Part shown: piece by piece, positions 1-46,476 of the stretch
Position numbering within the stretch: the first letter of the stretch is position 1
How the letters are laid out: each line of letters opens with the position of its first letter
DNA from: Limibacillus sp.
Lineage (GTDB): Bacteria; Pseudomonadota; Alphaproteobacteria; Kiloniellales; CECT-8803
Direction of reading: 5' to 3'
DNA length: 46,476 nt
Assembly (NCBI GenBank): GCA_037379885.1
Contig: JARRJC010000008.1
Location: 75,744-122,219, forward strand
Notes under the pieces: model-generated
Database searches by the model: none
What the model saw: only the letters and a program-made list of their open reading frames with translations
Told to the model about the DNA's origin: nothing
Program-made: the position numbers and the translations under genes

Positions 1-47
1 GGGAAGATCGCGGTAACTGCCGGAAGGCAATAGCGGAGGTAGAGCCT

Positions 48-272
48 ATGGCCGACAACCGCTCCGAGACCCTTAGCGGTCTCACGGCAGATGAAGCCCA
101 AGCATTCCACAAGTACTTCATGCAGGGTTTCATCATTTTCACGGTGGTCGCAGTCGTGGCCCATATCCTTGCTTGGATGTGGCGTCCCTGGCTGCCGTCC
201 GTCGATGGCTACGCATCCTACATGGATGGCGTGAACAGTGCGCTGACCAGCGTGCAATCGTTCCTGGCTTAA
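48..272 (+). CDS. pufB: LH1 antenna beta polypeptide PufB
   Basis: Beta subunit of the core light-harvesting complex that rings the reaction centre in the photosynthetic membrane and binds bacteriochlorophyll and carotenoid. The 74-residue product has the family signature: a polar N-terminus with [14 protein letters not shown], one membrane helix (about residues 25-46), His39 as the expected bacteriochlorophyll ligand and the aromatic RPWL motif at 46-49. A GGAGGT ribosome site lies at 34-39. After RPWLP there is an extra tail of about 24 residues that many LH1 beta chains lack. It is the first gene of pufBALMC and is 12 nt from pufA. An LH2 beta chain is less likely because pufA and pufLM follow directly. 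Confidence 0.96.
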
Positions 273-284
273 GGAGGAAAGAAG

Positions 285-467
285 ATGTGGAGGATTTGGC
301 TTCTCTTCGATCCCCGCAGGATGCTGGTTGCAATGGCGGCGTTCCTGTTTGTGCTGGCATTGCTGATTCATTTCATCTTGCTCAGCACGGATCGTTTCAA
401 CTGGATCGAAGGCCCGATGGCGAGCGCCACCGAGGTCCAGACTCAGCTGGACACCATGACGGGCTAA
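285..467 (+). CDS. pufA: LH1 antenna alpha polypeptide PufA
   Basis: Alpha subunit of the core antenna. The 60-residue product begins [12 protein letters not shown], the usual LH1 alpha N-terminus, followed by one membrane helix (about 13-34). His29 is the expected bacteriochlorophyll ligand and Trp40, eleven residues later, is the usual aromatic partner in FNW. A strong AAGGAGGAAAG ribosome site sits just upstream. It pairs with PufB in the LH1 ring. It is followed by a structured 130-nt gap before pufL, which suggests that the pufBA part of the message is stabilised independently of pufLMC. Confidence 0.96.
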
Positions 468-488
468 CCACGCCCGTGACACGGTAGT

Positions 489-573
489 GGGCACGGGGCG
501 CGGTCCCCGACAAGGGACTAACTCCCGTGCCCTCCACCTCTCTAATTCGTTGCCCGGCGCATTGTGCGCGGGC
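489..573 (+). other. Two stem-loops between pufA and pufL
   Basis: A perfect 9-bp stem pairs GGGCACGGG (489-497) with CCCGTGCCC (524-532). It encloses a smaller GTCCC/GGGAC hairpin (503-507 with 514-518). A second hairpin pairs 552-561 with 565-573 with one bulged G. No T-run follows, so these are not intrinsic terminators. In Rhodobacter, hairpins at this position shield the pufBA mRNA from 3' decay and so set the antenna to reaction-centre ratio. The same role is inferred here. Confidence 0.7.
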
Positions 574-597
574 GCTTACCGGACGGAGGATGAAGCG

Positions 598-1422
598 ATG
601 GTGATGCTGAGCTTCGAGAGGAGATATCGCGTGAGGGGTGGAACCCTGATCGGCGGCGATCTCTTCGATTTCTGGATCGGGCCGTTCTACGTCGGCTTCT
701 TCGGGGTCACCACGATCTTCTTTGCCACGCTAGGTACGGCCTTGATCGTCTATGGCGCTGCACTGGGACCCACCTGGAATCTGTGGCAGATATCCATCGC
801 TCCCCCCGACCTGAAATACGGCCTGGGACTGGCGCCCCTCAAGGAGGGCGGGCTGTGGCAGATCATAACGATCTGCGCCATCGGCGCGTTCGTGTCCTGG
901 GCGCTGAGGGAAGTGGAGATCTGCAGGAAGCTGGGCATTCAATATCACGTGCCCTTCGCTTTCGGCTTTGCGATCTTCGCCTACGTGACGCTGGTGGTCA
1001 TCCGCCCGCTGCTGCTGGGCGCCTGGGGCCACGGTTTCCCCTACGGCATCTTCAGTCACCTGGACTGGGTGTCGAACGTCGGATACCAGTTCCTGCACTT
1101 CCACTACAATCCGGCGCACATGCTGGGGGTGACCTTCTTCTTCACCACCACGCTGGCGCTCTCGCTGCACGGTTCGCTGGTGCTCTCCGCGGTCAACCCC
1201 GCCAAGGGCCACAGCGTCAAGACGCCGGAGCACGAGGACACCTACTTCCGCGACTTCATCGGCTACTCCATCGGCACGCTCGGCATCCACCGCCTGGGTC
1301 TCTTCCTGGCGCTGTCGGCGGGTTTCTGGAGTGCTGTGTGCATCGTGATCAGCGGACCCTTCTGGGATCGCGGCTGGCCGGAATGGTGGGGTTGGTGGCT
1401 CAACCTGCCGATCTGGTCTTAA
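598..1422 (+). CDS. pufL: Photosynthetic reaction centre L subunit
   Basis: L subunit of the type II reaction centre; with PufM it binds the special pair, accessory bacteriochlorophylls, bacteriopheophytins, quinones and the non-haem iron. The 274-residue product starts [15 protein letters not shown], which lines up with the usual MALLSFERKYRVRGG. The ATG at 598 is preceded by GGAGGA (585-590). An earlier in-frame start at 487 would add residues that do not resemble PufL and would lie in the hairpins. [11 protein letters not shown] and [12 protein letters not shown] hold the expected pigment- and iron-ligand histidines. Five membrane helices are evident. It is 13 nt from pufM. Confidence 0.97.
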
Positions 1423-1435
1423 GGGAGGGCGCGTC

Positions 1436-2413
1436 ATGGCGAACTACCAGAATATATTCACGCAAGTCCAAGTCAGGGGCGCGCCGGAACTCGGCATTCC
1501 CCTCGGCAGGGGCGAAGGCGAGCGCATCGGCACGCCGGGCTTCAGTTACTGGATCGGTAAGATCGGCAACGCCCAGCTCGGCCCCATCTATCTGGGCTGG
1601 ACCGGCGTCATCTCGCTGATCTTCGGGTTCATCGCGATCGAGATCATCGGCCTCAACATGTGGGCCTCGGTCGGCTGGGACCCTGTCGAGTTCGTCCGCC
1701 AGCTTCCCTGGCTGGCGCTGGAGCCGCCGCCGGCGGAGTACGGCCTCAAGGTTCTGCCCCCTCTCGCCGAAGGCGGCTGGTGGCTGATCGCGGGCTTCTT
1801 CCTGACGGCCTCCATCCTGCTCTGGTGGGTGCGCAGCTACCGCCGGGCGCTCGCGCTCGGCATGGGAACCCATGTCGCCTGGGCTTTCGCCTCGGCCATC
1901 TGGCTCTATCTGGTGCTGGGCTTCATCCGCCCGATTCTGATGGGGACCTGGTCGGAAGCGGTGCCCTTCGGCATCTTCCCGCACCTCGATTGGACCACGG
2001 CCTTCTCGATCCAGTACGGGAACCTCTATTACAACCCGTTCCACTGTCTCTCGATCGTGTTCCTCTACGGCTCGACCCTGCTGTTCGCCATGCACGGCGC
2101 GACGATCCTCGCGGTCAGCCGCTATGGCGGCGAGCGTGAAATCGAGCAGATCACCGACCGTGGCACGGCCTCGGAGCGCGCCGCTCTCTTCTGGCGCTGG
2201 ACCATGGGCTTCAACGCCTCCATGGAATCCATCCACCGCTGGGCCTGGTGGTTCGCGGTCCTGACCCCGCTCACCGGCGGCATCGGCATCCTCCTGACCG
2301 GCACGGTCGTGGATGACTGGTACCTCTGGGCGCAGAAGCATGGGGTGGTGCCGGGCTATCCGGACATCTATCCGGGCGTGACCGATCCCAGCATGGGAGG
2401 AGCAGCACAATGA
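1436..2413 (+). CDS. pufM: Photosynthetic reaction centre M subunit
   Basis: M subunit of the type II reaction centre, the heterodimer partner of PufL. The 325-residue product has the family N-terminus ([15 protein letters not shown]), five membrane helices, the [10 protein letters not shown] segment around the special-pair ligand and the [14 protein letters not shown] segment with iron- and quinone-site residues. A GGGAGGG ribosome site lies about 8 nt before the ATG. Its TGA overlaps the pufC ATG by 4 nt (ATGA), so the two genes are probably translationally coupled. Confidence 0.97.
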
Positions 2414-3438
2414 AACCCTATGTAATTGCAGGGCTGGCGGTCGTTGGCTCGCTACTGACCATCGCCATGGTCTTCACCTCCGGCTGGAACCTTCCGCCCG
2501 CGGAAAGCAGCCAGCTCGGCTACCGTGGCGTCGGCCTGGTCGAGACGGTGGACAAGGGCGGCAACGCCGCCACCGTGGCCGCCAACATGGCCCCGGAGCC
2601 GATCTACCCCTACGAGCCGATCGCCGACGAACCGCTGGCCAAGGACGTCTATGAGAACGTCCAGGTGCTGGGGGATCTGCCGGACTCTCAGTTCACGCGG
2701 CTGATGGCCCACATCACCGAGTGGGTCGCCCCGGAAGAGGGCTGCGGCTACTGCCACAATCTGGAGAACCTGGCCGACGACAGCCTTTACACCAAGGTCG
2801 TCTCACGCCGGATGATCCAGATGACCCAGCACATCAACGTGGACTGGACCGACCACGTCGCGGACACGGGTGTGACCTGTTACACCTGTCACCGCGGCCA
2901 GAACGTCCCGGCCGAGATCTGGTTCTCGGGCGACGGTCCGAAGGGCGCCAAGGGCATGGCGGGCTATCGCGGCGAGGGTCAGAACGTGGCCGGCGTCAAC
3001 GTGGGCCTGACCTCGCTCAACTACGATCCCTTCACACCGCTGCTGCTCGAGGACGGACAGATCCGTGTCGCGACCGGGTCGGCTCTGCCGGCCGGCGCCA
3101 ACACCTCGATCCAGCTCACCGAACGGACCTATTCCCTCATGATCCACATGTCAGAGGGGTTGGGCGTCAACTGCGCCTACTGCCACAACTCGCGCAACTT
3201 CGCGGATTGGGGTCAGAGCTCGCCGGCGCGCATGACCGCCTGGCATGGCATCCAGATGGTGCGGGATCTCAACAATGAATACTTGGTGCCGCTCGGCACG
3301 ACCCTTCCGGAAAACCGTCTCGGCCCGGCTGGGGACGCGCCCAAGGCCTACTGCACGACCTGCCACAACGGGGTCAACAAGCCTCTGAACGGCACCAAGA
3401 TGGTAGAGGACTTCCCCTCGCTCCGCCCGGCCAACTAG
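2410..3438 (+). CDS. pufC: Reaction-centre tetraheme cytochrome c subunit
   Basis: Periplasmic cytochrome that reduces the photo-oxidised special pair. The 342-residue product has four CXXCH haem sites: CGYCH (112-116), CYTCH (157-161), CAYCH (255-259) and CTTCH (315-319). An N-terminal hydrophobic segment (about residues 4-23) would target and anchor it. There is no cysteine in or after this segment, so the diacylglycerol lipid anchor known in Blastochloris PufC cannot form; an uncleaved helix anchor is inferred. The gene overlaps pufM by 4 nt and ends the puf operon. A terminator follows about 50 nt downstream. Confidence 0.97.
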
Positions 3439-3487
3439 CTGGAAGGAGCGAACCAAACTCCGACCCTCACCGGAGTTCACCACCCAT

Positions 3488-3520
3488 AGAGGAGGCCAAG
3501 AATCGGCCTCCTCTCTTTTT
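3488..3520 (+). terminator. Rho-independent terminator of pufBALMC
   Basis: A perfect 10-bp stem pairs AGAGGAGGCC (3488-3497) with GGCCTCCTCT (3505-3514) across a 7-nt loop, followed at once by CTTTTT. It lies about 50 nt after the pufC stop and separates puf from the convergent superoperon that ends with idi. Confidence 0.9.
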
Positions 3521-3606
3521 GCCTGGAATCCGGAAGAGGCGGAATAACGCAGCCGCCGCTAAGGCGGCGGTGGCGAAGCTCGATACTAAGGAGGAAAAGC
3601 GCCGCC

Positions 3607-4182
3607 CTAGCGGCCGATGTCGAGGTCGGGCCAGCGGCTGAGGTAGATGCGGAACCAGGGGGCGAGACCCTCGGGGGCTTCCGACAGCTCCCTGTGCAGT
3701 TCCTGGGCGTTGGCCCAGCGTGTCTCGCTGACCTCTTCGGGGTTTGGGGCCATGCGCGGGCTTTCGCTCTCCAGCCGTCCGACGAAGAGGTGGACGTGTT
3801 CGTTCTCGATCAGGCCGCCGCCGACCTCGGCTCGGTAGCGGGTCTCCCCGACCGCGCGCAGCGGCGCTGAGACGCCCAGTTCCTCGCGCAGACGGCGGTG
3901 GGCGCAGCGCTGCGGCTCTTCCTCCCAGTGGGGATGGGAACAGCAGGTGTTGGCCCAAAGACCGGGACAGTGGTACTTGCCGGCCGCCCTGCGTTGCAGC
4001 AGCAGCTTGTCTTCATGGAACAGGAAGATGGATACCGCCTGGTGGAGCTGGCCGCGCTCATGCGCCTCCAGCTTGCCCATCGGGTAGAAGCTGCCGTCCT
4101 CGGCGATGGCCGGGATCTTGGCCGTCAAGGAGCGGTCGAGACCGCCGTCCCGGGCCCGCTCGCCCGGTTTCGTGCGGATCAT
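3607..4182 (-). CDS. idi: Isopentenyl-diphosphate delta-isomerase, type I
   Basis: Cytosolic Nudix-fold enzyme that interconverts IPP and DMAPP, feeding geranylgeranyl diphosphate for carotenoids, bacteriochlorophyll tails and quinones. The 191-residue product has the catalytic-Cys signature NTCCSHP (78-84), the metal/Nudix REELG (99-103) and a second acidic site ENEH (126-129). The ATG at 4182 is chosen because it overlaps the hemA stop as ATGA; a start ten codons upstream would lie inside hemA. It is the last gene of the long superoperon, so isoprenoid supply is co-expressed with pigment synthesis. Confidence 0.92.
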
Positions 4183-5390
4183 GCAGCGCGCTCCAGCCCC
4201 AACTCTCCCCAAATCATGGAGAGCGCGGTGACCAGCTTGTCCACGTCGGCGTCGCTGTGAACCGGCGAGGGGGTGATGCGCAGGCGCTCTGTCCCACGCG
4301 GCACGGTCGGATAATTGATCGGCTGGACATAGATCGCAAAGCGCGCCAGCAGTTCATCGCTGATCTGCTTGCAGAGCGTCGGATCGCCGACCATGACCGG
4401 CACGATGTGACTGGGGTTGTCCATCAGCGGGATGCCGGCGGCCATCAGGCGGCGGCGCACCAGCGCCACCCGCTCACCCTGGCGAAGGCGCTCAGCGGAG
4501 CTCTCCTTCAAGTGGCGGATCGAGGCGGTCGCGCCCGCGGCCACTGCTGGGGGAAGGGCGGTGGTGAAGATGAAGCCGGAGCAGAAGCTGCGCAGGAAGT
4601 CGCAGATCGCGGCCGAGCCGGTCACATAGCCGCCGACCACGCCGAAGGCCTTGCCCAGCGTGCCCTGGATCACGGTCAGTCGCTCGGCCACGCCCTCGCG
4701 CTCCGAGATGCCGCCGCCGCGCCGGCCATAGAGGCCGACCGCGTGGACTTCGTCCAGATAGGTCATGGCGCCATGCGCCTCGGCCACGTCGCAGATCTCG
4801 GCGATCGGGGAGATGTCGCCGTCCATGGAGTAGACGGACTCGAAAGCCACCAGCTTCGGGCGATCGGGGTCCAGCTCACCCAGTTGGCGGTCGAGGTCTT
4901 CCGGGTCGTTGTGCTTGAAGAGGGTCTTCTCGGCCCGGGAGTGGCGGATGCCTTCGATCATGGAGGCGTGGTTCAACTCGTCGGACAACACGACGCAGCC
5001 GGGCATCTGCGCTGCCAGGGTGGAGAGCGCCGTCCAGTTGGAGACGTAGCCAGAGGTGAAGAGCAGCGCTGCTTCCTTGTCGTGCAGATCGGCCAGCTCG
5101 CGCTCCAGCAGCACATGGTGGTGGTTGGTGCCGGAGATGTTGCGCGTGCCGCCGGCGCCCGCTCCGCAGCGGTCGAGAGCGGCGTGCATCGCGCTCAGGA
5201 CCTTGGGGTGCTGGCCCATGCCGAGGTAGTCGTTGGAGCACCAGACCGTGACCTCGCGCTCGCCATCCTCGCAGTATTGGCAGGCTTTCGGGAAAGCGCC
5301 GTTGTGGCGTTCGAGCTCGGCGAAGATGCGATAACGCCCTTCGTCGCGGATCTGATCCAGCCGTGCCTGGAAGAAAGCTTCGTATTCCAT
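4179..5390 (-). CDS. hemA: 5-aminolevulinate synthase
   Basis: PLP enzyme that condenses glycine and succinyl-CoA to 5-aminolevulinate, the first committed step to haem and bacteriochlorophyll in alphaproteobacteria. The 403-residue product shows the conserved [25 protein letters not shown] and YLDEVHAVG motifs, and the PLP lysine is K247 in GTLGKAFG. Length matches the family. It overlaps idi by 4 nt. A 97-nt gap that carries a strong composite hairpin separates it from the upstream puhE-GTPase gene, so it may have partly separate mRNA levels. Whether the genome has a second ALA synthase gene cannot be seen here. Confidence 0.96.
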
Positions 5391-5439
5391 GGTCCGTCTC
5401 CCCGTGGGTATTGGTCTTAAAACCTCGTTTCCCGTTCAA

Positions 5440-5484
5440 GCGGAGCTTTGCCGGCGTCCCCCGACGCCATTTGAAAGCCTCCGC
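5440..5484 (-). other. Composite stem-loop before hemA
   Basis: An outer stem pairs GCGGAGCTTT (5440-5449) with AAAGCCTCCGC (5474-5484, one bulged base). It encloses a perfect 6-bp hairpin, GGCGTC (5453-5458) with GACGCC (5463-5468), around a 4-nt loop. It occupies most of the gap between the puhE-GTPase gene and hemA. No T-run follows in the direction of transcription, so an mRNA processing or stability element is more likely than a terminator. Confidence 0.6.
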
Positions 5485-5487
5485 CCC

Positions 5488-7263
5488 CTACTCGGCGGCC
5501 TGCAGCGCGCAGGCCTCCAAATCGCTTTTCAGGCGCTCGGGCGCGGTGATCTTGCCGATCGCCATGACCCTTGCGCGTTCTTCGCCCTGCGGCGCGAAGG
5601 CGGTCATGTAGCTGCGCCCTCCCGCCAGTTCGAAAAGAATCCAGCCCTCGCCGCTGTGGGCCAGGCCCTTGAGGCGGCGAATCTCGCCATAATCGCCGCG
5701 CGCCGCCGATGACAGCAGGCGCTCCAGGCTCTCGGCCTCATAGAAGCCGGACAGCGTCGTGCTCCAGGAGGTGAAGCCCAGCGTCTGCTCCAGGTCGTGA
5801 TGATGCGCGTGGTCTTCGTGATGTTTGCCCGCCCCGTGGTCCTCGGCGTGGTCGCGGGCGTTGTCCTGGTCCTCTTCGGCCTTGGCGGCCGTCATCAGCG
5901 CGACCAGCGCGCGGTCGGGGTCCAGCGCTTCGTCCATCATGGAAAAGCGCGCGGTGACCACGTGGGCCCGGGGGTTCAGCATGCTGAGCGTCGAGCTGAC
6001 CGTGGCCAATTCCGCCGAGCCCACCAGATCGGTCTTGTTGATCACGAAGACCGGCGCCACCTCGGCCTGCATCTCGAAGTAGTCGGGCAGGTTGGCGTAG
6101 TCCTTCAGGAAGGCCGCCGCGTCGATCAGGGTGTAGAGATGCAACTGGCCCAGCAGGGGGCGGATGTCCGGACGGTTCAGGACCGCCAGCAGAGAGGTCA
6201 CGTCGGCCACGCCGCTGGGCTCGATCAGGATGCGCTCGGGCTGATAGCGCTTCATCACCTTCACCAGTTGCTTGGCGAGGTCGCCGCGCAGCGAGCAGCA
6301 GATGCAGCCGTTCGGCAGTTCCACGACCTCCGCGCCCCGGTTGCCCAGACGCGAGGCGTCGATCCCCATCTCGCCGAAATCGTTGACCAGGGCCACCGTG
6401 CGGCGCTCTCCCGCGCCCTGCATCAGGCGGCGCAGGAAGGTGGTCTTGCCCGCGCCCAGGAAGCCGGCGGCGATGGTGACGTCCACGGGCTTGCTGGCCT
6501 GTTCGCCGCGCGATTTCAGGCCCCAGTGCCACAGCTTGGCGGCGGGCAGCGGCACCACCAGGAACCAGTGCTCCAGGATCGCGAGGATCATCATGGTGGA
6601 GAGCAGGATCATGGCGACCGACTCGAAGGAACCGGCGGGCGCTGCGATCACGCTTTCGACCATCATGCCGGCGATCACGGTGGAGACCGTGACCGAGACC
6701 GGGAACAGCAGGTTCATGGACTTCTTCTTCAAGAAGCCGCGCAGGAACTGAAGGTGCTCGGGCAGGAACTCCTCGTTCAGGTTGCGCACGCCCAGGAAGA
6801 CGTTGAGCTTGGCGCTCTGATGCATCCACCAGAGCACGATGAAGGTCCAGGTGCCGACCTGATTGGGCGCGCCCCAGGTCAGCCAGACCACGACAGCGCC
6901 GCTCGCGATGATCGCCAGCTCGTGATAGAGGCTGGTGCCGATGGCGTGCAGGAAGTGGCGCCAGCCGCTGCAACCCTCCTGGCAGACGGTCTTCCGCGGG
7001 CCGGTGACATAGCCCATGTAGAAGGAGATCTCCTGCCAGCCCCAGGCCAGAAGCCCGAAGGTGAAGGCCCAGTAAGCGCCGCTGACGCTGGCGTCCTGCG
7101 CGGTCGCGTGAAGGCCGTAGAGAGAGGCGGTGAGGATCGCCGTCGCGCCCAGCATCGACCATTTGAAGGTCTTTCTGGGCAGGCCGTCCAAATAGATGAT
7201 CGCCCCGGTGGAGAACCACCAGACGAAGAGGGCGAAAAGGATCGGCGCGGCGTAGTCCCACAT
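5488..7263 (-). CDS. puhE: PuhE fused to a COG0523/CobW-type GTPase
   Basis: One open frame of 591 residues. Residues 1 to about 255 are PuhE (photosynthetic complex assembly protein 2, DUF3623), a polytopic membrane protein with about seven hydrophobic segments and family-like stretches such as GWQEISFYMGY and HQSAKLNVFLGVRNL. Residues about 259-591 are a complete G3E GTPase: Walker A GFLGAGKTT (267-275), metal site CICC (320-323), NKTD (409-412), a His-rich stretch (472-489) and a CobW_C-like domain (about 497-575). PuhE is known to affect reaction-centre/LH1 assembly; COG0523 GTPases deliver metals such as zinc. The position between acsF and hemA is where free-standing puhE is normally found. 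The fusion is read directly; its metal and client protein are unknown. Confidence 0.9.
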   Translation of the reverse strand: MWDYAAPILFALFVWWFSTGAIIYLDGLPRKTFKWSMLGATAILTASLYGLHATAQDASVSGAYWAFTFGLLAWGWQEISFYMGYVTGPRKTVCQEGCSGWRHFLHAIGTSLYHELAIIASGAVVVWLTWGAPNQVGTWTFIVLWWMHQSAKLNVFLGVRNLNEEFLPEHLQFLRGFLKKKSMNLLFPVSVTVSTVIAGMMVESVIAAPAGSFESVAMILLSTMMILAILEHWFLVVPLPAAKLWHWGLKSRGEQASKPVDVTIAAGFLGAGKTTFLRRLMQGAGERRTVALVNDFGEMGIDASRLGNRGAEVVELPNGCICCSLRGDLAKQLVKVMKRYQPERILIEPSGVADVTSLLAVLNRPDIRPLLGQLHLYTLIDAAAFLKDYANLPDYFEMQAEVAPVFVINKTDLVGSAELATVSSTLSMLNPRAHVVTARFSMMDEALDPDRALVALMTAAKAEEDQDNARDHAEDHGAGKHHEDHAHHHDLEQTLGFTSWSTTLSGFYEAESLERLLSSAARGDYGEIRRLKGLAHSGEGWILFELAGGRSYMTAFAPQGEERARVMAIGKITAPERLKSDLEACALQAAE

Positions 7264-7295
7264 GGGATTATCGGTCCTTATTCAGTCGCCAGCCC

Positions 7296-8360
7296 TTACC
7301 AGGCCGGGCTCAGCCGGCTTTCCTCCGGCAGTTCGTTGCTCTTGGCGGGCAGGATGTAGAGCCGCCCGAAAACGGCGGCGGCGGCCAGCGCCAGCCCGCC
7401 CTGCTTCAGCTTGCCGAGGACCCCGCCCTGTTCCTGGGCGCGGCTCATGGCCTCGTTGATGCGGCGCAGGCGCTCCAGCCCCTTGGCGAAGCGCGGGTCG
7501 TCGAGGTCGAGCAGCACCGGGAAGACCTGCTTGGAAATCTCGGAGGTGATGCGGAAGACCTGCATGTCGTAGGCGGTCGGATCCAGGCCAAGCGCCTTGT
7601 GGAACTCCGGCCGGGCGTGGTCGCGCACGTACATGGTCGCGTAGACGGCCAGCTGGAAGAAGCGCACCCAGAGCTTGTTGTGGCCCTGGAGCAGCTTGGG
7701 GTTGGCGCGCATCAGCAGCGCGAAGGCCTCGCCATGGCGGAACTCGTCGTTACACCACTGCTCGAACCAGATGAAGATCGGGTGGAAGCGCAGCTCCGGA
7801 TGCCGCTCAAGCTGGCGGTAGATGGAGATGTAGCGCGCATAGCCGATCTTCTCCGACAGGTAGGTGGCGTAGAAGATGAACTTGGGCTTGAAGTAGTGAT
7901 AGCGCTTGGACTTGGTCAGATAACCCAGGTCCACGCCCATGCCATAGTCCTTCAGGGCGTCGTTGATGAAGCCGGCATGGCGCGATTCATCGCGGGCCAT
8001 GTACTTGAAGAGCGCGCAGATGTCCGGGTTGGTGCCGCGCTTCTTCATCTCCGCGTAGAGCACGCAGCCGGAGAACTCGGCCGTCAGGGAGGAGACCAGG
8101 AAGTCGGTGAACTCCCGGCGCAGGCCGTCGGGCAGGTCCTCCAGCCGGGGCTGATCCCACTTATCGTTGCGCTTGAAGTGATGCTTGTTGGTGTCGGCTT
8201 CCAGCTCGGCGATCAGCACGTCCCATTCCTTGCGGACGGGCGTTACGTCCATCGCGTCCAGCTCGTCGAAATCGGTGGTGTAGAAGCGCGGGCTGAGAAC
8301 CGTGTTCTCCTGCGCCATTTCCGTGGTTTCGCTTTTGAGCGAGAGCTGTTCGATGGTCAT
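7296..8360 (-). CDS. acsF: Mg-protoporphyrin IX monomethyl ester oxidative cyclase
   Basis: Di-iron, oxygen-dependent cyclase that forms the fifth ring of bacteriochlorophyll. The 354-residue product has the ferritin-like iron ligands E95, E125-S-R-H128 and E206-F-R-H209. A hydrophobic segment near the C-terminus (about 317-333) may touch the membrane. It starts in an ATGA overlap with bciE, whose product is needed for cyclase activity in alphaproteobacteria. The puhE-GTPase gene follows after 32 nt. Its presence shows that the host can make pigment in the presence of oxygen; an anaerobic bchE, if any, is outside the window. Confidence 0.96.
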
Positions 8361-8680
8361 AGCTTCCTCCCGGAAGAAAAGCTCACCTCGAGGAGTTCGA
8401 GGGGTTGCATGTGGCCCGCCAGGCGGGCGAAGAGGCGCTCGAGCGCGCTTGCGAGCCGCACGTCCGCGCGGCGCGTGAAACTGGCGCTCTCGCCGTAAGG
8501 CACGGCGATCGGCTCGCCGTGAACGTGAATGCTGTCGCCGGGGCGCAGGGCGATCGGCTCATCGAGCTCGACGTGCGCCGCCAGGCTTTCGAACTTGTTG
8601 ACCACTTCGATCCGGCAGCCGACTTCCAGGCTGCGTCCAAAGAGGGTCTGCATCAGGTTTGAGTGTGTCCGTTCGGTCAT
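8357..8680 (-). CDS. bciE: Cyclase accessory subunit BciE
   Basis: Small protein of 107 residues between puhC and acsF, overlapping both by 4 nt. In Rhodobacter sphaeroides the small gene in this neighbourhood, bciE, encodes an auxiliary protein required by the AcsF cyclase. The identification here rests mainly on position and size; no catalytic motif is visible. The product is soluble and mixed in charge, with a segment of short alternating polar and hydrophobic stretches (about residues 20-66) suggesting beta structure, then a helical C-terminus. If it is not BciE it is an unknown member of the puh-acsF unit. Confidence 0.75.
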
Positions 8681-9150
8681 GGCTTCACCTGCGGGGTTCC
8701 CAGGAAGCGGGCGAAGACGCGGGCGTTGGTCACGCCGAAGGCGCCGAGCGCCACTTCCTGTCCGGTCACCGGGTCGATCAGCGACAGGCCGCCGTTCTCC
8801 CAGAGTTTCAAGTCGAAGGCGGCCTCCGGACCGGCGCCGGCCTTTTTGCGCTCCCCGGCCAGGCCGCGCATGGTCGCGCGCAGGAAGCCGTTGCTGGTCG
8901 GCTCCAGAATCTCGATCTCCTCGCCGCTCTTGGCGTCGCGCACGATGACCTCGCCGCTCTTGCCGTCTTCGAACTGGATGGAGCGGCTCATCACCTCGAC
9001 GCGGTTCTCGGGCCTCTGACCTGCGTCGATCACCTCCAGGCGCACCAGGGTGGTGAAGAGAAGGGCGAGACCCACGACAGCGCCCGCGCCGATAAGGACG
9101 GGCTTGGGAAAGCGCTCCAGCTGCGGGTTATCGTGGGTTTCTGCCGTCAT
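8677..9150 (-). CDS. puhC: Photosynthetic complex assembly protein PuhC
   Basis: Assembly factor needed for normal reaction-centre/LH1 levels. The 157-residue product has a short cytoplasmic N-terminus, one membrane helix (about residues 17-39) and a soluble domain that contains the family-like region around RSIQFEDGKSGEVIV and GQEVALGAFGVTNARVFARF. It lies 27 nt after puhB and overlaps bciE by 4 nt. The position in puhABC supports the call, since PuhC proteins diverge in sequence. Confidence 0.9.
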   Translation of the reverse strand: MTAETHDNPQLERFPKPVLIGAGAVVGLALLFTTLVRLEVIDAGQRPENRVEVMSRSIQFEDGKSGEVIVRDAKSGEEIEILEPTSNGFLRATMRGLAGERKKAGAGPEAAFDLKLWENGGLSLIDPVTGQEVALGAFGVTNARVFARFLGTPQVKP

Positions 9151-9177
9151 CTCTTCACCTATCCTCTGGGGTTCGCG

Positions 9178-9897
9178 TCAGCCGGCGGCCGCGCCGTAGC
9201 CCTCGCCCAGGTGGGCCGGACCGCGCTGCGGCTTTTCCTTGGCCGGGCCTTTGGCCTCGGTCGTGACGCTCTCACCTGTCTCTTCGGCCTGGGCGAGCAG
9301 CGTCTCCTTGGTCAGCGCCTCGGTCAGCAACTCGGCCACCGGGTCGACCTCGTCCAGCGCGCGCAGCATCGGCTCCGGCTTGGCCAGGTGCCAGGGACGC
9401 ACGTTGGGCCAGAGCAGGCTGTAGTAGACGCGCTGCTCGGGATCGACCTTCATGGCGAGATCGCCGCTGCCGTCGGCGTTGCGGTTGAGGCGCGCGGCCT
9501 GGATCAGCTTCAAGGGGATGTTGATCGTGACCGGCAAGGCGACGCCGGTCCGGATGATGATCCGCTTGTTGGTGAGCGTGTAGATGGTCGCGCGCGCCAT
9601 GGCCCAGGCGACCAGGGCGATGATGCCGAGGCCCGTGGCGCTCATGGTCAGGATCCAGGTGGCGCTGGAGAAGACCTCCGCGGGTGCGGCGCCCTCCAGG
9701 ACCCGTGCCCCGACCTGCCAGACGAACAGAAGGGCGAAGTAAACGGCGATCTTCCGGATGTGGAAGGCGCGCCGCGCAAGACGGCTCCAGGCCGGTGCGC
9801 CCCGCCAGAGGATCTTCTCCTCCGGCGGCAGGCGCTTTGGCAGCCCGGGGATGGGCTCGAACGCAAAGTCGTCGTGCTGATGGTCCCTGGGGCTCAT
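9178..9897 (-). CDS. puhB: Photosynthetic complex assembly protein PuhB
   Basis: Membrane protein that assists reaction-centre assembly. The 239-residue product has a soluble N-terminus with LPPEEKILWRGAPAW, about two to three membrane segments (residues 48-105) and a bacterial PH-like region containing YTLTNKRIIIRTG and INIPLKLIQAARL. The C-terminal 50 residues are polar, low-complexity and probably disordered. Its ATG overlaps the puhA stop (ATGA), which couples assembly factor and H subunit synthesis. Confidence 0.93.
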   Translation of the reverse strand: MSPRDHQHDDFAFEPIPGLPKRLPPEEKILWRGAPAWSRLARRAFHIRKIAVYFALLFVWQVGARVLEGAAPAEVFSSATWILTMSATGLGIIALVAWAMARATIYTLTNKRIIIRTGVALPVTINIPLKLIQAARLNRNADGSGDLAMKVDPEQRVYYSLLWPNVRPWHLAKPEPMLRALDEVDPVAELLTEALTKETLLAQAEETGESVTTEAKGPAKEKPQRGPAHLGEGYGAAAG

Positions 9898-10667
9898 AGC
9901 AGCGACTCTGTGCGCTGGCGCGAGGCGTAGAGGGTGCCGGCGCCGTAGTAGGCGGTGATCCGGTCTTCCTCCAGCAGCGTCACCTGATCCGGGTTGGCGA
10001 GCGCGGGAACGCCGCCGAACTGATCGGAGAAGAGGGCGCTGACATGCACCTTGCCGCGACGGCCGTCGACCTTCGAGAAGGTCACCGGCAGCAGCACCGT
10101 GCCGCCCGCCTCGCCCCCGAGCTTCACCTCGAAGTAGCGGGCCAGCATCTCCATACGGTCGACCCAGACGTCGGTGATCTCACCGGCGACCTTGCCGTCG
10201 GCGCCGACCACCTTCATGCCGCGCGGATCGTGATCCTCTTCGGCGACCGAGAAGGACCCGGCGCTGCGCAGCGGCGCGATGCGGGGCTGACCGTGCAGGT
10301 CGGCGTCCGGCTTGTTGGACCGCTGGGCGTAGGAGCCCGGGCCGACACCGGCGCTGAGCGGGTCGCCGTTCGGCACGTAGGGCGCGCCGGACCAGACCGC
10401 CGTGCGGGTGGCGTTGATCTGCCGCTCCGGCTCGGGCGAGGGCGCCTGCTTGGTGCTGCCGTCGGGCAGATGGAAGGTCTTGGGATCGGGGATCAGAAGG
10501 CGGCTCGGCTTCGCCGGACGGCCGGTCTGAACGTCGTTCTCCAAGGGATAGCCTTCGCGGCGGTCTTCCTTGCGGATGTAGAAGATCAGCAGGAAGAAGA
10601 AGACCCAAAAGGCGTAGAGCGTCAGCTGAGCGACGTCGATGTAGTCATTAATAGCTCCGGTTTCCAT
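9894..10667 (-). CDS. puhA: Photosynthetic reaction centre H subunit
   Basis: H subunit, which caps the cytoplasmic face of the L/M heterodimer and guides protons to the secondary quinone. The 257-residue product starts METGAINDYIDVAQLTLY, the conserved periplasmic N-terminus, has one membrane helix (about residues 12-31) followed by RKEDRREGYPLE, and a C-terminal PRC-barrel region. The ATG at 10667 is chosen over longer in-frame starts because it matches the family N-terminus and has a GGAGGG site 5-11 nt upstream. It is 19 nt after lhaA. Confidence 0.96.
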   Translation of the reverse strand: METGAINDYIDVAQLTLYAFWVFFFLLIFYIRKEDRREGYPLENDVQTGRPAKPSRLLIPDPKTFHLPDGSTKQAPSPEPERQINATRTAVWSGAPYVPNGDPLSAGVGPGSYAQRSNKPDADLHGQPRIAPLRSAGSFSVAEEDHDPRGMKVVGADGKVAGEITDVWVDRMEMLARYFEVKLGGEAGGTVLLPVTFSKVDGRRGKVHVSALFSDQFGGVPALANPDQVTLLEEDRITAYYGAGTLYASRQRTESLL

Positions 10668-10686
10668 TTTTCCCTCCGAAAGCTTG

Positions 10687-12132
10687 TTAATTCGGCATGT
10701 CCGCGAGGCCGAAACCCCGCTGCCGCCGGTCCAAAGCGCGCCCGTCGTTGTCCCGCTCCTGGTGGCGCGCCAAGGGCCCGATCGCAATAAGCGTCAGGAA
10801 GAGCAGGATGATCTCGATGTGATAGACCGCCGCGTAACCGGCGACGGAGTTCTGCAGGGCTTCGCCCAGATGTCCTTTGACGGCCAGGCCCGCGATCAGG
10901 TCGCGAAGGGCGCCGCCCAGCAGGAAGCCGAGGCCGGTCGCCGTGGCCTGCACCGCGCCCCAGGCGCCCAGCGCCAGGCCGCTGAAGCCCTCGCTGGCCA
11001 GCGCCATGACGGCGGTCAGGGTGCCGACGGCGAAGAGCCCGCCGCCAAAGCCGATCAGGAAGCTGCCGATGCGGAACAGCAGGGCCGATTCCACGGTGCC
11101 CGCGAAGATGACGGCTGAGAAGGCCCAGATTCCGGCCAGCAGCCCGATGGCCGCCAAACGGTGCGGCTCCGCCCCCGCCGAAAGCCGCCGGGCGGCCAGC
11201 ATGAAGCCCAGAAGCGCACCACCGGCCAGGAAGGCGGTCAGCGCCGTGGTCTCGCCCACGGTCATGCCCAGGACCTCGCCGCCATAGGGCTCCAGCAGGA
11301 CGTCCTGCATGGAAAAGGCGGCGCTGCCCAGGCCGATGGCCAGCAGCAGGCGGGTCGGATTGGACTTGCCCCGGAACTCGGCCCAGGCCTCGAAAAGGCT
11401 GGGACGCTGCGGTGCCTCGCCCCGCAGGGGAATGCGCGGCTCCTGCTTCCAGAGCGCGATCACGTTGAGGATCATGGTGAGGGCTGCGGCACCCTGGATC
11501 ACCTGGATCAGGCGCTTGGGCGAGAAGGAGTCGAGCAGCAGGCCGAAGATCAGCGCGCTCGCCACCATGCCGACCAGCAGCATGACGTAGAGCAGCGCGA
11601 CCACCCGGGGGCGGTCTTCCTCCGGCGCCAGATCGTTGGCCAGCGCAAGGCCGGCGGTCTGGGCGGTGTGCAGTCCCGCGCCCGCCAGCAGGAAGGCGAG
11701 CCCGGCGCCCAGCGTGCCCGCGAGCACGTTCTGGGTCGGGCCCTCGCCCAGCACCAGCAGGGCGAAGGGCATGATGGCGAAGCCGCCGAACTGAAGCAGC
11801 GTGCCGAGCCAGATGTAGGGCACCCGCTTCCAGCCCAGCACCGAGTGGTGATGGTCGGAGCGGTGGCCGATCAGGGCGCGGAAGGGCGCCGTCACCAGCG
11901 GCAGGGAGATCATCAGCGCGACCAGCCAGGCCGGGACGCTCATCTCCAGGATCATGACGCGGTTCAGCGTGCCGCTCAGCAGCACCACCGCCATGCCGAC
12001 GGAAATCTGGAACAGCGAGAGGCGCAGGAGCCGGCCCAGCGGCAACTGCTCGCTCGCGGCGTCCGCGAACGGCAGGAAGCGCAGGCCCACCCGCGTCCAA
12101 AGATTGCTGACCCTGATCGGCGCGTCGGTCAT
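10687..12132 (-). CDS. lhaA: LH1 assembly transporter LhaA (PucC family MFS)
   Basis: PucC-family major-facilitator protein with about 12 membrane segments (481 residues), thought to deliver bacteriochlorophyll or chaperone LH1 subunits during antenna assembly. Family features include LSGTLNRVMILEMSVPAW near the first helices and SMQDVLLEPYGGEVLGM in the second half. The ATG at 12132 is chosen because it overlaps the bchM stop as ATGA. Its place between bchM and puhA is the classic lhaA position. A paralogue lies at 24758 between bchG and bchP. Confidence 0.93.
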   Translation of the reverse strand: MTDAPIRVSNLWTRVGLRFLPFADAASEQLPLGRLLRLSLFQISVGMAVVLLSGTLNRVMILEMSVPAWLVALMISLPLVTAPFRALIGHRSDHHHSVLGWKRVPYIWLGTLLQFGGFAIMPFALLVLGEGPTQNVLAGTLGAGLAFLLAGAGLHTAQTAGLALANDLAPEEDRPRVVALLYVMLLVGMVASALIFGLLLDSFSPKRLIQVIQGAAALTMILNVIALWKQEPRIPLRGEAPQRPSLFEAWAEFRGKSNPTRLLLAIGLGSAAFSMQDVLLEPYGGEVLGMTVGETTALTAFLAGGALLGFMLAARRLSAGAEPHRLAAIGLLAGIWAFSAVIFAGTVESALLFRIGSFLIGFGGGLFAVGTLTAVMALASEGFSGLALGAWGAVQATATGLGFLLGGALRDLIAGLAVKGHLGEALQNSVAGYAAVYHIEIILLFLTLIAIGPLARHQERDNDGRALDRRQRGFGLADMPN

Positions 12133-12830
12133 CTCGGTAGAAGCTCCTCCGCGTGAGACATGTAAAATCCGGTCGTGATCCGGTGGTTGCGCGCGCAGCG
12201 CCAACCCGCGAGATCCGGCGAGGCCTCGATCAGGCCGCGCAGCTTGGTCTCCGCGATGGGCTCGATCGCCGGTGCGCGGTTGCCGCGCGGAAAGGCGCGT
12301 CCAACCGTGTGCATGACGGTCAGGGCCGGGGTGCGCGGCGCGAAGGTGAAGATCAGGGAGCCGCGGGTCCGCTCGGCCAGCCGCGCCAGCATCCCGGTCA
12401 TATCCGCGGCGCGGTAGTGGATCAGGGAGTCCATGGCCACCACGTGGTCGAAGTGGCCCAGCTCCGGGTTCAACATGTCGCCCGCCAGGAAGGTGATCTT
12501 CGCACCCGGCAGGCGCTCGGCGGCGCGCTCACGCGCAAGGCCGACGAGAGTGGGGGAGATGTCGACCGCCACCACTTCCGCGCCGCGCGCGGCGGCTTCC
12601 ATGGCCAGCGCACCCGTGCCGCAACCCGCGTCCAGCAGGCGCAGGCCCTTCATGTCGTCGGGCAGCCAGGACAGCAGGGTGGTGCGCATCTCGTCGCGCC
12701 CGGCGCGCACCGTGGCGCGGATGCCGCTGACCGGGGCGCTGGAGGTCAGACGCGCCCAGGCCTCGGCCGCGGTGCGGTCGAAGTAGGTCTCCAGTTCCTG
12801 GCGTCGAGTCTGATAGCTGGCGCTCTGCAT
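12129..12830 (-). CDS. bchM: Mg-protoporphyrin IX O-methyltransferase
   Basis: SAM-dependent methyltransferase that esterifies Mg-protoporphyrin IX just after Mg chelation and before the AcsF cyclase. The 233-residue product has SAM motif I LLDAGCGTGAL (about 64-74), a following acidic residue in VVAVDIS and the MDSLIHY region typical of BchM. It is 25 nt from bchL and overlaps lhaA by 4 nt. Confidence 0.95.
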   Translation of the reverse strand: MQSASYQTRRQELETYFDRTAAEAWARLTSSAPVSGIRATVRAGRDEMRTTLLSWLPDDMKGLRLLDAGCGTGALAMEAAARGAEVVAVDISPTLVGLARERAAERLPGAKITFLAGDMLNPELGHFDHVVAMDSLIHYRAADMTGMLARLAERTRGSLIFTFAPRTPALTVMHTVGRAFPRGNRAPAIEPIAETKLRGLIEASPDLAGWRCARNHRITTGFYMSHAEELLPR

Positions 12831-12855
12831 GGCGGCTGTCCGTCTCCTTCCGGTC

Positions 12856-17481
<4,626 letters not shown>

Positions 17482-17507
<26 letters not shown>

Positions 17508-19074
17508 CGTACAGCGTCTCTACGGTTATGAGGTTCACGCCCTGATCGGCGGCGAATCGTTCGGTGTTGCGGCGCGCCTTTCCGCGCACGAAGAAGGGGA
17601 TGCGGCCCAGCTCGCGCTCGGCCTCCTTGTCCCAGGAAAGCGCGCCTTCCGAGGGTTCGGACGGCGCTTCCTTGGGCTGTGTTTCTTCAGACTGAGTTTC
17701 TTCCCGCTTGGCGCTCGCAACGGCGCGGCCATGCTCGCTCGCCAGGTGGGAGGGCGCGGCGCCGTCGGTGAACTCGAAGTCCTCCTGGAACATGCGCAGA
17801 AGGTGTTCTTCCAGGCCCATCATCAGAGGGTGGACCCAGGTGTCGAAGATCACGTTCGCGCCTTCGAAGCCGGCCTGCGGCGAATAGCGGGCGGGGAAGT
17901 CCTGCACGTGCACGGGGCTGGAAATCACCGCGCAGGGCACGCCCTGGCGCTTGGCGATGTGGCGTTCCATCTGCGTGCCCAAGAGCAACTCGGGCTGCAA
18001 CTCGGCGACCGCCGCCTCGACCTCCAGATAATCGTCGGTGATCAGCGCCTCCAGGCCCAGAGCCTCGGCGGCTTCGCGCACTTCGCGGGCCTGTTCGCGG
18101 CTGTAGGTGCCGAGGCCCACCACCTCGAAGCCCATCTCCTCGTGCGCGATGCGCGCAGCGGCCAGGGCATGGGTGGCGTCGGCGAAGATGAAGACCCGCT
18201 TGCCGGTCAGGTAGGTCGAGTCGATGGAGCGCGAGTACCAGGGCAGGCGCGAGTCCAGCTCGTCGCTCGGCGCGTCGATCCCGGCCAGCTCGCAGACCTC
18301 CTTGATGAAGTCGCGGGTGGCCCCGACGCCGATCGGCACGGTCTTGGTCATGGGCTGGTGGAAGTTGCGCTCCAGCCAGCGTGCCGCCGTGGCCGCGATC
18401 TCGGGATAGAGCACGACGTTGAAGTCGGCCTCGCCGATATGGGTCAGGTCCTCGGGGCTGGCGCCCAGCGGGGCGATCAGGTTGATCTCGACGCCCAGAC
18501 GCTCCAGCAGCTTCACCACTTCCGTGACATCGTCGCGGTTGCGAAAGCCGAGCGAGGTGGGGCCCAGGACGTTGCAGCGCGCCCGCGTTCCCGGCTGGCG
18601 CTCCGGGCGCTTCTCGCCCGGCGCCGGGCGGAAGGGCGAGGCCAGGGTGCGGATCAGCTGATAGAAGGTCTCCGAGGCGCCCCAGTTCTCCTTGCGCTGG
18701 TAGGCCAGAAGTTCCACGCCGACCACCGGAATCTCAAGGTCCAGCGCCTTGGCGAGCCCCATGGGGTCGTCCTGGATCAACTCGGCGGTGCAGGAGGCGG
18801 CGACCAGCAGGGCGGAGGGCTTGAAGCGCTCATAGGCCTCCTGACAGGAGGACTTGAAGATGCTGGCGGTGTCGGAACCCAGGTCGCGGGCCTGGAAGGT
18901 GGTGTAGGTCACCGGCGGGCGCTTTTCGTTGCGCTCGATCATGGTGAAGAGAAGGTCGGCGTAGGTATCGCCCTGCGGCGCATGCAGCACGAAGTGCAGG
19001 TCGCGCATGGAATTGGCGATCCGCATGGCCCCGACGTGGGGCGGTCCTTCGTATGTCCACAAGGTCAGCTGCAT
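17482..19074 (-). CDS. bchB: Dark protochlorophyllide reductase subunit B
   Basis: NifK-like subunit of the BchNB catalytic component. The 530-residue product starts [20 protein letters not shown], the conserved N-terminus, and has D36 (in QGDTYAD), the aspartate that replaces a cysteine as ligand of the BchNB [4Fe-4S] cluster in known structures. Near residue 440 is an acidic, repeat-rich linker ([12 protein letters not shown]) before the conserved C-terminal domain of about 50 residues. It follows bchN after 4 nt and overlaps bchH by 26 nt. Confidence 0.97.
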
Positions 19075-19078
19075 TCCT

Positions 19079-21012
<1,934 letters not shown>

Positions 21013-21018
<6 letters not shown>

Positions 21019-21030
21019 TCAAACTTGACG
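21013..21030. promoter_or_regulatory. PpsR/CrtJ operator over the bchF -35
   Basis: TGTCAATCAAACTTGACG fits TGT-N12-ACA with one mismatch at the last base, and has perfect inner arms GTCAA/TTGAC around 6 bp. PpsR is encoded at 22301. Overlap with the -35 element fits repression by blocking RNA polymerase. Confidence 0.8.
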
Positions 21031-21228
21031 TCATTCTAGATTTACAAATGATGGCGAAGCGGTCATGCTGAAAGTTCTCAGCGGTACCGTGGAAAGCCGT
21101 GTACAGTAGAGAGCATGTTTCCGGATCGGCGGTTTGAAAGGTTCCGCGGACCCGGCGGAAGGTAAGGACCTGATACTCGGATATATCGAGGCTCCTGATA
21201 AATCTTGGCACCTGGTCCTCATGGAAGA

Positions 21229-21269
21229 AGACGCCTGCTAAAGAGCAATAAGCAGAACGGGAGGCGTCT
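21229..21269 (+). other. Possible stem-loop in the aerR leader
   Basis: AGACGCCT (21229-21236) can pair with AGGCGTCT (21262-21269), and GCT (21237-21239) with AGC (21251-21253), leaving a bulge. It ends about 10 nt before the aerR ribosome site. A role is speculative. Confidence 0.4.
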
Positions 21270-21292
21270 CGGTTCTCAAGGGAGGGACCAAC

Positions 21293-22273
21293 ATGCCCAA
21301 GCTAAGGGAAACGGAGAAATCCAAGGGTTCCGGCAGGTATGTCGCTAACAAGACCCCGGCGGGGAAGACGATCCGCCCGAAGAATCCAACGCCGCCAGAG
21401 CCCGCTGAGGGCAGGGCGCTAACCACAGGGGGCAAGGAAGCCGGATCGAAACCGATCGAGGGCTTCCTGAAACTCATAGAGGGCGAGATCATCCCTCGAC
21501 TGATGCTGGCGCATCGTACGCGCCGGCTTGATCAGGACCCCGGGGAGGGTAGTGGAGTGATTGTCGGCGAAGACGAGGTGGAACGACTAACGAACTTGAC
21601 ACTTGGTTCGAGTTACGAGACTTGCTTTGAGTTCGTCATGCGCCTAAGACGGCGCGGCGCGGAGAGCGACCAGTTGCTGATGCATCTCCTCGCCCCGGTC
21701 GCCCGGCGTCTCGGCGAACTGTGGGAAACGGACGAAAGCGATTTCGTCTCGGTCACGGTCGGTCTTGGACACCTGCAGACCATCATGCGCGAGTTGGGCC
21801 GCATGGCCGCGCCGCCGATGGTCAAGACGGGCGCAAAGCGCCGGGCGTTGCTTTCGACCGTGCCCGGAGAACAGCACACCTTCGGCCTGTTGGTCATCGA
21901 GGATCATCTGAGGCGCGGGGGCTGGGAAGTGGAAGGCGCCATGGCCACGGCTTATGCCGAGGAGCTGGTCGCCAGAGTGAAGAAGGAGTGGTTCGCGGTA
22001 ATCGGCCTATCGATGAGCGACAGCCGCTGGCGCGACTCGGCGCGCTCGGGCGTTCTGGCGCTCAGAAGAGCATCACGGAACCGGGATATCTTCGTGCTCG
22101 TCGGCGGCCTCGCCTTCCAGAAAGAACCCGATCTGATCGAAGAGGTTGGCGCCGACGCCGCCGCGCAAGGCGGCCCCGAGGCGGTCTACCTCGCTGAGAA
22201 ATACCTTGCGGGCGCTGGCCACGTCGACTACCAAGGCGCGCTAGGTAAGCAAATGGGAAACCAAATTAATTAG
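21293..22273 (+). CDS. aerR: AerR/PpaA cobalamin-binding antirepressor
   Basis: B12-binding regulator that modulates PpsR/CrtJ in response to light and oxygen. The 326-residue product has a helical region with LGELWETDESDFVSVTVGLGH (about 140-160), then a Rossmann-like B12 domain with the His-loop GEQHTFG (192-198, H195 the likely cobalt ligand), a SMS segment at 240-242 and VGG at 270-272. The first 55 residues are basic and proline-rich. In Rhodobacter capsulatus AerR has long and short forms; the long N-terminus here would allow the same, though no internal start is proven. ATG 21293 has a good GGGAGGG site. ppsR follows after 27 nt. Confidence 0.93.
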   Translation: MPKLRETEKSKGSGRYVANKTPAGKTIRPKNPTPPEPAEGRALTTGGKEAGSKPIEGFLKLIEGEIIPRLMLAHRTRRLDQDPGEGSGVIVGEDEVERLTNLTLGSSYETCFEFVMRLRRRGAESDQLLMHLLAPVARRLGELWETDESDFVSVTVGLGHLQTIMRELGRMAAPPMVKTGAKRRALLSTVPGEQHTFGLLVIEDHLRRGGWEVEGAMATAYAEELVARVKKEWFAVIGLSMSDSRWRDSARSGVLALRRASRNRDIFVLVGGLAFQKEPDLIEEVGADAAAQGGPEAVYLAEKYLAGAGHVDYQGALGKQMGNQIN

Positions 22274-22300
22274 CCTTCTCTTAAATTTCTTGGAGCGACT

Positions 22301-23719
22301 GTGAAGCACTTCAATGCCCCTGAATCGTCGTTAGGCGATATTGACGCGGAAAAGGCTGCCGCTCTGCTGGCCGCCGCCTCGGACATATCGCTGATCATCG
22401 ATCAGGAAGGCATCGTGCGCGACCTGGCGATCAGCAACGACGGGCTGGACATAGCCGGGTGCCAGGAGTGGGTGGGCAAGCCCTGGATCGACACCGTCAC
22501 CACGGAAAGCAAGCCGAAGATCGAGATGCTGATGCGCGATGCGGGGCAGCCCGATCTGCGCAAATGGCGGCAGGTCAACTACGCCTCGAACGAAGGGGCC
22601 GACACGCCGATCATCTATTCCGCCGTCCGGCTTTCGCCCGATAATCAGATCGTTGCCTTCGGGCGCGACCTCCGCTCCCTGGCGGCCTTGCAGCAGCGCC
22701 TCCTGCAGGCGCAGTACGCGATCGAGCGCGACTACGCGCGCCTGCGCCATCTTGAGACGCGCTACCGTCTGCTGTTCCACGTCGCCGGCGAGGCCGTGCT
22801 GATCGTGGACGCGGGCAGCCGCCGCATCATCGACGCCAACCCAGCCGCGGTCGCCGCCCTCGGCAAGAACAACAACCGCCTGGTCGGCTCCACCTTCCCG
22901 CGCGAATTCGAGAAGGCGGACAACGAGGCGATCCGGACCATGATGGACCGGCTCTCGGCCACGGGCACCTCCCAGAAGCTCAACGTCCTGGGCGTGGACA
23001 AGAAGACCCGTTACGCTCTTTCCGCCTCCCTGTTCCGTCAGGACAGCGACGTCTTCTTCCTGATCCGCCTGGAAGAGATGGAAGGTGCGGGCGAGGGGGC
23101 GCCCAAGACCACGGAAGAGACCTCGCGCCTCTTGAGCGTGCTCGAACAATCCAGCGACGCCCTGGTGATCACCGATCCGTCGGGCGTCGTTCAGTCGGCC
23201 AACCCGGCCTTCCTGGAGATGTCTCAGTGCGCCACCATGTCCCAGGTCATCGGCCAGTCGCTGTCGCGCTGGCTGGGGCGGCCCGGCGTCGATCTCAACC
23301 TCGCGCTCTCCAACCTTCAGGAGCGGGGAAGTCTCAGGCTCTACCGCTCCACCTTGAGCGGTGAGCTGGACAGCGAGCGCGAAGTCGAGATGTCGGCCGT
23401 CTTCGTTCAGAACGGCGAGCAGTCCTGCATCGGCTTCCTGATCCGCGATGTCAGTCAGCGCCTGCTGAGCGAACCCAGGAGCGAAGTCGGCATTACCCGC
23501 TCGGCCAACGAACTCGCCAATCTTGTGGGCCGTGTGCCCTTGAAGCAGATCGTCCAGGAGACGACCGAGGTGATCGAGCGGCTCTGCATCGAGACGGCGC
23601 TGACGCTGACCAGCAACAACCGCGCGCTCGCCGCGGAAATGCTGGGCGTCAGCCGCCAGGGTCTCTACATGAAGCTGCACCGTCACGGCATCAGCGAGAG
23701 CGAAGCCAACGACGATTGA
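22301..23719 (+). CDS. ppsR: Photosynthesis gene repressor PpsR/CrtJ
   Basis: DNA-binding repressor of bch, crt and antenna genes under oxygen. The 472-residue product has an N-terminal PAS-like domain (about 15-125), a coiled helix (about 126-156), PAS domains at about 157-260 and 275-390, and a Fis-type helix-turn-helix (about 428-463, NRALAAEMLGVSRQGLYMKL). C429 sits at the place of the redox-active HTH cysteine (Cys424 in R. sphaeroides, Cys420 in R. capsulatus). No cysteine lies near residue 250, where those proteins have their second one. The start is GTG with TTGGAG upstream. Its likely targets at 21013 and 23782 flank the aerR-ppsR pair. Confidence 0.96.
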   Translation: MKHFNAPESSLGDIDAEKAAALLAAASDISLIIDQEGIVRDLAISNDGLDIAGCQEWVGKPWIDTVTTESKPKIEMLMRDAGQPDLRKWRQVNYASNEGADTPIIYSAVRLSPDNQIVAFGRDLRSLAALQQRLLQAQYAIERDYARLRHLETRYRLLFHVAGEAVLIVDAGSRRIIDANPAAVAALGKNNNRLVGSTFPREFEKADNEAIRTMMDRLSATGTSQKLNVLGVDKKTRYALSASLFRQDSDVFFLIRLEEMEGAGEGAPKTTEETSRLLSVLEQSSDALVITDPSGVVQSANPAFLEMSQCATMSQVIGQSLSRWLGRPGVDLNLALSNLQERGSLRLYRSTLSGELDSEREVEMSAVFVQNGEQSCIGFLIRDVSQRLLSEPRSEVGITRSANELANLVGRVPLKQIVQETTEVIERLCIETALTLTSNNRALAAEMLGVSRQGLYMKLHRHGISESEANDD

Positions 23720-23781
23720 GCCGAACGGCTCCCCGGGCCCTCGAGCGCGGACTTCCGGCCTCCCAAAATACGCCTGCTAAG

Positions 23782-23799
23782 TGTCAACAAAAGTTGACG
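23782..23799. promoter_or_regulatory. PpsR/CrtJ operator before bchG
   Basis: TGTCAACAAAAGTTGACG matches TGT-N12-ACA with one mismatch at the last base, the same one as in the bchF box, and has inner arms GTCAA/TTGAC around 6 bp. It lies 30 bp before the bchG ATG. Confidence 0.8.
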
Positions 23800-23822
23800 C
23801 TACCTCCTGTCGTGTCTAAGAT
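23794..23822 (+). promoter_or_regulatory. Probable bchG promoter
   Basis: TTGACG (23794-23799, the right arm of the PpsR box), 17 bp, then TAAGAT (23817-23822). The -10 is 4 of 6. The mRNA start would fall at about 23829, on the bchG ATG. Confidence 0.5.
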
Positions 23823-23828
23823 TTTCCG

Positions 23829-24743
23829 ATGGTGAACACGGTCGGAACTGCTGGTCGTTCAACGCGCGCCTCCCCTGGCGTCGTGCTGGAACTCTTGAAG
23901 CCGATCACCTGGTTCGCCCCCATGTGGGCCTACGCCTGCGGTGTCATTTCTTCTGGACAGTCTTTGAGCATCCACTGGATGGGCGCGATCGGCGGCGTGA
24001 TCCTCGCGGGCCCCTTGATCTGTGGCTGCAGTCAGGCGGTCAACGACTGGTTCGACCGTCACGTGGACGCGATCAACGAGCCGCAGAGGCCCATTCCCTC
24101 GGGCCGCATCCCAGGCCGCTGGGGGCTTTACATCGCGCTGATCTGGACCTTGCTGTCGGCAGGCTTCGCCTGGCTTCTGGGGCCGTGGGTCTTCGTGGCC
24201 GGACTGGTCGGCCTGGCGCTCGCCTGGGCCTACAGCGCGCCGCCCTTGCGCTTGAAGATGAATGGCTGGTGGGGCAACGCCGCCGTCGGCGCCTGCTATG
24301 AAGGGCTGCCCTGGTTCACCGGCGCCGCCGCGGTCAGCGCCGCGCTGCCCGATCCCAAGATCATCACGCTCGCGGTTCTCTATTCCATCGGCGCGCACGG
24401 CATCATGACCTTGAACGACTTCAAGGCGGTCGAGGGCGACCGGCAGCTCGGCATCCGCTCCCTGCCCGCTGCGCTCGGGGTCGAGCGCGCGGCCTGGGTG
24501 GCCTGCGTCGTCATGGCCCTGCCGCAGGTGGTGGTGGTCGGGCTGCTGCTGTCCTGGGACCGGCTCTGGTTCGCCGGAGGCGTCGGCGTCCTGCTCGCCG
24601 CGCAGATCGCCTTGATGCCCTGGCTCATGGCCAAGCCGAAGGAGCGCGCCGCGCCCTACAACGGCACGGGCGTCCTGTTCTACGTTCTCGGCATGCTGGT
24701 CAGCGCCTTTGCGGTGCGCGGCCTCATGACCGGCGGATACTGA
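23829..24743 (+). CDS. bchG: Bacteriochlorophyll synthase
   Basis: UbiA-family membrane prenyltransferase that attaches the geranylgeranyl (or phytyl) tail to bacteriochlorophyllide a. The 304-residue product has about eight to nine membrane segments and the two Asp-rich, Mg-diphosphate sites: NDWFDRHVD (72-80, followed by INEPQRPIPSG) and DFKAVEGD (197-204). ATG 23829 gives an N-terminus of the length seen in relatives before the conserved LLKPITWFAPMWA. No ribosome site is visible, and the likely promoter would start the mRNA at the ATG. It heads bchG, pucC-like, bchP and a small gene; the next gene is 14 nt on. Confidence 0.96.
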   Translation: MVNTVGTAGRSTRASPGVVLELLKPITWFAPMWAYACGVISSGQSLSIHWMGAIGGVILAGPLICGCSQAVNDWFDRHVDAINEPQRPIPSGRIPGRWGLYIALIWTLLSAGFAWLLGPWVFVAGLVGLALAWAYSAPPLRLKMNGWWGNAAVGACYEGLPWFTGAAAVSAALPDPKIITLAVLYSIGAHGIMTLNDFKAVEGDRQLGIRSLPAALGVERAAWVACVVMALPQVVVVGLLLSWDRLWFAGGVGVLLAAQIALMPWLMAKPKERAAPYNGTGVLFYVLGMLVSAFAVRGLMTGGY

Positions 24744-24757
24744 AGGGGGCGGGGTCC

Positions 24758-26155
24758 ATGGCGTCTGCGCTGACTTCCGCGCCTCCCCTCGGCTGGGTCG
24801 GCATCTTTCGCCTGGGTCTGGTGCAGACCGCCCTGGGCGCGATCGTCGTGCTCACCACCTCGACCATGAACCGCGTCATGGTGGTGGAGTTGGGTCTGGC
24901 CGCCTCGCTTCCCGGTTTTCTCGTCGCTTTCCACTACGCCGTTCAGATGCTGCGGCCCCGCTGGGGACATGGCGCGGACGTCGGCGGGCGGCGCTCGGTC
25001 TGGATCCTGGGCGGCATGGCGGTCCTGGCCCTGGGCGGCGTCGGCGCTTCGCTCGGCACCGCGATGATGGGCGAGATGCAGGCGACTGGCATCGCGGTCG
25101 CGGTGGTTAGTTTCTTCCTGATCGGCGTCGGAGTCGGGGCCGCCGGCACCAACCTCCTGGCGCTTCTGGCAACGCGGGTCGAGGCCAAGCGGCGCGCACC
25201 GGCGGCCACGGTGGTCTGGCTGATGATGATCGCGGGCTTTGCGGTCACCGCCGGACTGGCGGGCCATTTCCTGGATCCCTATTCGCCGGAGCGGCTTGTC
25301 ATGGTGACAGCGGTCACCGCGGCCGGCGCGCTCACCCTGACGGTCCTGGCGCTTTGGCGGGTCGAAGGACGCGCCCCGGTGGCAAGCGCTGCTGTGAATA
25401 GCGCAGAAACCAGGCAGCGCCCGGCCTTCGCCGACGTCCTCAAGGAGGTCTGGGGGGAGGAGCATTCGCGCCGCTTCACGGTCTTCGTCTTCCTGTCGAT
25501 GCTGGCCTACAGCGCTCAGGACTTGATCCTCGAACCCTTCGCGGGTTTGCGCTTTGGCATGACGCCGGGCGAGTCGACCCAGCTCTCCGGCGTGCAGCAT
25601 GGCGGCGTTTTCGTCGGCATGATCCTGGCGGCGGTGCTCGCGACCCGCTTCGGGCAGGGCCGGGCGGAGGTCTTGCGTCTCTGGACGGCCGGCGGTTGCC
25701 TCGCCTCCGCCGTCGCGCTCTATCTGCTCGCCACCGGCGGGGTCATGAGCGGGGCCTGGCCGCTTAAGACCAACGTATTCTTCTTGGGCGCGGCCAACGG
25801 CGCCTTCGCCGTCGCCGCGATCTCCTCGATGATGGCGCTGGCCGGACGCGGCGGTAGGCGCCGGGAGGGTCTGCGCATGGGCCTCTGGGGCGCGGCCCAG
25901 GCGATCGCCTTCGGGCTCGGCGGGTTTCTGGGCGCGGCGAGCGTCGACCTCGCGCGCCAGTTCCTGCTGGCGCCCGGCGAGGCCTATGCCATCGTCTTCG
26001 CGCTGGAGGCGACGCTCTTCCTGTTCTCCGCCCGGCTCGCCCTCAAGCTGACCCGCCCTTCGCCTGCCACGCCGGAGCCCGAAGCGGAGACCGGCACACT
26101 CCTTCCCAGCGGTCCGTCCGGCGCAGCCGCGCCCGCCGCGCAGCAGAGGTTGTAG
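24758..26155 (+). CDS. PucC-family MFS transporter (bch2/ORF428 type)
   Basis: Second PucC-family membrane protein in the window (465 residues, about 12 helices), paralogous to LhaA at 10687. Shared features are TSTMNRVMVVELG early and SAQDLILEPFAGLRFGMTPGE in the second half. Genes of this type sit between bchG and bchP in most purple-bacterial clusters (called bch2 or ORF428). The role is inferred to be pigment delivery or antenna assembly; it has not been proved for this branch. It starts 14 nt after bchG behind a GGGGGCGGGG purine run and is 4 nt from bchP. Confidence 0.9.
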   Translation: MASALTSAPPLGWVGIFRLGLVQTALGAIVVLTTSTMNRVMVVELGLAASLPGFLVAFHYAVQMLRPRWGHGADVGGRRSVWILGGMAVLALGGVGASLGTAMMGEMQATGIAVAVVSFFLIGVGVGAAGTNLLALLATRVEAKRRAPAATVVWLMMIAGFAVTAGLAGHFLDPYSPERLVMVTAVTAAGALTLTVLALWRVEGRAPVASAAVNSAETRQRPAFADVLKEVWGEEHSRRFTVFVFLSMLAYSAQDLILEPFAGLRFGMTPGESTQLSGVQHGGVFVGMILAAVLATRFGQGRAEVLRLWTAGGCLASAVALYLLATGGVMSGAWPLKTNVFFLGAANGAFAVAAISSMMALAGRGGRRREGLRMGLWGAAQAIAFGLGGFLGAASVDLARQFLLAPGEAYAIVFALEATLFLFSARLALKLTRPSPATPEPEAETGTLLPSGPSGAAAPAAQQRL

Positions 26156-26159
26156 CCCC

Positions 26160-27368
26160 ATGCCGAAACTAGCCCGTTATGACGTCGTGGTGGTCGGCGG
26201 CGGCCCCTCTGGCGCCACAGCCGCCGCCCTGCTCGCGGAACAGGGCCACAGCGTGTTGCTGCTGGACAGGGCCGGGCGCATCAAGCCCTGCGGGGGCGCC
26301 GTGCCGCCGCGCCTGATCCATGACTTCGCGATACCCGAAGAACAGGTGGTCGCGCGCATCCGCTCGGCGCGCATCGTCTCGCCGACCGCCCGCTCGGTCG
26401 ACATGCCGATCCAGGAAGGCGGCTATGTCGGCATGGTGGACCGCGAGACCTTCGACGAATACCTGCGTGAGCGTGCGGCTGGGAAGGGCGCTGAGCGCCT
26501 GACCGGCAGCTTCGTCTCCCTGGAACGGGACCGCGAGGGGGGAGCCGTGATCCGCTACCGCGCCGGAGGTGGGGACAAGGATGCGGTTGAGGAGGTCGCT
26601 GCGCGGCTCGTGATCGGCGCGGACGGCGCCCGCTCCAAGCTGGCGCGCCAGGCCTTCAAGGAACCCGAGCCGCCCTCGGTCTTCGCCTACCACGAGATCG
26701 TGCGGTCCCCCGAGGGGCAGTCAGCGGCGAGGCCGGGGCTGTTCGACGCGGAACGCTGCGACGTTTACTACCAGGGGCGCATCTCGCCCGATTTCTATGG
26801 CTGGATCTTCCCGCACGGCGGCGTCACCTCGGTCGGCGTCGGTTCCGCGGAGAAGGGCTTTTCCCTGCGCGGCGCGGTCGATGCGCTGCGGGCGGAAGCG
26901 GATCTCTCCGGCTGCGAGACCCTCCGCCGTGAAGGCGCGCCCATCCCGCTCAGGGCCCGCAAGCGCTGGGACAACGGACGTGACCTGCTGCTGGCGGGCG
27001 ATGCCGCCGGGGTCGTGGCGCCGGCCTCCGGTGAGGGCATCTACTACGCGATGCTGAGTGGCGAGCTGGCCGCCGAGGCGGTGGCCGAGTGCCTCAGGAG
27101 CGGCAACCCCAAGGCCCTGGCGGGCGCGCGCAAGCGTTTCATGCGCGACCATGCCAGCACCTTCTGGATCCTGGGCGCGATGCAGAACTACTGGTACCGC
27201 ACGGATGGCCGCCGGGAGCGTTTCGTCAGCATCTGCGGCGATCCCGATGTGCAGCACCTGACCTGGGATTCCTACATGAACAAGCGCCTGAGCTTCTCCA
27301 ATCCGATGGCGCATCTGCGCATCTTCTTCAAGGACCTGGCCCACATGACGGGACTGGTCGCCCCTTAA
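26160..27368 (+). CDS. bchP: Geranylgeranyl reductase BchP
   Basis: FAD-dependent enzyme that reduces the geranylgeranyl tail of bacteriochlorophyll to phytyl. The 402-residue product has the dinucleotide motif VVVGGGPSGATAAALLAEQG at residues 10-29, the family CGGAVPPRL segment near 42, and a second flavin-contact region LLLAGDAAGVVAPASGEGI (about 276-295). It lies 4 nt after the PucC-like gene and 24 nt before a small membrane protein gene. Length is typical. Confidence 0.96.
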   Translation: MPKLARYDVVVVGGGPSGATAAALLAEQGHSVLLLDRAGRIKPCGGAVPPRLIHDFAIPEEQVVARIRSARIVSPTARSVDMPIQEGGYVGMVDRETFDEYLRERAAGKGAERLTGSFVSLERDREGGAVIRYRAGGGDKDAVEEVAARLVIGADGARSKLARQAFKEPEPPSVFAYHEIVRSPEGQSAARPGLFDAERCDVYYQGRISPDFYGWIFPHGGVTSVGVGSAEKGFSLRGAVDALRAEADLSGCETLRREGAPIPLRARKRWDNGRDLLLAGDAAGVVAPASGEGIYYAMLSGELAAEAVAECLRSGNPKALAGARKRFMRDHASTFWILGAMQNYWYRTDGRRERFVSICGDPDVQHLTWDSYMNKRLSFSNPMAHLRIFFKDLAHMTGLVAP

Positions 27369-27392
27369 AGTCGCTTGAAAGGGAGGGCGGGG

Positions 27393-27659
27393 ATGGAGAC
27401 CCTCAAATCCTCCGCCTGGATGGTCGATCTCGTCCTGGCGATGATCGTCGCGGAGGCCTTGGCCGTTGCCCTTTATCTCTGGACGCGCGGGCGTCTGCGC
27501 CAGGGCGCTTCGCTGCTGGCGACCTTGGCGTCGGGTTTCAGCCTGGCTCTGGCGCTGCGTCTTGCGCTGGCGGACTCATCGCTCGCGATCATGGCGCTTT
27601 GCCTTCTGGCGGGGCTGCTCTGTCATCTCGGCGATCTGGTCTTGAGGCTGCGGCGCTGA
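27393..27659 (+). CDS. Small membrane protein after bchP, unknown function
   Basis: Not recognised. The 88-residue product has about three hydrophobic segments (residues 8-28, 37-57 and 60-80), little soluble sequence and a basic C-terminus. ATG 27393 is preferred over TTG 27375 because a GGGAGGG ribosome site lies at 27381-27387. It is 24 nt from bchP and clearly in the same transcription unit, so a role linked to pigment tailing or membrane assembly is possible. In Rhodobacter idi occupies this place; here idi is at 3607. Confidence 0.75.
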   Translation: METLKSSAWMVDLVLAMIVAEALAVALYLWTRGRLRQGASLLATLASGFSLALALRLALADSSLAIMALCLLAGLLCHLGDLVLRLRR

Positions 27660-27887
27660 GGCGGGCTGACGACGTCGAAGCGGGAAGGGCTCAATTCGCT
27701 TACAAAAGATTGCGTATTTTCCATTGTTTCGCGCCCCGGCTGGAACTTATCCGCTGAGCTTGACACCATAGGAATAAGAAGAGCTAAGCTGTGGACCGTT
27801 GGGAGAACGATTGAGCCGGTCCGGAAGAAGATCGGGAAGAAACGCTGGGATTATTCAAAATAAACCAAACACTTGGGAGTACTTCCG

Positions 27888-29477
27888 TTGAAAAAAACCT
27901 TACTCGCCGCTTCGCTCGGCGTACTCGCCTCTGCCGCGCTGATCAGCGTCGCGTCGGCGAAAACTCTGGTCTACTGCTCCGAGGGCAGCCCCGAGGGCTT
28001 CAACCCCTCGCTCTACACCGCGGGCACGACCTTCGACGCCTCGTCGCGTCAGATCTATAACCGCCTTGTCGAGTTCGAGCGCGGCACCACCAAGATCGTG
28101 CCTGCGCTGGCGGAATCCTGGGACGTCTCCGACGACGGCCTGACCTACACCTTCAACCTGCGCCGCGGCGTCAAGTTCCAGTCGACCTCGGATTTCACCC
28201 CGTCGCGCGACTTCAACGCCGATGACGTGATCTACAGCTTCGAGCGTCAGCGCGATCCCGACCATCCCTACCACATGGTGTCGGGCGGTCAGTACGAGTA
28301 CTTCCAGGCCATGGACATGCCCGGCCTGATCAAGGAAGTGAAGAAGGTCGACGACTACACCGTTCAGTTCATCCTGAACCGTCCGGAAGCGCCCTTCATC
28401 GCCAACATGGGCATGGACTTCGCCTCGGTCCTCTCGGCTGAGTACGCCGATCAGATGATGAAGGCGGGCACCCCGGAGAAGGTCGACCTGAACCCGGTCG
28501 GCACCGGCCCCTTCCAGCGCGTCATGTATCAGAAGGACGCGGTGATCCGCTACAAGGCCCACCCCGGTTACTGGAAGGGCAAGGCCCCGATCGACGACCT
28601 GATTTTCGCCATCACCCCCGACGCTTCCGTCCGCTGGCAGAAGCTCCAGGCCGGTGAGTGCCACGTCATGCCCTATCCGAATCCCGCGGATCTGGAGGAC
28701 ATGGCGGCGCATGACGAGATCAACCTGATGGAACAGGAAGGCCTCAACGTCGGCTATCTCGCCTTCAACACGGAAAAAGAGCCCTTCACGGACAAGCGCG
28801 TCCGTCAGGCGCTGAACATGGCCGTGAACAAGCAGGCGATCATCGACGTGGTGTTCCAGGGCGCCGGCAAGGCGGCCAAGAACCCCATCCCGCCGACGAT
28901 CTGGTCCTACAACGATGACGTGCAGGACTACCCCTACGATCCGGAGAAGGCCAAGGCGATGCTGGCCGAGGCGGGCGTTTCCGGCCTCAAGACCAACATC
29001 TGGGCCATGCCCGTGCAGCGTCCCTACAACCCGAACGCCAAGCGCATGGCCGAGCTGATCCAGGCCGACTGGGCCAAGGTCGGCGTCGAGGCGGAGATCG
29101 TGTCCTTCGAGTGGGGCGAGTACCTGAAGCGCTCCAAGGACGGCGAGCACGAGACCGTGCTGCTGGGCTGGACCGGCGACAACGGCGATCCGGACAACTT
29201 CCTCTTCGTCCTTCTGGGCTGTGAGGCGGCGTCCGGGGCGAACCGCGCGCGCTGGTGCTATCGTCCCTTCGACGACCTGCTGGTCGAGGCCAAGCAGACC
29301 GCCGACGTGGCGGAGCGGACCCGTCTCTACGAGGAAGCTCAGGTGATCTTCAAGGAGGAAGCGCCTTGGATCACCATCGCCCACTCCGTGGTCTTCAAGC
29401 CGGTTCGTAAGGAGGTCAAGGACTTCCGGATCGATCCCTTCGGCGGCCACGTCTTCTATGGCGTCGACATCGAGTAG
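27888..29477 (+). CDS. dppA: Dipeptide/oligopeptide ABC transporter binding protein
   Basis: Periplasmic solute-binding protein of family 5 (SBP_bac_5), which captures di- or oligopeptides or similar substrates for the DppBCDF transporter encoded next. The 529-residue product has a clear signal peptide (KK, hydrophobic core, cleavage after SVASA at about residue 24) and family segments such as PALAESWDVSDDGLTYTF and NPVGTGPF. TTG 27888 is chosen as start since a GGGAG site lies 8 nt upstream and the signal peptide begins there. A TTGACA at 27760-27765 may be part of its promoter, but the spacing to TAAGCT is long (19 bp). The true substrate cannot be read from sequence. Confidence 0.9.
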   Translation: MKKTLLAASLGVLASAALISVASAKTLVYCSEGSPEGFNPSLYTAGTTFDASSRQIYNRLVEFERGTTKIVPALAESWDVSDDGLTYTFNLRRGVKFQSTSDFTPSRDFNADDVIYSFERQRDPDHPYHMVSGGQYEYFQAMDMPGLIKEVKKVDDYTVQFILNRPEAPFIANMGMDFASVLSAEYADQMMKAGTPEKVDLNPVGTGPFQRVMYQKDAVIRYKAHPGYWKGKAPIDDLIFAITPDASVRWQKLQAGECHVMPYPNPADLEDMAAHDEINLMEQEGLNVGYLAFNTEKEPFTDKRVRQALNMAVNKQAIIDVVFQGAGKAAKNPIPPTIWSYNDDVQDYPYDPEKAKAMLAEAGVSGLKTNIWAMPVQRPYNPNAKRMAELIQADWAKVGVEAEIVSFEWGEYLKRSKDGEHETVLLGWTGDNGDPDNFLFVLLGCEAASGANRARWCYRPFDDLLVEAKQTADVAERTRLYEEAQVIFKEEAPWITIAHSVVFKPVRKEVKDFRIDPFGGHVFYGVDIE

Positions 29478-29502
29478 TTGACGGGCCCAAGGGCCAATGG
29501 GA

Positions 29503-29542
29503 TAGGGACGGGTGAGCGCTTCGCCCGTCCCTAGTTCCTTTT
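29503..29542 (+). terminator. Attenuator-like hairpin between dppA and dppB
   Basis: TAGGGACGGG (29503-29512) pairs perfectly with CCCGTCCCTA (29524-29533) over an 11-nt loop, followed by GTTCCTTTT. The T-run is interrupted, so partial termination or 3' protection is likely. This fits higher levels of the binding protein than of the permeases. Confidence 0.7.
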
Positions 29543-29552
29543 AAGGGGTTCC

Positions 29553-30566
29553 ATGTTCCGGTTTCTCGTCTCCCGACTGGCGATGCTCGTACCGACCTTC
29601 CTGGGCGTCACGGTCATCTCCTTCATGCTCATCCGGGCGATTCCCGGAGACCCCATCGAGCTGCTTTCGGGCGAGCGCGGCATGGATCCCGAACGGCATG
29701 CCGAACTGATGAAGCAGTTCGGTTTCGACCGGCCGCTCTACGAGCAGTATTTCAGCTATCTGGTCGGCATCTTCCAGGGCGACCTCGGCAATTCCATCAC
29801 CACCAAGCAGCCGGTCCTGAACGAGTTCCTGACGCTGTTCCCGGCGACGCTGGAGCTCTCTCTCTTCGCCATCGTCTTCGCCATTGCGCTGGGCTTGCCC
29901 ATCGGCGTGCTGGCCGCGGTGCGGCGGGGCTCGGCCTTCGACCACTCCTCCATGACCTTCGCGCTGGCCGGATACTCCATGCCGATCTTCTGGTGGGGCA
30001 TCCTCTTGATCATGGTCTCCTCCACCTGGTTGGGCCTGACCCCGGTTTCCGGGCGCAGCGACCTGATCCGTTTCTATTACGAGAACGTCACCGGCTTCAT
30101 GGTGATCGACGCCTATCTCTCCGGGCAGGACGGCGCGGTCCTGGATGCGCTGCATCACCTGGTCCTGCCGACCATCGTGCTTGGCACCATTCCCATGGCC
30201 GTGATCGCGCGGCAGACGCGCTCGGCCATGATGAACGTCCTGAACGAGGACTATGTCCGCACCGCGCGCGCCAAGGGACTGTCCGGCTGGCGCGTCATCG
30301 GTCTGCACGCGCTGAGGAATGCCTTGATCACCGTGGTCACGGTGATCGGTCTTCAGGTCGGCGTGCTGCTGGCCGGGGCGATCCTGACCGAGACGATCTT
30401 CGCCTGGCCGGGAGTCGGCAAGTGGATGGTCGATTCCATCAGCCGCCGCGACTACCCCTCGGTCCAGGGCGGGCTGCTGCTGATCGCCACGCTGGTCATG
30501 GTGGTCAATCTCATCGTGGACCTGCTCTACGGCCTCATTAACCCCAGAATCCGGCACGCGAGGTAG
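29553..30566 (+). CDS. dppB: Peptide ABC transporter permease DppB
   Basis: Inner-membrane permease of the DppBC type (337 residues, about six helices). It starts MFRFLVSRLAMLVPTFLGVT, the usual N-terminus, and ends with the EAA-like loop ARAKGLSGWRVIGLHALRNA (about residues 246-265) that contacts the ATPases. An AAGGGG site precedes the ATG. dppC follows after 4 nt. Confidence 0.93.
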   Translation: MFRFLVSRLAMLVPTFLGVTVISFMLIRAIPGDPIELLSGERGMDPERHAELMKQFGFDRPLYEQYFSYLVGIFQGDLGNSITTKQPVLNEFLTLFPATLELSLFAIVFAIALGLPIGVLAAVRRGSAFDHSSMTFALAGYSMPIFWWGILLIMVSSTWLGLTPVSGRSDLIRFYYENVTGFMVIDAYLSGQDGAVLDALHHLVLPTIVLGTIPMAVIARQTRSAMMNVLNEDYVRTARAKGLSGWRVIGLHALRNALITVVTVIGLQVGVLLAGAILTETIFAWPGVGKWMVDSISRRDYPSVQGGLLLIATLVMVVNLIVDLLYGLINPRIRHAR

Positions 30567-30570
30567 CGGC

Positions 30571-31476
30571 ATGGCGCAAGCGAGCGAAACCGCGGGCGGC
30601 GCCGCCGTCAAACCGGTCCACCCCATCGCCGAGTTCTGGTTTTACTTCCGCGAGAACAAGGGCGCGGTGGTCGGGCTTGGCTATCTGGTCTTTCTGGTCT
30701 TCGTCGCCCTCTTCGCGAACGTCGTGGCCCCTCACGATCCCATCGAGCAGTACCGCGACGCGCTTCAGCTGCCGCCCTTCTGGGTCGAAGGCGGTCGCGC
30801 GGAGTACCTGCTGGGCACCGACGCCACGGGCCGCGATATCCTCTCGCGCATCATCCACGGCTCGCGCTATTCGCTTTTGATCGGCTTCATCGTGGCCGGC
30901 ATCTGTCTGAGCAGCGGGATCGTCCTGGGCCTGCTGGCCGCCTTCTTGAAGGGCGTATTCGACACCATCATCACGCGCGTCATGGACATCATCCTGGCCG
31001 TGCCCAGCCTGCTGCTGGCGCTGGTCGTGGTGGCGATCATCGGCCCGGGGCTGGAGAACGTGATGATGGCCGTCGCCATCGTCTACATCCCCCACTTCGT
31101 GCGCCTGACGCGCGCCTCGGCCATGAGCGAGCTGTCGCGAGACTACGTGACGGCCAGCCGGGTGGCGGGGGCGGGCCCGCTGCGGGTCATGTTCATCGTG
31201 GTGCTGCCCAACTGCATGGCGCCCCTGATCGTGCAGGCGACGCTGGCCTTCTCCACCGCGATCCTGGACGCCGCGGCGCTCGGCTTCCTGGGGCTTGGCG
31301 CCCAGCCGCCGCTGCCCGAATGGGGCTCTATGCTGGCCGACTCGCGAGAGTTCATCACAAGCGCCTGGTGGATCGTCACCTTCCCCGGCCTGGCGATCCT
31401 GATCACTGTGCTGGCGATCAATCTCATGGGCGACGGGCTGCGCGATGCGCTCGACCCGCGCCTGAAGCGCAGTTGA
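30571..31476 (+). CDS. dppC: Peptide ABC transporter permease DppC
   Basis: Second permease of the transporter (301 residues, about six helices). It has the DppC N-terminal domain with [20 protein letters not shown], the [21 protein letters not shown] segment (about 91-111) typical of the family, and an EAA-like loop near [19 protein letters not shown]. It forms the membrane pore with DppB. Confidence 0.93.
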
Positions 31477-31492
31477 GCGGGGAGGGACGGTC

Positions 31493-32473
31493 ATGGCGCT
31501 TTTCGAGATACGCAATCTGACGGTCGAGTTCCCGACCTCCGCCGGTCCCTTCAAGGCGGTGGACGGCATCGATCTGACCGTGAACGCCGGCGAGGTTCTG
31601 GGCGTGGTCGGCGAGTCCGGATCGGGCAAGTCGGTCACCATGCTGGCCGCCATGGGCTTGCTGCCGCCCATCGCGAAGGTCAGCGCCGACCGCCTGACCT
31701 TCGACGGCAAGGAACTTTTGGGGTTGAGCGCCAAGGCGCGGCGGAACATCGTCGGCAAGGACCTGGCGATGATCTTCCAGGAGCCCATGACCAGCCTCAA
31801 TCCCTGCTTCACCATCGGCTTTCAGGTGGGCGAGGCCATGAAGGCGCACATGGGCCTCTCGCGCAAGGAGCGGCGGGCGCGCACGCTGGACCTTTTGGAC
31901 CTGGTCGGCATTCCCGATCCCGAGCGCCGCATCGACAACTTCCCACACCAGATGTCGGGCGGCATGAACCAGCGCGTGATGATCGCCATGGCGATCTCCT
32001 GCGATCCCAAGCTGTTGATCGCCGACGAGCCGACGACGGCCCTGGACGTCACCATCCAGGCGCAGATCCTTGACCTGCTGGTGCGCCTGCAACGCGAGCG
32101 CGACATGGCGCTGGTTCTGATCACCCACGACATGGCGGTGGTGGCCGAGACGGCTCAGCGCATCTCGGTCATGTACGCCGGCCAGCAGATGGAGGAGCAG
32201 AGCGTGGAGCGGCTCTTCAACCGGCCGAGCCATCCCTACACCGCCGCCCTGCTGGACGCCCTGCCCGAACGCGCGGGCGACGCCCGCCGCCTGCCGACCA
32301 TCCCGGGGGTCGTGCCCGGCGCGGGCGACCGGCCAAAGGGCTGCCTCTTCAGTCCCAGATGCAGTCACGCGATCCAACGCTGCCGGGAAGAGCGGCCCGC
32401 GCTCAGCGAGCACGAGATCGGCAAGCTGCGCTGCTTTTGCCCCCTGAACGACATGGAGCGGGCCGATGGGTGA
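31493..32473 (+). CDS. dppD: Peptide ABC transporter ATPase DppD
   Basis: Cytoplasmic ATPase of the transporter (326 residues). Walker A is GESGSGKS (40-47), the signature is a variant [14 protein letters not shown] and Walker B is [12 protein letters not shown]. The C-terminal oligopeptide-transporter domain has four cysteines (for example [14 protein letters not shown] and CFCP), which in some members bind an iron-sulfur cluster. Its end overlaps dppF by 8 nt, a strong sign of coupled translation. Confidence 0.93.
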
Positions 32474-33473
32474 GATGATCCTGAAGGCGCGGGAACTGGC
32501 CCGCCATTACGAGGTCCGCAAGGGCTTCCTCGCCGGTTCTGCCACCCTGAAGGCGCTCTCCAGCGCCAGCTTCGAGCTGGAGACCGGGCGCACCCTCGCC
32601 GTGGTCGGGGAGTCCGGCTGCGGCAAGTCGACCCTGGCGCGTCTCGTCACCCAGATCGAGCCGCCCACCTCGGGCATCCTGGAGATCGACGGCGAGGACG
32701 TGGCCGGCGCGGATAAGAAAACCCGTGAGCGTCTGCGCGAGGAAGTGCAGATCGTCTTCCAGGACCCCTACGGATCGCTCAACCCGCGCAAGAAGGTCGG
32801 TACGATCCTGGAAGAGCCGCTGGTCATCAACCGCAAGCTCTCGGCGGCCGAGCGGCGCGAGCAGGCGCAGGAGATGCTGTCCCTGGTCGGTCTCAGGGCC
32901 GAGCACTACAACCGCTATCCCCACATGTTCTCCGGCGGGCAGCGCCAGCGCATCGCCATTGCCCGCGCGCTGATGCTGCGCCCGCGCATCCTGGTCGCCG
33001 ACGAGCCGGTCTCGGCCCTGGACGTCTCGGTCCAGGCGCAGGTGCTGAACCTTCTGATGGACCTTCAGGAGAAGTTCGATCTCGCCTACCTCTTCATCTC
33101 CCACGACCTGAGCGTGGTGCGCCACATCGCCGACGAGGTCATGGTGATGTACCTGGGCCGCGTGGTGGAAAAGGGGGAGAAGGAGGCGGTCTTCAGTCAG
33201 CCGACCCATCCCTACACCCGTGCGCTGCTTGCCTCGACCCCGGCGGTCGATCCCGCGCACCGCCACGAAAAGGTGCCGCTGAAGGGCGAGTTGCCTTCAC
33301 CGCTCAACCCGCCTTCGGGCTGCGCCTTCCACCGCCGCTGCCCCTTCGCCACCGAACGCTGCTCCGCCGAGCGCCCCGAACTACGCGAGATCGGCGGCCA
33401 CCTGGTCGCCTGCCACCACGGCGAAGGCGTACTGGACGGCACGGCGGCGAAGAAGGTGGAAGAGCTGGCGTGA
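32466..33473 (+). CDS. dppF: Peptide ABC transporter ATPase DppF
   Basis: Second ATPase of the transporter (335 residues). Walker A is GESGCGKST (about 49-57), the signature [15 protein letters not shown] and Walker [13 protein letters not shown]. The C-terminal domain has [15 protein letters not shown], with cysteines like those in DppD. Its ATG lies in the end of dppD. It ends the operon, 10 nt from a convergent gene. Confidence 0.93.
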
Positions 33474-33483
33474 CGGACGCGGC

Positions 33484-33864
33484 TTAGAGTTCGCCCGCTT
33501 CTTCCAGGACCTTGCGGGCCACCCGGAAGCACTCCAGGGACTGGGGCACGCCGCAGTAGATCGCGACCACGTGGATGGCGGCGCGGATCTGTTCCTTTGT
33601 GACGCCGTTCCTGAGCGCGCCGCGGCAGTGGATTTCCCACTCATGCATCTTGCCGAGCGCACCGATCATGGTCAGGTTCATCAGGCTGCGGGTCTTGGGG
33701 TCCAGGGACTCGTCGCCCCAGCCGAAGCCCCAGCACCACTCGGTCATCATCTCCTGGAAGGGGCGGGTGAAGTCGTCGGCCGCCGCCAGGTTCTTTTCCA
33801 CGTACTCAGCGCCCAGGGTCGCCTTGCGCTGGGCCAGGCCGGTTTCGAAGCGTTCCTTGTCCAT
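33484..33864 (-). CDS. Carboxymuconolactone decarboxylase family protein
   Basis: AhpD/CMD-fold protein of 126 residues. It resembles PcaC-type gamma-carboxymuconolactone decarboxylases in LDPKTRSLMNLTMIGALGKMHEWEIH and RNGVTKEQIRAAIHVVAIYCG. The AhpD CxxC redox pair is absent (only HCRGA). No other aromatic-degradation gene is nearby, so decarboxylase activity in the protocatechuate pathway is uncertain. It is convergent with dppF and downstream of the DUF1127 gene, from which a terminator separates it. Confidence 0.8.
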   Translation of the reverse strand: MDKERFETGLAQRKATLGAEYVEKNLAAADDFTRPFQEMMTEWCWGFGWGDESLDPKTRSLMNLTMIGALGKMHEWEIHCRGALRNGVTKEQIRAAIHVVAIYCGVPQSLECFRVARKVLEEAGEL

Positions 33865-33946
33865 CGGTCTTCTGCTCCTTCGTCGATGAGATCAAAAAGG
33901 GCCCCGATGGTCGTCCGCCCGCTGCTTTCCGGCAAGCTGAAACGAC

Positions 33947-33983
33947 AAACGGCCCCGCCTGGGAGGAAGGGGCGGGGCCGTTT
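33947..33983 (-). terminator. Strong hairpin terminator between DUF1127 gene and CMD gene
   Basis: A perfect 13-bp stem pairs 33947-33959 with 33971-33983 (AAACGGCCCCGCC with GGCGGGGCCGTTT) over an 11-nt loop. On the - strand it is followed by GTCGTTT, and on the + strand the stem ends in TTT. It lies downstream of the DUF1127 gene. Confidence 0.8.
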
Positions 33984-34061
33984 GCATTTCACGAGGGGCG
34001 CTTCTCTGGGAGGAGGGGAGGCGCGCCCCCCGTGGGTTCTTGGTTTCGGTGGGCCTTGTCC

Positions 34062-34442
34062 TTAGGCGGCCTTGCGGCTGCCGTCGTTCGAGTTGGCGGC
34101 CAGGGCCTCCACGGTGATGGGCGAGCCCATCGCCTGTGCGCTGGTCAGGAAGCTGGGGCGTTCCACGCCGCGCTTTTCCTGATCGAAGGCATGGTCAGCG
34201 GCGGCGTAGGCGGCGCGGCGCAGCGAACCGGGATGCAGTCCGATGTCGGACAGCACGCGCGGGTCCAGCTGCTCAAGCGCGGCGAGGGTGCGGCGGCGCT
34301 GGTAGTAGCGGCGCAGGCCCTCGGGCAGCGTCTTGGTCAGCAGAGCACCGAAGCCGGTCAGGGTTTCACGAATCATCTGGCCGCGCATGTAGCGGGCCTC
34401 GAGGATGTACTTGTCCACCTGCATTTCAGACAGGGTCGTCAT
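34062..34442 (-). CDS. DUF1127 domain protein
   Basis: Small basic protein of 126 residues with a DUF1127 (YjiS-like) segment at about 40-75: RRYYQRRRTLAALEQLDPRV followed by LSDIGLHPGSLRRAA. Short Arg-rich DUF1127 proteins in alphaproteobacteria have been linked to RNA turnover and phosphate or carbon responses, but long forms like this one lack a known job. The ATG is preceded by AAAGGTG. A strong terminator follows about 80 nt downstream, so it is probably monocistronic. It is divergent from the aminopeptidase gene. Confidence 0.82.
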   Translation of the reverse strand: MTTLSEMQVDKYILEARYMRGQMIRETLTGFGALLTKTLPEGLRRYYQRRRTLAALEQLDPRVLSDIGLHPGSLRRAAYAAADHAFDQEKRGVERPSFLTSAQAMGSPITVEALAANSNDGSRKAA

Positions 34443-34714
34443 TTGGTCACCTTTAGGTTTTGCTCTGGGCTCCAGGAGCCGTCAGAATTACTTCCATAAT
34501 TGGCGGTGGGTCTTTGGCGTCGCATAACTGGCGTCATAGGCTCTCGCCGCCGCTCACGATGGAGAAGATGGCGCTGCCCCTTCACCGGAAGAAGAGCCAA
34601 TGCTGCACCGCAGCAATGCATGGCGAGCATGGCTCATAAAGTACTGTTTTTGAACCAGTTCTAGGAAACAAAAGAAGCTTGCACAGGGCTTATGGCGGGA
34701 AGAGAGAGGCAAAT

Positions 34715-36751
34715 ATGAACGAGCTTGCTGGCGCGGATGACCGGGCCCTGGACAGCCTTCTGGCGGCTGAGGCCCCCGGCTTCGACCGCGCCGCGCTGGA
34801 CGCGCTGATCGAGGGCGTGCTGGCCGCGCCGGAGCCCTCGGACCCGGCCGCCTGGATGGCGCTGGTCGCGGAGAGACCCTCACCGGCCCTGGCCGAGGCG
34901 CTGGGCGAGCGCAAGCGGGCGCTGGCGGCGGCGCGCGCTCCAGCGCCGCAGCTCTCTGCGGCGGAGCGGCTTTCGCGGCTGCGCGGCGAGCTTGAGCGGC
35001 AAGGCGTCCAAGGTTTCGTGGTACCGCGCGGCGACGAGCATCAAGGGGAGTACGTTCCGGCGAACGCCGAGCGGCTCGCCTGGCTGACCGGGTTCACCGG
35101 GTCGGCGGGCACGGCCATCGTTCTGTCGGGGCGGGCAGCGGTCTTCTCGGATGGCCGCTATACCCTGCAGCTCCAGAACCAGGTGCCCGGCGACCACTTC
35201 GACCGGCGCCACATCACCGAGGAGCCGATCGGCGAGTGGCTGGCCGAGCATCTGAAAAAGGGCGAGCGCCTGGGCTTCGATCCGCGCCTGCACGCGCCCT
35301 TGCAGGCGCGCCAGCTCAAGACCTGGGCCGAGGCCGCCGGAGCGGAACTCGTCGCCCTTGAAGAGAACCCCCTGGATGCGGTCTGGGAGGGGCGCCCGCC
35401 TGCGCCGCTCTCTCCGGCGGTGCCGCATTCCCTCGACTACGCGGGCGAGGCCAGCGAGGAGAAGCGCGCGCGGCTGGCCGACGACCTGAAGAAGAAAGGG
35501 TTGGCCGCCGCCGTGCTCACCCTGCCGGAGTCCATTGCCTGGCTCTTGAACCTGCGCGGCGGGGACGTGCCGCACACGCCCTTCACGCTCTCCTACGCGA
35601 TCTTGAAGGCGGATGGCTCGCTCGACTGGTTCGTGGATCAGCGGAAGGTGACCCCGGCGCTGAAGCGCGCCCTGGGCAACAGCGTGACGATTTCGGCGCC
35701 GGAGAGTCTCGGCGATGCCTTGAGAGCCTTGGGGGCGGGCGGTCGTAAGGTGCTGGCGGATCCCTCCAGCGCAGGGGTCTGGGTTTTCGACCGGCTGGAG
35801 GAGGGCGGCGCAACGCTGGAGCGTGCGCAGGATCCCTGCCTGCTGCCCAAGGCGACCAAGAACCCCATAGAGGTAGAGGGCGCGCGCGCCGCCCACCGCC
35901 GCGACGGTCCGGCGGTCGCAAGCCTTCTGGCCTGGCTCGACCGCGAAGCGCTCGCGCGCCACGCGGCGGGGGATCCGGTGACGGAGATGGAAGTCTCCGA
36001 GCGGCTCTTCGGCCTGCGCCGGGCACTGCCAATGTTTCGCGACCTGAGCTTTGCCTCCATCACCGGGGCCGGGCCCAACGGCGCCATCATGCACTACCGC
36101 GTCACCGAGGAGAGCAGCCGCGCGCTGGGCCCCGGCGAACTCTTCCTCTTGGACAGCGGCGGCCAGTTCCCCGACGGCACCACCGACATCACCCGCACGG
36201 TCGCCATCGGCGAGCCGAGCGAGGAGATGCGGACGCGCTACACCTTGGTTCTGAAGGGGCATCTTGCCCTCAGCCTGCTGCGCTTTCCCAAGGGCACGAC
36301 CGGAAGCCAGATCGATGCGCTGGCCCGCCAGCCGCTCTGGCAGGCGGGGTTGGACTTCGACCACGGCACCGGTCATGGCGTCGGCAGCTACCTCTCGGTG
36401 CACGAGGGGCCGCAGCGCATATCGAAGGTCCCCAACAGCGTCGCGCTCAAGCCGGGAATGATTCTCTCCAACGAGCCCGGCTACTACAAGCCCGGGGCCT
36501 ATGGCATCCGCATCGAGAACCTGGTGACCGTCACCGAGGCGCGGCCCCTGGAGGGGCAGGACCGGGAGATGCTCTGCTTCGAAACGCTCACCCTCTGCCC
36601 CTATGACCGGCGCTTGATCGTCACAGGGATGCTGAGCGAAGAGGAGCGGTCCTGGGTCGATTCATATCATGCGATGGTATTCAAAGCCCTCTCTCCACAG
36701 ATGCCTGAAGAGGATCAGGGTTGGTTGAAGGAAATGACTGCCAGCCTTTAG
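34715..36751 (+). CDS. Xaa-Pro aminopeptidase (M24B, aminopeptidase P)
   Basis: Metallo-aminopeptidase that removes N-terminal residues before proline. The 678-residue product has the long three-domain layout: two creatinase-like N-terminal domains (about 80-390) and a pita-bread catalytic domain (about 395-620). Expected metal ligands are visible in LLDSGGQF, GTTDITRT, HGTGHGVGSYL, SNEPGYY and IRIENL, followed by a conserved C-terminal extension. The first 80 residues are an Ala-rich extension before the normal start of the family (SRLRGELERQGVQGFVVP). ATG 34715 is preferred over TTG 34679 since it follows AGAGAGAGG. It probably forms a dimer in the cytoplasm. Confidence 0.9.
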   Translation: MNELAGADDRALDSLLAAEAPGFDRAALDALIEGVLAAPEPSDPAAWMALVAERPSPALAEALGERKRALAAARAPAPQLSAAERLSRLRGELERQGVQGFVVPRGDEHQGEYVPANAERLAWLTGFTGSAGTAIVLSGRAAVFSDGRYTLQLQNQVPGDHFDRRHITEEPIGEWLAEHLKKGERLGFDPRLHAPLQARQLKTWAEAAGAELVALEENPLDAVWEGRPPAPLSPAVPHSLDYAGEASEEKRARLADDLKKKGLAAAVLTLPESIAWLLNLRGGDVPHTPFTLSYAILKADGSLDWFVDQRKVTPALKRALGNSVTISAPESLGDALRALGAGGRKVLADPSSAGVWVFDRLEEGGATLERAQDPCLLPKATKNPIEVEGARAAHRRDGPAVASLLAWLDREALARHAAGDPVTEMEVSERLFGLRRALPMFRDLSFASITGAGPNGAIMHYRVTEESSRALGPGELFLLDSGGQFPDGTTDITRTVAIGEPSEEMRTRYTLVLKGHLALSLLRFPKGTTGSQIDALARQPLWQAGLDFDHGTGHGVGSYLSVHEGPQRISKVPNSVALKPGMILSNEPGYYKPGAYGIRIENLVTVTEARPLEGQDREMLCFETLTLCPYDRRLIVTGMLSEEERSWVDSYHAMVFKALSPQMPEEDQGWLKEMTASL

Positions 36752-36759
36752 TTTCCGCA

Positions 36760-36775
36760 CGTGTCGGTTGACACG
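36760..36775. promoter_or_regulatory. Palindrome after the aminopeptidase gene
   Basis: CGTGTC-GGTT-GACACG is a perfect 6-bp inverted repeat 8 nt after the stop codon. A TTGACA (36768-36773) overlaps it, but no -10 at proper spacing is seen. No T-run follows. It could be an operator or a weak 3' hairpin. Confidence 0.35.
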
Positions 36776-36852
36776 AAGTATAAATCAATCGGAAAAAAAT
36801 CAACAAATGAGTGCATATGCCTGTTGTGCGGCGTATGCCGATTCACTAAACT

Positions 36853-36920
36853 CCGCGCTGCAACCAGAGCGGCCATAGAGTCGCATGAGTTTATATCCTT
36901 GAGCGCGGCTCTATGGCCGC
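36853..36920. repeat. Interleaved inverted repeats (A-B-A'-B') before the autotransporter remnant
   Basis: B/B' is a perfect 12-bp inverted repeat: GCGGCCATAGAG (36869-36880) with CTCTATGGCCGC (36909-36920), 28 nt apart. A/A' is a 7-bp repeat: CCGCGCT (36853-36859) with AGCGCGG (36902-36908). Because the order is A, B, A', B', both stems could form together only as a pseudoknot; otherwise they are alternatives. They end 34 nt before ATG 36955. Confidence 0.6.
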
Positions 36921-36954
36921 GTCTTGACGGGAAGAAGAGTTTGGGGGCCAGGAC

Positions 36955-37882
36955 ATGGCGCGACGGAATCGCGCCCGCTATTTGGCGGGCGCCTCTTTCT
37001 TAGCTTTATCTCTCACCATGGGGACACAGGCTGGCGCCGCGCTGCAGGATGCCGCCCCCGATGGTGAAAAGCGCAGCGACCCCAAGGGCCTCGTTAAGGA
37101 GAATAAGCAGCAGCTGCCGGCGGTCGCTCCCTTTCGCGACCTGCTGACCGTCGCCGAGAGCACCCCGACGCTCGAAGGCGTTATCGCCCAGTCCGTCGAC
37201 AGCTTGAAAGTAGAGACCCTGGCGGTCGCGCCGCTCTCCTCTCTGACCGCCTTGCCGCGCGTGGCCGCCAACTACAACGACGCCACGGTCGCCAACCTGA
37301 TCGTCAATGCGCCTCCCGGCAAGTCCGATCCCGTTGGGATCGACGCCAGGAATTCCGGTGGCGGCTATTTGCAGATCAATTCTCAAGGCGTAACCGGCAC
37401 GGCCAGCGATGGTATTTACACCATACGCCTTCGACGTGGGCGGTGGCTTCTCCATCGTGCCGCGCGGCTCTCTTGCCTACCTCACGGTGCACCGCGACGG
37501 TTATACCGAGACCGGCCTGGGCGCCAGCAACCTGACGGTCGGCGATACGACGGCAGACGCCCTCCGGGCGGGCGGTGAGATCGCGCTGGAGTACCAGACG
37601 GAGGTCAGCTTCGGCGGCGGCATGCGCACCTTCTCCTCGGAGATCCGGGGCGGCGCGCAGCAGGAGTTCGCCCTCGACGACCGGACGGTCGGCGTTTCCA
37701 ACCCGCTCCTCGGCACCGCCGCGGTGCAGGGCGCCGACGACGACGAGACGCAGCTGACCCTCGGTGCGGGCATGAGCCTCGAGGTCAGCGACAGCGCCGT
37801 GCTCTTCATGGGCTACGACGCGGAGATCGGCGGCGACCAGCGCTCGCACATGGTGAACCTCGGCGTGCGCTTCTCCTGGTAA
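36955..37882 (+). pseudogene. Degenerate autotransporter, frameshifted and internally deleted
   Basis: The first part (from ATG 36955) has a signal peptide (RRNRARYLAGASFLALSLTM, cleavage near AGA) and a passenger-like end, GVTGTASDGIYT. The frame then leaves the family sequence. From about 37409, one base out of phase, PYAFDVGGGFSIVPRGSLAY begins a beta-barrel segment that runs to a C-terminal NLGVRFSW, the typical outer-membrane aromatic end. The second frame has a TAA at 37391, so the switch lies between 37391 and about 37430, near a TTT. Even with one frame the product would be only about 308 residues, with an incomplete barrel (about 155 residues instead of about 260-300) and almost no passenger. 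A sequencing error could explain the shift but not the short length. Confidence 0.75.
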
Positions 37883-37940
37883 GAGGCAATGCGCCCCGGG
37901 CCTCTTGCGGCCCGGGGCAGCTCTCTCTACCTTCTCGAAC

Positions 37941-38332
<392 letters not shown>

Positions 38333-38455
38333 CTTCTTCCCACCGTTCGATGCAGCGGACGGCAGCCTTTGCTCCGCCTCTGTCCAGCGACCTATCGTCG
38401 TAGGGCTTTTCAGGAAACACGCTTGCCGTGCTGAAAGTCTCATTCCCTTCAAATA

Positions 38456-38470
38456 GAACGTAAGTAGAAC
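38456..38470. promoter_or_regulatory. LexA-like box GAAC-N7-GAAC
   Basis: GAACGTAAGTAGAAC matches the alphaproteobacterial SOS box (GTTC-N7-GTTC on the - strand), with flanking A residues in AGAAC...AGAACAAA. Such an 8-base pattern is expected about once by chance in a window of this size, and no SOS gene adjoins it. Confidence 0.4.
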
Positions 38471-38672
38471 AAACAAGAGGCCTCCAGGCTAAACCCCTGG
38501 CTTGCCGCGGCTTTGCCATTTTCCCATCGCTCCATCGGCATAAAGCCGCCGACTTCATCCTTTACTTTAAGTTCGATCCTCTAGTAGGGCCGGTGATTCC
38601 TCTGGCAAAGGTTACCCAATCATTAATAAAGCCTTGCTCCACCTAGCTTTTTTACTTCAGTTTCGATTGACG

Positions 38673-38706
38673 CCCATGGTTTCCCATGATATCCCATGTA
38701 ATCCCA
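38673..38706. promoter_or_regulatory. MraZ operator: four repeats at 10-bp spacing
   Basis: CCCA occurs at 38673, 38683, 38693 and 38703, exactly 10 bp apart; on the - strand this is TGGG-N6 repeated four times. MraZ binds direct TGGGN repeats with 5-nt spacers upstream of its own gene. A TTGACG (38667-38672) abuts the first repeat and TATCCC follows after 17 bp, so the boxes would cover the dcw promoter. Confidence 0.8.
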
Positions 38707-38803
38707 ATAAGGCTTATGCCGGGGATATTGCGTTAGTGCGCCCGTCCGAAGGGCGTCATCTGGGGAGTAGCAGCGCGTCGAAAGACGCAAGGGGAGCAAG
38801 GCG

Positions 38804-39271
38804 TTGGCCACCTTTCTCGGGACCTACGAGAACAGGATCGACAGCAAGGGGCGGATCTCCGTGCCCTCGCTGTTCCGCGCGCAGCTGCCCGAGCTGAACG
38901 GCATGAGTGTCGTGCTGTTCCCCTCCTACCGCGCGAACGCGGTCGAAGGCGCGGGCATGGACTTCATCGAGCAGCTCGGCGAGCGGGTCAACGAGATCGA
39001 CCTCTTCTCCGACGAGCAGGACGACATCGCCACCTCGCTCTTCTCGGACTGCCAGCCGCTCTCCATGGACAAGGAGGGGCGGGTGGTCCTGCCCTCCAGC
39101 CTGATGGCCCACGCCGGCATCACAGACAAGGCCTGCTTCGTCGGCAAGGGCCCGCTGTTTCAGATTTGGGAGCCGACGGCTCTCGCCGCTCACAAGAGCG
39201 AGGCGCGTCAGCGCGCTAAGACCAAAGGATTGACCCTCCCCGTGAAGCCGCGCGGCGGAGGTGAGAGATGA
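38804..39271 (+). CDS. mraZ: Transcriptional regulator MraZ
   Basis: First gene of the dcw cluster; an AbrB-fold, ring-forming DNA-binding protein that represses its own operon. The 155-residue product has the duplicated motif: [21 protein letters not shown] (about 4-24) and [19 protein letters not shown] (about 86-104). The start is TTG 38804, which matches the family N-terminus and follows GGGGAG by 7 nt; no ATG fits. Its stop overlaps the rsmH ATG. Autoregulation through the four boxes at 38673 is likely. Confidence 0.93.
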
Positions 39272-40233
39272 CCCACCAAGCGAAGAAGGTCATGAGCCCG
39301 CATCTCCCCGTCATGCTGAACGAGGTCCTCGAGACTCTCGCTCCGCATGACGGCGGGCTTTACTTGGACGGCACCTTCGGCGCGGGTGGTTACACCAAAG
39401 GCATCCTGGAGGCGGCCGACTGCCGCGTGATCGCCATCGACCGCGATCCCGAGGCCGTCGCGCGTGGCCGCGAGCTGGCTGAGGATTACGAAGGCCGGCT
39501 GGTCATGCTCGAAGGCCGCTTCGGCGACATGGAGCAGCTGCTGGAGAGTGCGGGCGAAGGCCCGCTCGACGGCGTGGCGCTCGACATCGGCGTTTCCTCC
39601 ATGCAGATCGACGAGGCCGCTCGCGGCTTCTCCTTCCAGAAGGACGGCCCGCTCGACATGCGCATGGGCGGCGAGGGGCCGAGCGCCGCCGAGGTGGTCA
39701 ACGAGACCGAAGAGGGCGCTCTCGCCGACATTATCTACCGCTACGGCGAGGAGCGGCAGTCGCGCCGCGTCGCCCGCGCCATCGTGCGCGCCCGCGCCGA
39801 AGAGCCCATCACCCGCACCCTGCAGCTTGCCGAGATCGTGCGCGGCGCGATCAAGGGCGCAGCGGCCCAGTCCATCGATCCGGCGACCCGCACCTTTCAG
39901 GCGCTGCGCATCTACGTGAACGACGAGCTGGGCGAGTTGGAGCGCGGGCTGGAAGCAGCCGAGCGTCTGCTGGCCCCCGAGGGCCGCTTGGTCGTGGTCG
40001 CCTTCCACTCCCTGGAAGACCGCATCGTGAAGGCCTTCTTCAAGCGGGAATCCGGCGGCGAGGGCACCTCGCGCCATTTGCCGGTCGCGCAAGCCGCCCC
40101 GGCCAGCCTGGCGCTGCTCTTCAAGGGCGCCATGAAGCCGGGCGAGCAAGAGATCCGCGTCAACCCGCGCGCCCGCTCCGCGCGTCTGCGCGCCGCCCGC
40201 AAGCTGTCCAGTGAAATGGGGGGCGCGTCATGA
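39268..40233 (+). CDS. rsmH: 16S rRNA (cytosine1402-N4)-methyltransferase
   Basis: SAM-dependent methyltransferase (formerly MraW) that modifies C1402 in the ribosomal decoding site. The 321-residue product has [13 protein letters not shown] near the N-terminus, SAM motif [14 protein letters not shown] (about 34-47), and the conserved [18 protein letters not shown] and [13 protein letters not shown] segments. It overlaps mraZ and ftsL by 4 nt each. Confidence 0.96.
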
Positions 40234-40781
40234 TCCGCTTGGCCGCCTGCATCTGGTCCGTCGTCGCCATCGTCCTGGCCCTGACCGTCTTTCAGATCAA
40301 GTTCGCGGTTCAGGAGCTGGAAGGCGAGCTCGCCGGCGTCAACGCGGAGATCGTCCGCGATCAGGAAGCGATCCACGTTCTGCGCGCCGAGTGGAGCTAT
40401 CTGAACCGGCCCGACCGCATCGCCGGTCTGGCCGAGCGCTTCCTCGGCCTCGATCCTGCGGTCGAGCCGCAGCTCGTCAGCCTCAAGGATCTGGACAAGC
40501 TGCCCTTGCGTCTGGAGGGCGTCGTGATCCGCCCGGCCGACGCCGGTCCGCTGTTGCCGAGAGAAAAGCCGGACGGCCTGCTTTACGCCAGCGCGCCCGC
40601 CGCGCCGGAAGAAGAGAGCGAGGCCTTGCAGGCTGTCGTCCGCGTGGAGCCTGCCGCGCCGCCCCCAGGCGCGCCCAAGGCCGAGAACGTCTCGACAGGC
40701 GTCGCCAGCGCCACATCGGGCGGCACGGCTCCCTTCGATCCCATCGCCGCCACCCTCATCAAGTATGGAGGGGCGCAATGA
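40230..40781 (+). CDS. ftsL: Cell division protein FtsL
   Basis: Short bitopic division protein that joins FtsB and FtsQ and activates FtsWI. The 183-residue product has one membrane helix (about residues 4-22), then a coiled-coil periplasmic part (about 24-70) with the family-like [24 protein letters not shown]. The Ala/Pro-rich C-terminal half is longer than in E. coli FtsL (121 residues), as is common in alphaproteobacteria. Position between rsmH and ftsI strongly supports the call. Confidence 0.9.
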
Positions 40782-42544
40782 TCCGCAGGCTCCTGGGGCT
40801 CCGCCCCAAGGTAAAGGTGTCTTCCTGCCCGCCGCTCGGTTGCGACATGCAAGCCGGGCGGCAGCCCGCTGTGGTGGTGGGCTCGCGCCGCAAGCAGAGC
40901 CTCGACATGGGCCGCACGCGCCTGATGGTCGCGGGCGCCGTTTTCGCGCTGGCCTTCCTCGTCGTCGGGGGCCGCGTCGTCGAGCTGGCCGTCTTCAAGC
41001 CGGCCGGCGAGCCGCGCATCGCTTCCGCGGGTCACGCCGAGGCCTTCCAGATCGGCCGCGCCGACATCGTCGACCGCAACGGCATCGTGCTGGCCACGAC
41101 CCTGCCGACCGCCTCGCTCTACGCCAACGCGCGGCAGGTCGACAATCCGGGACGCGTCGCCGCCAAGCTGGCCACGGTGCTCAACGGCGTCAGCCAGCCG
41201 CATCTTGAGGCGCTGCTGAGCCGCGACCGCGCTTTCGTCTACCTGAAGCGCGACCTGACGCCGCGCGAGCAGTTCGAGATCAACGCGCTCGGCGAACCCG
41301 GCCTCTACTTCCAGAAAGAGAGCAAGCGGGTCTATCCGCAAGGTCCTCTCATGTCCCACATCGTCGGTTTCACCGACATCGACGGCCGCGGCCTCTCCGG
41401 CATGGAGCGCTCCTTCGACGACAGCCTCGGCGGCTCCAGCGAGCCCTTGCAGCTTTCCCTCGACCTGCGCCTCCAGCATGTGCTGAGCGAGGAGCTTGCC
41501 GCTTCCATGACCGAGTTCAGCGGCATCGGCGCCGCCGGCCTGGTGATGGACGTGAAGACCGGCGAGGTGCTGGCCATGGTGTCGCTGCCCAGCTTCGATC
41601 CCAAGGACGCGGGCACCGCCGACAAGGATGCGCGTTTCAACCGCGCCACGCTCGGCACCTACGAGATGGGCTCGGTCTTCAAGCTGCTGACCGCCGCCAT
41701 GGCGCTGGACAGCGGCGTGGTCGAGCTGACCGAAAGCTTCAACGTGGCAAAGCCGATCCGCGTCGGCGGCTTCACCATCAACGACTATAAGCCCAAGGGC
41801 GACACCCTGACGGTGCCGGAGGTGATGATCCACTCCTCCAACATCGGCACGGTCCATATGATCGAGCGGGTCGGCAAGGAGTTGCAGCAGCGCTATCTCG
41901 GCGACTTCGGACTGCTGGAGGCCGCCTCCATCGAGTTGCCGGAGGTTGGCTCCCCGCTGGTGCCGCGCCCCTGGCGCGAGATCAACATGATGACGGTCTC
42001 CTACGGTCACGGCCTCTCGGTCTCTCCCTTGCAGCTCGTGACCGCCATGTCGGCCGTGGTGAACGGCGGCCAGCTGAAGACCGCGACGCTCCTGAAGCGT
42101 CCGGAGAACCAGCCGGTCGGCGGCGAGCGCGTGATCAGCCCGGAGACCTCCGAGACCGTGAGCTGGCTGATGCGCCAGGTGGTGACCCAAGGGACCGGCA
42201 AGTTCGCCAACGCCAAGGGCTACCTGGTGGGCGGCAAGACCGGCACCGCCGACAAGCTGATCAACGGGCGCTATTCCGACAACGCGCGCATCGCCTCCTT
42301 CATCGGGGCCTTTCCGATGGACGATCCGCGCTACGTGATCTTCGCCATGGTGGACGAGCCCAAGGGGCTGAAGCGCACCTACGGCTACGCCACGGGCGGC
42401 TGGGTCGCCGCGCCGGTGGTGGGCCGCGTGGTGGAGCGCATCGCGCCGCTTCTGGGCGTGTCCCGCCGTACTTACGAGGTGGCCGCACCGCCGGCCGCCG
42501 GACTGATGCTGGAGGCCTCCGCCAATGGCGCGACGGCTCATTGA
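40778..42544 (+). CDS. ftsI: Septal peptidoglycan transpeptidase FtsI (PBP3)
   Basis: Class B penicillin-binding protein that cross-links septal wall with FtsW. The 588-residue product has a cytoplasmic tail, one membrane helix (about 50-66), an N-terminal pedestal domain and a transpeptidase domain with SVFK (S299-K302), SSN (353-355) and KTGT (487-490). ATG 40778 is chosen because it overlaps the ftsL stop as ATGA; the frame is open further upstream but without similarity. The basic tail includes two cysteines, C17 and C22. The end overlaps murE by 20 nt. Confidence 0.95.
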   Translation: MIRRLLGLRPKVKVSSCPPLGCDMQAGRQPAVVVGSRRKQSLDMGRTRLMVAGAVFALAFLVVGGRVVELAVFKPAGEPRIASAGHAEAFQIGRADIVDRNGIVLATTLPTASLYANARQVDNPGRVAAKLATVLNGVSQPHLEALLSRDRAFVYLKRDLTPREQFEINALGEPGLYFQKESKRVYPQGPLMSHIVGFTDIDGRGLSGMERSFDDSLGGSSEPLQLSLDLRLQHVLSEELAASMTEFSGIGAAGLVMDVKTGEVLAMVSLPSFDPKDAGTADKDARFNRATLGTYEMGSVFKLLTAAMALDSGVVELTESFNVAKPIRVGGFTINDYKPKGDTLTVPEVMIHSSNIGTVHMIERVGKELQQRYLGDFGLLEAASIELPEVGSPLVPRPWREINMMTVSYGHGLSVSPLQLVTAMSAVVNGGQLKTATLLKRPENQPVGGERVISPETSETVSWLMRQVVTQGTGKFANAKGYLVGGKTGTADKLINGRYSDNARIASFIGAFPMDDPRYVIFAMVDEPKGLKRTYGYATGGWVAAPVVGRVVERIAPLLGVSRRTYEVAAPPAAGLMLEASANGATAH

Positions 42545-44006
42545 TTTGACGGAAGGACTGGAGGTTACGGTGGACAAGGCCGACACGGCTGGGGGGATCG
42601 AAATCGGGGGACTGACGGCGGACAGCCGGCAGGTCGGCCCGGGCGACCTCTTCGCCGCGCTGCCCGGCAGCAAGGCCGACGGCCGTGACTTCATCGACCA
42701 GGCGATCGAGATGGGCGCCGCCGCCATCCTGGCCCCCGAGGGCACGCGGCTTAAGAAGCAGAGCCGGACTGTCGGCCTGGTCACGGCGCGCGAGCCCCGC
42801 GCCGTCCTGGCCCGCATGGCCGCGCGCTTCTTCGACGAGCAGCCGCGCCACATCGCCGCCGTCACCGGCACCAGCGGCAAGACCTCGGTCGCGGACTTCA
42901 CGCGCCAGCTCTGGGAGCTGACCGGCGAGCGCGCCGCCAGCCTCGGGACCCTGGGGCTCATCCCCAAGACCGCCGCGCGCAAGGCGCCGCCCTACCTGAC
43001 CACGCCCGACCCGGTGGCGCTGCACGCCTGTCTGGCCGAGATTTCGCTGTCCGGCTACGACCACCTGGCGATCGAAGCGTCCAGCCACGGCCTCGACCAG
43101 CACCGGCTCGACGGCCTGAAGGTGGAGGCAGCCGCCTTCACCAACCTGTCCCAGGATCATCTGGACTATCACAAGGACATGGAGAGCTACTTCCGCTCCA
43201 AGCTGCGGCTCTTTGCGGAGCTGTTGCAGCCGGGCGGGACGGCGGTGCTCAACGCCGATGTCCCCGAATACGCCGCCCTCGCCGAGAGCTGCCGGGCGCA
43301 TGGCCAGAAGGTACACTCCTACGGCCTGCGCGGCCGGGCGCTGAAGCTGCTGGCCGTGCGGCCCTTGAGCCACGGCATCGCCTTGGAGATGGAGATCGAC
43401 GGCCGCCGGAGCGAGGCCGAGCTGGCGCTGATCGGCGCTTATCAGGGTCACAACGCCCTGGCCGCTCTCGGTCTTGCCCAGGCGACGGAAAGCGATATCG
43501 ATGCCCTGCTCGCGGCCCTGCCCAAGCTGAAGGGCGTGCCGGGCCGCCTGGAGCTGGTCGCCAGCAGCCCGAAGGGCGCGGGCGTCTTCGTCGACTACGC
43601 ACACAAGCCGGGCGCCTTGGAGGCGGCCATCGCCGCGCTGCGCCCGCACACCGACGGCAAGCTGATCTGCGTCTTCGGCGCGGGCGGCGATCGCGACCGC
43701 GGCAAGCGCCCGCAGATGGGCGAGATCGCAACGCGTCTGGCCGACAGCGTCATCGTGACCGACGACAATCCCCGCAGCGAAAGCCCGGCGGCGATCCGTG
43801 CAGAGATCATGGCGGCGGCCCCCGGCGCGCGCGAGATCGGTGACCGCGCGGAGGCCATTGCCGCCGCGCTGGAAGAAGCGGGCCAGGGCGACCTCGTGCT
43901 GATCGCCGGCAAGGGGCATGAGACCGGACAGATCGTGGGCGATCAGGTGATCCCCTTCGACGACGCCGAGGTGGCGCGCCGCCTCTGCGGGGGAGGGATG
44001 GAGTGA
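42525..44006 (+). CDS. murE: UDP-MurNAc-tripeptide synthetase MurE
   Basis: Cytosolic ATP-dependent ligase that adds the third stem-peptide residue. The 493-residue product has the P-loop TGTSGKTS (114-121), the ASSHGLDQHRLDGL segment and the DNPR motif in DDNPRSE (about 410), which marks meso-diaminopimelate as the added residue rather than lysine. It starts 20 nt inside the end of ftsI and overlaps the murF GTG by 4 nt. Confidence 0.96.
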   Translation: MARRLIDLTEGLEVTVDKADTAGGIEIGGLTADSRQVGPGDLFAALPGSKADGRDFIDQAIEMGAAAILAPEGTRLKKQSRTVGLVTAREPRAVLARMAARFFDEQPRHIAAVTGTSGKTSVADFTRQLWELTGERAASLGTLGLIPKTAARKAPPYLTTPDPVALHACLAEISLSGYDHLAIEASSHGLDQHRLDGLKVEAAAFTNLSQDHLDYHKDMESYFRSKLRLFAELLQPGGTAVLNADVPEYAALAESCRAHGQKVHSYGLRGRALKLLAVRPLSHGIALEMEIDGRRSEAELALIGAYQGHNALAALGLAQATESDIDALLAALPKLKGVPGRLELVASSPKGAGVFVDYAHKPGALEAAIAALRPHTDGKLICVFGAGGDRDRGKRPQMGEIATRLADSVIVTDDNPRSESPAAIRAEIMAAAPGAREIGDRAEAIAAALEEAGQGDLVLIAGKGHETGQIVGDQVIPFDDAEVARRLCGGGME

Positions 44007-45436
44007 CGCAAGCGCTCTGGACCCGCGATGAAGTTCTGAAGGCGCTGGGCGGGACCGCGCGCGGCCAGGGCGGCAACTGGGAGGCCTCGGGCGTCTCCAT
44101 TGACAGTCGCAGCCTGGCCAAGGGCGACCTCTTCATCGCGCTGGAAGGACCCAACAACGACGGCCATGACCACGTCGCTTCCGCGCTTGAGAAGGGCGCG
44201 GCGGCCGCCTTGGTCCACAAGATTCCCGAAGGCATCGGACAGGACGCGCCGCTGATCGTCGCGGAAGACAGCTTCAAGGGGCTGGAGGCGCTGGGCGCGG
44301 CTGCACGCGCGCGGGCGCAGGGCCGCATCGTCGCGGTGACCGGCAGCGTCGGCAAGACCGGCACAAAGGAAGCCCTGCGGGTCATGCTCTCGGCCTTCGG
44401 CAGCGTCAGCGCCTCGGCCTCCAGCTTCAACAATCATTGGGGCGTGCCGCTCTCGCTGGCGCGCATGCCGCGCGACGCCGACTTCGGCGTCTTCGAACTC
44501 GGCATGAACCATGCCGGCGAGATCCGCGAACTGGTCAAACAGGTCCGTCCGGAAGTCGCCATCATCACCACCATCGCCACCGCCCATCTGGAATTCTTCA
44601 AGAACGGCGCGGAAATCGCCGCCGCCAAGGCTGAGATCTTCGAAGGGCTGGTGAGCGGTGGCACGGCGATCATCAACGCCGACAACGAGTACTTCGGATT
44701 GCTGCGCGCCAAGGCCCAGGCGCAAGGCGTGACCCGTATCGTCGGCTTCGGGCGTCATCCCGAAGCTCAGTTGCGCCTTCTCTCCAGCGAACTCTATGCG
44801 CGCTGCTCGGCCGTCACCGCCATGATCGGCGGCAAGGCTGTGGACTACTGCCTGTCCATGCCGGGTCTGCACTGGGTGATGAATTCCCTGGCCGTGCTCG
44901 GCGTCGCCAAGGCCCTGGGCCTGGACATGACCGAGGCGGCCGCGCAGATGTCGCGCCTCAGCCCCCTGAAGGGGCGCGGCGCGTCGGAGTTGGTTCAGCT
45001 TCCCGACGGCGCCTTCGAGCTGATCGACGAGAGCTACAACGCCAACCCTGAATCCGTGCGCGCCGCCATTGCGGTGCTCGCTGCCTCCAAGCCCCGCGAG
45101 CCGGGCCGCCGCATCGCGGTTCTGGGCGACATGCTGGAGCTGGGCCCGGAGAGCCGCGCGTTCCATGCGGGTCTCGCCGGGCCGCTGCGCGACGCGGGCA
45201 TTGATCTCGTCTTCACCTGCGGCCCGGAGATGGCGGCGCTGCACAAGGCGCTGCCCGAGGCGCAGCGCGGCGAGCACGCCGCCGACTCCCTCGACCTCTC
45301 GGAAATCCTTCATGACCGGGTCCGCCCGGGCGACGTGGTGATGGTCAAGGGGTCTCTGGGCAGCCGCATGGCCCATGTCGTCGAGACGCTGAGAGCGCTC
45401 GGCCAATCGTCGCTCAAAGCGGCCAACGGAAGCTAG
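44003..45436 (+). CDS. murF: UDP-MurNAc-pentapeptide synthetase MurF
   Basis: ATP-dependent ligase that adds D-Ala-D-Ala to the UDP-MurNAc-tripeptide. The 477-residue product has [16 protein letters not shown] near the N-terminus, P-loop [10 protein letters not shown] (about 113-122), [25 protein letters not shown] and the C-terminal [15 protein letters not shown]. The start is GTG at 44003 (GTGA overlap with the murE stop) behind GGGGGAGGG. mraY begins 16 nt after its stop. Confidence 0.95.
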
Positions 45437-45452
45437 AGGGGGGCGAAAAGGC

Positions 45453-46476
45453 ATGCTTTATCTCCTGCTCACGCCCCTGGCCGAAGAGGTGATCTTCTTC
45501 AACCTGTTCCGCTATCTGACCTTTCGCAGCGGCGGGGCGGTGCTGACGGCGCTCCTCATCGCCTTCGTGCTCGGCCCCAGCGTGATCAACTGGTTGAAGA
45601 AAAAGCAGAAAGAGGGCCAGCCGATCCGTGAGGACGGACCCGAAGGCCACCTGCTGACCAAGAAGGGCACGCCCACCATGGGCGGCGTTCTGATTCTGCT
45701 CGCGGTCGCCATTTCGACCCTGCTCTGGGCCGATCTTTCGAACCACTACGTCTGGATCGTGCTGATGGTGACCGGCGGCTTCGGCATGATCGGATTCGTC
45801 GACGACTACAAGAAGCTGACCTCCCGTTCACACCACGGCTTGCCGGGACGCCTGCGTCTCGCGCTGGAGATCACGATTTCCCTCGTGGCCGCGGTCTGGC
45901 TGACGGCGGTCAGCCCGGAATCGCTTCAGTACCAGATGGCCCTGCCGGTCCTGAAGGACGTGCTGATCTATCTCTCCTGGGGCTTCCTGGGCCTGGCCGT
46001 CTTCGTGATCGTGGGTTCGGCCAACTCGGTCAACCTGACGGACGGCTTGGACGGCCTCGCCATCGTTCCGGTGATGATCGCCGCGGGCTGTTTTGGCTTC
46101 ATCTCCTATCTGGTCGGCAACGCCGTCTTCGCCGATTACCTCGGCCTTCACGGTGTGCCCGGCGCCGGCGAGCTCGCCGTCTTCTGCGCAGCACTGGTCG
46201 GGGCCAGCCTCGGCTTTCTCTGGTTCAACGCGCCGCCGGCCATGGTCTTCATGGGCGACACAGGCTCGCTTTCCTGTGGCGGCGCGCTCGGCTCCATAGC
46301 GGTGATCACGCGCCATGAACTGGTGCTCGCCATCATCGGCGGCCTCTTCGTGCTGGAGACGGTCTCGGTGATCGTGCAGGTCGCTTCCTTCAAGCTGACC
46401 GGCAAGCGGGTCTTCCGCATGGCCCCGCTGCACCACCACTTCGAAAAGAAGGGCTGGGCCGAGCCCACCATCGTGA
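45453..46476 (+). CDS. mraY: Phospho-MurNAc-pentapeptide transferase MraY (3' end cut)
   Basis: Membrane enzyme that moves phospho-MurNAc-pentapeptide to undecaprenyl phosphate, making lipid I. The first 341 residues of an expected 360 or so are present; the window ends in the frame. Motifs seen are TMGGVLIL (75-82), FVDDYKK (115-121), the catalytic [10 protein letters not shown] (194-203), MGDTGS (about 263-268) and HHHFEKKGW near the C-terminus. An AGAGGGGGG site lies upstream of ATG 45453. Multiple membrane helices fit the family. Confidence 0.95.

Follow-up and report, generated by a model that had tools for sequence, protein, structure and literature searches.

A PuhE membrane protein fused in frame to a COG0523 G3E GTPase, with a putative metal site in its PuhE half

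In the window analysed here, a stretch of 46,476 nucleotides from Limibacillus sp. (contig JARRJC010000008.1), the puhE gene continues in one frame into a complete G3E GTPase of the COG0523 family. As judged from comparison with related sequences, this fusion is not a one-off and constitutes an old, widespread subfamily of PuhE. The fused PuhE domains share a set of two cysteine and three histidine residues (Cys2His3), the association of which with the fusion is described here for the first time, and this set is a putative metal site of fused PuhE.

Results

The fusion reading frame and its neighbours

The fusion is the penultimate gene of a run that lies entirely on the minus strand, in the order bchF-N-B-H-L-M, a PUCC-family gene, puhA-B-C, a 107-aa ORF, acsF, puhE::G3E and hemA. 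Family models confirm puhC, puhB, puhA, bchM, bchH, bchL, bchB, bchN and bchF, and the sole Pfam match of the gene between bchM and puhA is PUCC. A preliminary description of this DNA had placed the fusion between acsF and hemA, in an operon that also encodes BchH, and the family models bear out these neighbours. The gene thus occupies the place in the puhABC-acsF-puhE-hemA cluster that is expected of PuhE. The 107-aa ORF between puhC and acsF (8357-8680) has no Pfam or NCBIfam match; by position it is perhaps bciE, going by the gene order in an excerpt of PMC10576062. A search of the window for a Zur-like palindrome gave 0 matches, 0.29 being expected by chance. The features referred to below are as follows.

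7296..8360, minus strand: acsF, oxygen-dependent Mg-protoporphyrin ester cyclase, upstream neighbour of the fusion (family model)
5488..7263, minus strand: PuhE::G3E fusion ORF, 591 aa (ORF translation, Pfam, NCBIfam)
6502..7263, minus strand: DUF3623/PuhE domain, residues 1-254 (Pfam E 1.1e-113)
6946..6984, minus strand: C94-x3-C98-x4-H103-x2-H106, in the predicted cytosolic loop 83-99 and the following helix (column comparison)
6820..6822, minus strand: H148, invariant in fused PuhE (column comparison)
6490..6501, minus strand: junction, residues 255-258
5956..6480, minus strand: cobW/G3E GTPase domain, residues 262-436 (Pfam E 1.4e-42)
6442..6465, minus strand: Walker A motif GFLGAGKT, G3E type, residues 267-274
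6295..6306, minus strand: CxCC metal motif CICC, residues 320-323
6028..6039, minus strand: guanine-specificity motif NKTD (NKxD), residues 409-412
5797..5850, minus strand: His/Asp-rich stretch, residues 472-489
5509..5775, minus strand: CobW_C domain, residues 497-585 (Pfam E 2e-06)
4179..5390, minus strand: hemA, 5-aminolevulinate synthase, downstream neighbour of the fusion (family model)

The ORF, Pfam and NCBIfam data agree with the preliminary description in joining PuhE and a G3E domain in one frame at 5488-7263, and the Walker A, CICC, NKTD and His/Asp-rich segments all lie at the residues given there. The strand, which had been left unstated, is the minus strand; the plus-strand reading of the same interval is interrupted by a stop. 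The fusion scores 336 bits against TIGR03055, the NCBIfam PuhE equivalog (cut-off 164 bits), which places it within PuhE. In the second half, the cobW domain scores 145.7 bits (Pfam cut-off 20.7) and CobW_C scores 28 bits (cut-off 22), and YjiA is a PDB sequence match of the G3E domain (E 7.3e-20). The complete motif signature (Walker A, CxCC, NKxD and CobW_C) identifies the GTPase half as a COG0523 G3E protein. Its scores fall short of the cut-offs for CobW (TIGR02475, 113.1 vs 332.1 bits), ZigA (NF038288, 101.1 vs 600 bits) and HypB (TIGR00073, 26.5 vs 121.2 bits). The His/Asp-rich stretch varies among relatives and is missing from several fusion members. Third-position G+C is 0.93-0.95 on both sides of the junction, with no shift.

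Distribution of the fusion

Relatives were collected from species genomes with the fusion itself as the query, so that the resulting sample of 65 loci leans toward fusion. A one-frame match to both halves was found in 58 of them, spread over 57 genomes, with L008 and L016 in the same one; within the 58, three loci (L047, L048 and L050) are truncated at contig ends and one (L051) loses its frame within the GTPase domain. In four of the remaining seven the contig stops within PuhE or directly behind it; two more are eroded loci from Pelagibius, and the last is a plain PuhE. A stop or frameshift at the junction in relatives, which the preliminary description had raised as grounds for doubt, was not seen, the L051 frameshift lying later, inside the GTPase domain. 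In that locus (Jiella pelagia) the fusion is split over two frames just upstream of CxCC, as a pseudogene or through a sequencing error.

The carriers include many Alphaproteobacteria, together with MAGs and drafts labelled Ferrovum, Thiodictyon, Gemmatimonadaceae, Kouleothrix, Herpetosiphonaceae, Acidobacteria and Chloracidobacterium, among which binning errors are possible. By phylum, the carriers are Pseudomonadota, plus MAGs or drafts placed in Chloroflexota, Acidobacteriota and Gemmatimonadota. The other doubt that had been raised, that most PuhE proteins carry the GTPase domain, is not borne out: among the 50 distinct genomes with PuhE in a class sample (27 of 385 genomes over the cut-off) and a phylum sample (31 of 398), PuhE is fused in 4, one being the window's own genome, and lacks a G3E domain in 46, so that the fusion is a minority architecture of PuhE; the G738 locus has a frame too short for the fusion. 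At the order level there are 16 genomes with PuhE: the protein is unfused in 10, fused in 2 and eroded in 3, and in the last a contig end truncates it. A search of viral contigs gave one pattern match and no confirmed fusion. On plasmids, 1455 records matched, none over more than 80% of the query, and among the 60 listed each matches one half or the other.

In a separate locus (L138:823-2313, genome G957), another PuhE continues in frame into a V4R domain, which we take to be BchJ-like and which is a possible second fusion partner of PuhE linked to pigment synthesis; G957 has no AcsF match.

Origin of the fusion

In a quick tree of G3E domains, one branch (SH-aLRT 98) splits 45 fused domains from 54 free G3E proteins, which amounts to one change and makes a single origin likely. 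The free proteins were sought in 22 genomes, among PF02492 matches of about 116 bits or more, and 14 near-duplicate fused rows, the short free row L207, duplicates and cut or frame-broken fusions were excluded; long-branch warnings attach to L210, L204 and three Chloracidobacterium-type free proteins. The free G3E protein of the window's own genome (L001) is placed among the free proteins.

The PuhE domains were compared in 111 rows, of which 48 are fused and 58 unfused; a further 3 are eroded, and contig ends truncate the other 2 (L059 and L061). Duplicates and near-duplicates (including L145) and the 5'-cut L048 had been dropped, and L060, whose sequence stops a little way into Walker A, belongs to the 48 fused rows and stands outside the 58 of 65. 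In the quick tree the fused rows fall together with support 91 and one unfused row inside. In the careful tree they fall together at 95/95 with four unfused rows inside; the grouping is unstable, the outgroup is split, and L140 and L120 stand beside the Roseospira group. The fusion likely arose once, with later losses; more than one origin is less likely.

A Cys2His3 set in the PuhE half

The full set of C94, C98, H103, H106 and H148 is present in 48/48 fused PuhE domains vs 3/58 unfused ones, and is complete even in the Chloracidobacterium-type fusions, at 44-45% identity. C94 alone is common to both classes (42/58 unfused), and C98, H103 and H106 are rare in unfused PuhE. Unfused PuhE has Arg at position 103 in 47/58 and at position 148 in 51/58; no other position reaches 80% conservation in unfused PuhE and falls below 45% in fused PuhE, and at both the fusion has His. 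Eight columns are invariant in fused PuhE and below 45% in unfused PuhE, four of them Cys/His; this enrichment has a hypergeometric p of 7.9e-5 against all columns and 0.037 against the invariant columns, values that are weakened, with no significance possible, because there is about one origin and set and fusion form 1 independent pair, or 4 if unsupported branches are counted. E78, H114, E115, E231 and H232 are near-universal in all PuhE. The three unfused PuhE proteins with the full set (G903, G917 and G1032) all come from genomes without an AcsF match, and the full set is absent from four other AcsF-less unfused genomes (G957, G897, G867 and G991).

The PuhE domain was modelled confidently by AlphaFold2, with seven predicted transmembrane helices (pLDDT 87). 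Lys/Arg counts under the positive-inside rule predict that loops 27-29, 83-99 and 157-185 and the C-terminal tail are cytosolic, which puts C94, C98, H103 and H106 on the predicted cytosolic side. H148 is predicted to lie in helix five, within its cytosolic half, and the whole set is predicted to face the side of the GTPase. The full-length model is weak on relative domain placement (pTM 0.63), with pLDDT below 50 at residues 160-182. Foldseek returned no fold relative of the PuhE domain at E up to 0.001, an absence that excludes nothing, and PDB sequences gave no match at E up to 0.1. The best VIA-align hits were designed barrels, at a Z of 7.6 that is within the range counted as common. According to a portion of PMC12423673, DUF3623 is without the TmAT fold and was taken out of the TmAT acyltransferase Pfam clan.

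CxCC, AcsF and other candidate partners

Of the 55 AcsF-positive loci, 53 have the CxCC motif; the exceptions are L051 (frameshift) and L060 (contig end). The motif is absent from 5 of 7 AcsF-negative loci; L007 stands outside this scoring. The five genomes without AcsF and CxCC (G800, G801, G820, G988 and G1012) form one clade, and three are Roseospira species. The stretch before CxCC is also gone in these fusions, Walker A, NKxD and the poly-His are kept, and in G1012 CobW_C is beyond recognition. All five retain the full Cys2His3 set, so that the set has no strict need of CxCC. The two AcsF-negative assemblies that keep CxCC are a fragmentary MAG (G822) and a fragmentary draft (G808), whose relative G807 has AcsF. 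The genome of L059 (G821) has no AcsF match, and its contig ends inside PuhE.

In three Pelagibius-type genomes the GTPase domain is lost and AcsF is kept, with 5/5, 4/5 and 3/5 of the Cys2His3 residues. These loci (L072, L053 and L054) carry stepwise GTPase remnants, CobW_C being left in one and His-rich bits in two, and their C-terminal ends are alike in all three.

BchE was searched for in 33 genomes. There was no match in G803, G806 and G814 and there were only sub-cut-off matches, of a kind also seen in 11/14 control genomes, in G804, G805 and G816; CxCC is intact in all six, so BchE (B12) was rejected as the sole client. BchE is present in the five CxCC-less genomes, in the window's genome and in several other intact carriers. 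Of 13 genomes searched for the reaction-centre subunit RC-H (PRCH), 7 have it. The six assemblies without a match to RC-H/puhA (G807-G812) are all MAGs or drafts, three labelled Chloroflexota and three Chloracidobacterium/Blastocatellia, and on these assemblies RC-H was set aside as an obligatory partner.

Two further observations concern Chloracidobacterium. In L064 (Chloracidobacterium) ~2 kb separate the fusion from an upstream ORF that matches bchB, and no RC-H was found in the assembly. In three Chloracidobacterium-type genomes a free G3E gene (L179, L180 and L181) lies ~3 kb from acsF, and all three are off the fused side of the G3E tree.

Discussion

The fusion is genuine and likely of single origin. 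The reading favoured here, tentatively, is that it is a membrane-tethered COG0523 metallochaperone that loads PuhE's own site and serves the aerobic cyclase step. The cytosolic G3E domain would bind a transition metal via CxCC, aided in many members by the His-rich stretch, and GTP binding and hydrolysis would release the metal to an acceptor held adjacent. This acceptor would be the fusion-specific Cys2His3 set of the PuhE membrane domain, at its cytosolic face; once metalated, PuhE would support or gate the making of bacteriochlorophyll at the aerobic cyclase step, that of AcsF. We infer metal binding by the Cys/His set, its loading by the G3E domain and the link to AcsF, and the metal is at a guess Zn or Fe.

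Several findings count against this proposal: most PuhE proteins have no G3E domain, three unfused ones have the full set, and Pelagibius-type genomes keep AcsF without the GTPase, one of the three with the full set. In addition, the five CxCC-less fusions retain both the full set and the poly-His, the association comes from about one origin, the full-length model is weak on the placement of the domains, and several members are without the His-rich stretch. The preliminary description had suggested metal delivery or metal checking at the site of RC/LH1 assembly or of the cyclase. The metal function gains from the complete COG0523 signature and the fusion-specific Cys/His set; reaction-centre assembly is unsupported as a requirement, given the six carrier assemblies, all MAGs or drafts, in which RC-H was not found. 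The cyclase gains from the persistence of CxCC with AcsF and its loss in five AcsF-less genomes, all of one clade.

A rather doubtful alternative is that AcsF itself is the client, the tethered G3E domain loading this di-iron enzyme with iron at the membrane and PuhE serving only as a dock. The adjoining acsF gene and the co-occurrence of CxCC with AcsF, with its loss in the five AcsF-less genomes, are consistent with this, as are the description of AcsF as a diiron protein in part of PMC4944227 and the precedent, from a section of PMC9164220, of the COG0523 protein Nha3, a maturase of Fe-type nitrile hydratase. However, all 16 of the unfused-PuhE genomes with AcsF that were tested manage without a G3E domain, and Pelagibius-type genomes have AcsF and have lost the GTPase. 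Moreover, acsF lies ~2 Mb from puhE in G059 and on a different contig in three Chloracidobacterium-type genomes, the five AcsF-less genomes all belong to one clade, and the AcsF-negative, fragmentary G822 and G808 keep CxCC.

It is unlikely that the G3E domain acts instead as a nucleotide- or metal-responsive regulator of PuhE, one that senses metal and throttles pigment synthesis and is no metal donor. The decay of CxCC and the preceding stretch in five genomes while the GTP motifs stay would fit such a role, but the Cys/His set in PuhE is explained more simply by a metal acceptor.

Less probable again is a role in policing zinc versus magnesium in tetrapyrroles, with help in zinc insertion in organisms that make Zn-bacteriochlorophyll. 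To our knowledge Zn-bacteriochlorophyll is not known from many of the carrier genera, which counts against this role. The fusion does occur in Acidiphilium rubrum (L039) and in Chloracidobacterium MAGs (L057 and L064), and an excerpt of PMC12654162 names both genera as users of the pigment and treats the route of zinc entry as uncertain; this overlap weakly suggests zinc. In contrast, the relevant portion of PMC4944227 suggests that zinc goes in after loss of magnesium. It is very improbable that the fusion forms a membrane metal relay, from the His-rich stretch and CxCC through the GTPase to the Cys2His3 set, that gives or withholds zinc for both tetrapyrroles and the cyclase, and that this relay is the missing Zn-bacteriochlorophyll factor in Acidiphilium and Chloracidobacterium. 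An assembly or annotation artefact or a chance loss of a stop, in favour of which there is only that the genome is a draft of 128 contigs, has a negligible probability and is ruled out by the one-frame matches in 58 of 65 loci and the conservation of the motifs.

The fusion resembles known PuhE (TIGR03055/DUF3623, PF12291) in its full-length match and its puh-acsF-hemA neighbourhood. In unfused PuhE, in contrast, little follows the domain: apart from L138, the tails measure 1-122 residues and the majority stay below 60. Arg is the usual residue at 103 and 148, and 55/58 are without the complete Cys2His3 set. We know of no mechanism for PuhE. With COG0523 G3E proteins such as YjiA, CobW, ZigA and Nha3 the fusion has Walker A, CxCC, NKxD and CobW_C in common, as well as the His-rich stretch of many members; it differs in its N-terminal seven-helix membrane domain and in its separation from the 54 free G3E proteins compared. 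In IcmF the fused partner is the client of the G3E domain; IcmF differs from the fusion in belonging to another G3E subfamily, in its soluble partner and in handling cobalamin instead of a metal ion. Both IcmF, a MeaB fusion protein listed in PMC9164220, and the fusion described here join a G3E GTPase to a partner that it may serve. That paper characterises COG0523 proteins by CxCC, with known roles in Zn, Fe and Co handling, and notes that the clients of many COG0523 metallochaperones are not known. No paper on this fusion was found in the open PMC literature, and PMC2770081 has no occurrence of the words fusion, PuhE or DUF3623; the architecture may well be listed in domain databases or subscription journals.

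The fusion names the partner of a G3E protein outright, and the Cys2His3 set points to five residues. If metal transfer does take place, this would be a membrane-tethered metallochaperone, and PuhE would have a metal role; perhaps the fusion would also mature or gate the aerobic cyclase. Overall, the fusion and the Cys/His residues that are predicted to face its GTPase suggest an unrecognised metal-delivery step in the making of photosynthetic pigments in one branch of photosynthetic bacteria.
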